From contig JAJTUQ010000004.1 in assembly GCA_021399445.1 (NCBI GenBank), positions 6,863,902 to 6,927,901 of the forward strand: a DNA stretch of 64,000 nucleotides, written 5' to 3'. Source of the stretch: Xylogone sp. PMI_703 (Eukaryota > Ascomycota > Leotiomycetes). The position numbers and the translations under genes are program-made. How positions within the stretch are numbered: position 1 is the first letter of the stretch; each line of letters begins with the position of its first letter. Shown here in pieces: positions 1 through 64,000 of the stretch. Under the pieces are notes generated by a model that made no database searches, was not told the DNA's origin, and was given only the letters and a program-made list of their open reading frames with translations.

Positions 1-150
1 TGCATTTCGCATAGTAAAAAAAATCAATTTCATCGTAACTATAATACAAAATATTCCCCCTCCTCTGATATATCTGATTCTGATGAAGCTAACATTGAAT
101 TGTTTGAATCGCTTGAATCGCTTGAATCGCTTGAATCTACTGATTTATAG
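1..150 (+). pseudogene. C-terminal tail of an acidic protein cut by the window edge
   Basis: Frame 1 is open from the first base to a TAG at 148-150 and gives 49 residues. The tail is rich in Ser, Asp and Glu and ends in a short Glu-Ser-Leu repeat encoded by four tandem 9-nt units (about 103-138). Such tails are common on transposon-encoded proteins, but no domain is visible, so the family is not recognised. The body of the gene lies outside the window; whether it is functional cannot be judged. Confidence 0.35.
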
Positions 151-893
151 CCATCTCTATTAATATTCAAGCTTATATATTCCTCCTCCTCCTCCTTTTC
201 CTCCTCTTTTACTCTATTACCCTAAAGGAAGTCCGCGCTTATACAGGTATTACTCCCTGTATGATCTCCTTGCCCTGAGGCAATATATTTACCTCTTCCG
301 GTGGTCCAGACTCGATCTGTAGGCCTGTATTTGCTAGTTCAGAGCTTTGAACTTCTTTCCCAGGCTCTAGGAACAGTGAAAGAGTATACTCTTTATACAA
401 AACCAGAGTGCCTAGGATATTATTCTACTCTTTTAAGGCTTTCTTTCTAAGCTTTTCCTTTTTGCGCTATGCTACCCAAATAGCTTTTTGTTCTTTCTTC
501 TTCTGGTTAGTTATCTTTTTCAGTATTCTAGCTTCTTTATGTTATGAACCAACCAGGATATATATAGATGACTAAGTTATTACTCAGATCCCGGTTGTAT
601 AACAGCCAAACCATTACTGAAATCCTAGGACCTAGGCGGTCCCAGGATGGGATAGCTCTTAAGAGGCTCGCTTCCGGGACCAGTAGGATCCCAGGAGTTA
701 GTTCCTAGGAATTAGGGGTTCCCAGGAGTGTGAGACTCCCAGGATTTGGCGAGTGCCCAGATTAGCTAAGCCGATCAGTTGGATCAGCATTAATCGTTAT
801 GATCGGAAGAATCAGTTAAGATCAGGACTGATCGTACTGATCGAGGAAAAGTATAATCTTTAATAATATTATATAAAGAATATAATTCACTGT
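151..893. other. Degraded transposon-like sequence, no intact gene
   Basis: Read on the minus strand from about 540 to 235 there is a lysine-rich then proline-containing coding relic interrupted by TAG codons; it resembles the end of a transposon protein but is not assignable. From about 540 to 890 there is a moderately GC-rich stretch with many CCTAGG and CCCAGGA repeats, possibly an old LTR. No start, complete frame or RNA gene is seen. Confidence 0.35.
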
Positions 894-1140
894 TGTGGAA
901 GCGATAGTATGAGCATAACAATAACGCTGGCTAGAGCATACAGGAATAGAGTTTATACGACGGGATTATGCAGAATCATATAAATAACAAATACATAAGG
1001 TAAACGAATAAATTACTTCTTTGGTTGAGTATAAAAAGGTTGTTGATTTATTATCCGGGACTTGTTATTAATATATATTAGTTTGGCTTAATATAATTAT
1101 TATTAATATATAATAGGTTTTTTTATTACATATGTTTTTT
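894..1140. repeat. RIP-eroded solo LTR, family A
   Basis: This segment aligns along its whole length with the better-preserved LTR at 36183-36419. Almost every difference is C-to-T or G-to-A. It starts TGTGGAAG and ends TTATTACA where the other copy ends CTACCACA. No target-site duplication can be recognised, so it may be a solo LTR or a remnant of a larger element. Confidence 0.7.
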
Positions 1141-2221
1141 AGCATATTATAGGTCTCCTGACTATAATATACTCTAAAAAAAAGAAATACATCTAAACAT
1201 TCTACAAATAACTGGCCTTCTGAGGACTTTAGCCTTGAGCCAAAGTCTTCCTGAGTTCTTTTTATTCCTCCATTTTTACATTTTTACTGGTACTCTTGGA
1301 GCTTTTCTTTGTAATAACAAAGTATTCCTTAAATAACTTTTTCTTGATTTTCATCTTTATTATATATATTTTATATATAGCTGCTATGGCCTTTTTCCTT
1401 TATTTTATTATATAATTATGTTTTTCAACGAATAATCTGAATAACATAATATTTTTCTTAATGATTATAACAGAATTATTTTATCTTTGTTGTCTGATGA
1501 TTACTTTAAACAATATATTAATACTTTTTAGCCTTATATCAAATGAAATACGATGATCTGGTAATTCTGTTACTAGAATAAACATCGAGTATTATATTTT
1601 TCTTATTAACATTTCTCGGTTAACTTTAAGTACTTCTTAATACTGTACCTTATCTAGTTCATTTCCCAGGAACTGATAGTAGTTGTTTATATATGTAAAC
1701 TAAGAGTATATTATTACTCTTTTGATGTTTACTTTTTCTGGTTCGAATATAATTATGTACTTTTTACTGAAAAATATTTCTTTTATCTACATCTAAGTAT
1801 TCTTTATTACAAACTTTACTTAGTACTTTATTGATTATTTATTTCGAAATTACTCTTTTCTCGTCTTATATAACCTGATCTATAAGATTATTAATATATT
1901 TATAACTTTTTATTATTATCGATGTTTATAATGATTTACGTTGATCATATATTAATATTATACAGTTTACTTTGTAGGCCATATTACTTTAGGTTAAAGT
2001 TTGGCTTGCCCTCTTGATTCTAAAGTTAATTTTTCTTAAAAAGTTTATTTATTTATACTTTATTCTGGATTTTATATATCTTATAAAGATTAGTCATAAT
2101 ATTACTTTTGTTTTTTTGTCATTTTATAATATAACATATTTTAAGTATAATAATAAGTCCTGACGTATAATTTGTTATATTATAAAAAAAGACATAATTA
2201 TAATCTATTTATTTATGTTTT
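1141..2221 (-). other. AT-rich transposon relic, minus-strand coding traces
   Basis: Strongly AT-rich. The minus strand shows a stretch of residues with protein-like composition broken by TAA and TAG codons, but no retroelement motif I can name. It is not the missing part of the gypsy polyprotein found on the other side of the copia element at 7923, which matters for the copia insertion history. Confidence 0.3.
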
Positions 2222-2451
2222 TGTTAGGAATTATGGGAGCAGAGCATACTGGCGCTCGGTAGTTATGCGATCGGAGTGGAACGACTAATAATCCGGTAAG
2301 AGAGTATTTAAGGGTGCAACCCCTTAAATACTAGATATAAGAATAAGCATACAATGTATAAGCCAATATAAGCCTATTCAACCCTACAATACGGTAGTGC
2401 CTAGTGAACCAACACTTCCATAATATGAGCCTAATGGTCATAATCTTCACA
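2222..2451 (+). repeat. 5' LTR of the copia element
   Basis: TG...CA boundaries, promoter-like AT-rich middle. It holds a perfect 12-bp inverted repeat, AGTATTTAAGGG at 2303-2314 and CCCTTAAATACT at 2321-2332, with a 6-nt loop. The same hairpin is in the 3' LTR and survives in the RIP-eroded copy at 13474-13720. Confidence 0.93.
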
Positions 2452-2836
2452 GGTTATGAGCCCGGACGCATGTTGAGGCGTCACTAGGAAGAATAGCAGT
2501 TGGGACGTGTTCACCGTAAGTCTATCACCAAGGATAGCCAAAACACACGTTGCTGCACAAGTCTTTGTAGAAGAAAGAAGTCTGCAGAGCATCGGTTGAA
2601 ACGCAGACCGATCGGTTCCAAGTCTTGAAACGGGTAGACGTGCGACGAATTGTCGGTCTACAGCAAGTACTTGAAGATCACGGCCCCTTAATCGGTATCG
2701 GGCACCTTGGCGTGATACTTACCTATTTATCTAAACCCAACAGTCAATTATAGGTCTCTCTAACCTTGAGTTACGATACGACAGCTCAAAAGACGACAAA
2801 ATCTTCATCATCCTTATCTCACCGACATTTGAGAAG

Positions 2837-5800
2837 ATGGACACCGATCACCTTGCACGCAAACGCCCTGCTGGCATCCTTAGCAGAGCGAATTGGCAAG
2901 AATGGTTTAAACTGATGAGACTCTATTTCAAGGGAGAATCGCTAGAATTTGTGCTAAACAAGACAATCACAGAATACGCCTGGATTCAGAGAACCCCATC
3001 ATCGATCAATACCCCTGTTACACCAGCAAGCACGAAAACACCCGAGATCACTATTGAAGGTGTAGCAAAACAACTGGAGAGCTTGAAGGTGGAGGATGGA
3101 CTACAAAGTGGATCAAAGGATGGCATATGGAATATTGAAAAGCAAGAGAAATATGAAGCCGCGTCTGCGAAGGTTTTATATATGATTTCAATCTGTATCG
3201 ATGCCATGGACAATGAACTGATCCGCGACGAGTCTGAAGCTCAACTGGCATGGACAAAGCTATACTCCAAGTATAGCAAGTTACTACCTCATGCTGCTCG
3301 AAGTGAAATGGCTCAACTCACCTCATTCAAGTTAGAGCAGGGCATGACAATCGAAGAGGGATGGATCCGAGTACAAGAGTTGAGGAGGAGAGTTGTGAAG
3401 GCAACCCCTGAACTCAAGGATGGCTTTAGCACAAAGCAAATATTCGAATTCTTTCTTGCAGGACTCCCAGAGGAATACTCGACAGTTACAACTGTGATCG
3501 ACGCACAACCGACACTTGAAATCGTGGACAAGATCGATATCCTCCAAAGACACGAAGAAAAGGTCACCAACTCAACAGCCCTCGCTGCTAGAGACAAGAG
3601 AGCACGAAGATCACAAGATAAAGGGAGCAGAAGCTCAAGTCGACGGAGCGGACATGAAAGCAGCTCGCCCGACCGAAAGGACGTTAAATGCTATTTGTGT
3701 GACGGAAACCACTCCATCAAATATTGTAAACTCAGGCGTGATGCGAGAAAATATGTTCTTGGTCTCAAATCCAAGGATAACAAATCACGACACTCTCCAA
3801 AGGCAATAAGAGATGACGAGCGCAAGAGTCACCGCAAAAGCAACAAGTCCAAACGTCATGCCCATGGTCACATGGCCGGTCACTCCTCCGAGTCTAATTC
3901 GACGTCGGAGACGGAGTCAAGTTTTGATGACTCATCCGAGGAGGAGGACGAAGTTGCAGGAGTTTCAAAGGAAGCAATGCGTATGGTTAAACCTTCCGTC
4001 TGGATTGCAGACACAGGCGCTTCTTCTCACATGACTGACAACCCCCAGCTCTTTAAACAACCGATGGTCGATATTAGACGTCGTGGAATAAAGGTTGGAG
4101 GAGGAAGGTTATATGCATGGAAGAAGGGGACCGCTGAAATGAAATTGAAGGATGGAAGTACTGCATTGTTGTCTGATACTTTACTTGTTCCGAACCTTGG
4201 GGCTAATCTCCTCTCTGCTCGACGCGTTTGCGAAAAAGGTTTTGATGGCTCTTTTGATCCACATGCAATGTATTTTACTCGAAAGAATCAAAAGAACCAG
4301 TACATTAAAGCCAAGCAACGCGGAGGAGTGTACATTGTGAGTTCTATCGTGAATGGGCCAAAGGAAACAGCTTTGGTTGGTGATGTTAAAACGGAGGAGG
4401 GACAATCGCGATTTAACCCGCCCGGCGGGGAAAATCAAAATTCTGACAGTGACACTGAAACCTCACCCACACTGGCACCAAAGTCAGTGGAGAAAGTCAC
4501 ACAACGCTATAATTTATGGCATAGACGATTCGCTCATCTTGGAGTAAAGAAAATCTGTAACTTACACAAGGTTACCACCTTAAGCAGGCCAATACGAAAA
4601 CCCATAACTAAGGAACCTTGTGAAGTCTGCGACTTCACCAAGATGAAAGATCGTGTTAATAAAGCGTTGAGTGAGTGGGAGAGTAAGAGGCTTGCACTGA
4701 TCTACGTGGATGCATGTGGACCGTTCCCACCATCAATAAAGGAAGACCGATACTTTGCTCAAATTGTTGATAGCGCCACTCGTTACATTTGGAACATTCC
4801 TGCAAAGACAAGAGCACATTTGGTCGAGAAGCTCAGGACATGGAAGATCCAAGTAGAGTACGAGACGGAGGAGAAAGTCAAGGCCATTAGAACTGACAAT
4901 GCCTCGGAACTACTATCACTACTAGACGAATGGAGCACTTCGATCGGGATTCGGGCAGAAACAACAGCAGGGTACAAGTCAAACCAGAACGGTCCAGCTG
5001 AGCGAGCAATCCAGACAACTACAGCAGATGCTCGGGCATTGCTGAAGGAAGCTAGCTTACCGCTTGAATTCTGGAACTACGCTGTTGAAACGGATGCATA
5101 CCTGAGAAACCGAACAGCATCTGGCCCGACAATTGATGGGAAAGTTGTTAGCCCGTACCAGGCATTCACCGGAGAGATCCCAAGCATTGATCACATCAGA
5201 GTTTTTGGATGTAAATGCGTGTCATACGTCAACCGAAAGGAGCACCCGAAGGAATCAAGAAAAGACAAGCTTATGGACCATGGACGGGTTGCAGTGTTTG
5301 TAGGATACAATCCAAACACGACCAAACAATATAAGGTCTATGCGCCAGACAGAGGCTGTGTCATCAAATCAAGCCGCGTCAGCTTTTATGAAGACATCCA
5401 AGGCGGAACAGTTGATTTGAAACTTCGGACAGGTGATCCTCAAGGAACAAGGAACGAGCTGGCAATTCGTAAACCAAGAGGTCGACCACAAAATGAAGTC
5501 ATCGAGTCTATGCCATTCCCAGATCCGAAAGACTTGAATAACTTCGAAATTGTGATCCCGTCCATTGCGAATCCAGTGGTAACACGTAACGATCCAACCA
5601 GCCCAGCCGGCCGTCAACATGATCAGGAAAATGCAAGCGATCCAAGCGTGAATGTGTCCCATCCAGGAGGAGATGAGGGAGATGAGGAAAATAAAATTAG
5701 GGATCAATCTCAGGCCCAAGCCGAGAACCATGATTCACCACCTGGTGCTAATATAGCATCACCTATCGAATTTCACCCGTCCGGCGGGGAAAATCAAGCA

Positions 5801-7616
5801 CCACCAGAACCCGTGGAAGCGAGGTACGATCTTCGAAAGCGACAGAGACTCGATGACTCTGATGATGAAGACCGTCCTACCAAGATAGTTAAAGCCATGC
5901 TTGCAATGCTGGAAGATCAAGATTACCAAGACCCAGACGAGATAGCTCTGGCCAGTTTAGTAACAGATCTAGATATTGTCATCCCAATGACGTACAAAGA
6001 GGCCATTTCAGATCATAGATATGGTCAGAAATGGAAGGAGGCAATTGACGAAGAGATCGCATCATTACAGCAAAACGGCACATGGGAAGAAGAAATACCC
6101 CCGGAAGGAGCGAACTTGGTCTCCACCAAATGGGTATTCACTATCAAGACGAACCCCGACGGGACATTAAACAGGTTCAAGGCAAGACTGGTTGCTCGAG
6201 GCTTCTCTCAGAAATATGGGCAGGATTTCACTGAGACGTTTGCACCTACGGTTAGAATGGATACTCTTCGGATATTCATGGCCATTGTTGCAGCGGAAAA
6301 CCTTGAATGCCACTCGTATGACGTGAAGAATGCTTTCACCGAATCACACCTACGAGAACGAATCTTCCTGTCTCAACCAGACGGAGTACCCAAGTTAAAG
6401 AACGGGTACGCATTACGTGTCCTACGGAGTTTGTATGGGCTAAAGCAGTCCGCGCGGGACTGGAACCTACTCTGCAAGAGTTATCTCGTTAAGATTGGAT
6501 TTGTCCAAAGCTTAGCTGACCCTTGCCTTTATATCCACAAAGAACGCAAGATCATATTACTCGTTCACGTGGATGACATCGCTGCTGCTGCACCAAGAGT
6601 GCAAGAATTGGAATGGTTTGGAAAGACATTGGCAGATCGATTCCATACCAAGAACCTGGGGGAGATTCAAGTGATCCTTGGTATCCGTGTTACTAGGAAT
6701 CGAAAAGAGAAAACACTATTCTTAGATCAAGAACAATACCTGGATAACATTTTGAACCGATATGGAATAACTCAAGAGAAGCACAGGCCAAAGTCAGTGC
6801 CAATCTCTAGTTATGACAAGCTACGCCCGACTTCAGACTTTGACAAGAAGGCAAACCTGACCGAGTATCAAGAGCGCATAGGAAGCCTGATGTACGCGAT
6901 GATAAACACCAGACCAGACATCGCGTTCGCTCTAGGCAAGCTTAGCCAGTACATGAGTAATCCTGGAGAGCACCATGCCAGTGCCGTAAAGGAACTCTTG
7001 AGATATGCCAGATCAACGATCAAACAGCGAGTCCGTTATGGGCCAACTCCAATTCAAGCCAACCAATCGTCACGCCAAAGTAATGACGACAACAGACAAG
7101 CCGGTAGCTCTACACTAGTCATGTATTCAGATGCAGACTGGGCAGGAGACAAGACCGACCGGAAGAGCACTTCAGGAAACGTAGCCATGCTTTACGGAGG
7201 GCCTGTTTCCTGGGGGGAGTAAGAAGCAACGTTCAGTGGCAACTTCAAGCACTGAATCAGAATACATTGCAATGTCAATGTGTGTCAAGCAGAGCCAATG
7301 GATCGCTCAAATACTCCGTGATATGGGATTCCCTCAATATATTGGGTCAGACCCGATGACTGTACAAATATTGGGAGATAATCAAGGCGCACTCGCGTTG
7401 GTAAAGAACCCACACCTTCACGAGCGATCAAAGCATATTGATATCTGTTACCACTACATCCGCGACCTAGAAGAGCGTAAACGCATTATCGTCAGCTACG
7501 TTCCCACAGCAGATATGGTAGCCGATGGCATGACAAAGCCGTTGCAGAAGACAATGTTCATGCGGTTCAAGGAACTACTTGGTCTGGCAACAGTAGGAGC
7601 AATTAAGAGACAGTAG
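2837..7616 (+). CDS. Copia Gag-Pol polyprotein with one frameshift
   Basis: Starts at ATG 2837, 385 nt after the LTR. Gag has a zinc knuckle CX2CX4HX4C near residue 285. Aspartic protease follows with DTGASS near residue 392. Integrase has an HHCC-type region near 515-605 and the catalytic triad D625, D687, E722. Reverse transcriptase covers about 1050-1290, with the catalytic Asp pair at about 1246-1247 in the context VHVDD instead of the common YVDD. RNase H spans the end. The frame is interrupted at a run of six G (7212-7217): the first frame stops at 7222, and 7236-7616 continues the RNase H domain in the next frame. Removing one G would make one frame, so this is either a mutation or a homopolymer sequencing error. 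Confidence 0.93.
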
Positions 7617-7692
7617 GAGCGGTCAGAGGTGATACTGACAAGATGAGACTGACACAGGCTACATCATAGCACCTGTATGATCTGAGTAGGAG

Positions 7693-7922
7693 TGTTAGGA
7701 ATTATGGGAGCAGAGCATACTGGCGCTCGGTAGTTATGCGATCGGAGTGGAACGACTAATAATCCGGTAAGAGAGTATTTAAGGGTGCAACCCCTTAAAT
7801 ACTAGATATAAGAATAAGCATACAATGCATTAGCCAATATAAGCCTATTCAACCCTACATTACGGTAGTGCCTAGTGAACCAACACTTCCATAATATGAG
7901 CATAACGATCATAATCTTCACA
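7693..7922 (+). repeat. 3' LTR of the copia element
   Basis: Same length as the 5' LTR and about 97 percent identical by eye, with three differences clustered near the 3' end (around 7900-7910). Carries the same 12-bp hairpin. It abuts gypsy reverse-transcriptase sequence at 7923. Confidence 0.93.
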
Positions 7923-10900
7923 CTTAACCTTTTTTTCGACCAGGAATCATTTATTCTTATAAGGCTTATAACTTTGCTTTAGTACTCCTTGATCGATATG
8001 TTCTTGTAGTATTTGTATAACTACTAGTACTAAGGCTTTTGATAACAGTATATTCATTTCTTGTTATACATTATACTTAATCGTTTGTATGACTTGTAGT
8101 AATATTACCTCTGGTCTAATCGTTCTTATATATGAAAAGTCAAAAACAATTACTTCCTTCCAGTTGTACAGTAATTCAACGAATAACTTATGTTCTTCTG
8201 GTGTTAACTAGTCATCAAAAATCAACTTGTTTATCTTTTCCAGCATTAAACACTTTTTTTTCTTGATCTTCGAGAACTTCAGCATAATCCAGTGATTATA
8301 CTTCCCGGGGATTATTAATAACATTTCTAATACCTTTAATTCTTCTTTTCAATTATCGATTTTGCTTAGTTTATTCTTATCCAAAACTCTTAAATCTACT
8401 AGTCATATTTTTTGAACCTTTCTTTTATACATCGTCAACAGATAAGCCTCCGTAAAAGCTTTGACACTTTCCCAGGAGTTCTATCCTGTATATCTTGTCG
8501 TCTATATCATCTTAAGCACTTTTACTTCTTTTTCATTTATATATTCTGTATATTGTAAGACGTCTTTTGATCTGACAACTTATAATCCTTGTACTTTCAC
8601 CTTTTGCGCTCCACCTCCTGCCTTTCTACCATAATATTCAGAGACTTACCTTCCGTTAATACTCGGCCTCTGAGAAATGTTGATTATTCGTTTCCTAATT
8701 AGTCTATTTACTGTTAAATGTAACTATATTCCGGGGATGGAGAAATATATATAGTTATTCTCTTGTTTATATCTTTACTATATATTATAATGTACGTTTT
8801 GTCCTCTTTAGGCTTGAACTTCATCCAAGCTTTTTATATAAACAGGGTCCTTAGTATCAGCTCTGATAACATTTTATTTATGACAAATATATATATAATT
8901 ATTGATATTAAGCTAATTCTGACTTCTATATCATTATATATACTGTCGAATTATTTCCTCTCTCTGGTTACTGATATTATTACTATCTCTAAGTTTGTTT
9001 GTACTAGCAAACCGAGCTCGTTGGCTAGCTGACTGGTTATGACATTAATCTTTATTCTAGTATCAAGAAGAGCTTTTCATTCAACAGTGTCCTCTAACTA
9101 TACCTTGACTTTGAGTGTTCTAATTGTATAAAGATGATCTTCTTCCTTCGTAATATACTAAATCTTTACCTCCTTCTTAGCCGTTGGTTTTCTACGCCCA
9201 AATATAAGCTTCTAGAACAAATTCGATGACAACAAGATCTTTTTAACCGTTAATTTTACTTTTTGCTTCAAAACCTTGTTCAAAACTTAGTCCTGACTTA
9301 GGTTGTTCTTCAATTTCTTTAGAAGCAACAGTTCTTGCTTTACCGGGGTCTTAGAATCCACAAATCTGACTGTCTTACTTTATTTATTATCGTTTATTAT
9401 ATCAATAATCATATCTTCTGGCTCAGAATCATCGTTAACCTTCGCCGGCTTCTAATTACTTAACTTTGGCAACTTCGGGGCAACTAACTTTTTCTTATCT
9501 TCTACTTATTACTTTAATACTTTGTTCTCTGATTATTACTTGTTCTCTTTCTTTGGCTTATCAACTTTCGCTATATTTACTTTAACAAATACTTCGGCCG
9601 TCATAAAGTCTTCAAAGTCAGATTCGTCATCGAATAACTCTATTATCAACGATTGTACACTTCTAGTAAATACAGATTCTTCACTAACTTACGAATTCTC
9701 TTTTTACTGTAGAATAATCTTACATTAAGGAGTACTATAATAGAATTGAGCTTTAAGAACACTGGGATTTTCTTACTTATAATAAACTTAGTCATTCTTC
9801 TTGTAATAAAGCTTATTAGTTATATTACTTGCAAAAATATTATAGTATAATCATGTATAACCTTTTTTATCACAATAATAATAAGTTATAAAGTTCTTTT
9901 CAGTTACTCATACTTTGACTTCTCTTTGACTTTGTAGTTTTCTGTTTTCAGTAACTACTTTACTGCCTCCACTTAGGTTTCTGCTCACTTTGATAGTACT
10001 CTCTAAGACCTTTATCGTTAAAGTTAATATCTTAAACATCTTTATTATATTATCGACAGTCTTATTCTCTTTTACTGTAATGTCACTAACTCTCGATATC
10101 TGTAGATTAAGGACTGCCGGTGGTCAGAACTTCAGGTCTTCAGAAGTCTTGACTTCTTGGTTAAAATATTCTACAACTTTATTTATATTTTCTTTTTTTC
10201 TGTAGTTTTGAATTTCCTTTATCATATCATAGTTATTATCCCACTTTCTGAAGTTCTCAGTTAACTTATCGAAGTCTATCGTTATCTTGTTCTTCATATT
10301 CACTTTACACTTCTTGATTATCTTCTTATTTACCCAATTCGGAAGCCCTTAGAGATAATACAAACTTAATTCCTAGCTTAAAATCTCTTTCTTCATCAAT
10401 AATATCTAAATTATTTACATAAACTCCTTGGTATACATTCTTAGGTTATCCTTCTCGGTTCTAAGTTTATTCTTGAACATAATTAGATAATTTAACGTCA
10501 TTTGTTGTTATTATATATCTTAATCTCTGAACTCTCTGAGTAAAACTGTTTTAAAGGTTTCTTAGTCTCTTTCTTTCTAAATCTTAAGATTCTTGATGAC
10601 AAACCTGACTTTCAGGTCATAGTACTGAACAAACCCTATCTTTTTCATCTCATCATTTGTCCCTTCTCTGATCAATTTAAACTCGTCCTCAAGCAAATCA
10701 AAGAAGTCTATAATATTCTATTCCTCGAAATAAGGTAATACACTTAAGGAGTATAAAGCTTTATAAAGTAAAAAGCTTTCATACAGTTAAAGCTAAGACA
10801 TCCTAAAAGTTCCCTGAGCTTAAGTCATATTCCTTTCTATATTCAACATATTATTTATTAAATTTATTAATAAAATTCTTTCGGCTGACCTGTCAACCGT

Positions 10901-11833
10901 ACATAAACTCTTTAGTCTTTGATTATCCCAACCCTCTCAGTCTCAGGACATAAAAATACTCTAAAATAGTAAAATGATATTAAATAACAATAGAATAAAG
11001 TGCTCTGCCGTTTTCAACACTTCTTACGTTATCTATTTATATATCTTTTTCTTGTCAAAGAGCTAACTCTCTTAAAGTCTCTCTTCGGTTTCTAACTTAC
11101 CCATCTCCGAATCAATTAATCAAGTTCTTCCTGTCTTTCCATGCCGATTAATAACGTTATTAATAAAACTGACCTAAGAACTTTCTTCTTTCTGTGCTAA
11201 TAATATTTCGGATTCCTGGTGCTCCTGCTTTGCCTCCAAAATAAGGACTCTTTTCCTCGAATTCCCCTCATAATCGTACTATCTTGACACAGCATTATTA
11301 TCAGCTCCCTTAGTTAATTCATGCTATATATCTTTAACGTCTCTGTTATCTCCGAATAATGTCTCTGTAATCAATTGATTATGTACATCTTTCTGATCTC
11401 TGAATTCTGCTCGTTGCAAAGTTTTCAGGGTCTTTTGGCACGCCCACTCTGAGTAACGCTTTCTTTGAGTATTTGCTGTTTCCTCCATTACTATACCTAT
11501 CCTTTAGTTTCAAAAGATCGATTTTCAGTCTTCCCTGGATTACGCCCCAATGTGAAAGGGAAAGGGTGAGTACTATAGGAGGCACGTGATCTCTGGTAGC
11601 CAACATGTAAATATACAACGAACAACAACAACAACACCATACAATACAATCACCAATATTGTGATATTATAACAATCATAACAATCATAAGGGAGCCAAT
11701 CAGAGCTCATATATCTGTAAAATAGGAGTGCAAATCGCTGTCTATTACAATACCGTACGAACTGCTCCATATATAAAATTCGGAGATTTCGGTGGTGAAA
11801 CTACTATTACCCACGCGCGGATTCCCTACCACA
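7923..11833 (-). mobile_element. 5' half of a RIP-eroded Ty3/gypsy retrotransposon
   Basis: Minus-strand element. The 5' LTR is 11551-11833, followed leftwards by a candidate primer site (TTGGGGCGTAATCC, minus strand, next to 11550). A gag-like frame starts with ATG at 11488 and is readable for over 100 residues with few stops. Protease and linker sequence are eroded between about 8300 and 11000. Near 8230-7923 the minus strand reads as the region just before gypsy reverse transcriptase (LTPEE-like, then the PYKN-x-FLV motif). There the copia LTR cuts it off. The rest of pol is not found at the other copia junction. Apparent plus-strand frames in 8763-10205 are shadows. Confidence 0.75.
11551..11833 (-). 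repeat. 5' LTR of the truncated gypsy element
   Basis: Plus-strand ends are TGTGAAAGGG and CCCTACCACA, giving TGTG/CACA inverted ends. The ends resemble LTR family A (894-1140, 36183-36419) although the middle differs, so they are probably related families. Less RIP-eroded than the internal region. Confidence 0.65.
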
Positions 11834-11888
11834 AAAGATTATATTATTATAATAAAATAATATATAAGAAAAAGAAATACTTTCAGAA

Positions 11889-13720
11889 AGAACAAACTTA
11901 GTCTTCACCAAATGAGTATTCACTATCAAGACAAACCCTGACAGAACATTAAACAAATTCAAGGCAAAACTAATTACTTAAGACTTTTCTTAGAAATATA
12001 AACAGGATTTCATTAAGACGTTTGTACTTATAGTTAGAATAAATACTCTTCAGATATTTATAATTATTATTACAGCAGAAAACTTTAAATACCATTTGTA
12101 TAACATAAAGAATACTTTTACTAAATCATACCTACAAAAACAAATCTTCCTGTTTCAACCAGACAAAATACCCAAGTTAAAGAATAAATATATATTACAT
12201 ATCTTACAAAGTTTATATAAACTAAAATAGTTTACACAAGACTAAAACCTACTTTACAAGAGTTATTTCATTAAGATTAGATTTGTCTAAAGTTTAACTG
12301 ACCTTTGCTTTTATATTTACAAAAAACATAAAATCATATTACTTATTCACATAAATAATATTATTATTATTATACTAAAAATATAAAAATTAGAATAATT
12401 TAAAAAGATATTAATAAATCAATTTTATACCAAGAACTTAAAAAAGATTCAAGTAATCTTTAATATTTATATTACTAAAAATCAAAAAGAAAAAACATTA
12501 TTCTTAAATTAAGAATAATACTTAAATAACATTTTGAATTGATATAAAATAACTCAAGAAAAATATAAACTAAAGTTAATATTAATCTTTAGTTATAATA
12601 AACTATATTTAACTTCAAACTTTGACAAGAAAGTAAACCTGACCAAGTATCAAAAGTATATAAAAAGTTTAATATATATAATAATAAACATTAGACTAAA
12701 TATTATATTTACTCTAAACAAACTTAACTAATATATAAATAATCTTGGAGAACATTATACTAATATTATAAAAAAATTCTTAAAATATACTAAATCAACG
12801 ATTAAACAGTATATTTATTATAAATTAACTTTAATTCAAGTTAACCAATTATTACACTAAAGTAATAACGATAACAGACAAGCTAATAACTTTACACTAG
12901 TTATATATTCAGATATAGATTAAGTAAAAGACAAGATTGACCAGAAAAGTACTTCAGGAAATATAATTATATTTTACAAAGGATTTGTTTTCTAGAAGAG
13001 TAAAAAATAACATTCAATAATAACTTCAAATACTAAATCAGAATATATTATAATATTAATGTATATTAAACAAAGTCAATAAATCACTTAAATATTTTAT
13101 AATATAAGATTCCTTCAATATATTAAGTTAAACCTGATAATTATACAAATATTGAAAGATAATCAAGGTATATTCATATTAGTAAAGAACTTATACTTTC
13201 ACAAACAATCAAAGTATATTAATATCTGTTACCACTACATCTATGACCTAGAAGAACATAAATATATTATCATTAGTTATATTCTTACAGTAAATATGAT
13301 AACTAATAATATAACAAAGTTATTACAGAAAATAATATTCATACAGTTCAAGGAACTACTTGGTCTAGCAACAGTAAGAACAATTAAAAGACAGTAAGAG
13401 TAGTCAGAGATAATACTGACAAAATGAGATTAACATAAGTTATATTATAGTACCTATATGATCTGAGTAAGAGTATTAAGAATTATGGGAGCAGAGTATA
13501 CTAGTGCTCAGTAGTTATGCGATCAGTAGCTATGCAATCAGAGTGGAATGACTAATAATCCAGTAAGAGAGTATTTAAGGGTACAACCCCTTAAATACTA
13601 GATAAAAGAATATAATCATACAATGTATAAGCCAATATAAGCCTATTCAACCTTATAATACAATAATGCCTAATGAACTAACACTTCCATAATATAAGCT
13701 TAATGGTCATAATCTTAACA
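11889..13720 (+). mobile_element. RIP-eroded 3' half of the same copia family
   Basis: Aligns collinearly with about 6110-7922 of the intact copia element: reverse transcriptase, RNase H, 3' LTR. Differences are overwhelmingly C-to-T and G-to-A on the plus strand, producing many TAA and TAG codons; the best surviving frame is the RNase H end (13152-13397). The LTR (13474-13720, 247 bp) is 17 bp longer than in the intact element because of a tandem duplication of the TAGTTATGCGATC region. The 5' part is missing. Confidence 0.92.
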
Positions 13721-14278
13721 AATATATCTTTACAAATTATAAACTTTTATATTTTATACAATAATATTATATAAAGAACTAAAAATAATAAAAAGTTATT
13801 TAATAAATAAATTATAATTAAAACTAAAAGAATTATATTATAAATAATCTGTTATAAAGTTCGTGTCAGTTTATAGAAATACATTTCTACTAATAGATTT
13901 CGGTTGTTAACCTTAAGTTATGACAATAATAAAAACCAATAAACTTTTAATAAAGTATATTCCTGAAGTTAATTAATTAACAAACATATGTTATAAACTT
14001 AAGTCTTTACCTAGGTCTTATAAAGTATATAAGTATATACTAGGTCGTAAAGGATTAGTGAGAGCTCAGGGATCAGTATAATATAGTATATGATCATAAC
14101 TACAATTGTATAAGTAACAATCTGTATTATAAGTTAAACACAAGGCTTTTATCTAAGAACTTATCCGAGTTTATATACTTAATAAAATACTTCAAACTCT
14201 TTGGACCCCCTAGGTCCTCCAGGTCCATCACGTGATTTCCTTATCGTATGACACACAAATTATGTCAAATTCTCTGTA
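13721..14278. other. AT-rich spacer with an old LTR end
   Basis: About 13840-13913 matches, in reverse orientation, the sequence starting at 31744 (shared blocks such as GTTAACAACCG and TAGTAGAAATG, allowing for transitions). It also resembles the end of the LTR-like repeat at about 55150-55253. I see no coding potential in the rest. Confidence 0.45.
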
Positions 14279-14280
14279 TA

Positions 14281-14709
14281 ACATAATTCCCAGTCCACTG
14301 GCCTACCCTGTCTACCGGCCCACCGAAAATTACTACAAAATCGAGAGAAATCAACTCTTGAAAATTCAATAATTATATAATTTTAAAAGATAATATTTAG
14401 TGGAATAACTAGTTATTATAGCTTAATTCCAAATATCAGGTTATTTTGATCTTAAAGTATCTATAATATTATTAAGTTAGATTTTGAGCTTATGACTAGA
14501 GATTACTTTATTATACAACATAAACTATATATACTAATCATGTAAAAATTTATATAGTAATTGTTTATTAAATAAATAAATAAAATACAAAGTTTAGTTA
14601 AATATAATAATATATTGATTGAGTTTGTCAAAGAATAGTTTCTCTTGATTTTGCAGTAAATTTGTAGTGGGCCGGTAGACAGGGTAAGCCGGTGGACCGG
14701 GAATTACGT
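14281..14709. mobile_element. MITE with long terminal inverted repeats and TA duplication
   Basis: Both ends carry inverted repeats of roughly 70 bp. The outermost bases are ACATAATTCCC on the left and the complement, GGGAATTACGT, on the right. A further shared block is CCTGTCTACCGGCCCAC. The element is flanked by TA on both sides (14279-14280 and 14710-14711). The 429-bp length, AT-rich core and absence of an open frame fit a non-autonomous Tc1/mariner-like element. The ends are related to those of the larger element at 35936-38061. Confidence 0.85.
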
Positions 14710-14711
14710 TA

Positions 14712-15513
14712 GCTTCTGCTACCGAGCCTCAGGCCTGGCATTGTCCGTGTGTGATTTATGACAATATACTTATAAGATAATTATTTATAGAATAATTTTA
14801 AAAATATTTTTATATATTAAAAATTAATAAATTCCATTAAATTCAAACTAAAAAAGTATTATAAAAAGTTAAAGTTAATTATTTAAAAATACTAAAAACA
14901 CTTTTATACTATATAATAATACAAGACAGCTTCGTAGCCTGGTGAGGTTCTACCAGTAGGTTCCTGTTGGTTCGTAACATATGCTTGATTCGTTGTGAAG
15001 ATAAAGGTATGCATTGTATTTTTAATGTGACCAAATTTCTAATAATTCAAACTGTTACTTGTTCTACGTAGCAGTGTTATGTTGTATTGTATAATTGAAA
15101 TTTTAGGTGTGGTTACACAAAATGACATTTGCAGGTTTGGCAGTGTTTTCTTTTGAATAACATATTGTGTACAATCAAGAAGAGTGTATACAGATCATAA
15201 TGTGTAGGTAGTAACGTAAAACTCTATGATTGAAATATTACCCATACCAGAAATATGTAACTATGACTCAGAGTGAAAAGTGATATATGATTAATGGTGG
15301 GCAAATATGTACGGAGGCCTTATAGAGGTCATAATCCAAATCCCCTTATTGTTTATAGTTTATCTTAATCAACATTCCAAGATAAATGAATATAAAAATA
15401 AGTTGCTAACAGCTACCATAGGTGAAACTCGTTCTATCTATTGCACCGAGTCCTTGTTGTATATAACACCAGAGCAAAGCAAGATTCGAAGCAGGGTCAT
15501 CACGGCTATTATT
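14712..15513. other. AT-rich spacer and upstream region of the pore-former-like gene
   Basis: No gene is visible up to about 14930. From there composition becomes ordinary and likely holds the promoter and 5' untranslated region of the gene starting at 15514. The frame upstream of 15514 is open back to an ATG at 15307, but those 69 residues are hydrophobic and unlike the domain that follows, so I treat them as 5' untranslated or an alternative N-terminal extension. Confidence 0.4.
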
Positions 15514-16437
15514 ATGTCTAACAAGGTCATCGGCGGTCATGGTGGGACAGCATTCTATTATGAAAGAGTAGGAAGCGGCGCAGTTGTGAAAGAGATCACA
15601 GTTTGGAAGGATGACGGTGCTCTGCGAGCAATCAGGGTTGTGCTCAGTGATACCTCAGTGAAAGAAGCAGGCAAGACGGTTGGAGAATCGAAGACGTTTG
15701 CGTTTAAGCAAGGCGAAAAATGCGCCCAATTGTCTTTATGGGGAAATGGAATTGGAACGCGCTGTGGACGGATCCGCATTTACACCACTGAGGGCCGGGA
15801 TTTTGACTGGGGAATGCATGGTGGTCAAGAAGAGTTTAGCATGAACGTTGGCAGTGGCATCTTGGCTGGATTTCATGGACGGTCCGGAAGTGATATTGAT
15901 TGTCTAGGGCCTCTCTTCTTGAAACCAATCAGGAGCATAATCTCCACAGTCAAATATGGGCAACTGCCTTCGGGTAAGAAAGGCATTAAATCGGTTGAAC
16001 TAGATAGCTTTCGCCAGACGAATGGGTCAAGCAGCAACGATTTGAATTGGTCATGGAAAAAGAGCGTCTCCAAAACAACCTCGCAGTCGTGGTCCCAGTC
16101 AGCCACCTCCACATTTGGCCTGTCCATCTCTATTGAGGCTAAAATCCCAGAGGTGGCCACCATAGGTACAGAGGCTTCATGGCAATTGAGCAATGAGTCA
16201 AGCCATAGCGAATCAAAGACTCAAACAAAGGAATTGTCGTGGGAGGAGTCAGGAACGTTAAAGCCGGGTGACTCTTTGAATCTAACAGCAATTACAAAGG
16301 AAGGAAAGATCAACAAGCTACCGTATACTTCTACAGTAGAAATTGTCTTCCGAGACGGAAGTAAATTTTCTTACGACGAGAACGGTGACTACAATAGAGT
16401 CTCTTACTCCCATGTAGATATTTCTGTGTCTAACTAG
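15514..16437 (+). CDS. Jacalin-like lectin fused to an aerolysin-type pore-forming domain
   Basis: A predicted 307-residue protein. Residues about 5-140 read as a jacalin-related beta-prism lectin: Gly-rich start, then the repeated Gly and aromatic pattern ending in a G-x-S-G-x-x-x-D type sugar-binding loop. Residues about 150-307 are rich in Ser, Thr, Lys and Glu with alternating polar residues, as in the aerolysin/ETX-MTX2 superfamily pore module. This order is known from fish natterin-like and Dln1-like proteins and from fungal and plant homologues; they bind glycans and can oligomerise into membrane pores. No secretion signal is seen with this start. The frame is intact, with ordinary codon use, inside a transposon-rich region. 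Function as a toxin or defence protein is inference from family. Confidence 0.85.
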   Translation: MSNKVIGGHGGTAFYYERVGSGAVVKEITVWKDDGALRAIRVVLSDTSVKEAGKTVGESKTFAFKQGEKCAQLSLWGNGIGTRCGRIRIYTTEGRDFDWGMHGGQEEFSMNVGSGILAGFHGRSGSDIDCLGPLFLKPIRSIISTVKYGQLPSGKKGIKSVELDSFRQTNGSSSNDLNWSWKKSVSKTTSQSWSQSATSTFGLSISIEAKIPEVATIGTEASWQLSNESSHSESKTQTKELSWEESGTLKPGDSLNLTAITKEGKINKLPYTSTVEIVFRDGSKFSYDENGDYNRVSYSHVDISVSN

Positions 16438-16830
16438 AAACGTATTAGTTACTACTTATACGCTTATATTGCACTTGTTATACTTTTCTAGGTTTTTTAC
16501 TTTATCCTCCATGAGGAAGCCTGCTAGTATTATACACAATCCTAACATGTATGTCCTAACATGTATATCCTTAGTAATGTAATACAATACCATTTTGTTT
16601 GTATAGTTGAACTTAGACCAAATGACCGGTACGAGGGAGTAGTAATGTATTACATTACCGTTTTAGGGACAGTATCATGTAAACTGCAAATTCATCATTT
16701 TCATCATTTTCAAGATAGCAGTAATTAAAGATTAAGCTATAAATCCCATCTTTCAAGAATTAGACCATTTGATTTACATAAACATGTAGTATGAAGTGTT
16801 GATGTGTTTGTATTATAAGCAGTTTACAGC
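16438..16830. other. 3' flank of the pore-former-like gene with inverted repeats
   Basis: No gene. Contains a perfect 12-bp inverted repeat, GTAATGTAATAC at 16574-16585 and GTATTACATTAC at 16647-16658, and a short duplication of CCTAACATGTAT near 16540-16570. Could help transcript end formation or be a small MITE relic. Confidence 0.4.
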
Positions 16831-16849
16831 ACTTTGGCCTTAACCGTCT

Positions 16850-17050
16850 TATAGACAGGTGCCCCCAGCCTAACCCAGGAAGACGCCGCGGCTTAGGCCT
16901 AAACCGCGGCTGAGGTAAGCGACGCCGACCACTCAGCGGCGCCGAAGCGCACGGGCCCGCTGCGCCGGGGGGGTTAAACCGCGCCCGTCTAAACCGCGAT
17001 GTGCTCCGGGCCCCCCTTTTCTCTCCATTCTGCGACTTCATATTCGACAC
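16850..17050. repeat. GC-rich island with palindrome and TAAACCGCG repeats
   Basis: About 200 bp of very high GC in otherwise AT-rich surroundings. A 26-bp near-perfect palindrome lies at 16885-16910 (GCCGCGG arms around TTAGGCCTAA). TAAACCGCG occurs three times in direct orientation, at 16900-16908, 16975-16983 and 16990-16998. The block CGGCGCCGAAGCGCACG (about 16936-16952) is close to CGGCGCGAAGCGCAC in the hairpin repeats at 63482 and 63916. It sits just upstream of the DUF3505-like relic at 17303. Confidence 0.6.
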
Positions 17051-17302
17051 GCACATTGGATCAGGATGTAGAGATGGATGCATCACGCTTGCGAATCACT
17101 TGGACTCTCGGCGGGTCGTCTCCATCACTTATCGTCCTCTAACCCTAACTTCTCACTTTACCGCCGCTCTACCTCAGGCCTCCAAGGTGTTACCCTCCCT
17201 CCCCCTTCCCCCCTTTATATATACTTGCGCTTTAGCTCCTTCAAAAGCTTACGGTACTAGTACGACAGGAACCACTTCTTCACTAGCTTAAATATTTCAT
17301 AA

Positions 17303-17560
17303 ATGGCGACTGTGGACTGGCTCATTTATCACGAGGAGCACGGAGCATTGGTGTGTCGTTTTCACGGCCATGCCATCCTCGACGTCGTGCGCCACCTGGC
17401 CGAGAAGCATAGCGACCGTCCGCTGAGGCCGTGCTCCTGTTCCTCCTCCTCCTCCTAGGGTAGGGGATGCAGAATTGGTGCTCACTTTTCGGAAATTACT
17501 GCACGGCCCAGACCCACTAAAATCGCCCCTCAACTTTGCCGACTTCATACCAAACTCACA
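17303..17560 (+). pseudogene. N-terminal fragment of a DUF3505 (OrsD-like) zinc-finger protein
   Basis: ATG at 17303 opens 51 codons to a TAG at 17456. The N-terminus reads W-L-I-Y-H-E-E-H-G-A-L-V-C followed by an H-x-A-I-x-D-V-V-R-H-L-x-x-x-H pattern, typical of the first finger-like motif of DUF3505 proteins. A second readable frame continues to about 17590 after a Ser-rich slippage region (TCC repeats at 17440-17455). Short 5' region is pyrimidine-rich (about 17180-17215) with TATATATA at 17216, promoter-like. Probably a truncated copy. Confidence 0.5.
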
Positions 17561-18209
17561 ACGTTTGCAGTCACAAAAGAACCTATTTTATATGTACGAA
17601 TGAGTCAAATGTATATATTTATAAGTCAATGAAAATTATAAAGTAATTTCGAGCACATGTACTGCATGTTTCCGCTTTTATGATGATTCGTACGTGATCT
17701 GTCGGATAAAGCTGATGCACAATTTAAAGGAATTTATTGTTTGAAAAAAAAAATAATTTAAAATACTGGTATCCAAAAGTCGTATTTTTAAAGATGAATA
17801 ATTCCATTTTTGGTTTATTTAACATCATGGAGCCCAAACTAATTAATTGAGTACAGCCTATAATTACTCGTCTTTGAAATTGTAGTACTCTGTTCTGCTC
17901 TACTGAGTTAAATTCCTGGAATTTTTGTTCCCGCGGCATGACCCCACGACCTTAGAAACTGCCTCCTTTGGAGTGTCATTTCCACCACCGGCAACACACC
18001 ATAGAAGCTTAATAATGAGCGCCCCCAAATTATCACTCTGACTTCTTCACCAATCCGACTACGATAAAATGCCCGAGTCATCACTGGATACCGTGTATTG
18101 TACGCGTATATGGGGACGCGTCGAAGTTGTTAACACGCACACTCCCATTTCCTGATGATGCCGTCTGTCACATTTTCGGCATGGTGAACATGGTTGTAGA
18201 GAACTAACG
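17561..18209. other. Spacer between two DUF3505 relics
   Basis: No supported gene. Minus-strand frames here are short and lysine/phenylalanine-rich and look random. Composition becomes normal from about 17900, probably promoter sequence of the relic starting at 18210. Confidence 0.35.
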
Positions 18210-21200
18210 ATGGAATATACGTCCCAGTACATAGGAGAATCTATCAGCTATTTCGCAGACCATGGCATACTATTCTGCACGCAACACCAATCCGCCATAC
18301 CCTTCCTCGAGCTCAAGAATCACCTACGCTTGAATAGAGATCACAAGCTACCACCAGCAGAACGACGACAAGTTTTCGAAGCCGCGCAAGCCAAGGGCTC
18401 CTTGCTTCAGAGAACGCTTGCAGACCTGCCTATCCCTCAACATAGCTCAGAGCCTCTGCCCTTTCTGCTTATTATTGAAAGCGTACGATGTCACGACTGC
18501 GGTTATCTGAGAGGCACCAGGAAAGACGACAGGGTCATGAAAACACACGTCAACAAACACCACATCGAAAGGACAAATGGAAAGTAACAAGATTTTGTGG
18601 AAAAGGTAAAGGTTCAGCGATAGGTTACTGACACACAAGACACATACTGAATAGTCGGTCACTATAGTATTCGCGGCCCTTCATTGCCCCCTGCATCCAA
18701 AACCCCTCACGAGCTAATAATGGAAACGCTGGAGGCAGAAGAGGACATTAAACTCGAGGAAAAAACAAAGCAGAACCAACAGAAAGATAATACGAAGGGA
18801 TTAGATAAAAGTACACCCTGGCTCAAACACCATACAAAGTGGCCACGAAGATTCAAAGACAGACCGCTGAATATCTTAGCAATTACCAAGAAAACACCTT
18901 CAACGTCTCCCAATACCCAGGACAAGAGCCTGGTTACAGAAGAACACCAGAGTGTCAGGATACAGTAAGATAGGAAATTCGAAGAGAGGCTCAATATCAT
19001 CATGATAACACTCCGACAAATGCTTAAAAGATGCCTGTCTACCCTAAATACAACTGAGACACATGTTGCTTGTTGGATTCATAACATCAATGATACCTAC
19101 TATCCTAAAGCGTTCAAGCAGTATCAGCGGGAAAGTTCTCTTGAAAAATACTTTCTTACGTCGAAACAGCTTATCTTTTACCTTTTTTGCATACATCATT
19201 TCGATCGAGGAGTTAAGAACATAATCTATGGTCGAGTATATTCTGATAAAATAAACTAATAACTTACTTCAGCCTGACAGTTAACAGACAAAGAGGAATA
19301 TAGCCAAATACTTAAAGTTTTGCCTATTCAGCTATTTGATATTCTTGCGTTATTCACCATACTACAGGTGAATAGAAATTACAAGGATTGTATAATAATA
19401 TACTTTGTCAGCATTTTAGGCATTAATAAAAAGACAAACTTCTGGAAGCCATCATACAACTTTATTATTATCTTCGCCGGACTTATCTAGATAACGCAAA
19501 TATTCTTCCTGGAATTTGCTCTGCCGGAGAAGACTTACGATGAATTAATTATTATAGATTATCCTGAAGTATTACAGACAGATTTTCTTAACTCTTTGGA
19601 GAAACTTCATTATATCCGAAGGAAATATATTCGGCATGATAGCCCTTATTCGTTCGACGTTATATTTAAATTACTCTTTAAGGACAATGAATTATGTATA
19701 TAAGAGGGAGGAAAGGTCAAAGTTACATGGCAGACAATAGAAGAGGTCGATGACATTATACTCTTAGAAACCCCGAGGAGGACAATGATGCTCTAAATAA
19801 AAGACTTCCATCGAATAAAAACCAATATGATATTAACTGCAGAACAAATAGTGAGGCACTTAATGTACGGTCTAAAACCCAAGATCAAATTTGATAAAAT
19901 AAAAAACAATTTTACTAATTAAGATATTGAATACTCGTTTATGACAGATAAAAATAATAATCTACAGAAAACATTCCCTAATTAAGAAAAATAATAATAT
20001 CAATCCAAAGCCTTCGCTATCTCATGAATAGAAAGTGTAAATATAAAGTACATCGTTGTCAAGAATATCTTTGAGATATGAATACCTTGATTAAGACCTT
20101 ATTCGCTACTGTCCATCTTACGTTTAGCTATCCAGGAAAGAGTACCGAAATAAACCTAGTGAACTGAACAAATACTCACAAATATATCAGAAGTCTTTAT
20201 GTCCAATATAACATAATACTCATAATAACCAATAATTCAAAGTTTAAAAACTCAACAAGAAAGCCTTTCTGGGTTGTATATATAATTTCGAAGTCCGTGG
20301 CTCGTCTTCTTTTCCTACTTATTACGTATATCAGACTATTTGCGGACTTTCTCCACAAGGCATTAACTCCGGAAAATGCAAAAAGAAATATGTATTTATA
20401 CATATCATATTACTCATTTTGCAAGCACTTTAGTGCTACAGATAAAAGTACGACTCTGTACAAAGTAACAAATATTTTATCTATATTTATGAGGATAGGA
20501 CTTTATCGCTAAGTCTTCATTGTTATCGAGAAGAAGTATATGGATAATACTGTCAAAATTATGAATCCATAAGAGCCATCATCTATAACAGAGTAAATCA
20601 GTGTATGGCAGTATGCACATAATGTGCATACTCACAGGAACAGTTATACGAGATTAGCTGAAATGCTTACCGGGCTCATTGAAGACTTGATTCTGCGATA
20701 CTTATATAATTCAATCAAATGGTACGAATTCGGAGATTTGGAAAAGATGATTCAGCCTAGGCATGACTTCGAGGGTAAAAGGAAAGGCATGTACGGACAA
20801 AAACAGGTATTGAAGCAGTTAGATAATAACGTAAGAAAAGTAAAACGAACAAAGATAGATGGCGGATATCGAGTCCAAGACTCCACCGGGAATATTCTGT
20901 TATAGAAGAAGAAGTTTGCTAAGTGGAAAAAGAAAAGATATCAACATTTAAACCAATACTAGGAGGATAATGATCTTGGCGAAGAGACAGCTCGTGCTTC
21001 AGGCATATCGTTAAAGTCTCTCAGCACATGCATAAAATTTCTTGGGAGCCTGGCTTCGGCAGAGAACATAAAACAAGTTATGGGTCTGATCTGAGCAGGG
21101 CGGCTATAGCCTTGCACGGGAATGTTTAATTCTACTCCTGATAAGGATTTGGATAAACTTGTCTGTGATCCGAACACAGCTATATGCTTAAACTTAATAA

Positions 21201-21331
21201 AGGCGTATCAAGTTCTAGATCAAACACAGAGCGCGTCTGTACAGCGGAATTTACTTATAAACAAGCTCTCTGGACACATGTTGCCTTACGTTGCTGATTC
21301 TCACGTGCTTAATAAATTATTAGACAAGTAG
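18210..21331 (+). pseudogene. Degraded DUF3505 protein with tyrosine-recombinase-like tail
   Basis: ATG at 18210 opens a 125-codon frame with two finger-like motifs, one being C-x2-C...H-x3-H near residues 92-116. After the TAA at 18585 the same protein continues in pieces: a PWL-x3-TKWPR block near 18810 and an ESSLEKYF block near 19130, both standard in DUF3505 proteins. A helical middle lies near 19720-19920. Two further pieces match the recombinase-like domain of the large gene at 57804: 20160-20400 aligns with its central part, and 20625-20760 has GLYRQ-like, HxxxR-like and NSYTRL blocks ending in KWYEF, matching its RGYRQ, GHQRR, QHYAID and KWHEF blocks. No helicase follows. Several stops and shifts; AT-rich erosion increases downstream. 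Confidence 0.65.
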
Positions 21332-22349
21332 CATCAAGAGACTCTGCTTAATTTGATGCCAGAAGAGTTTAGCAATTAGTCTCAAGTTCACTAGCACACA
21401 CCACTCGCCCAGAATATTAACAGGTAACAAATACTTATCCGACATCCATAATGAAGGCAGTCTAGAGAGTTTGGCTTAGGCCTCCTACTTCTTATGAACT
21501 GGAATGGAATATTGTCCAACTTCCAGTAAGAATCAACATAACAACGTAGATCTAGTTTGTAGATAGACTCCACCTGATTTGCCCTAACCTTCACAAGCTG
21601 GCACACGGACTCAGTGACTACAGACATACTATAGTAAATAATCTTAGTTTGCCGCCGCTACTAAAGATGGAGATTCAACTGGAGAAAGACTTGAATATAA
21701 TTCTGAAAGACGAAGTTAGAACACAAGTTTCGGTGGAGGGTGAGGAGGCAAGGAAGATAACGAAGATCTACGAGTGCCTTACTCGGTGACCTCAAAGCTG
21801 GCGGTGTACCATATAACTTGTACAGCGACAAGTTTGATTTTATGTCATATATACTGGGTTAATAATAATTGTCATTATTAATTAAAATTATAGGTATTCA
21901 AGCCAAGTAAAGTATATATATTTGATGTTAAAGTTTTCTGCAGAGTATACAGATTTATTTTGTAACAAATTCAAATGAGAGAACATGCAGAGTATAATAC
22001 GGTAATTACTCGAATATTAGTGATTCGAGTATTCTTTCGTGGAAAAGTAACTATTAGCAATTCAATGACTAATCTCGGGTAATTGAATAATCTGTATATG
22101 AATTATACATTCAAAAAGATAAACTTTCCTACATATACTTTACAGATCATTATCTTACAAACGAAATAATAGAATAGTTTTCGAAAATTTGGATAAGTTA
22201 CAGAAATAAATCATTTATATATCATGTTTAAATAACCTACAGTCTAACTAAACCAGGTACTATAAAGATGAAATATAAGTTAAAAGTTTATATCTTCGAA
22301 TACAGAATACCATATCATTTATTCCTAAGTTTAAGTATCCGAGCTCTTA
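21332..22349. other. AT-rich spacer with weak coding traces
   Basis: A minus-strand open stretch at 21391-21627 has fairly protein-like composition but no recognisable domain; it may be part of the same decayed minus-strand gene as 22350-23080. Beyond 21850 the sequence is AT-rich and I see nothing. Confidence 0.3.
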
Positions 22350-23080
22350 TTCAGGTAGATAACTTGACGAATAGATCTACTAGCATAGGTATAATCTGGT
22401 TGTTGATAATAGGACAAGATGTAAGAACATGCTGTAGCTCAAGTAATATTGATTTTCCTCTTACTATAACTTCATTATTGTGTTCCTTGATCAGATCTAA
22501 CCAGAGACAAAAGACATCGAATAGTATTGTCTTCTTAACCCATCCGTGAGGCATACTAATTTCTGGTACTAAAGCAAAGATACCCAGGCCTAGTCTGAGT
22601 TCCATTTCGTCCCAACGATAGCCGTAATTAATATAATGGCTAAACTTATTCTAGGTCGAGCAGCTCGAAGAGTTGTCAGCCGGATGACTGATGCTCAGAT
22701 AACCGGAATACAACGAACAAAATAAGTACAACTTCATCTACGATACGGCAATAACGCCTTTTTTCCAATTACCGCTGAAAGGTAAGGAAGATAAGAGTTC
22801 TAAAATAGTATGTTGATAGTGTCAGTAGAGATCAGCAAGAAAACGTCGACGAAGAATGGCCTGAAGGAGAATGTCCACATCAGATTGATTAACAGCTTGG
22901 AAAACTTTGTAAAAGCCCTGGATAACTTCCGACTGCTTATATATATGTTCTAGAATCAAAACTGCCGAACCTGGGTGATAGTGACTTAGAGACATGCCAT
23001 TGACGCGCCAATTCTCGTTAATTACTGACCAATTTTCGATTACCAATAGATTTCCTATCGCTCTGGTCCTGTATATCATC
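22350..23080 (-). pseudogene. Decayed minus-strand gene of unknown family
   Basis: Two minus-strand open stretches, 22822-23079 (85 codons) and 22351-22605 (84 codons), have protein-like composition (W, D, L, E blocks) and lie in the same direction with a short degenerate gap. The first overlaps the end of repeated element X, so this could be an X-encoded protein. I do not recognise the family. Confidence 0.35.
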
Positions 23081-24197
23081 TGGCTATGTATATCATCTGG
23101 CTAACCACTTTGTATTTGATAACGCCAACCGCTGTACTAGTTACTGATTTAGAAACACCTGATTTCATGATCAATATAAACAAAAGCAAGTCTTGATTAA
23201 TTATATTAATCCTGTCTTTGCACCTCTACTCACCCTCGGTTTTCGCTTCCAGTAACGATATGATCAAGTCTAAGTCACAAGTCAATCTATCATTTCCGTC
23301 ATCAGTGTAATTTGTATTTTTCACTAAACTTTACTTTGCTCATACTTTGCTTATATAGTGAAAACTTCTATTATTGTTATTATCAAAGCTTTTACGAAAA
23401 GATTTTTGCAAAAGTTAGTACTTTGACTTATCATAATATTTTCTGGTATTAAATTTAGAGAATAATAATCTGGGTAAGTGTTAAACATTTGTAATTTTGT
23501 TATTTGTTGACTTTGTTCTTTATTATTTTCGTTTTTCGTAATTCAGAAAAGTAATATATATAATAGATATAGTAAATCTGTTATTAAAGTCAGATATTTG
23601 TCAGTTATTACTTATATTACGAATTTAAATATTATGTATAATAACAAGTATAATCTTATTAACAAAATTCTTTTCTTTACTACTTTTCGCTTTATCATAC
23701 GAAAGTTAATTAAATAAACTTATTACTATAAATTATTTATTAACTAATAAAAACTTCTTTACTTAATAAATTATTATTAAAGAAAATCTAATAACGAAAA
23801 AAGTCTTAAGATAATTTAAGTCTTAAACAAGAATAATTAAAGTACTAATAATATCAAAAAGTACTAAAAAATGTCAAATATATATAATAAGAATATTTAT
23901 TATTATATTCTTAAAAGAAAATTTAAAGTTAATGAGTTTTATGTTAAAATGAGTTAAATATTATAATTTTTACAAAAAGAACAAATAATAATTTTACTAA
24001 ATTAATATATAATATATTTTACAGTTAATAAATTATTAGTTTTTTTTTGTAATTAGTTAAACTTTTTATTATATATAAAAATTAATTCTTTGTAATCTTT
24101 GATAAGTTATATTAATTGTAATAAGAATATTCTAATAAGTTTTTTAAAGTTTAAAAATAATATAACTTTTCTTATTGTTTTATTCAAAATAAGAGTA
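22945..24197. repeat. Element X copy 1, left part
   Basis: Aligns with about 53275-54490 over its whole length (for example the ATCATCTGG, GATTTTTGC and TTAATTAAATAAACTT blocks). X continues at 31505-31740, so X was split by the gypsy element at 24198-31504. X is AT-rich and RIP-eroded; its class is not recognised. Apart from the minus-strand relic at its left end it shows no readable gene. Confidence 0.7.
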
Positions 24198-24804
24198 TAT
24201 AATGTTCCTACAAGGGTTTAAGGTTATTTATCACTCAAATGATAAATGAAGATAAAGGGCAAGAGAATAACTTCACTATAGTTTAGGATAATTACTATGA
24301 AATGCAGGTATGTTGTAAATCAATTGAGTTGAACACGAAGCTCCTATTTACTGTAAGTTTTATTTACTTATATAAAGAGTAAATTTTCTTTAAGTCTTAT
24401 TGATCTCATCAATCTTTCTGGGATCCATGGGATCTATGAGATTCACTTATCTAATCCAGATACTCACTTAATTATTAATACTAACTTTTTATATATACAA
24501 ACAAATCATTAACACAAGCAGAAAAGTAGTACTATTTCTCTGATAATATTATTACCTAATTAGTATAACCAAAAGATTAATATTATAATTCCGATAATAC
24601 TATCCTTTAACTTGTATAACCTCTTTTTATAATATTAATGTTAAACTTGTACTATCCTTTTACTAGTACTAATAATACAATAATACTAATGATACCATAA
24701 CTAAGACCTTGATAATTATCTTATCTTATACTTATTTAACTAAAGCAACGACTATAAAGGCCCTGTACTTAAGTCATTTGTCATAACCTTGTAAAATTAT
24801 AACA
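24198..24804 (-). repeat. 3' LTR of the 7.3-kb gypsy element
   Basis: Same length as the other LTR and collinear with it. Starts TATAATG where the other copy has TGTAATG and ends TTATAACA where the other has TTATGACA, so even the terminal dinucleotide has been hit by G-to-A change. Confidence 0.92.
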
Positions 24805-26224
24805 TTATCCCCTTCTTAGCCTAGCTTTGTCTTAAAGCTTATAATTAGAATATAAAAATTCTTATAATAATTTAATTCTTTCTTCCTTTCTACTATACCC
24901 CTTAAATGTAGTCTTGAATAAAGTTATAACAAAGCAGTATAAAAGAGAAAGAAAGAAGTCTATCTTGAGCTAATTTCAAGAGTCTAAACTTCTGGTGTTA
25001 AAATATCTTTTTGTAATCATTGTAAAAAGAAGAAACTAATGTGTTTCGTGGCTTCAGATTCTTTATGGTACAGGGAATATATCAAGGCTAGGAATAATAC
25101 AAAGTATAATATTCATAGTCTTTCTTCAGCAGACTAGGAGGCTTTAACAGCTAAAGAACAAAAACTTTCTCAGGAGTAAAAAAAGACTCAGAAAAAAGTT
25201 TTAAAAATATAGACAAAACTATTAAAGTTAAACTGTCAAAGAGAACAGTTTCATTTTTAAACTATAAAGATGTTATATCATAATTTAAAGAGTATAGACA
25301 AGCTAAATACTATTAAGAAGAAAGAGAAATTCGAGAAAGAGAAGGAAAAGGAAATATTACAATAATCAGAAATTACTTAACCAGCAAAAACTGAGCCTTT
25401 CGAGGCCTTCCCCTCTGACGCTGATTTCTTTGTTTATGCTAATATTCTGTTTGATCTGTCCTAGCTTACTTCACCTGTTCATGCTCCTCCAGGAACTCAC
25501 TAAAGTTAATAAAATATTCCTCTGGTTCCCAGGTATCTAATTATCTATATTCTTCTTATTCTTTTCATCTGACTAAGTATTGTTTCTTGTTCCTTACTAA
25601 CTTGTTGTCTAAGATTTCTTTGACTTCTTATTCTATATTTAAGTCCTATTCTAGCTCTAAGTCTAAAGTTAACAACGATCTCAGGAATACTTTCTTTAGT
25701 ATAATTGCATAAAATACTAAATATATTTACATAATATTAAAGAGTTCTAGTTTATATATCAAATTTCTCAGTTTCTTTTTGATTTTATATAGTTTAATCT
25801 TTTTCTAGTCTAATTTATTATTTAGTCTTATTGTTTTGATAAATCTACAAATAATATAAACTTTATCCCCTTCTTTAAGCTCAAGTTCCATACTATATTT
25901 TTAATCATAATATTTCTTCATACATTCTTGTACGAATTTGATGTTATACTTCAAGTAATTATGAATTTTTTCCAATTTGTCTACTCACTGTTTAACCGTC
26001 TTGGAAATGTTTCTTACCTTTATTTTTATGAAGTAAGTTTAAACTTCATAATTATAATTCGCAAAAAAAGACATAACTTTAGTAATTTCACTCTTTACAC
26101 TGTTATATACTAGTTACACCATTAATAAAAGATCTTTCCAATTTGACTATTTATAATCCACATAACAACGAAGATAAACTCCTATAATCTGATTTATTCA
26201 CTTAGTTTAACTGTCTGTCTGAAC

Positions 26225-26437
26225 TTATCCCTTCATGACAATTTTTCTTTTAATACTTAATCTCTTACAGATTACTTCCCAGAATTTCGACATAAAGAGC
26301 TTATCTCTGTCCGAAATAATTTCTGCTAAAATACCATGGTCCGCTATAACCCTAGAAATCATAATTTTCGCTAAATCCTCAACTATCCATATTTCCTTCC
26401 ATGACAACATGATAAAGTACTTCGTAAGTCTATCCAC
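26225..26437 (-). pseudogene. Gypsy integrase core fragment
   Basis: An uninterrupted 70-residue piece with the DRLTKYF start of the integrase catalytic core and the ISDRD motif carrying the second catalytic Asp, followed by a KFW-E block. The only sizeable integrase segment left without a stop. Confidence 0.85.
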
Positions 26438-27094
26438 TATAATGAGGATAAAGTCATAGTAATCTTCATCCGGTCTATTGACACTCCTTAATAAGGGTAA
26501 TCCTATGATAAAATCCCATGAAATAAAAGTCCAAAGCTTTTCTGGTATCTAAAGAGACATCAATTATCCTACCAGCTTTTTCCTTGATGTTTTAACCCTG
26601 TGACAAACATTACAGTTATTGACGACTTTAGTGACTTCCTGCTAAAGTTTAAAGATAAAGAATTCCTGCTACAGTCAGTTCTTAATCTTTGTAATTCCTT
26701 GGTGACTATACATAAGTAATTCATGTTGTTCTTTCACAAACTCCTGGGCAATTACTGGTAAGATGAATACTCTCCTATCCTTTAGCTAAATGCCCGGAAA
26801 TTCCTGATCCTCAAGCCAACCAACTTCAAAATCCTTAAAGATTTCTTTCTCTTCTACAATGACTAACTTAATCTTTTCTAGCCATTCCTCGTCAATAACC
26901 TACATAACTATTAATACTTATACATAGTTAAAGCATAAAGTATTACCTTCTTTCCTAAACATAATAAATTCTTACTTAGAACTTCCTTCCATATAGTCTG
27001 GTCACCTACTCAGAACATTAACCTTAACGTTCTCTGATCCTTAGACATAACAAATCCTGAAATCGTATTATATTAACGTTTCATACTAATGTAT

Positions 27095-27289
27095 TTATCT
27101 ATTGTTGAAATCTTTAATAATCATAAAGATTGTTAAATTCTTATAGTCCGATAAAATCTCGAATAAATATTTAGTACTATATAAGTAAACTTTCCAATAC
27201 TTACAACAATCTACAATAGCCAAAAGTTCTTTCTCATAAATGTCATAGTTTAACTCTACTAAAATAAACTTTCGAGAATAGAAGGCCAC
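27095..27289 (-). pseudogene. Gypsy RNase H fragment
   Basis: A 64-residue piece with the YSRK and LNYDIYEKELLAIV blocks that open the RNase H domain of Ty3/gypsy reverse transcriptases, then SDYKNL. Lies directly downstream of the reverse transcriptase YLDD region at about 27795. Confidence 0.88.
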
Positions 27290-30200
27290 CAGCCTCTAAC
27301 GTCCTTTGTCATCTCTTTATGACAAAACTCCACTCAACGCTTTACCTAAAGTATCTATTTCTAATAAGTATAGTTTCTCGGAATTGATATAGACCAGTAT
27401 TCAGTCTTCGTCGAACTGATCTTTAACTTCTTGGAAAGCTCTCTCCTGCTTCTCTTCTTAAATAAAGGGTATATCTTTTTTTGTTAATTCTGTCAACAGA
27501 CCAGCTATCTTTAAGTAAGCCGTCACATAACATCTATAATAATTAACAAGTCTGTTAAACTGTTAAACTTCCTTGACCATCTTTAGAGTAAGCCATTCTC
27601 TGATAACTTTTACTTTTTCTGGGTCTATTCAGAATCCTTTGTCCAAAACTATTTCACCTAAGAATTTCACTTCTGTCATATTAAACTAATACTTAACTAA
27701 CTTATACTTTATATCATTATCAATCAATACTTTAAGTATAATATAAACATACTATCTATGTTCTTCCAACGTCTTAGAATAAATCAAGATGTCATCCAAA
27801 TACACTACTATAAAACAATCCAAATATAGTCTCAAGATTGTATTACTCACTTTCTGTATAATCGTTAATATATTCGTCAGACCAAAAAGCATGACTAAAG
27901 GCTCATAAAGTCCATACTTAGTTCGAATAGCAGTATACTACTCATGTCCCTCCTTGATCCTTATCAAGTTAAACCTTGCGGCGAAGTCTAATTTCGTGAA
28001 ATATCTGGCTCTAATGAGCATATCTCATATTCCGTCAATACGAGGTAATGGGTATTTATTTTTTATGGTTTTGCTGTTTAAATTTTTATAATCTCTACAT
28101 AATCTTCCCCGGGGGTCGTCTGACTTTGGCGCCCATATCAATAATACTCCCCACGAAGAGTTCAACTCTCTGTAAAAACTCTTCGTAATCTGTTCATTCA
28201 GTCACTCCTTCAGGATTTCATCCTTAACAAAATTCGTTCTATAAATGAGTCTATATAAAGGGGTTATACCTTCTTGAAAAATGATTTCATGATCTTATTC
28301 TTTGTATAAAGATAAAACTATATTCTTCGGTCACAAAATAAACAACTTATAATAGTTTTAATATTCTTCCGGGAAAGTATCTAATTTATTCTGGAAGTCA
28401 TCTTGAGTAAGTTTAACAGCAAAAACATCTTGCACAGGCTATTCCTTTAGTCTAACGCTATAATAATATTTAAATATTAATTTCTTTGTTTTCCAATTAA
28501 TGTTTAAGTCATAGAATTCTAACCAAGGTTATCCTAAAATGATATCTTCCTTTCCAAAAAAAAAAACCTCAAACTGAATTTGTTCTTGGTAATTCCCAAT
28601 CCTTATAATAAGAAGTTTAGTTTTAGCGAATACTCCTTCCTTTGCCAATAAGCTGTCGGCCATTCATAAGAACCAATTATAGACTTCAGTCTGTACATCT
28701 ATCGTTCTAGCAGCTCATAACAAGATTAAGTTAATCTGACTTCCCGAATCCATTAAAACTTTAAGGTTTCCATTACTAAACTTAACATCTAACCGGATAA
28801 CTTCTCCTTCGTCAGCTATAAATACATCAGAGACAAATTCTGTATTAAATTCTTCTTCTTGAATTATCTGAGGTAATACTTTCCTTGCTCTAGACTTCCT
28901 CAGGTTAAACAGGTTATCGACATACCTTTTAGGAAGTATCCATTCATCGTTAAACTCATAATAATAGCCTATCCCATAACCATAACCTTACTCTCAATAC
29001 TCTGTATGGAAAATTATTTCTCGACATACTTCCTTCTTGGCCTAGTACATTTTCTCTTAATCTTCATGATATACAACCTAGGCATAGGAGTCCTGTCAGG
29101 GTGGCTATATGTTTTCTCCCAGAGAGTAAAGTACCAGGTCATCGTAATATAATCCGCTGATAGTGATTTTTTCGAAGTTAAACCATATGACCTTAACTAT
29201 TATTCCTAATTTCCATATTCTGTACTAGAAAAACTTATCTCGCTAAAATGACATATCCCAAAGAATATTTCTTTCGACTAATCTCCAGGTTTCTACACAG
29301 CTTTCATCAAGGTAAAGAACCATTCTAATCAATATCATTCTTTCACCTACTTATGGCTCATTTGTTTAATAAGGTTAAGCGATAAAGTCCTCTCGTTCTA
29401 CGTAGTTAAAGAACTCAGAACCTCAAAAGATTTTCCAAAAGGATTCCTCTGCTATTCTTTAGTTAAGTTCTGATACCTTGAATATTATATATAAAGAATA
29501 TACTAATGAAATTCTAATACATCCCTTTCCTTTCAGGGATTCCCAGTTAACTTAATTAAAACTGTCCTGAAATTCTTCATAAATCATCAATTCTCCTTTA
29601 ACTTGTCCTAAGAAGAACAGGTCTAGTAAATCAATAATATCTTAATATTCTTCTAGAGGGAAATTATCAGGGTTAACAATTTCCAAACCCCGTCGCTTCA
29701 CTTCCTCCTCAGCAAACACTAATACGTCTAACTTACTAATGATAAAAAAAAAAACTCTTGAAGACATTGTTCTCCTGGTATCATAGTAAACTTCCGTCAT
29801 AAAATCTTCTGTAGGAAAAATTCACAGGATCTGGTCTACAGACTAATCCCTAACATCCTTTAATAACTCGTCAAAGTTGTTCCATCTTACTAATAAAGTA
29901 TCATTTAAACTGTAAAATTCGTTATTTTTGGCCAAAAATACCATAAATATAATCTTGACCTTCTTTGGCTTTCTTTTGTCTTTGTTACTATATTCTTGGA
30001 CAATATATCTAACTTGTTTACACTTATAACAAAGTTTCTTTTCTCTCTTTTCTTTATATTACTCAAGAGTTAGGTTATACCTGTTTTTTCCCTTTAATAA
30101 TCCTTTGTTACAGTTCTTTAGACCTTATCTTCTTCTTCCTGTGATTTTATCAAGGTTTATTGAGTCCCCTCAATCATTGACGTAGCTTTTTCATTTATTT

Positions 30201-30897
30201 ATTTATAAGAAATAAGGAATTCTTCCTTTCCTTTTTATGTACTGTTCATATTAAAAATTGTCAATCTCCTTGGCCTTTCTTATTTACTTAACTAACATAT
30301 CTGGGCAAAGTCTAATATAAGCCAATTTGTTTTTAACAGATTTCTTTAATTTTTAACAATACTAGAATATTAATACTCTATCCTCCTAGTTAGTCATATT
30401 GCTTAATTACCAGAATTTAATATTATAGACAAAAGCAAAATTAATCTGTTTCAAGATATATAATTATTGTTCTACCCTGTTCATTTCATGAGGATTCCCG
30501 AAGACTCTTTCTATTTCTTCTTTAAAGCTCTTGAAAAATATAAACAAGTTAATAATATCTTGCCATCTTCCTTTATCTTTTTCGATAAAGTTCTCGAAGT
30601 TCTTTACATATGACAAAGCTCATTGTAATATTTCTCTTTTTAGGTAAGTAAACAACCATATAATCCGTTAAAAGTCATTTTGAAATTTATCCTTATACAA
30701 GTTTAAATATAAATAAGTTCAGAATTTGAAAAGTTTTAACTTAAACTTATCTTTTCTAAAACTTTCGATCTTTCCTAGGTCTAGCTTTCTTTCAATGAAG
30801 TTGGTTATCAAATTAAGATTAGCCTCAGGGACTTGAGGGTTCTGTTATGAAGATAAATCTTTAGCCATAATACTTTCGAGTTTTAAGGTATTCAAAG

Positions 30898-31504
30898 TGT
30901 AATGTTCTTACAAGGGTTTAAAGTTATTTATCACTTAAATGATAAATAAAGGTAAAGGGCAAGAGAATAACTTTACTATAATTTAGGATAGTTACTATAA
31001 AATGTAGGTATACTATAAATCAATTAAGTTAAGTACAAAACTTTTATTTATTATAAGTTTTATCTACTTATATAAAGAGTGAATTTCCTTTAAGTCTTAT
31101 TGATCTTATCAATCCTTCTAGGATCCATAAGATTTATGAGATCTGCTTATCTAATCTAGATACTCACTTAATTACTAGTATTAACTTTTTACATATATAA
31201 GTAAATTGTTAGTATAAGCAAAAAGGTAGTACTATTTCTCCGATAATATTACTACTTAACTAGTACAACTAAAGAGTTAGTATTATAATTCCGATAGTAC
31301 TATCTTTTAGCTTGTACAACCCCTTTTTATAATATTAATATTGAACTTGTACTATCCTTTCGTTAGTACTAGTAATACAATAGTACTAGCGATACTATAA
31401 CCAGGACCCTGATAGCCGTCTTATCTTATACTTATTTAACTAAGGCAACAGCTATAAAGGCTCTGTACTTAAGTCGCTTGTCATAACCCTGCGGGGTTAT
31501 GACA
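30898..31504 (-). repeat. 5' LTR of the 7.3-kb gypsy element
   Basis: On the minus strand it starts TGTCATAACCCCGC and ends GAACATTACA, followed by the leader of gag. Better preserved at the ends than the left LTR. The minus-strand start contains a CCCCGCAGGG hairpin. Confidence 0.92.
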
Positions 31505-31740
31505 GAATATAATTAAATTATAATATTTTTTGAAGTTTTTAATAATAAAAACATAAGTATTAAATAAAATATTTAATTATAAAATACTCTTTTTTGTAAA
31601 CTTTTTATATAATAATATAAAATTTGTAATATGAATAATATTTGTTAAATATTTTTAATATAAATAATTAATATTATAACCTTTTCTTCTTAAAAAAATA
31701 TTATATTTGAAGAGAATATATAAAGTAATAAATAAGTTAT
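31505..31740. repeat. Element X copy 1, right part
   Basis: Continuation of X after the gypsy insertion; collinear with about 54486-54705. The boundary at 31505 marks the insertion site exactly. Confidence 0.7.
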
Positions 31741-31743
31741 ATA

Positions 31744-32180
31744 TGTTACGACCCTAGGATAACAACCGAGATCTACTAGTAGAAATGTATTCTCATAAGT
31801 CGGCATAAACTTTTTAATTAAAAAAGTATATAATAAAATAATTTCTTCTAAAATACAAAATATTATTTATTTTATTTTTTTATAATTATTATAAATTATA
31901 TTTAAAATTTTATAATATAATATATATAATCTAAAAGTTCTTATAATCTTTATTAATTAAGTTAAATAATGTTATTTTATAAATATTAAAAGCAATAATA
32001 CTTAATATTATAATAATAAGAAAAATGTTTTATTTTGTTTAAAGAAATTCTTCCTGAAAAAGACTTCTCTTAATAAAAAGCTTTTCATTTTGATGTACAT
32101 GTCTAACTATCAGTTCACTCCTTCTCCGTAAAGCTCTTAAGATGCACTTCACCAAAATACTACTAGAACAGCTAAAGCTA
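31744..32180. other. AT-rich relic with an LTR-like start
   Basis: TGTTACGACCCTAGG at 31744 opens a block of about 80 bp matching, in inverse orientation, 13840-13913. The rest to 32180 is AT-rich with no coding potential. Likely an LTR remnant of an older retroelement. Confidence 0.4.
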
Positions 32181-32199
32181 ACGTGAGAAGATGAGGCAT

Positions 32200-32536
32200 A
32201 GGACGAGATTATCGATGAAGGTTTCAGGGTGGATAGAAACGAGCAAGATAATTATGAGGAAGACGAAAGCAAGGCAGACGAGGATGAGGAAGCGGGCGAA
32301 GAAGATGAGGGAGAGTAGAAGGAGCAAAATATTGATCAAGTGGCTAAGAATAAAAGTTCTTTTCAAGGGCCGGATGATAATGGAGAGGAAACAGGAAATG
32401 GCCCAAGCTCCAGCCCAAGCAGAGAGAAACGTGATTCGAATATCCTGGAGTATAGAGCTATATTCCCGGTAATAATAGCAACACCCCAGGACAGTCGTTC
32501 GCTAGGACGTACGTACTCTTCCTTTTTCTCGTATTA
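32200..32536 (+). pseudogene. Fragment of an acidic protein, stop-interrupted
   Basis: In one frame from about 32203 the sequence reads as a very acidic segment (long runs of Glu and Asp), then after a TAG near 32314 continues as a polar segment and ends at a TAA at 32535. Such acidic segments occur in transposon or nuclear proteins; the family is not recognisable. Other long frames over this region are basic shadows of the acidic frame. Confidence 0.35.
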
Positions 32537-32889
32537 ACTTAAAAGGTAATCCTCACCTTGTATAAGACTACGTTCGAGTACGATGTGGTAATTTACAGCA
32601 GTATTCTTCAAGTCACACATTTGAGGAAACAGCAGAATTACGTGAGTTGGACGACTTAGAGATCTGAAAGTCAGGTTCAAAATATATTCAAGTCCAATTG
32701 TGCACAAAGCAAACTAAAGCAATGCCAATATCATTTCCCATCAACGTAAGTATCACTGAGAAACATGTTCGAGTACTTTGGGATAAGCGACTCCTAGAAT
32801 CGAAAGCTGACTGTAACAAAATCTGAAACCTTCTCATGCTGTCCAGTGCATGTATAGTATCCACCTCCCTTCTCAATGAGCACTCTTAT

Positions 32890-33315
32890 TTATAGGAGGC
32901 CAGTCTGGCATTGGAATGACTGCACTCCAGTCACATCGAGGCAGTTGCTGACATGGGTGGCCGAACCGGATACTCCAATGGTACCTAATATGTCACCCTG
33001 GCAGTTGAGTCCATTCCAGAATGTACAGTCACCACCTTCGTCTGACTGAACAATTTGGGCGCTAGCAGCAGCAGATACGGTGTTGGGGTTGTTTCCGGTA
33101 TTCATGCAACCTTCGAATGATCCGCCGCCGGTGATTCCTGCATCACTGAATTCGAATGCTTCCCAAAACTGAGTGCAGCCACCGTTGATAAACAAGTTCA
33201 TTTGCAAGTCACATCCGCAGTCTCTAGTAGCCAATTCAGCACTTGTATGGCTGAATACATCTGCTTGAGCAAATCTACAAAGGACTGCGAAGAGTGTGGT
33301 CTCAATCAATTTCAT
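32890..33315 (-). CDS. Small secreted cysteine-rich protein (effector-like)
   Basis: An intact 141-residue single-exon gene. The N-terminus has a signal peptide: charged start, hydrophobic core, likely cleavage after residue 18 (A-Q-A). The mature part has eight cysteines (about residues 33, 35, 47, 70, 97, 104, 124, 134), enough for four disulfides, with Gly/Asn-rich loops. Size, secretion and cysteine content match candidate fungal effectors or surface proteins, but I see no named family. A TATAAATAA box lies on the minus strand at 33451-33459, about 140 bp before the start, and 5' sequence is of normal composition, so the gene is likely expressed. Confidence 0.8.
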   Translation of the reverse strand: MKLIETTLFAVLCRFAQADVFSHTSAELATRDCGCDLQMNLFINGGCTQFWEAFEFSDAGITGGGSFEGCMNTGNNPNTVSAAASAQIVQSDEGGDCTFWNGLNCQGDILGTIGVSGSATHVSNCLDVTGVQSFQCQTGLL

Positions 33316-33450
33316 CTTGGATTTTGTTGGTTCCGTAAGGTAGACGGAGAGAGTTTTTTTGTGAGAAGAATTCTTTAGAAGATGGATGATAGAAGGTACG
33401 AAGAGCCAACTGATTGATTCACTGGTGATTCCATAGTGAGCGAAGAGGCC

Positions 33451-33459
33451 TTATTTATA
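33451..33459 (-). promoter_or_regulatory. TATA box of the small secreted protein gene
   Basis: TATAAATAA on the minus strand, about 140 bp upstream of the ATG at 33315. Confidence 0.55.
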
Positions 33460-35933
33460 GAATCACGTAGGTTGTATCACTCCGGATGTTACGTAGTTAA
33501 CAGTTAATGAAGGGTCGGACTCTGATCAATTGCCAAATTTAGGTTACTGAATAAAGGGCTAAGACTTAGGTTACAACACTGTCAAAGTTGAAGCGAAAAT
33601 GATAGTGCTTACAAGACCGGGCCGAGTAACGTGTGGGTACCGGAGGATGACCAAGCCACCCACGAATAATCAGTCTGATGTCAGCGGCAAACCTTAGATC
33701 CTTTCGTGGCGTGAAGGTTAAATAACACCGAGAATCTCAATTCCCCTTCCAACAACGCTAGTATAATACTTTCATACAAACCCAAATATTCCCCCATTTA
33801 ACGTCTGTGCTTATCCGTAGAATGGTATGGAAAAGTGCCTCTTCAGGAAATAGTGCATAGACCGTGGAGAGGGAAATATTCGGGCTTGTACGAAGTACAG
33901 GTGTATCGACACCGGCCCAGAATGTCAGTTTAATTTAGAAATCAACTGTCCTTGTATAAAGCTAAGCGAAAATAACGCTTGTTCAGTTCCGTATGGATAG
34001 CTACCCACTTTTCTAGTCGCAGAGAATCGGATTTCACTATATTAGGTCTTACTTTAGGAAGCTGGAACAGAGCATTAACTAGGGAGTATGCTTACTGTCT
34101 GGCTGTAACGTAACCATAGAAATCTCGGGCGGTCCTATTGATCTACACTTAGGATGCGGCTTTCCCGATAAGTAAGTTTTCTCTAGCTCTCAAACTTCAT
34201 ATCCCGTGCGCTGCTTAGTACAAAGCACATATATGTTTTGTATCCTTGAGATGTCTTATTTCGAGAAGACTCGTACTGCACTAATGAGACTATTTCTCCT
34301 AAATTCAGCGAGATAAGTTCCGTAGCTTGTAAATTCTTTTTGGTTGTATATGATATACCCATATAGCCTTCGAGGAACCCGTATCAAAAAACACAAAATC
34401 CCTCACCTATGTACTTAGACCTAGTTCAAGCAGAGTCTAGATACAAACCAGTACAAGAAGATCAGAATGTACGGCAAGTTACAGCAGTTAGGAGTCACTC
34501 TGCTCAATTCTGTTCTGATTTTTTGTAAGCCGGTAGACTAGATCCGCCGGTGAAGTGGGAAGCACGTTCCAGTGGAGTCTAATACTTATTTACCGTGGAT
34601 GCAAGAGAAATGTCAGAGCCGAGGTGGGGCTGGTCATGTCCGAGTGCCGAATCGTTCTGTCATGAGAAATGACAGAAAACAAGCTAGAGAGATACGGAAG
34701 ATAACATCTCACTCATTCCTTTTATCATGTTGACGTGTACTATGACCGCAGCGCGACGTAGCGGCACGAAAGGATTGCTAGGAGGGGGCTCTTAGCAGGA
34801 AAAATATGAGGGATACTTAAACTTCAAGTCTCTCAACAATGATATACAGTACCCCTCGCCTCGATTCTGAGCACGAAAAAGGCTATAAGATCCCTACTAA
34901 ACACAAGGGAGCAATACGCCAATTACACTGGTTTACAAAGGTACCAATACCTCAGTAAAGGCCATTTTGTAGTTGTTCACATACGCAGCGACTGTGACGA
35001 GTGTGAAGAGGATAAGGAAACTTAGCTGGCTTGTTGATACGCATACACGCGACTGGCTTCCACGTCTTACCTGATCCGTCACGACACAGCCAAACCATAG
35101 TCCTCATCGTCCGCTCGTCGCAAAAAGCTTCTTGTTCTTCACCGTGAATGTCTGCAGGAGCAGATCAGATGATCCTCGTCAAGGGTAGACCGCAGCCTAT
35201 TGTGTATTTTGTCAGCAATCGCCAGCGGCATAGAGCCACATCCATCAGGCAGAGAGCGGCATTATCATGCTAACGTCCGTCCTTGTGTGTCGAACAATTT
35301 GAGGGGTACTTTGAGTTCAGGCATCTCGAACTCTATACGCACACCAATATCTACCAGATTGTTGTCGAAATATTGTACTGTGACCAATTCTAAATACCCT
35401 AAACCCATCTTAATCAAATTTTATTTCTCGTCGTCGCCGTCGCACCTGATATATGAAGAGCTCCCTTTTACTACAAAATAGAACTCCCTTCCCACTATAC
35501 TGAAATCGAGCTTTCAGTCACTCCTAGTATTTATAAAAGTGTGCTACTTGAGCCTCTAAACCCGACTATAGCACTGGGATATCCTCATAAGCTTTGTGGC
35601 TGCTGCAGCGCCCAAATTCATGCAAGGTCGCCACGCTGATCAGTACCTCCGCTCGAACCTATTGCCTATTGGGGGCTAGTGCTGAGCCAATCTGCCTCAC
35701 ATACGAGAGAGCCAGCCTGCGGCTCACACGAAGCCTTCTGTCAGTGGTTATGGCGCAGTGGTTAGGCTACTCCACATATAAATTGTATGGTACAGAGACT
35801 CTATTCGCTGCTAGTCTTGATGATGTATAGTACATAGGAGTAAACCGGTAAAACTCTTCTCTTTTACCGACCGTTAGCTTCTACAGCTATGATTGGCCAA
35901 CGCCAATTACGTAAGCAATATCTCTAACACCTT
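33460..35933. other. Long spacer of ordinary composition without a supported gene
   Basis: No convincing open frame; candidates at 35200-35481 and 35594-35830 lack domains and look like chance frames. At 34526-34567 there is a degenerate single copy of the transposon end seen at 14650-14709 (AAGCCGGTAGAC, CCGCCGGTG, CACGTT). At about 35748-35765 TGGCGCAGTGGTTAG matches a tRNA A box, but no B box or cloverleaf follows, so it is at most a SINE-like fragment. Confidence 0.4.
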
Positions 35934-35935
35934 TA

Positions 35936-38061
35936 ACGTAACTCCCGGTCTTACCGCCCACCCTGTCTTACCGCTCACCTTCCCCATCCTAGTAACATTC
36001 AACACCAAAAATTCAACCACAAACAACGTCAAATACAGTTTATTTAATTACTAGCTAAATTAGGGCATTTGTTTATTTTATGATCTAGATTACCACAACC
36101 TGAGCACTTTGATGGACATTGTTTTAAAGACACTGAAAGCTCTAAAAGCAGAAAAGGATTTGTTAGATCTACAGCTTCATAGTGTGGAAGCGATAGTGTG
36201 AGCGTAACAATAACGCTGGCTAGAGCATACAGGAATAGAGCTTATGCGACGGGATCACGCAGAACCATATAAACAACAAGTACACAAGGCAAACGAACGA
36301 ACCACTCCCTTGGTTGAGTATGAAAAGGTTGTTGGTTTACTATCCGGGGCTTGCCATCAATATATACTGGCTCGGCTTGGCATAACTATTACTAATACAT
36401 GACGGGTTTCCCTACCACAATAGACTTCTGTACTAACCTCTATATCTTCTTGAGCATTTTGAACTGTCGAATTACTTTCAGTGGATATTTGCTTCTTTGA
36501 CTTTTTGAACTTTTTTTGAATTAATTCGTTAATAATTCATAATTGTTTTACTTCTTTAACTAAAATAATATGTTATATATGACTATTTTACATTCTTTAA
36601 TTAATTGACTGAATGTTATTCTAATAAGTATAAAAAGATTTTTATGTTGTTTAAACATTCTTTTAATACTTTTATATTATTTTTATAATTAAACTAAATT
36701 ATAAAATATCTCTGGAATTCAAGATATTATCGAATTATTATAATTACTTTTAAAAAGAATAAAAATCTTATACTCTTCAAGTAATAATTTGTCTATAATA
36801 TATAATAAATTATATAAAATTAGTTTAATAATTATAAAACCTTAACAAATATTAATTGATTTAAAGACTTTTTAATGTATAAATAAATATATTTCCAAGA
36901 AATCAAATTTATCAATATAATAAATCTTATTATATACTTTATTTTAAATTTTAATATCATAAATATATTTTATTACCTTAAAATAGTTTATATCTAATGA
37001 CTAAAGAATATAAGATGAATAAAAAAGTATATATATAATGATAATGTTATTTTGAAGATAATATTGATTGAATTTAAGTATAATATAACTATTATAATCA
37101 TTAAAGATAAATATATAATATTAACCTTTAGTACATAATTTAATGTTTAGATTAAAGATTTCCTGAAGTCAATTTAAGTTTATTTCGTTATTTGTTTATT
37201 CATTTTTACTTATTTTAATTTGTTAATCTTCAGGTAAATTATTTTATTATCCTTGAAAAATATATTTATCTTTAAATATAATCATAAATAATAAAACTTA
37301 TTTATCTATGTTTATAACTTTAATAATTATTACTTAATCTTTATTTTTTAGTTTTATATACAAAGATTTTCTAAAGTAATCAGAGAATATAATTACTTTA
37401 ACAATAATAATTATATTTATAACAAAATTTATTTTGTCAAAATTATAAATATTTTTATTTAAAATTTTATATTAAATCTTTGTTTTCATTATTTTTTTAA
37501 ACTATTTATATATAAGCTTTAAATCTTTGTATTTAACTCATTAATATTCTTTCTTTTGTATATAATCAGTTTTTAGTTCAGGATAATGTTTTAGGTAAAA
37601 GATAAATCAGTTTTTGTTTACAAAAAAAAAAAGAAAATTTTTATTACGTTCTTTGAGTAATATATTAAGTATAGTTTATATATTTATAGATTTAAAAGGT
37701 ATTTGTCGGTTTACTATAAAAATTATCTATTGTTTAAGCAAATGTTCCTCTAATTGAGTTAATTTGAAGCATTTGTTGTATGTGGTTCTTATTTAAACCT
37801 GGCCATAAAGACAATCTTTTAAAATATTATAAAGAACTTCAAAAACATATATTACTGATTATACAGATATGATTTAACCTTTTTTAATCATGTTTATAAC
37901 AAGAATAATCCTTCCTTCCTGTTCTATCGTTAACTTTTGAGGCATTATAGCACGTTATAGTTAATAATTAATTAATTAATTCAATAAGTGTTAATAAATT
38001 TGATGATTTGGTGAAAAGGTAGACAATAAGACAGAATAAACAGTAAGACCGGGAGTTACGT
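35936..38061. mobile_element. 2.1-kb TIR DNA transposon with TA duplication, RIP-eroded
   Basis: Left end ACGTAACTCCCGGTCTTACC, right end its inverse with transitions, each with roughly 50 bp of similarity. TA flanks both sides (35934-35935 and 38062-38063). Ends are related to the 14281-14709 MITE (ACGTAAYTCCCGGT). The interior is AT-rich with no readable transposase and contains the solo LTR at 36183-36419. Tc1/mariner-pogo type is inferred from the TA duplication. Confidence 0.8.
36183..36419. repeat. Solo LTR, family A, well preserved
   Basis: A 237-bp unit with TGTGG/CCACA inverted ends and an ATAG repeat on both sides (36179-36182 and 36420-36423) as candidate target duplication. No internal retroelement sequence is attached. 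It lies inside the TIR transposon and is much less mutated than both its surroundings and its sister at 894-1140, so it inserted after the transposon had eroded. Confidence 0.8.
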
Positions 38062-38063
38062 TA

Positions 38064-38619
38064 TACTACAGTCCAAAATCACATGACAATACTCTTGAAT
38101 TCTCTTTTAACAATTTAACACACCATTCTTCTCTCTTTGGAGTTCTAGTTCTGTCTTATGTTGATTAACAGGCGTGGAGGCTAGTACAGAGAAAAATAGA
38201 GTAGAACCAGGAAATCCGACCCCACATTCAGAATCAGCATAGCCTCCTGTGTAATATTCAAAGTGCTCAGAGTGTAGAGTTGTTAGACATAAACAAGTAA
38301 GTGCCTGATTTAGCTAGACATTAAATATATTCGAATATTTGTTGTATGTTGTTGAATATTTAGTGTTCAGTGCCAAAGTAGCGAAGAAGTAGCTGCTAAG
38401 ATCAGGTGTGCCCGGTAATCAATACCAGGAATTACGATCATCTGTATAAATTAGGTTAGCTGGAACACCAACATTAGTCATTCAATAAAGTGGCAATATG
38501 GTTAGATTGGTTAGATCTTGATAATAAAGCAATATAGTAGACTTGTTAAGACTTCTTTTCTAAACCTTTTCCGTCCATATGTCTTCTATTACTGGTATAA
38601 TTTAGGGATATAGATAACA
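38064..38619. other. Promoter-side spacer of the HET-ankyrin pseudogene
   Basis: Normal composition, no gene seen. A plausible 5' region for the gene starting at 38620. Confidence 0.4.
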
Positions 38620-41600
38620 ATGCGCCTGGTCGATACAATGACACTACGCCTTACCAGTCACAATGAAGGCGATATTCCGCCATACGCCATTCTATCCCAT
38701 ACGTGGGGTAGAGAAGAAGTGAACTTTCAGGACATACAAGAACTCGCAACAAATGGTGTTAACAATGAAACATTTACGCATCCAGTGATCAAGAAATCTG
38801 GATTCGCAAAGATACAGAGCGCGGCCAAACTAGCTCATGCTCAGGATTATCATTACATCTAGATCGATACATACTATATCGATAAAACATCCAATGCCGA
38901 ATTATCCGAGGCGATTAATAGCATGTTTCGTTCGTATCGCAGTGCTGCCATCTGCTTTGTGTATCTTAACGACGTGACTTGCTTACTCGTAGACAACCCT
39001 ATCGCTGGTAAGAAGATCCTTGAAAACAATATGTGGCGAGCCTAACCAAAGCGAAACGATGCAACAGGAGCTGATTGCACCGCATAATGTAATCTTCTAT
39101 TCGCAAAATTAGTATCGCCTTGGCACCAGATTAGGCACGACAATCATGGACATGGATGATTCTAATTTGGCCGGTAAATTTCCTGTTCTTTTAAATAAAA
39201 TCACCGGAATAGATTTGGGAGTTTTCCATAGGTATGTTATTCTGGAAGACTTAAGTGTTGCGACAAAAATGAAATGGGCCGCTCATCGTCGCACGACCAG
39301 AATTGAGGATCTTGCATATTGTTTGATGGGCATCTTTAACGTTAATATGCCCCTACTATATAAAGAGGGAAGTTGTTCCTTTATCCGCCTCCAGGAAGAA
39401 ATTCTCAAAGGTAGCTTTATCTTTATCTTGCCATATCCCTAGCATATACAGCTAACGTGTATAATAACCAATGACCAGTCCATATTTGCTTGGAGATGTC
39501 CTGAAAATGAAATGTTTTGATATTAATTGACCGGACTTCTAGCTGCAAGTCCATCATACTTCGAAACTTCTGAAAACGTGAAACCCCTCCCGATCAATAC
39601 ATCACATGTTAGTGCACCCCCCTCTATGATAAATTCGGGCCTTCATGTCCAACTATATCTTACACCGGTTACTTTGACTGAACATAGTAAAATAAACAAG
39701 CTGAATGAGGAATACTATATCATTCTTGACTTCTATCAAGTTGCTTCAGTTGAGGAGAAACAATGCTCAGCAATGCTACTAGTTGCACTCGGCAGTGACC
39801 AATACGCACGTGTTCAGGCAGACACTTTATCGATAGTCCCGCGTCACCTGTCTGGAGAATTGGCCACGGCAGAAGCCTATAGATATATCTACGCAAAACA
39901 ACATCCGATAAATAGGTTACCGGACATAGTTGTATCTCACAGATCCCCAAAATTTGTCGAGGTTCACCCAGATACCAGATGGCATAGGGAGACACGAACT
40001 TTGCTACCAGAGACCTTAAGAGAACATGGAATCATAGGCCTATTCCGATATCAGAAACACTCCGGCCAATACATGGACATTTTTGTTGGAATATCCCCTA
40101 GAGAGCAAGGCCACTTAGCCTTGTACTGTTGGTGCCATCAGTGTTATGGAGATATCTCAATACAACGCCTGAAGTTACTTTTAACGAATTTATTCAATTG
40201 AATTAATAAGAAGGGAAGCAGTTACACTTAACTAATACCCACTATCTGGATGGAATGATAGTAAGAGTGAACACTAAACATTATAAGACTAATACCTTTA
40301 TCAAGCTTGATATTTCAGTTGTGAATAAGCTTTCTACGGATAGTATTTTAAAACTTTTTCCATATAATGATATTACTACACATCTACATTCCATTTATCA
40401 TGAACTTGATACCGAAGAGCTACTGGATCCCATTATAACGAAGCTTGCTAAACCATTGGTGATAAAGCATACATGGGAGGCTAACCTCGACGCTCAGCAA
40501 TGGACAAGAAAAATAACACTTCAGTTTCAAAGGACTCGTATTAATTTGATGAATAGTCCGTTTTAAAATAGAACCCGCGCCGGTCGACTCTTCGATAAGA
40601 TTTCTAGTTTAGTTATAAATTTCTATATTGAAAAAGGAAATAATATTATAATAGACACCTTTGAAACTTACTTCTCCTGTTTACTAGTCCGAATTTGCAT
40701 AAATAATGATAGGTAGTCAGTATTCAGTTGCTTGATAACCCTTTGAGCTCTGCTCTTATTAAAGCACAGACATACATAAAAACCGACCAAACCGAACCAT
40801 AGCATGAGAGCTTTGGTAACTTTAAACCAATCCATTGGGCTATTTACTCGGCCATATAAATATAATTAAGAAACTTGTAAAATGAAATGCAAATACCAAT
40901 AGACTACTACCATCGGCTGGAATGCAATTAATTTAGCCCGTATTATTAGCAATGTGGATATTATCAACTATTTTTTAGATCACAAGACAAAATTGGAGGC
41001 TAATCAGGCCTATCAGCAATCCCATTCTGAACTAGATTTTCTACCGGCAATGGATAAAATCGACCTAAATGCTCTAATCAATTTGGTAGAAACTGAGGGT
41101 ATAGATTTCAACACCAAATATCTTAACGAATCACCTTCCCACTTTGCTGCTTCTTATATTAGATCTTCTAATGTCAAAGTAATCCTCGAGAGACTATTAA
41201 TGGAAGATAGAGAGAAAGAGGAGTGTAAAACGGTGATCGAACCCCTATTAAATGAGCTAGAGGAGACGACCCTACATAGAGCAGCAGCAATGAATAATTT
41301 AGTTACAGTCGAGAGTCTTATAGAGCTGACCAATACAAAGTTTTTGAACTCTCTTGATACTTTTGGCCGATCTTCTTTTTAGCATGCAGCCGCAGTAGGT
41401 GTTGTCAGAATCGTCAGCTTGCTGTTAAATCTTGATACCTCTATCGGCTATGAAAATGAACTGGACAAAAATCCGCTCCACGCTGCTTGCCGCGGAGGTC
41501 ACGCAAAAGTCGTGGAACAGTTCCTGACGAGAATACTGATACATGTTGTGAAATATTCTTTACTATGGATATGCAGAGACTTTACGAATTTTAGTTAAAC

Positions 41601-41941
41601 ATGGAGCCGATCCAGACTCTTGTATCGACCAAGAATACAAGCCTATTCACATTACTACTGCAAATGGATGGCTGGATTGTATTAAGGTTTTGGTTAATTG
41701 TAAATCCAATTTACATGGTGAAGCATATAAATACGTTCTTATGGATAAGCGTGTCCCTAACAGCATCAGAATAGTGCAATTCCAAATACCTAGGATTCTA
41801 TTGGAGCTGGTAAAGTTATATCGCCATGAGATCATTGTCCAGGAGTTAGAATTATGTTATAGCATTGGTTATACGGAACAAAGGAAGGCTATTCGATATG
41901 ATCAATTTGCTGTAAGACAATATCCTAGCCTTAGTAATTGA
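38620..41941 (+). pseudogene. HET-domain / ankyrin-repeat protein, broken
   Basis: The start reads MRLVDT, then Y-A-I-L-S-H-T-W-G and QDYHYI-stop-ID: the classic HET-domain motifs with the usual Trp replaced by TAG (38860-38862). The domain continues (SEAINSMFRSYR, YLNDV) to a TAA near 39043, then shifts frame to QELIAP, another TAG near 39110, and ED-x-AYCLMGIFNVNMPLLY near 39310. Later come NDQSIFAW (39468), a beta-rich middle (39527-40201 and 40255-40566), and ankyrin repeats at 40990-41840 with a frame change near 41560. HET proteins trigger cell death on non-self recognition; HET plus ankyrin is a standard NLR-like allorecognition layout. At least five disruptions. Confidence 0.85.
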
Positions 41942-43977
41942 AATATATATATATATCATACAGCTAGTAGACGGAAACAAAAAAGCTATAAAATGGTAGA
42001 AAAATTGCAAGAATCAAGAGTAGGTTATAGTATTTATGGTTAGTCTGAAATGACTAAGGTGGGCGATGTTACTTGCAATGCAGTGGCGAATGCCCCTGGG
42101 GGCAAAACAATGAAGGTCCCTTGCGAGCAACGGTGGGATTTTACGACGCTAACACACGGACCATCTATGCCCCCGGGGGGCATATGGCATGTAGCATCTA
42201 CGAGTAATACATTCAGATTCAGATTCATGTACTGTACACACATGGACTGCATTTCTTGACGCCGGATCTGAAGATCCATCTTTGCACACGTACAGCGTTT
42301 TTATGGTTTCCAGGGTTGACTGCTTTTATTCTTGTGTTGTCAGTTAAACTTCACCCTACTACGATGGTCAATAGACTTCAAGCCTAGACACCCTAAGTCC
42401 TTTGCGCAAGTTGACGCATTCTCTGTTCTATTGCATCGTGACACTTTTTTCAGAATAGCTCTATTCTGCCTATTCGGTCCTGCGCATTTCTCTAACGACT
42501 AAGCCTTTGTAATCGGCAGTCCGCTCCGTACCTGCTTAGCCCATACATCTAGCGCTCGCTCTAGCTTATTCCAAGCTTGTGTTTACGAGTTACACCATCC
42601 TAGTCCCGAACAGTAGTGATCCAAAATGCGTCTTAATGTCCCCTCTGACAAATATTATATATGTCACCTCATCATCCGTCTCCAGCTCAAAATCGTAATC
42701 TGTATCGCCCTAAATGAGTTTGCAGTTAGCTTCGATCCTTCGCCTTGGGCGACCACGATTTTATGGTATATGGAGTTATCTGGAATATGTGGGGGGGATT
42801 TTGTCAGCTGTCGTAGCAGTATTGCGATGAGATGAGGGGTGCGTGTTAGGGTGATATCCGATTGCGTCGCCTTATCCTGAAATTGAATTTCCAAATAGCA
42901 AACCTAATCAAGGTTTACTATGTTTTATGTTGTTTTATGGCATATTTTAGATAATATATCTTGTTGATATTTTTGGGGTTGACTTTCATTAATTACAAAA
43001 TAATAAAATATATTATATTAAGAAAAAATCAAGAAAACAATTTTTACATTCTTACTTATATCCTAGATATAATTTTACGAAAACTAGTAATATGATTTTC
43101 ATATAAGTAAGTTTTTGTAATAATTGGATAATGAATTCATATTGTGATTATGAAATCGGGTCAATATTCAGAAATAAAGCTTGTATCTAGATCAATAGTT
43201 TGGAGTATATTTATTTCACCGCCTTCGTAATGTAGCATCTCGGCGGATACAAATAAATGTATTAAATTAAATTAAATTAATTAATAGCGCAGGAAGTATT
43301 CTCTGGTAGTATCAAATACGAGTAATCCCTCTTTTGACAAAAAAAGTGGTTCTATCACCCTCGAAGCAGCCACACCGGAAGAGGGAAATGGCTTGAAGGT
43401 ATCATTATCTACCGTAGTAAAATAGAAGCCGGAATGAACTCCGTATTTATAGAAATCTTTTTTGGCACCCTGTTACGTACGTTACGTTTCCACCAGTCAT
43501 GGTCAAATCCAGTACTGTATTTGATATTTTAGATGCCCTGGCGAGCCCCTGCGAAGCACTATGACGCCGCATTTTCCAAATGAAGAATGATTATTAATCC
43601 TGGTACTTTTAAGTTCAGTGGGTATTACGAGACAAACTTCCCATGGGACGTGCGATTGGCCTGCATCTCCGACTGGAGGCGAATAATATGACGTAGTCGA
43701 CCGTTAATAATCCCTAGTGTCGTATTTCCGAGATCTAATCCCCGATCCCTGTCAATCTATTCCATGACGCCTTCAAACCTTGGTGATACAGGCCTTATAC
43801 AAACAGAGACATTCGTATTAGATAGATTCTCTATAAAACAGCAATAAGTTTCTCTCATAGTAGATATCTCACAACATCGCTAACATCTTCACACCTACCG
43901 AGCATTAACACTTTCCTCATTCCCACATCACGCCTTCTTAAGCAACGAGTAATAATAGTACCCAAGCGAAGCTCAAT
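41942..43977. other. Spacer without a supported gene
   Basis: A 42,050-42,280 patch contains two GC-rich near-palindromes, CCCCTGGGGG near 42090 and ATGCCCCCGGGGGGCAT at 42168-42184. An AAATT microsatellite lies near 43258-43285. Open frames here are short and overlap on both strands, so none is called. Confidence 0.4.
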
Positions 43978-43999
43978 ATATATATATATATATATCCAT
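43978..43999. repeat. TA dinucleotide repeat in a promoter
   Basis: About eleven TA units, roughly 100 bp upstream of the alpha/beta hydrolase start; may serve as its TATA region. Confidence 0.6.
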
Positions 44000-44091
44000 C
44001 GAAAGTCTCTATATCTCATTTATACCCCTATCGACTCGCAGACTCACCTTAAACTTTATTGACAGCAAAAATTCAGCTTACGTCTTACAAA

Positions 44092-45057
44092 ATGTCTCTC
44101 CCATCATACAGCAAACAACCTGCTTGGAGAATGCTCCAGGATCTTCTGCCTACAACTGTTCATCTTTCTTCAACACATGAGCCTACCGAGGAATGGTGGT
44201 CAAACCATGGGCATAATATTCATCTGGACCGTTGGCGCAATCCAGAAGCCAAGATCCGTGTCATCCTTCACCATGGTGTGGGGACCAACGGACGACAGTT
44301 GTCTATGATTTTGGGAGTTCCCCTCCAACAAGCCGGATTTGAGATAGTCGCCATTGACATGCCTAATTACGGACTGACGCAAGTGAAGCCACATTCCAAT
44401 GTTGCCTACAGTGAGTGGGTTGACATTGCCGATGACTTTATCAATTTCGAACTAGAGAACGATCCCCGCCCTGTTGTGCTCTATGGTCTTTCAGCCGGCG
44501 GCATGCTTGCCTATCACACTGCAGCACAGAACAAGAAAGTCAGCGGTGTAATTGGTATGACATTTCTTGACCAACGCATTCAACAAGTCCGCGATGAGAC
44601 ATGCCTCAATTTATTCATGAGTCGTGTTGGAGTTCCAACTGCTGGTCTCTTTGGCTCGATCCCACTTCTTAACCGCTTCTCGATTCCGATGTCACTGGCT
44701 AGTAAGATGTGGGCGCTAGTAAATGACAAGGCGGCGTTGAAAATCATGATGAAAGACAAGACATCGGCTGGGAACTTGACGAGCATGAAGTTTCTGTCCA
44801 CGTATATGAATCACAAGCCTGCGTTAGAGCCTGAGAAATTTGATGTGTGTCCGATCTTGTTAACACAGCCTGATCTTGACAAATGGACGCCTCTTCATCT
44901 GAGTGAGCTTGTTCTACGTAAGATCAAGTTGGTAGAAGTTAAGACCGTGATCCTGGAGAACGCTGGGCACTACCCAATTGAGGAGCCTGGTGTGGTCCAG
45001 ATGGCTGATGCCATTATTGCCTTCCTTCATAAAATTGAGAAAGATAAATCGTTATAG
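44092..45057 (+). CDS. Alpha/beta-hydrolase fold protein
   Basis: An intact 321-residue single-exon gene. ATG 44092 is preferred over the upstream in-frame TTG at 44059. HHGVGTNG near residues 61-68 is the oxyanion-hole region; GLSAGG holds the nucleophile Ser near 134; an Asp near 260-263 and His near 293 in NAGHYPIEEPG complete the triad. No signal peptide or membrane segment, so probably cytosolic. The lid region (about 165-235) is helical. Substrate cannot be told from sequence: esterases, amidases and lipases share this fold. Normal codon use with CTC, CTT and CTG leucines, in contrast to the gene at 57804. It lies alone between spacers. Confidence 0.88.
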   Translation: MSLPSYSKQPAWRMLQDLLPTTVHLSSTHEPTEEWWSNHGHNIHLDRWRNPEAKIRVILHHGVGTNGRQLSMILGVPLQQAGFEIVAIDMPNYGLTQVKPHSNVAYSEWVDIADDFINFELENDPRPVVLYGLSAGGMLAYHTAAQNKKVSGVIGMTFLDQRIQQVRDETCLNLFMSRVGVPTAGLFGSIPLLNRFSIPMSLASKMWALVNDKAALKIMMKDKTSAGNLTSMKFLSTYMNHKPALEPEKFDVCPILLTQPDLDKWTPLHLSELVLRKIKLVEVKTVILENAGHYPIEEPGVVQMADAIIAFLHKIEKDKSL

Positions 45058-45755
45058 ATATTCCCTGTTTCTCTCTTTTGTTATTTCGGTTTTGGAATCA
45101 GAGATACCTTTTAGATTAATATAAGAGACTATTTTGGTTTAGTTTAAAGATTGTAATTTTAATTAAGATTATCTGCTCTATATAATAGTTCGAGAACTAC
45201 TCATTATTTGTATATTTATTTATCTTTATTTATTTGACTTTTTATAACATATAATATCTAAATATTTTTTCTTATTATTTTTCTCTTTGTTAATTTCTTT
45301 TATCCGTTATTTAAGGGACTATTTGTGCTTTTGTTGTCTTTGATAAAAATTTTTGTAGTCAAGAGTATTGTTATATTTTGTATTCTAGATTATTATACTG
45401 AGAGTAAGCTTAATTAGTTTCCATCTATTGTAACTATGTAGATGTTGTGATATCTTCAAGATAAATATCCCTCCGCTATCTACGCATATAACTATTCCAC
45501 TTTCTTCGAACCAATAAGAGGTTAGCTAACTGTGTTACAAGAGACTAGGTTACTAAAATGTAAATACTTGTTTTGACATTAATCGTCTTAATGATGATAC
45601 GCTTGTTTGCTATTGGAAAAAGTAATTCTTTAATGATAACAAAAAGTCTTCTTAATAAAGACTTTCTTTTACTAAGTACTTGGTTAAAGTTCGTTGAGTC
45701 TGATGTTAAAACCAAATACTCTGTAGATCTTAATCAAAATGTTAACCAAAGGGTG
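45058..45755. other. 3' flank of the hydrolase gene, AT-rich
   Basis: Likely 3' untranslated region and spacer; the short open frame at 45573-45761 looks random. Confidence 0.35.
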
Positions 45756-46064
45756 TGTTAAGACAAACCTATTATCAGGATGGTGATAGTACAGAGTGAA
45801 AAGAGATTTAGATGATCGGGGATTCGATGGTTGTTGGCAGGAACTCAGTGGCTAGGTAACTGGGGAACAGCAACAGCAGTGTATTCAGTAGTAAGAGATA
45901 AATACAAATTGATCTCTAGCCTTCTAAGACTTAGGGGAAAGCCCTTATTTATACTTGGAACCTCCCTACAAAAGCACTGTTAAGACGACACCACCCACCT
46001 GGATACACCGCACGTGACGTCACCTGACACCTATCATGTAAAGCTTGCTTAGATGAATATAACA
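45756..46064 (-). repeat. Candidate solo LTR
   Basis: Bounded by TGTTAAGAC and ATATAACA. On the minus strand it has a good TATAAATAAGG promoter (about 45945-45955) and a following C-rich initiator region, the organisation of a fungal LTR. The flanks (GGTG and AATG) do not form a duplication and no second copy is present, so this is tentative. Confidence 0.4.
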
Positions 46065-48201
46065 AATGTATAATTAATACCAAAGTAGAATTATACGCTA
46101 AATACATACAAATCAAAAGACTATACAGTTTCTGGCGTAGATTTGGTGAATAAACAAAAACGGCCGTTGAAACTTAGATTAACTAACTAGTTAATTTCAA
46201 CCAACATTAGATTTAAGATGTTAGAAGAAGAGCTTCTATAAAACTAACAATTGATAAGTAATGTTATTGAAAAAGCAAAACCACACTAGCCTTTGAGCTT
46301 CTTTGTAAAAGATGCTTATTATGACAAGATGTTAATAACAGTAAAAAGTCAGGATAAGAATTACTAGCTTAGTAGCCATAAAACACATGTTTATAAAGCT
46401 ACAAAATATTAAAGCTAATAAATCACTATTTATCAGTATTTTTCTACTCAGTTATTTCTTAAACAAAGTGTTGACAAGCATTGAAGAACCTTTAGAAACA
46501 CCTTACAATCATATAAATACTATTCACCTTTACAGAATAAGAGGGCTTATTAGTTAGAGATACCTCAAGGAACCTCGGGAATTTAATATATACCTTGTTG
46601 ATTATTTTACTTTTATTGTTACTTTTACCTTTTCAAAGAGCAAGGGAGGACGCAAAACAAAGCTCTTAACAAGGGGTTTCCAAGCTTTCAAGCAAGAAAA
46701 CAAAAAGGCATAGAGAATTAGAACGACGAAATTGGGAATAAAGGTTTGTTAAGGGTAGAATAAGCTTCTTCACGGCGGACTAGCAAAGAATTTGGTTAAG
46801 TGAAATACCATATATTAAATATTCAAAGATTGTATTATAAATTTAAGAATGGAAGTATATTACAAGGCACTGGTTCTTGTAGTGCCTGGTAGTCAACGAA
46901 TCCGTGATAGTATTACAGAATAGTTCATATGTACTTGGTAAAACGACGTGTTTATCGTCATGATTGAGAAACATTTTTAATTAGATATTAAATAATTAGT
47001 CCTCATTTGTTATAAGCACTTGTCAAGATTTTCAAGATCAGGAAACAATTCGTTAGCCCACATGAAACGGCTGACGGAATTGGAGAATCCTAAACATGTG
47101 CTACTCTAAGAGGAACGAGCAAAAGAATACCGATAAAATGAGCGGTTGTGGAACAATTCTAGCGCCACAGGTCCGGATGTTTTCAGTCCTGCTGTGGCCT
47201 GCCTGGATTCGAGTATCCAATAAGCGTATTTCAGAACGGGGCAGCAGTGACAAGGTGATTCCGAATTTGTATCTAACAAGGGTGCTATAAAAGGTGATGT
47301 TTAAATAGTTTACAGAGGATGTGATTGCATCTAGCGTTCTAGGTAATACAGTAATAAGGCTGTGTCATCTCAGACGCGTTCGAAGTAATCGATTGGCACT
47401 AGGGAATCTATTGATCTACTAGCTTTGTACCGAGCAGACCCGTGTTCTTCCATCCGTCATTGCAACGGGTGAGACTTGAAATGAAGAAATTAGATACTGA
47501 GAAATTGACTGGCAAGGGCTTTAGAGATTTAGCTTTATATTGCAGATGTTAAAATATAATAAACGCAGATCCTTTAATCCTAGACCCTTCAGAACTTTTG
47601 CCACTTTTCTATACATTTACTAAAATTATTGATCATGAGCGATCAAGTTATCCTTAAGTCACATATGGTCGAACGCCATTATCACTGGCATCGAGATGGG
47701 AAGTCCGGCACGAGAGAGTAGTCAAGCTTCTGATGGAACATATTACAGATGCGAGATAGAATGGATGACAGTTAGAAGTGCGCCAGAGCAACACCGCTGT
47801 ATCTTCAGAACCATGGCGCCTTTCTGCACGACACTCACCAAAGTGCTAAGTGTACAAAATTATCGGGCACGAAATAAAATAATGACCAAATCTAGCTAGT
47901 CATTAAATATATTCAAATATTTTGTGATTAATTTTGGTATTGAAGCCTAGATTAGTTCGAGCGACCCCATTTCTCAGGACGTAGAAACGAATATACTTCA
48001 TCTAATTTAATCACTTCTGGACAGAGCGTCATTCATTCGAGCCATACGTGATCACTTGTTATACGAAGATTGTGTTACAATTCTATTTCCCCAAATAAAC
48101 CCGAATTTTCATCGTAGTGTAGATTGAAATAGACCATATTTGTTTGATCTAACCCTACATACTGAGTCAAATATTATTGAAAACATATTCTGTGAACAGC
48201 T
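46065..48201. other. AT-rich spacer without supported gene
   Basis: Short frames near 47096-47290 and 47696-47899 lack any motif. I see no RNA gene or clear transposon boundary. Confidence 0.35.
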
Positions 48202-48924
48202 CTAAGTCCCAATATCTTTATCAAAAGGTTGGTAATGGTTATTGCCATTTGAAGTTGATAGTGTGACAGCTGGATCAAATGTCGGGTAACTCTGAAAAGT
48301 TTCGAGGAAAGAGTGAGTGTCTTCCAGCAGCTGTGTATCCCATCCGAATCCAGAAGTCAATTCCCAGTTTTCCAGATGCTGTGTTGATGAGCAATGGAAA
48401 TCAAGTTGCGTGTCAGGATAGAACATTTCACTGTCGCTAATTGATGCATCATTCATGAGGTTGGGAAGGTCTGTCTGATTCACTCCTGACAAGCTGTCGT
48501 ACCTCCAATCAGATTGGCAGATAGCTGGAGGTATTATCCTCGACGCAATGTCTACTTCCTGATCTGTGATCACCATGGTCCTGCACGAGCTATGTTGTTG
48601 GCTTTGTTGGACTTCGCTGGTACTGGCCATATACTGCCGAGAGGCTTTTGTTGAGTTTGACGGGATCTGCAGACGCTTCTTCGACAGAATCTAGGCTGGT
48701 AGCTTCTTATCCATAGTGAAAAATGCACAAGGTAGGTTTTTTCGTCGACAATTTAGGCAACTATCCTGCTGTTTCCGCGGCGTCAGAAGACATCTCGTCT
48801 TGCTTTTGCGACAGCCCACGCAAAGCAATTGACGCACGATAGTAGCAAGCTTGGATCCTCGCGATATAGGTGGCGAAGGAGGGGAGTGAGGGGATTTCAA
48901 AGGAATCATCTGGCTCAGAGACAT
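48202..48924 (-). pseudogene. Zn2Cys6 transcription factor with one internal TAG
   Basis: Starts at 48924. Residues about 35-67 carry the canonical binuclear zinc cluster CX2CX6CX10CX2CX6C with basic residues, preceded by a Ser/Pro-rich segment. A TAG after residue 77 (48691-48693) interrupts the frame; the same frame stays open behind it to 48202 and gives a Gln/Ser/Asp-rich activation-type segment. No intron of normal length removes the stop. The whole would be short (about 240 residues), without the usual fungal-specific middle domain. Its neighbour is a transporter on the same strand 550 bp downstream of the transporter's end, a usual pairing for pathway regulators. Confidence 0.75.
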
Positions 48925-49473
48925 CCAGGATCGACTTTGTAAGGCTGGAGTGCGGTCTCTGAAGGGGTAGCTAAGGTGTTTTCAATAGTTCTGCAGAGCT
49001 CGGAGATAGCGGAAACTCTTATCTGAATGTTAATCTTACCATCTTAGCGACTTATACTTCCACTGCCCTAGTATCATCTACACCCCATTTACCCCATTTA
49101 GCTAACAGTAGTGCGGATACAAGCCACTAGAGAGTGCAGATATAACCAAAGAAGTTGTCTTGCAGGATTTGTATTGGCGATCTTGGTCTGTTACACACAC
49201 CCTATGATTAGACATGTACAGTTTTAAACCGCAGGTACGGAACTGGCAAATCTTAGTGGTATGATCGTGGATTGAAGAACATATCCGGGTCTACGGTTTG
49301 TGGAAGAGCCATCTTATTGAGTCACTATAGGCAGAATTTCTTGTTGTAATACTCCTGTGAAAACCCTGCTTTGTTTCCTCGAGAAGGTCTTAAGCATGCT
49401 TTAACACCGAAAGAGACTGCTTAAGCAAGTCTACAAATATTAGTGTCTGCTAGTATTTCCTAATCAGATGAAG
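48925..49473. other. Spacer between regulator and transporter
   Basis: No gene seen. Holds the 3' end of the transporter and the promoter of the Zn2Cys6 gene. Confidence 0.4.
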
Positions 49474-50975
49474 TCACCGTAGAGTTGTTCTGCTCAGGTC
49501 CCATTGCATCCTTTTTATGAATACTCCTGCTATCTGAGGCAATCCTTCCTTCAATCCTGGCATCATCTTCGATATGCTTTGGCACGATGACCGTTCCTCA
49601 AGGAAATAGTTCGTATCGCTCACGTAGAAGATGGTTACAGTGTAAAGGAAAATTATGCCCACGAAGTAACATGCAAATTGGAAAGATAACTGAGTGATAT
49701 ATGTTCCTCCATTCCCGTCAATGATAAAGCTAAACATCATGCCTAGTGCTGTCGTCCCTCTAAAGCATGATGCCCGTCGTGATAACCGCTCAGGATCATT
49801 TGTCAAAGCACAGATCACATACTGTGTTGCTATTTGGTATATACTACAGGTGTTAATCAGACAATGTAGGCGTTATTAGCAGAAACGGACTTTGTGCATA
49901 CCTGTAAACGCTCCCGTAGATAATATAGATCACAAATGCTCCAGCAAAACCGCTATCAGTCCAATCAGTTGATGGGCCTGCTTGGTTACGATTCAGATGA
50001 TTTTTGACCAGCCACGCTGCCTCCGTAAGCGTAATTGCGCTCATCACAGATATTCCAATAACCGCTCTTGTTTTGCGACGACCAAATCTAGGGTTATCAA
50101 GAATATAAGTCATGCCGAGACTTGCCAGCAGTTGTATAAAGTTGAACATAACGTTATTGAGGGAGCGAGTGCGGAGGTTGAAGTAATAACCGTTGAGAGA
50201 GCTTTGAAGCGCCAAAGCCATTTCGGCCACAAATATTGCTGGGAGGAGCATCATGAACTTGAAGTCCTTAATCATTTCCAGAATCCCAATCATTTCGCTT
50301 TTTCAACGTTGGTTGCTTGAATATTGCGATATTAGTGCTATCACCGCGAACGACTTTTGCAGGTCGAACAAGAAGCGTCAGAGCCAGGACCATCGCTAAG
50401 CCTTGGATTACGACAAAGACAATGTAAACTGGAGTTGGAGCACCAGCATCTTGCTCTCCACGCATGTTTATGCCCAAGGCAACCAAAGCCGCGATTGTAG
50501 AGCCACCTACTAGCGTCAGCAAATGAACTCTATTACGGCATATACAGTTAAGTTACCTTCGCATATGCACCATTGTATTGTCATAAATAGAGCCTTGTCT
50601 TTCTCTTCAGCATAAGAATATGTTGTTGCCCCTGCGAAGGCCCATAAGAGAGCAGCGGATACTCCCTCAATACCTCTGCTAAGATATGCTAGCCACGAGT
50701 TTCTAGCGGTCGAAATACCAAAGGCCACCGAACACAAGAAACTTAGCAAATGCAATGAGAACCGTTATATAATAACTCACCAGTATAAAGACTATAACCA
50801 ATAGAGCCAAGGAAGACGGCATAATTAGGGCCAATGAGATTCATCACGGGGCCAGCAAACCAGCCGGTCACAAAGAAAACCCCATATAGGATAGCATTGA
50901 CATTCGCAGCTACTGTCTGAGATGAATGGTTGCCTCCACCAGCACTGAGACCTGCAAGGAATGAAACATTACGTT
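49474..50975 (-). pseudogene. UNC93-like (DUF895) major facilitator transporter, 5'-truncated
   Basis: Minus-strand exons match the fungal UNC93-like family in order: GLSAGG and N-ILYGVFF (near 50930), LGSIGYSLYTG, then GVSAALLWAFAGATTYSY, GGSTIAALVALGINM, an ALQSSLNGYYFNLRTRSLNN block, RRKTRAVIG, DWTDSGFAG, and a C-terminal pair of membrane helices. Introns with good signals lie at 50510-50556 and about 49858-49915, both in phase. A one-base frame change occurs near 50296 and the junction near 50780 does not fit cleanly. The first transmembrane part is missing: beyond about 50980 the sequence belongs to a peptidase remnant on the other strand. Not likely functional. Substrate unknown. Confidence 0.8.
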
Positions 50976-50981
50976 CTTGCC

Positions 50982-51527
50982 GACGGCTTCTGAGGTGGGA
51001 AACTGGATTGACGCAGCGCACAAGTTGATCAACGAGCTTCCTGTTGATATAAGGGATAAGATCCGCAAGCATGATGCGGAGTAGACGTATGATAATCCGG
51101 AGTTTCAAGAGGCGGCGACCATCTTCTACTAGCGATATGTTTGTCGCTTGGAGGATCTTGTTGAGGCGCTTAGCTTGCTGAGTTTGCACAATAATCCGAC
51201 CGTATACTTGACCATGTAAGTTTCCATCTGCCCATAACCTGAAGGTATATCAACAGTGCTGACTTATTGAACAAGGAATGGATCGTCTGAATTCTCCATA
51301 ACAGGGCCATTGAAAGACTATTCAGCAGTGGGCTGGCTAGATAAGATTACTGTGCTTCGCTAATCATAAATGGGGAGTATGATGAGGCTGTGGATTCGGT
51401 GCAATTGCCTTTTCCCCAGGAGATTCCCAAGGCCAAGTGGGTCACCATAGCTAATGCAGGCCATTGTCCATGGTTCGAGGATCCAGATCGATTTTTCAAT
51501 ATCCTTGGAAGATTTCTGCTGTCGTGA
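50982..51527 (+). pseudogene. 3' end of a proline iminopeptidase-like gene
   Basis: On the plus strand: ELPVDIRDKI, then TYDNPEFQEAATIFY and RYVCRLE, the lid helices of fungal proline iminopeptidase (alpha/beta hydrolase family S33). TAG codons stand at about 51080 and 51118. A 60-nt intron (51216-51275) with GTAAGT, GCTGAC and AAG ends splices in phase to give LTMNGSSEF and GPLKDYS. After one lost base, IINGEYDEA (catalytic Asp region) and NAGHCPWFEDP (catalytic His) follow, ending at TGA 51525-51527. The N-terminal half with the nucleophile Ser is absent, cut at the same point where the UNC93-like gene begins. Confidence 0.8.
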
Positions 51528-52419
51528 ATGGACAGGTAATTAACGGTTATTCCTTCTATGGCTAGTATCATCGATTTCGTAGGCAGGAGAAGCCGATGGG
51601 GCAGATAAGCAGAATGCGGCTAATGCCATGGTCCATTATTTTCTATGGAGTATCATCAATATTACTGCTGGGATGAGGCTGGCCCCCAGGTTTAAGGCCA
51701 ATTAATAGCTCGGCATTTTTATGCAAGAAACACATGGAGGAGCTGTTTGAACTACTGACCTTTTGCATTTTAATATTATCATTATCATTAAATAAACAGT
51801 CAAAAGCCAAATTAATAACCAAATAAATCAAATATGTTGTGTACATTACTGGATTTAGTCATGTGTAGAGCACGTGTGTACACATTTAGACCTACAATTC
51901 ACTGAAGCTTGAGTGATCCCGGAAGGTATTACAGTCTGCCATTGCTCGACACCGTAGAAGGTATTGAATATTACTGATATAATTTATGATCTCAAAGGTT
52001 GAAATTGGAATTATATATCTGTTTGAGGAGCATAGATTAGGCAGGGGAATACAATGAGGCGCGGAAATACAGGCAGACCTCCTCTTGTAGCTGCCGGGCT
52101 GAGCTATAAAAGGATCTATATTATAGTTAGATCTCATAATCTAAAGCACAGTATGGTCTGAGTTGCAAATATTATAAAATAATTAATTAAGGGGCATAAT
52201 GACGGTTGAATTCAATCAGCAATAAACAACGTATCATGTTTGCAGTTAATAGTAATAAAACCCCTAAATTTACCACCTTTCGTACAACCTGTATCCTTTC
52301 GTGCCCCAGAAACTCCATAGGCTCCTCCGAATTAGATATATCACTATCTTTTATTGGTGTTTACGACAGGTAGGCTCGTGGGAGCACAAAGTCTAATTCC
52401 CAAAACCCTCGCAGAGCGC
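51528..52419. other. Spacer without supported gene
   Basis: No motif-bearing frame. A TATAAAAGG sequence at about 52105 on the plus strand is promoter-like but no gene follows. Confidence 0.35.
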
Positions 52420-53011
52420 CTATACTTGCGTTATTGCATTCCTAGCAGGATCCGGAAGATCAATACCCCTACTGCTCAGCGTGCCCGTGATTACACCAAT
52501 GAAGGCAGAGCAGGAAAATCCTAGTGGATCCTGAGAGGTGCCTTGGAAAGTCACTCGAGCCCTTTGGCTTTTGTCTTTATCGAATATCGTCACTTGGATA
52601 TAATTGGCAATAGTACAAAGGCCACTCTGAAAGAAGTAAGCCCGGAAATTTTGGTTTGCTATCTCTTCGAAATACTTACAATCTAATGTTTCCACAATCC
52701 TGAGCCATGGGACCTGATTCGTGCTTGTTCGGGCTATGCTGGTTTAATGGAGCCGGATTATCGAAACACTTTGTTGTGGTAACTGATTTGCATTGATCTG
52801 ACATAAGCATTGCGGTGTTAATGGCATTAAGAAGTGTCTGTATCTCATTGTTATCATCATCAGCATTGCCTGTCATGGTAATTGTGGCAGTTCCATCATC
52901 AGTAACGCCACCAGATGGAGTCACATATGTGAAGGTTTGTGGAGGTCCACCATCACAGCCTGAGCTTGAGCAGACCGGCTGTATATACTTTGAGAAGAAA
53001 GTGCTAACATC
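52420..53011 (-). pseudogene. Two-exon fragment of a cysteine-containing protein, family unknown
   Basis: The minus strand reads from about 53011 as VCSSSGC, then a Gly/Thr-rich beta-type segment and a helical part with CKS and CFDN. A donor GTAAGT at 52679 and acceptor CAG near 52627, with branch site GCTTAC, outline a 53-nt intron; exact in-phase joining needs an acceptor 2 nt later. The second exon has GLCTIANYIQVTIFDKD and ends at 52420. Cysteines and beta-rich composition suggest a secreted or wall protein. The 5' end is missing (stop at about 53015). Not recognised as a family. Confidence 0.5.
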
Positions 53012-53116
53012 TTAATTTCTAATGTCGAACTATGTGATTATAAGCTTCTGATCTTAAGCAGAAATATTATGAATTATTTACAGAATTTGAACCCATTGTT
53101 ATAAACCACAAAGATC

Positions 53117-53218
53117 CTACCAGTAAACTAGTCGTCTTAGCAGTTAAAACAGTATTATTATTAACAGCACAATCTCTGTAGGTAACAGCAGTCCCGGCTA
53201 CTAGAAGTTTACTGGTAG
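53117..53218. repeat. Short inverted-repeat element
   Basis: Perfect 13-bp inverted ends, CTACCAGTAAACT at 53117-53129 and AGTTTACTGGTAG at 53206-53218, enclosing 76 bp. Could be a very small MITE. No flanking duplication is clear. Confidence 0.45.
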
Positions 53219-53274
53219 ACGTTGACTGAAAGAGATTTTCCAGTAGTAAATGGACAAGAGGATTTTATCGTTAG

Positions 53275-54707
53275 AATTCTATTATTAGGTTTTGGCTAAC
53301 CAGATAAGTAACTTTAAGATGTCCCGTTAATCCGCTAATTCTTGTTAATAATAAACTAATTTTTGATTACCGATAAATTTCTTATTACTCTAGCTATATA
53401 GATCATCTGGTTAATCACTTCGTACTTTATAAAGTTAACTATTATACTAACTACTTATTCAGGGACAATTAATTTCATTATCAATAAAAGTATAAATAAG
53501 TCTTAATTAACCTTACTTATTATGTCCTTAATCTTCTATATCCTTAATTTCTACATTAAGCAAAGATATAATCAAGCTGAGGTCATAAATCAACTTATCA
53601 TCTCTGTCATTTAGTATAGTCTATATTCTTACTAAATTTTAATTCGCTCTTGTAACAAAAACTTCTGTCATTATCATCATCAAGGCTTTTATACAAAAGA
53701 TTTTTGCCGAAGTTAATACGTTGACCTGTTATAATGTTTTTTGATACTAAATCTGGAAAATATTAATCTGGATAAGTATTGACCATTTAAAATTTCATCA
53801 TCAGTTAACTTTATTCTTTGTTGTTTTCTTTTCCGTATTTCAGAAGAGTTATATATATAGTAAATACAATAAAACTATTACTAGAGTTGAGTGATTATAG
53901 ATTATAATTCATATTAAAAGTTCAAACATTATGTATAACAATCTTAATAATTATAATCTTATTAATAAAGCCTTCTTTTTTATTACTCTTCGTTTTATCG
54001 TACGAAAGTTAATTAAATAAACTTGTTATTATAAACTATTTATTAACTAAAGAAAACTCTTTACTTAGTAAATTATCACTAAAGAAGATTTAACAACAAA
54101 AAGAATCTTAAGATAGTCAAGGTCTTAAACAAGAATAGCTAAAGTACTAATAGTATTAAAGAGTACTAATTAAGAAATGTTAAATATATATAATAAAAAC
54201 TTTTATTGTTATATTCTCTATAGAAAGTTTAGAGCTAATAAGTTTTATGTTATAATAAGTCAAGTATTATAGTTTATACAAGAAGACAAATGGTAGTCTT
54301 ACTAGATTACTATATGGTATACTTATAGTTGATAGACTTGTTATAACTAGTTAACCCTTTATAAAATATCGAAATTAACTCTTTATAATCTTTAACAAAT
54401 TATACTAATCATGATAAAGATATTCTGACAAGCTTTTTAAAGCTCGAAAATAATATAACTTTTCTTGTTACTTTATTCGAGACAAGACTATAACTAAATT
54501 GTAATATCTCTTGAAATTTATAATAATAAAAGCATAAATATTAAATAAAACATTTAGTTATAAAATACCTTTATCTATAAATTCTTTATATAATGATTAA
54601 AATCTATAATATAAATAATTTTCGTTTAATATTTTTAATATAAGTAATTAATATAAAAATATTTTTTATCTCAAGGAAATATTATATTTAAAGAGAATAT
54701 ACAAAGT
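53275..54707. repeat. Element X copy 2, uninterrupted
   Basis: Collinear with 22945-24197 joined to 31505-31740. Around 54486 it shows the sequence (GACTA) in which the other copy carries the gypsy insertion, so it records the empty site. AT-rich, no readable gene. Confidence 0.7.
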
Positions 54708-55253
54708 ATAACGTTCTTACAAGGGTATAGTTTTATTTATCACTCAAATAATAGATAAAGATAAAGGGCAAAAGAATAACTTCATAAGGCTTTAGGATAG
54801 TTATTATGAAATATAAGTATATTATAAATTAATTAGGTTGAACACAAAATTCTTATTTATTGTAAAATTATTTATTTATATAATAAGTAAATTTAAGTTA
54901 AGATCCTTAGATCCCCAGGATCTATAGATTTATTATGTTTTGAGGTTTGAATCCCTTGGATCCTCAGATTCTCAGGATCTTACAAAGGTCATGATTTATC
55001 ACATAACTTAACTGTTTGATAAGGTCCTTCTGCCCAGAATCTAATAACAGGATTTTATTAATAAAGTTTTACTAATAACTTTTTACTAATACCTTTCTTC
55101 TAATCAATTCTTGTCAGTGGATTATTATTAATCATAACTATTATTAATAATATCTTTATTACTACTTTAAGTTTTACTGTTATAAAGTTTGTACTAATTT
55201 ATAAAAGTATAATTTTACTGATAAATTTTGGTTATTAACCTTAGATTATGACA
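54708..55253. repeat. Gypsy-type LTR, diverged
   Basis: Begins like the 607-bp LTRs (AACGTTCTTACAAGGG, TTTATCAC, AAAGGGCAA) and ends in TTAGATTATGACA, then ATTATCCTTTTCTT, the same polypurine-tract arrangement as at 24805. The last 100 bp resemble 13840-13913 more than the 607-bp LTRs. Followed by about 180 bp of internal-type sequence to 55435. Either a truncated element or a recombinant LTR. Confidence 0.65.
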
Positions 55254-56474
55254 TTATCCTTTTCTTAGGTTAATGTTATCCTGAGGCTTATAGTTTAACT
55301 AAAAATAATCTTTAAAAAACTAATTTCTTTCTTTTTTATTATTATTATACTTCTAAAGAGATTTATAACAGAAATTAGAATAAAGGTCAAAAAGAAAAAA
55401 TCAAAGAAAGTCTAAGAAAGAATAAATCTATCATGTGGATTTGCTCCGGAGTCTGGTCCGTTGTAGGCTTGTGCCCTGGTATCTGACCTCCCCCAACATC
55501 CTATCATTCTCTTATCCTCTTATCCTCCACCTTCCTAACCTTCTGACTCGTCTGTAATCGGTATCGGATCGTGCACGAGAAGTCTCTGAATCGTCCACTG
55601 TTCGCCGCTTGTCTGTACCTTGCTTGTGTGTCGAGATGTACGCTATTCGACCTTTTCCTGCCCTTACGTCCCAGCGCTCTATTCCCCTGGAATTTGACCT
55701 GAGATTCTGGGATGCTCCAGGCGACTGAGCAGGGCTTGTGCTGGTCGGTATTCGTAAAGTTGTTATAGGGTAATAAATATGCTGTTTCTACCTTGCCTAT
55801 ACATGAGTAAGTAAAGGTAGTTGAATGTAATTATTAAATATATATAAATAAAGCGAGAAATGCAAGTAATTAATTATCTTTTTGTTTATTTGTATAATTA
55901 TATAAAACATTTTAGTTTAGCTAATGTATTAGTTAAGTGTTTATGTCATAATTTAATAATTTAATAAATCTTTTTATTTTATTGTCAGAATAAAAATATT
56001 ATTTATTGACAAATTATTTATTTCTTGAAGGTCTAATAGTTACTTAACCAGGATACAATTTACTACTGGATAACATGAAGATAGAATATGGATGTGATAA
56101 CTAATAAGGACTGACTTTAGGCCTGGGTAGAAGAATAATTAGAGTTATGAGTTATATATAACATCTGATCAGAGTCTTGCTAGAGAGTATATGATGTTTC
56201 TTACACTAAATATGGTTTAACATTAAAGTGATTATATAGTATTTTATTCTTATATTTAACATCTTCCTTTTTATTTATATTATTATTATTATGTTAGATG
56301 TTTACTAACCAGGGTGATTAACGTTGAATCATAGACTAATCGTGGACTAATCGTGGGCCTTGAGTACGGTGTATTTGAGGTCAGCCGGGTAGGTGTTTGA
56401 TTAGTTTAAGAAAGCCAAGGTTTGTTCATTAGTTACTTATCCATTCTACTTATTTGACCTGATTTAGTATTTAC
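55254..56474. other. Spacer with a 330-bp GC-normal block, no gene called
   Basis: 55436-55765 changes abruptly to normal composition. A 30-codon frame at about 55636-55730 with a Pro/Phe/Arg-rich start looks protein-like but is too short to call. The remainder is AT-rich. Confidence 0.35.
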
Positions 56475-56790
56475 GTGGTTACTTCCTTTAGTTTATACAT
56501 TTTACTACTTAGTCTTATGACTTATTTGTTACTTATTCATTACTTATTCATCAGTAATTCATCTTGCCTGGTCTATATTACTTATCCTTTATCTATTCAT
56601 TACTTATTCATTACTTATCTGATTGATCTTTTGTTTACTTATTTATTACTTAGTCTTAATCACTTATTTAATTACTTACTCGGCACTTATTCAGCTATTT
56701 ATTCAGTTATTTGTTTGGTCATTTATTTGGTCACTTATTCATCATTTATTTATTACCTATCTGTCATTTATTCTTGAACTTGTTTTATTG
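56475..56790. repeat. Degenerate TTACTTATTCA minisatellite
   Basis: About 300 bp made of imperfect 10-12-nt units such as TTACTTATTCA and TTATTTATTAC. The hydrophobic open frames here are a by-product of the repeat. It lies just downstream of the stop of the minus-strand gene at 56903. Confidence 0.7.
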
Positions 56791-56902
56791 TTTATTTATT
56801 GTTTAACCACATGAAGAATTTATCACCTGATGGTTTACCGAATTAGCACTTAGTCTGCTACGACTGAAGAGGAAACAGGCAGATAACTGGTCAGTCATTC
56901 GT

Positions 56903-57690
56903 TTACTCATTGTCCTTTTCCGGGTCTGCCAAGGCAGTAGCCATGGGATCCTCGGTTTTGTAGTCATGCTCCTTGAGTCTAAGAGATTCAACATAGATAT
57001 GTTCGTCCTCCTCAGCTGTATAGTTATAGGTATCGAGCAGGCCTTGTACGGCTTTGACAAGCCAACACTCATGCTTACGAGACATACACAAAAGGCTGCC
57101 GAATAAGCAGGTTAGCAGGGGGCCATTCGGGGGCGAGGTAGGAGTGACTTACTGTAGTACAATATCCATATCCCGTCGGAGATGGCGGACATGCTTCGTT
57201 ATTGAGTTCTAGGCCTGGCCGCTCTTAGCCATATCCGATTTGATGAGGGTAGACTTGGCCAAGACTTGCTTGATATTATGCTTTGATGGGGTATTATTTA
57301 CGTCCATTAACTGTTGGCGTTTTGCTGGCGTTCCACTGGCGGCAGGTCTTTCATGATATTATATGTTCAGAGGGGAGGAGAGCTCCGGTCAGCCAAGGCT
57401 AATTAGCTAATCAGGCACGAACGACAGAGGGGAGGGAGATGGTGCAAGGGAGTGAGTAACCAACTTACCTTTAGGCTATGAAAAGTCTTACTGTAATCGT
57501 AAGACGTCTTAACGGCAGCATTAACGGCAATCTGCTCGTCTATGGTCTACTGGCTATAGAGAATCTCTGTGTTCTTCGTTAGTACTTGATTGTAGCCAGC
57601 AATGGCGCGGACAATGGTATTAGTCTCTATGTAGAAAGCTCGGATTAAACGTCGTGTTATGTGCACACACAACAAGTTGTATGTAAACGG
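56903..57690 (-). pseudogene. Divergent multi-exon gene of unknown family with two TAG codons
   Basis: Minus-strand exons read smoothly. Exon 1 (about 57690-57479) includes RLIRAFYIETNTIVRAIAGYN and ends at a GTAAGT donor. Exon 2 (ending 57153) includes NNTPSKHNIKQVLAKSTLIKS. A 57-nt intron (57096-57152; GTAAGT, GCTAAC branch, CAG) joins in phase to exon 3, which has CMSRKHECWLVKAVQGLL and ends DPEKDNE at 56903. One TAG in exon 1 (near 57555) and one in exon 2 (near 57215) break it. The first acceptor is uncertain. No domain is recognised; helical and charged. It is head to head with the recombinase-helicase gene, about 110-150 bp away, so the two may share a promoter. Confidence 0.55.
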
Positions 57691-57755
57691 GGATTGGTCA
57701 GATTAAGGTTTTGAGGCCCGTGCAGCGAGAAGACGTTTTGTGAACACACAACAAG
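57663..57755. promoter_or_regulatory. Direct repeats between the divergent genes
   Basis: CACACAACAAG occurs at about 57666-57676 and 57745-57755, each preceded by a GTTTTGTG-like or GTTATGTG-like block, giving two about 24-bp imperfect copies 79 bp apart. The position between divergent genes suggests a binding site; this is inference. Confidence 0.4.
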
Positions 57756-57803
57756 ATTAGGGTTATACAATAATCCACGAAATTTAATGATTTGACATCG
57801 AAA

Positions 57804-60800
57804 ATGAATTCAGCATATGAAGTTAGACCCATCCCCGAAGTTTGGAGCGATATAGTCCATTTGAACGTGAAGTATAAGGTGTTGTTGTGTTTGAGCGACC
57901 GGTGCAACAAAGCGGTCAGCGCCCGTGGGTTAGTAGAGCACATCCGCAGGTATCACGACGTCAAGCCAGCAATCCGGCGTCAAATCGAGCGATATACGAA
58001 AGAATTCAAGCATGATTACAATTACGCGACGATTCCCATTCCCGAGAATGGTTTGGCACCACAGCCCATCATCCCCATCGTAGATGGATACCAATGTAGA
58101 GAGTGTTCGTATATCACCCAAAGCGACCAATATATACGACGGCATGCAAATAAGGACCACGAGAAAAAGCGAACAACCATCGACGAGATATGTACCAGAG
58201 TACGGTTGCAAACATGGTTTCGGGATGGCAAAGAGCGATATTGGGTGGTGGACGAGAGCAAGCAGGCCGACGAGGAGTATCAACGTCGCCAGATCACCGT
58301 CCCCGACGTGGGAGAAGTCGACAACAACCCGGTTGACGGAGAAGGGCCAGATGAGGAAGTCCCAGCGTGGGTTTCGGCCAGTGATCCAATTGCCCAAGAG
58401 ATCCGGGCATGGGAGATAGCCAAGCAGGAGCATCGTGCAACATTGTTAGCCACGGTGCCGGCCGACGAGTGGGATCCATGGTTGCGGTTTACCGGATGGA
58501 ATACAGTATTGCAGCAGTCCAAGCATGATTTGGTCAAGACACATGCGTTCAGTGAAGTAGCCAAGCCAGAGGAGCCACAGTTGTGTCGATTGATGGCGGC
58601 ATGGGGCCGGATTTTGGAGCGGTGTTTGGATACGTTGGCCAGCGTGGACCACAAAGATGCATTAAAGTGGTGGAAGTCGCCGAAAAATGAGGTGGCCCAC
58701 CAGCACCCATTTGAATTACACCAGAATTCAAAGTCAGTGGACCGGTGCAGCGAGGATTGGCAGCGGTTTATATGTTACGCCATGCGCACGGCGCCAGAGG
58801 AGGAGGGAGGTGAGACGGGTAAGTAATGAGTTTTATTCGTACCATTGGAGAGTATGATTATGCAAAGGAGCCCATTCGGAAAGGCATATCAAAAGTTGGA
58901 CGTGCAGAAGGGGTTTTCAAGAAGGGATTAACCCAGCGGCAAAGGCGGTATTTAAATCATTTAGGAGTTAAGAAAATGGTCAAGTGATCAATTCAGAGCC
59001 GAGAGGTTAAATCATATAGGATTTAAGGGCCAGCGCCAGTAACCGAAAGGGAGGCCAACCCAGCCAATGTGTAAAGTACGTTAAATCATGTAGGATTTAA
59101 GGGCCGGCACCAAGCCGGATTTTTTTTTGCATGACGTATACGCCGGAGAAAAAGGATAGATGTTAACGGTGTACAGAGACAGGAGTCACGTTCACCAGCG
59201 GCCAGTGGAAGTGTATCAACCGCATACGTGAGTGGATGGAGGAGAACGAGGATCCCGACGAGCCCACGGCCGAAGACGACCCATTGGCCGATATGTTGAT
59301 GTGTTTGTGCATGTTGGTGTTAAAGCAGGACACCAGCCGGATGCCGTTGTACGAGTCGCCGTTGATGCATTATATGGCGGTCCGAGGAATCGACGTCAGC
59401 GGCCCACGGTTACGGTCATCCATGCAGTCGACGCCCACGATGGGACGCATATTGTGGATCGGGCGATTGATCATGTTAGAGGTGGCGGTCCCATTGGTGG
59501 GGTGGCCAGCATTAGGGTTGCAGGCCAGGCACGAGTTGCGGTCCGTCCCGCAGCGGATCCAGGAGATTCGACGACACCATTTGTGCGAGGGGTCGTATTC
59601 ACCAATATCCAGCATTTTGTCGCAGTTAGCCAAGGGCAAAAAGTCCAACGATGAACATCAGGAACCGTCGAATATCCATTGGTCCCACGACGAAGAAACG
59701 ATTTATTATCAGGGACCAGGAATCCGGATGGATAGTTTACGCAGGATGTGTCGGAATTTAATTAGCGAATTAAGAATATTAATTCGAGAATTGATGTTTG
59801 ACCAGCCACCACCCACGATTGATTTGACGACAATCGAGGATTCGATGGCGTGGAATACGCATTTTCGACGAGTTGAATATAATTTTATTGAGAACGTCAA
59901 AAATCAGAAGCAGTGCAAAGTTGGGTGGGAATATTTGTACCGGCGGGCACGGCAGAAGGGCGGACCATGGTCATTAATCAAGCGGGCAGCAGATGGGACG
60001 GAGACGTGGAACGAGTCACAGAAGAGAGGGTATTTAAACCGGGAAAGGGAGTTTTTGCGGAAGTTGATGGTGACGATGCATATCACAGGAGGACAGCCGG
60101 CGCGGGGGCCGGAGATCGGGTCGATCAAGGTCAGCAACAGCGTATATTCGGCACGCAACATATACGTGATCAACGGGCAGGTATGTTTTTTGACGATGTA
60201 CGACAAGTCACGCAAACGGCGAGGCAACACGGATTACATCGTGCGATTTTTACCAACGGCGGTCAGCCAGATGGTGGTACAGTATTTGGTGTACGTGCGG
60301 CCATTCGCGCGGGCATTAGACCGTCGCGAGTCGGAGTATTTGTTCGCGGACGAGGGCAAGCCGTGGGCAGGGGAGGAGTTGAGCAATCAGTTGGCCAAAG
60401 ACAGCCAGAGGTATTTAGGAGTGCGGTTGACGACGCGGGGATATCGACAGGTGGCGATCGGGATAGCGGTGCGCAAGTTGGGACGGGCCAGCCGGACGTG
60501 GGAGAAGGAGGAGGGAATGAAGGGGGAGGAGGAGGACGAGGACGAGGGTGAAGAGGAGGAAGCAGAGGGAGATGGAGAAGAGACAGGAGGATTAGCATTG
60601 GATACGTTTCGACATGCGTTGATTCGGTGAGTGATTTTTATTTTTTTATATTTTTTATATTTTTATATTTTTATTTAATATTTTTAATTTTTAATTTGGT
60701 TATTTTATCATACAAAAAGATAAAAGGAGAAAGTTGGTAATAGATGAGGTTAGCAAGTAGGGAGAGGGTGAGAGTTGGCAAGGGCCACAGTGAAAGCAGA

Positions 60801-63294
60801 GTTTAAATCATACAGGAGTTAAAGGAGTAGAACAGTCAAGTGATTGAACAGCGAGAGGTTAAATCATACAGGAGTTAAGGGATAAGCACAGCAGCCAATC
60901 AGAAAGCAAGGCATTAAATCATAAAGGATTTAAGGGCCACGTTCGTACAGTGGTTACGTATTTGAACACATCAATGTCACATATTCAGGAGGTTTAGCAG
61001 ATTGAGTAAAGATTTGGGTTGACAAGTTATACAGGCAAGCCGGGCATCAACGACGCGTCGCACAACAGCATTACGCCATCGACGGGAATTTTTTGCATCG
61101 ATTGGGGCCAGAGTTGATCAGCGTGTTCGAGCAGGCATCAGTCAAGTGGCATGAGTTTTTGGAGTTGGAGACGATGAGCACATGGTATTATGCCACCGGC
61201 AGCAAAGGTGAAGTAAAACGTCGGACCAAGCACGAGCGAGGCATCAGCGAGGAGTTGATGAGGTATAGCATCCCACGACGTATCAAGAGAGAGCATCAAG
61301 TTAAGGCCGACGCGGACCAGGCCAGAGGCGTCCATCACAAGAAAGCCGCGCAAGCAACGAGCAAGGCAGTCCAAGGGATCCGGGCGATATACGGACCACA
61401 AGGACGATTCAAGTCGGTGGAGCAGCAAGAAGCGATGGAGTTTATGCATCACGGCCATACAACATCGATCATCGTGTTACCGACCAGCAGCGGCAAGTCA
61501 GTGTTGTTTTTTTCGATGGCAGCAACGGTGGTACAGCAAACGGTAGTAGTGGTGGTTCCATTTGCAGCATTAGTGGATGATATTATGGAGCGTGGACGAG
61601 AGGCCGGATTGAATTGCGAAGAATGGCGAGATGAGCACAGTGGTAAGGAGTTACAACAGTTGATAGTGGTCAGCGCAGACCGAGCCGTCAACGGGCCGTT
61701 TTTGCAGTATGCGCAAGGGATGCAGATCCGGGGACAGTTGGCGCATATGTTTTTCGACGAGTGCCACGTTGCAATCACAGACATATCATACCGAGCACGA
61801 TTGCGAACATTGTGGCAGTTACGGTATATTGGGTGTCGATTTACGGGGTTGACAGCGACGTTGATAGTAGATTTGGAGTGGATATTACGAGAGCAATTGT
61901 CGATTGAGGGAGCGGTATTATTTCGACGACATACAGCACGGCGGACGATTCGATATCGGGTGATTGACAGCAAGAATGAGCCGCCATTCGAGGTTGGGAT
62001 TCGAGTTGTGCAGCAATTAGGAGAGTTTTCGGGCAACCAGGGTGGGATTATATACGTACGTAGTTATGCGGTGGGCGAGAAAGTTCAGGAAATATTGGGA
62101 TGTCCGTTTTACAAGGCCACAGCGGAGGATAAAGGGGAGATGTTACAACAGTGGATACGGGGAGAGTGGAGGGAAAGGAAGGAGAGAAGTGAGACAGAGG
62201 AGACCGAGGAGGGAGAGGAGAAGCAGGAGAGAGGGATCGAGGAAAGAAGGACAAGGGGACAGGGGAAGGGTTGGATCGTAGCCACAGGAGCGTTGGGGAC
62301 GGGGATCAACATCGAAGGCATCCGATACGTCATTCACATTGACCGGCCATACGGATTGACGAGTTTCGTACAGCAGAGCGGACGTGGAGGACGAAGTGGT
62401 GAGGTGAGCGAGTCGATAATCGTAGTTAATGTCAAGCACACGCGGCCATTCAAGGGGGAGGAGGAAATTACGGCGTACAGCGTGGAGGAGGTAGACGAGC
62501 AGGCAATGACAGAGTATATCCAAAGTCGACCATGTCGACGGATAGTGTTAGGACGGTATATGGATGGCGTGGTGCGAGTGGATTGCGGACGGGTTGACGG
62601 GGTGTTGTGTGACGTATGCCACAAGAGAGCAGCACAAGAGCAGTACATCCGGGAAGAGGAGGGAAGTAAGGCAGAAGAAGACGGAGGAGGAGAGGGAAGA
62701 GAGGTGAGGTTTGAAGGAGAAACAAGTGAGTCAGGGATTGAACGGGAAGAAGAAGAAGGGCCACGGGTGGAAATTCGACAACGGTTGGGGATGGAGGAGA
62801 TGACGGATGGGGAGATGTTTTGGGTGATGGGGGAGTTGCAGAAGAGATGTATATATTGCGAATTGACGCAGGAAGGCGAAGCAAAGGCGGAGATTCACGA
62901 GTACACGGATTGTGAATTGGCGTCACGGGCAGGATGTGGAATGGTAGCATACGAGCAATGGCGAGAGGAGGTGCGGTTAGACGTAGGGCAACAGTGTTGG
63001 GAGTGTGGATTGACGCAAGAGTTGTGTCGGCGCGTTGAACGAGGGTTGGCGGAGTGTGAATATTCGATGGTGATGTTGGTGGGAATATTCATCATGATGC
63101 AGCAGGAGGCGGGATGGAGGAGGATTGGATGGGACATTGGATTTCGAGGGCAAAGTCGGAAGGAGATAGTTCAATGGATGGGACAGTGGGAGGCGAATTG
63201 GTGGGTGGGAGGGCGATGGGAGAACAATTGGATGCGAGTGTGGCGATGGATATGTCGATTATACGTGTACGAGCAGGCGGAGCGTTACGGGTGA
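57804..63294 (+). CDS. DUF3505 zinc-finger / tyrosine-recombinase-like / RecQ-like helicase fusion
   Basis: Three exons (57804-58818, 59177-60626, 61035-63294) join in phase to 1574 residues. ATG 57804 is preferred over an in-frame TTG at 57792. Two C2H2-like fingers of the DUF3505/OrsD type lie near residues 30-60 and 95-125. Residues about 640-840 look like a tyrosine recombinase: ARGPEI with Arg near 647, a K in YDKS near 680, RGYRQ near 757, GHQ with His 826, HYAID with Tyr 835. Then comes an SF2 RecQ-like helicase: LPTSSGKS near 971, DECH near 1064, GLTAT, ATGALGTGIN, QQSGRGGR near 1268, CRRIVLG and CDVC zinc-type cysteines, and a C-x2-C-rich tail. No frame damage. Leucine is TTG or TTA only, where read. 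Probably nuclear; role in DNA integration or telomere maintenance is inference. Confidence 0.85.
58819..59176 (+). other. Intron 1 of the recombinase-helicase gene, repeat-bearing
   Basis: A 358-nt intron, GTAAGT at the start and a TAAC-containing branch region before TACAG at the end. The last exon-1 base and the first two exon-2 bases form one codon, and the frame holds. It is long for this type of genome and carries three copies of the TTAAATC/GATTTAA repeat (58950-58971, 59006-59031, 59081-59105). Confidence 0.75.
58950..59105 (+). repeat. TTAAATC-GATTTAA repeat cluster 1
   Basis: Consensus of all eight copies is about GTTAAATCATAYAGGAKTTAAGG. In the best copies the arms TTAAATC and GATTTAA are perfect inverted repeats around six bases (ATATAG at 59006-59031). 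The first copy of each cluster has GAGTTAA instead, the later ones GATTTAAGGGCC. Confidence 0.8.
60627..61034 (+). other. Intron 2 of the recombinase-helicase gene, repeat-bearing
   Basis: A 408-nt intron from GTGAGT to TATACAG, again in phase: two bases from exon 2 and one from exon 3 form an Arg codon, joining HALIR to QAGHQRR inside the recombinase domain. It carries three repeat copies (60802-60823, 60857-60880, 60913-60937). The surrounding blocks (CAAGTGAT..., GCGAGAGG) also match intron 1. Confidence 0.75.
60802..60937 (+). repeat. TTAAATC-GATTTAA repeat cluster 2
   Basis: Three copies with the same order and spacing as cluster 1; the first two are about 56 bp apart in both clusters, with a shared AAGTGAT spacer block between them. 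Confidence 0.8.
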
Positions 63295-63453
63295 TGAAAG
63301 GAGATTAAGAGTTGTGAGATCGGGACAGTCAGGAGAGAGGGAATGATTAGAGATTAGGATTGGGTAGTCAAATCGGAAGGAAAAGGAAACGGGAGAAGCA
63401 AAGGAAGAAGCAAAAGGAAGGGTAAAAGGAAAGATGTGAATGATAACCAAGGA

Positions 63454-63494
63454 GATTGCGAAGCAATCAAGCCAATAGCATCGGCGCGAAGCGC
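63454..63494. repeat. GCGAAGC double hairpin, copy 1
   Basis: GATTGCGAAGCAATC at 63454-63468 is a perfect hairpin with GAA loop; GGCGCGAAGCGC at about 63483-63494 is a second one. Both centre on GCGAAGC, known from biophysical work as an exceptionally stable DNA mini-hairpin. The two are separated by the shared AATAGCAT block. Confidence 0.8.
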
Positions 63495-63567
63495 ACAAGG
63501 GGAGAAAGGTGAAAAGATATGGATTTAACAATAGTATCAAGGTAAGGGAAAATAAATTAAATAATAT

Positions 63568-63574
63568 AAAGAAA

Positions 63575-63610
<36 letters not shown>

Positions 63611-63622
63611 GAAGAAAGAAGA
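63568..63622. repeat. GAAA microsatellite
   Basis: About twelve GAAA units with a few variants in the purine-rich 3' flank of the large gene. Confidence 0.85.
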
Positions 63623-63678
63623 TGTTAGATTAGCAGTTTACAGGAAAGGGAGATAATTAAACAATTAGAAAGCAAGAA

Positions 63679-63757
63679 GTTAAATCATATAGGAGGTAAG
63701 AAAGTAGTATAAGTAATCAATTAAAGAGCAGAAAGTTAAATCATAAAGGATTTAAGG
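63679..63757 (+). repeat. TTAAATC-GATTTAA repeat cluster 3
   Basis: Two copies in the 3' flank (63679-63700 and 63735-63757), again about 56 bp apart with an AAGTAATCAATT spacer block like CAAGTGATCAATT in cluster 1. Confidence 0.8.
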
Positions 63758-63887
63758 ACAGTAATTATAAACAGTTAAGAGAAGAATATAATAATACAAA
63801 ATTAGATGTATAAAAGGAAATTTGAGAAAAGAAAAGTTGGGAGATAAAGCAAAAGGAGTAATTAATAATCAGGATTAGATATTCAAG

Positions 63888-63928
63888 GATTGCGAAGCAA
63901 TTAACCCAATAGCATCGGCGCGAAGCGC
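63888..63928. repeat. GCGAAGC double hairpin, copy 2
   Basis: Same layout as copy 1, 434 bp downstream: GATTGCGAAGCAAT then CGGCGCGAAGCGCAC. The spacer keeps CCAATAGCATCGG. Flanks (GATTAGGAT upstream, GATATGGATTT or GATATAGATTT downstream) also match, so the region is a diverged tandem repeat of about 434 bp. Confidence 0.8.
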
Positions 63929-64000
63929 ACAGAAGAAAAAAAGGGGTAAAGATATAGATTTGGCAATAGTACAAAGTAAAGCGTAAAGGTATAAAGTAAA

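Follow-up and report, generated by a model that had tools for sequence, protein, structure and literature searches.

What kind of gene joins OrsD/DUF3505 zinc fingers, a tyrosine recombinase (YR)-like region and a RecQ-type helicase near the end of a contig of Xylogone sp. PMI_703, and might such a gene move the DNA that carries it? The stretch of DNA analysed, here called the window, has 64 kb and is the terminal part of the 6.93-Mb contig C20; the genome, of 50 Mb, is assembled in 25 contigs. Reports of subtelomeric RecQ genes in several fungi go back to 1998 (Ustilago, cited in PMC5576322), and the portions of the literature available to us place these telomere-linked helicases (TLHs) in subtelomeres, mention truncated copies and presume that the proteins act in telomere maintenance (PMC12857005, PMC5576322, PMC10532341, PMC8381367, PMC4522978). 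For C. higginsianum, the available text places full TLH copies in subtelomeres only, all in the same orientation (PMC5576322). The word "recombinase" is absent from the available text of several TLH papers (PMC10532341, PMC8381367, PMC12857005, PMC5576322, PMC7473861), and an exact proximal end is nowhere described in the accessible portions of the TLH literature. A search of the available literature joining TLH or telomere with tyrosine recombinase returned no match.

An intact three-exon gene within a wider unit

Three exons separated by two GT..AG introns yield a stop-free open reading frame of 1,574 aa (exons 57804-58818, 59177-60626 and 61035-63294). The first-pass annotation had joined three frames in phase into an undamaged protein of this length, and the open exons, the GT..AG introns and the consensus junctions confirm that model. 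In all, 21 donor/acceptor combinations remain open and give 1,561-1,574 aa, the last acceptor being common to all 21; the junctions selected, ETETGV and RQAGH, both agree with the homologue consensus, and the predicted splice points are supported by homology to the family consensus. That nearly every other large gene in the window is broken, as the same annotation held, could be checked in part: among the six stop-to-stop frames of at least 250 aa, three belong to this gene and one is an open pol frame (Ty1/copia type, 1,495 aa, window 2735-7219). Its coordinates, 57804-63294, cover the gene, but the whole unit is wider, running from 57639 to the contig end at 64000, and has the following parts.

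57639..64000, + strand: whole element in the window (element positions 1-6362), from the exact left end to the end of C20, by contig-end BLAST and reading of the junction
57639..57657, + strand: terminal sequence CTCGGATTAAACGTCGTGT, the exact left end (17 left ends, 16 different flanks)
57656-57676 and 57735-57755, + strand: two 21-nt repeats, each an imperfect inverted repeat (element positions 18-38 and 97-117)
57757..57765, + strand: TTAGGGTTA, telomere-repeat-like, at element position 119, read from the sequence
57804..58818, + strand: exon 1, OrsD/DUF3505 zinc fingers (residues 18-119)
58819..59176, + strand: intron 1, with three copies of a 22-nt motif
59177..60626, + strand: exon 2, helical N-terminal part and YR catalytic core (R648, K682, R762)
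60103-60105, 60205-60207 and 60445-60447, + strand: codons of R648, K682 and R762 in exon 2
60627..61034, + strand: intron 2, with three copies of the 22-nt motif
61035..63294, + strand: exon 3, YR residues H826 and Y835, then the helicase (residues 952-1277) and a Cys-rich C-terminal part
61045-61047 and 61072-61074, + strand: codons of H826 and Y835 in exon 3
63295..64000, + strand: 3' tail on the telomere side, in which lie two 22-nt motif copies and two 44-nt repeats

A telomere-linked helicase with a tyrosine recombinase

Pfam places OrsD (PF12013) at residues 18-119 (E 1.7e-12) and, in the C-terminal part, ResIII/DEAD (about 952-1099) and Helicase_C (1218-1277), all above cut-off, which bears out the earlier call of an SF2/RecQ helicase at this end; residues ~120-950 contain no Pfam family above cut-off. 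When compared with structures by sequence, the profile of the homologues matches BLM (4.1e-64), RECQL5 (6.8e-64) and RecQ (2.5e-62). A search with residues 380-900 matched 83 proteins, 82 of which have OrsD and/or helicase domains; the named relatives come from Pseudogymnoascus (62% identity), Botrytis, Geoglossum, Cryomyces, Parastagonospora, Elsinoe and others, and TLH5 of Pyricularia oryzae was also matched (E 2.4e-11). Because these relatives carry OrsD/helicase domains and include TLH5, it is as good as certain that the window protein is a TLH, and the gene takes its place among the telomere-linked RecQ and DUF3505 proteins that the annotation had named as known. Starting instead from TLH5 we retrieved 47 proteins, 45 of them new, including members from Purpureocillium, Colletotrichum, Fusarium, Alternaria and Penicillium. 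With the described TLHs (Pyricularia TLH5, Ustilago UTASa, Fusarium TLHcr, Colletotrichum DHX_G198) the gene shares the combination of OrsD/DUF3505 and RecQ-type helicase, the apparently terminal position, the single orientation and the near-identical copies, besides its homology to TLH5.

In VIA-align comparisons the predicted fold of the middle region aligns best with tyrosine recombinases, matching Cre, XerH/XerA/XerD and topoisomerase IB over the catalytic core, and the unlike fold for which the annotation had allowed did not appear; tyrosine recombinases are not among the matches that plain Foldseek listed for the same region. The residues that had been picked out from the sequence, R648, K682, R762, H826 and Y835, are present, stand in YR order and are conserved. 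In a first set of homologues R, K, R and Y are retained in 74/75, 75/75, 84/84 and 80/81 letters, and in a second set in 44, 44, 45 and 45 of 45; histidine itself occupies the H site in 63/80 and 44/45, and the full R-K-R-H/W-Y set, with H, R or W accepted at the H site, is found in 71/72 and 43/45 readable sequences. In the homologue alignment the box II histidine (HxxR) is not conserved, position 759 being S, L, R, A, H or Q; this histidine varies in some active YRs. No Pfam YR family, including those that we take to stand for the Crypton and Starship recombinases, is among the six families at E <= 1 for the window protein or among the 25 families listed, of 36 in all, for 28 homologues.

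These counts bear on one alternative, in which the gene is an ordinary subtelomeric TLH spread by homologous recombination or break-induced replication and its YR is a relic or a DNA-binding module without a role. A relic would hardly be expected to keep R, K, R and Y at such frequencies in the first set of homologues, nor again in the second. With high confidence, the middle of the protein can be assigned a predicted YR fold with a conserved active site, and zinc fingers, a tyrosine recombinase with its complete catalytic set and a RecQ-type helicase form a single chain. To judge from the alignments, the recombinase residue set is present across the TLH family and the fusion is not peculiar to the Xylogone sp. 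PMI_703 genome. The catalytic-core fold and the residue order R-K-R-H-Y are those of Cre, XerH/XerA/XerD and topoisomerase IB; unlike in these enzymes, the YR is fused to zinc fingers and a RecQ-type helicase, the box II histidine is variable and no target consensus is seen.

In six TLH gene models of Botrytis cinerea the stretch that bears the recombinase R and K is missing, and R, H and Y are kept; its absence perhaps reflects a wrong intron call. In the genome studied here there is also a second TLH-like family, with two internal copies (C22, C24; 94-96% identical) that hold the finger and YR regions, the similarity ending before the helicase region; the outer boundaries of this family came out indistinct.

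One exact left end at many different flanks

Exon 3 occurs in five copies with 100% protein identity over 748-752 of 752 residues (C20, C8, C14, C17 and C24), in a sixth that is cut by the end of contig C9 and in an older one on C5. By BLAST, the DNA of the contig ends is 99.4-99.97% identical from one common start base, and the DNA that precedes this base differs. The start, window position 57639, reads CTCGGATTAAACGTCGTGT and lies 165 bp 5' of the ATG. A genome-wide search with this pattern gave 15 exact matches; a further eight had two or three mismatches, no match had just one, and the reversed pattern used as a control gave 15 matches at up to three mismatches. On reading, all 15 exact matches are left ends, one of which (C12:8166508) is followed by only ~27 bp of element sequence. 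Two of the eight inexact matches, both on C12, were read as well and are older left ends with RIP-type changes, which brings the known total to 17.

All 17 known left ends start at the same base, and they have 16 different flanks, one being common to C14 and C5. Twelve of the 16 flanks have no BLAST match to the element (~100 bp was examined for five of these), and the remaining four consist of element sequence that breaks off at positions 84, ~477, 755 and ~3,820; no consensus is visible in the flanks. The terminal 19 bp are more constant than the DNA that follows, a comparison biased by the use of the pattern itself to find some of the copies. The element has one exact left end in this genome, and such an end at differing flanks is new here for a gene of the TLH family. 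Together with the apparent terminal location, it supports the earlier suggestion of a self-mobilising or chromosome-end element.

Spread of an ordinary TLH by homologous recombination or break-induced replication, the common explanation of subtelomeric repeats, would agree with the near identity of the copies, and the 755 junction found on both C14 and C5 can be read as an end-to-end exchange. Such spread does not set a single exact boundary next to 16 different flanks, 12 of them without a match to the element, and we regard this alternative, with its idle recombinase, as unlikely.

Two neighbouring sequences were recorded in passing. The flank of the copy at the C12 contig end resembles by eye the Cys-rich C-terminus of another TLH (CWEC...) and has no BLAST match to this element; if the resemblance is real, here too the element would be joined to a TLH, though one from a different family. 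On C9, ~700 bp behind the left end of the copy there, lies a further RecQ-like helicase frame with one stop (C9:4649-5815), which is directed away from the contig end.

Outward orientation and serial arrays

On eight contigs (C5, C8, C9, C12, C14, C17, C20 and C24) a copy points outward and runs to the contig end, with no unique DNA beyond the element in any of them (C12 being read except for its last 88 bases). On C8, C14 and C17 the tail of ~1.2 kb continues into G-rich repeats that resemble degenerate telomere repeats; the contigs C5, C9, C12, C20 and C24 end inside the element, and there an assembly break at the repeat is possible. Among the genome matches found, no contig starts in the element and exits through its right side, and because such contigs are absent, a two-ended dispersed repeat is disfavoured. 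The other side of the element appears to be the chromosome end. No perfect TTAGGGx4 occurs anywhere in the assembly. Contig C8 terminates in GGGTTC units, in which the C tends to be an A on C14 and C17; GGGTTC on C8 is perhaps a miscalled GGGTTA and looks like a base-calling or assembly artefact.

The tail bears on a second alternative, RNA-borne capture, in which the left end would be the transcription start of an unspliced RNA reaching the telomere and a DNA copy of it would be captured at breaks. The position of the left end 165 bp before the ATG suits this, a full-length RNA copy would stop at the 5' end of the RNA, and the tail does continue into telomere-like repeats. However, both introns are retained in the six young copies that span them, the element protein has no reverse transcriptase domain, and the terminal 19 bp exceed the following DNA in constancy (with the bias noted above); we consider capture of an RNA copy very improbable.

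Older copies also lie inside contigs (C3, C14, C25 and C12), and several copies stand in series. On C5, an old copy with 75-91% identity stops at ~3,820, where a second left end follows directly; the copy that starts there stops at 755, and a third left end comes next; this third copy equals the young copies over its 308 bp. On C14 a 755-bp piece precedes a full copy, and on C12 an old copy cut at ~477 is followed by one cut at 84 and then by another left end. C14 and C5 have the same ~210 bp before the 755 junction, and the two contigs may share this junction through recombination. In the copy on C25, similarity to the element stops at position 2,175, with no new left end there. Repeated attachment to a chromosome end, with loss of distal DNA between one round and the next, would be expected to give arrays of this layout.

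Repeats and candidate binding sites

Within the first 120 bp, TTAGGGTTA is found at position 119 in 12 of the 15 left ends compared, and in one diverged copy (C5) a perfect 20-bp palindrome stands at the site of the first 21-nt repeat. The inverted symmetry of the 21-nt repeats is not significant in the window copy and is clearly significant in one older copy only; TTAGGGTTA and these two repeats may be recognition or seeding sequences. The 22-nt motif GTTAAATCATANAGGANTTAAG has eight copies (58951-59101, 60802-60934 and 63679-63756; 0.05 expected in the window), spaced mostly by ~55 nt; each intron has three, the tail has two, and the rest of the 64-kb window has none. Four of them have inverted arms, TTAAATC-N6-GATTTAA. 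Genome-wide there are 56 matches with up to two mismatches (2 for the control), of which 46 lie in the six young element copies and 5 near other TLH-like matches. This motif may be a protein-binding site.

The tail also has a 44-nt repeat (63454-63497 and 63888-63931, 95% identical) with two GCGAAGC hairpin-like units. On the one hand, hairpin-like tail repeats and a single exact end recall the anatomy of Helitrons, as they would if an enzyme encoded elsewhere (e.g., a Helitron-like or other transposase) moved the element and the TLH gene were cargo. On the other hand, the folding of the two repeats is only a little better than that of shuffled sequences (z -2.0 and -1.6; 8/200 and 17/200 shuffles fold as well), and the element protein has no Rep/HUH or DDE domain and already possesses a complete YR set. 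Mobility by such a foreign enzyme is improbable. The hallmark of Helitrons is Rep/HUH and a Pif1 helicase in one protein; a Helitron was rejected for this element, whose protein has no Rep domain at E <= 1 and whose homologue profile matches RecQ-type helicases.

A proposed mechanism and related elements

On balance we favour a terminal YR-RecQ DNA element that has this gene as its coding portion and attaches itself, left end first, to chromosome ends that are broken or eroded; it is fairly probable that the YR makes the exact left end. The protein would recognise the left end through the terminal 19 bp and/or the repeats in the first 120 bp; the recombinase would cut exactly at position 1 by means of Y835 and, showing little preference among targets, join this end to a chromosome that is broken or has an eroded end. 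The helicase would open the donor DNA or assist copying, and the element would be copied or carried through to the telomere, so that the recipient chromosome would gain both the element and a telomere. Distal loss followed by a new round would produce the arrays of truncated copies and new left ends. Copying is favoured over excision because near-identical copies exist on many contigs. Cleavage of the left end by this YR, the form of the donor, the copying and the broken end as target are what we infer from the observations above.

Cryptons and Starships are eukaryotic DNA elements with a YR, have two ends and lie at internal sites. The element resembles them in coding for a YR without a reverse transcriptase, but has one exact end and, apparently, a chromosome end, with no right end against unique DNA seen in the family of the window element and no Pfam YR family in the window protein. 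Drosophila HeT-A/TART and the rotifer terminons are retroelements that attach serially to chromosome ends. Attachment by one exact end and distally truncated older copies are common to them and this element, whereas here the coding direction is outward, the introns are kept and a reverse transcriptase domain is lacking; as to telomeric retroelements in general (HeT-A, MoTeR, FoTeR, terminons), no reverse transcriptase is found at E <= 1 in the window protein. A broader reading, which we offer tentatively and as a whole, is that the TLH genes of filamentous ascomycetes at large might be a separate class of one-ended, telomere-terminated mobile DNA, in which the YR-RecQ fusion joins the exact left end to broken ends and thereby supplies a new telomere-bearing end; the element would then act as a selfish cap and be the DNA-based analogue of HeT-A.

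The TLH family, familiar for many years as helicases of chromosome ends, also carries a hidden domain predicted to be a DNA cutting and joining enzyme. With a recombinase that has its complete catalytic set and an exact proximal end, the guessed role in telomere maintenance becomes a testable mechanism. If this is true, the TLH family would consist of mobile DNA with the capacity to make chromosome ends; it would add a helicase-fused, one-ended type to the tyrosine-recombinase elements and would bear on telomerase-independent survival, on the loss and gain of subtelomeric genes and on variation from one chromosome end to another.
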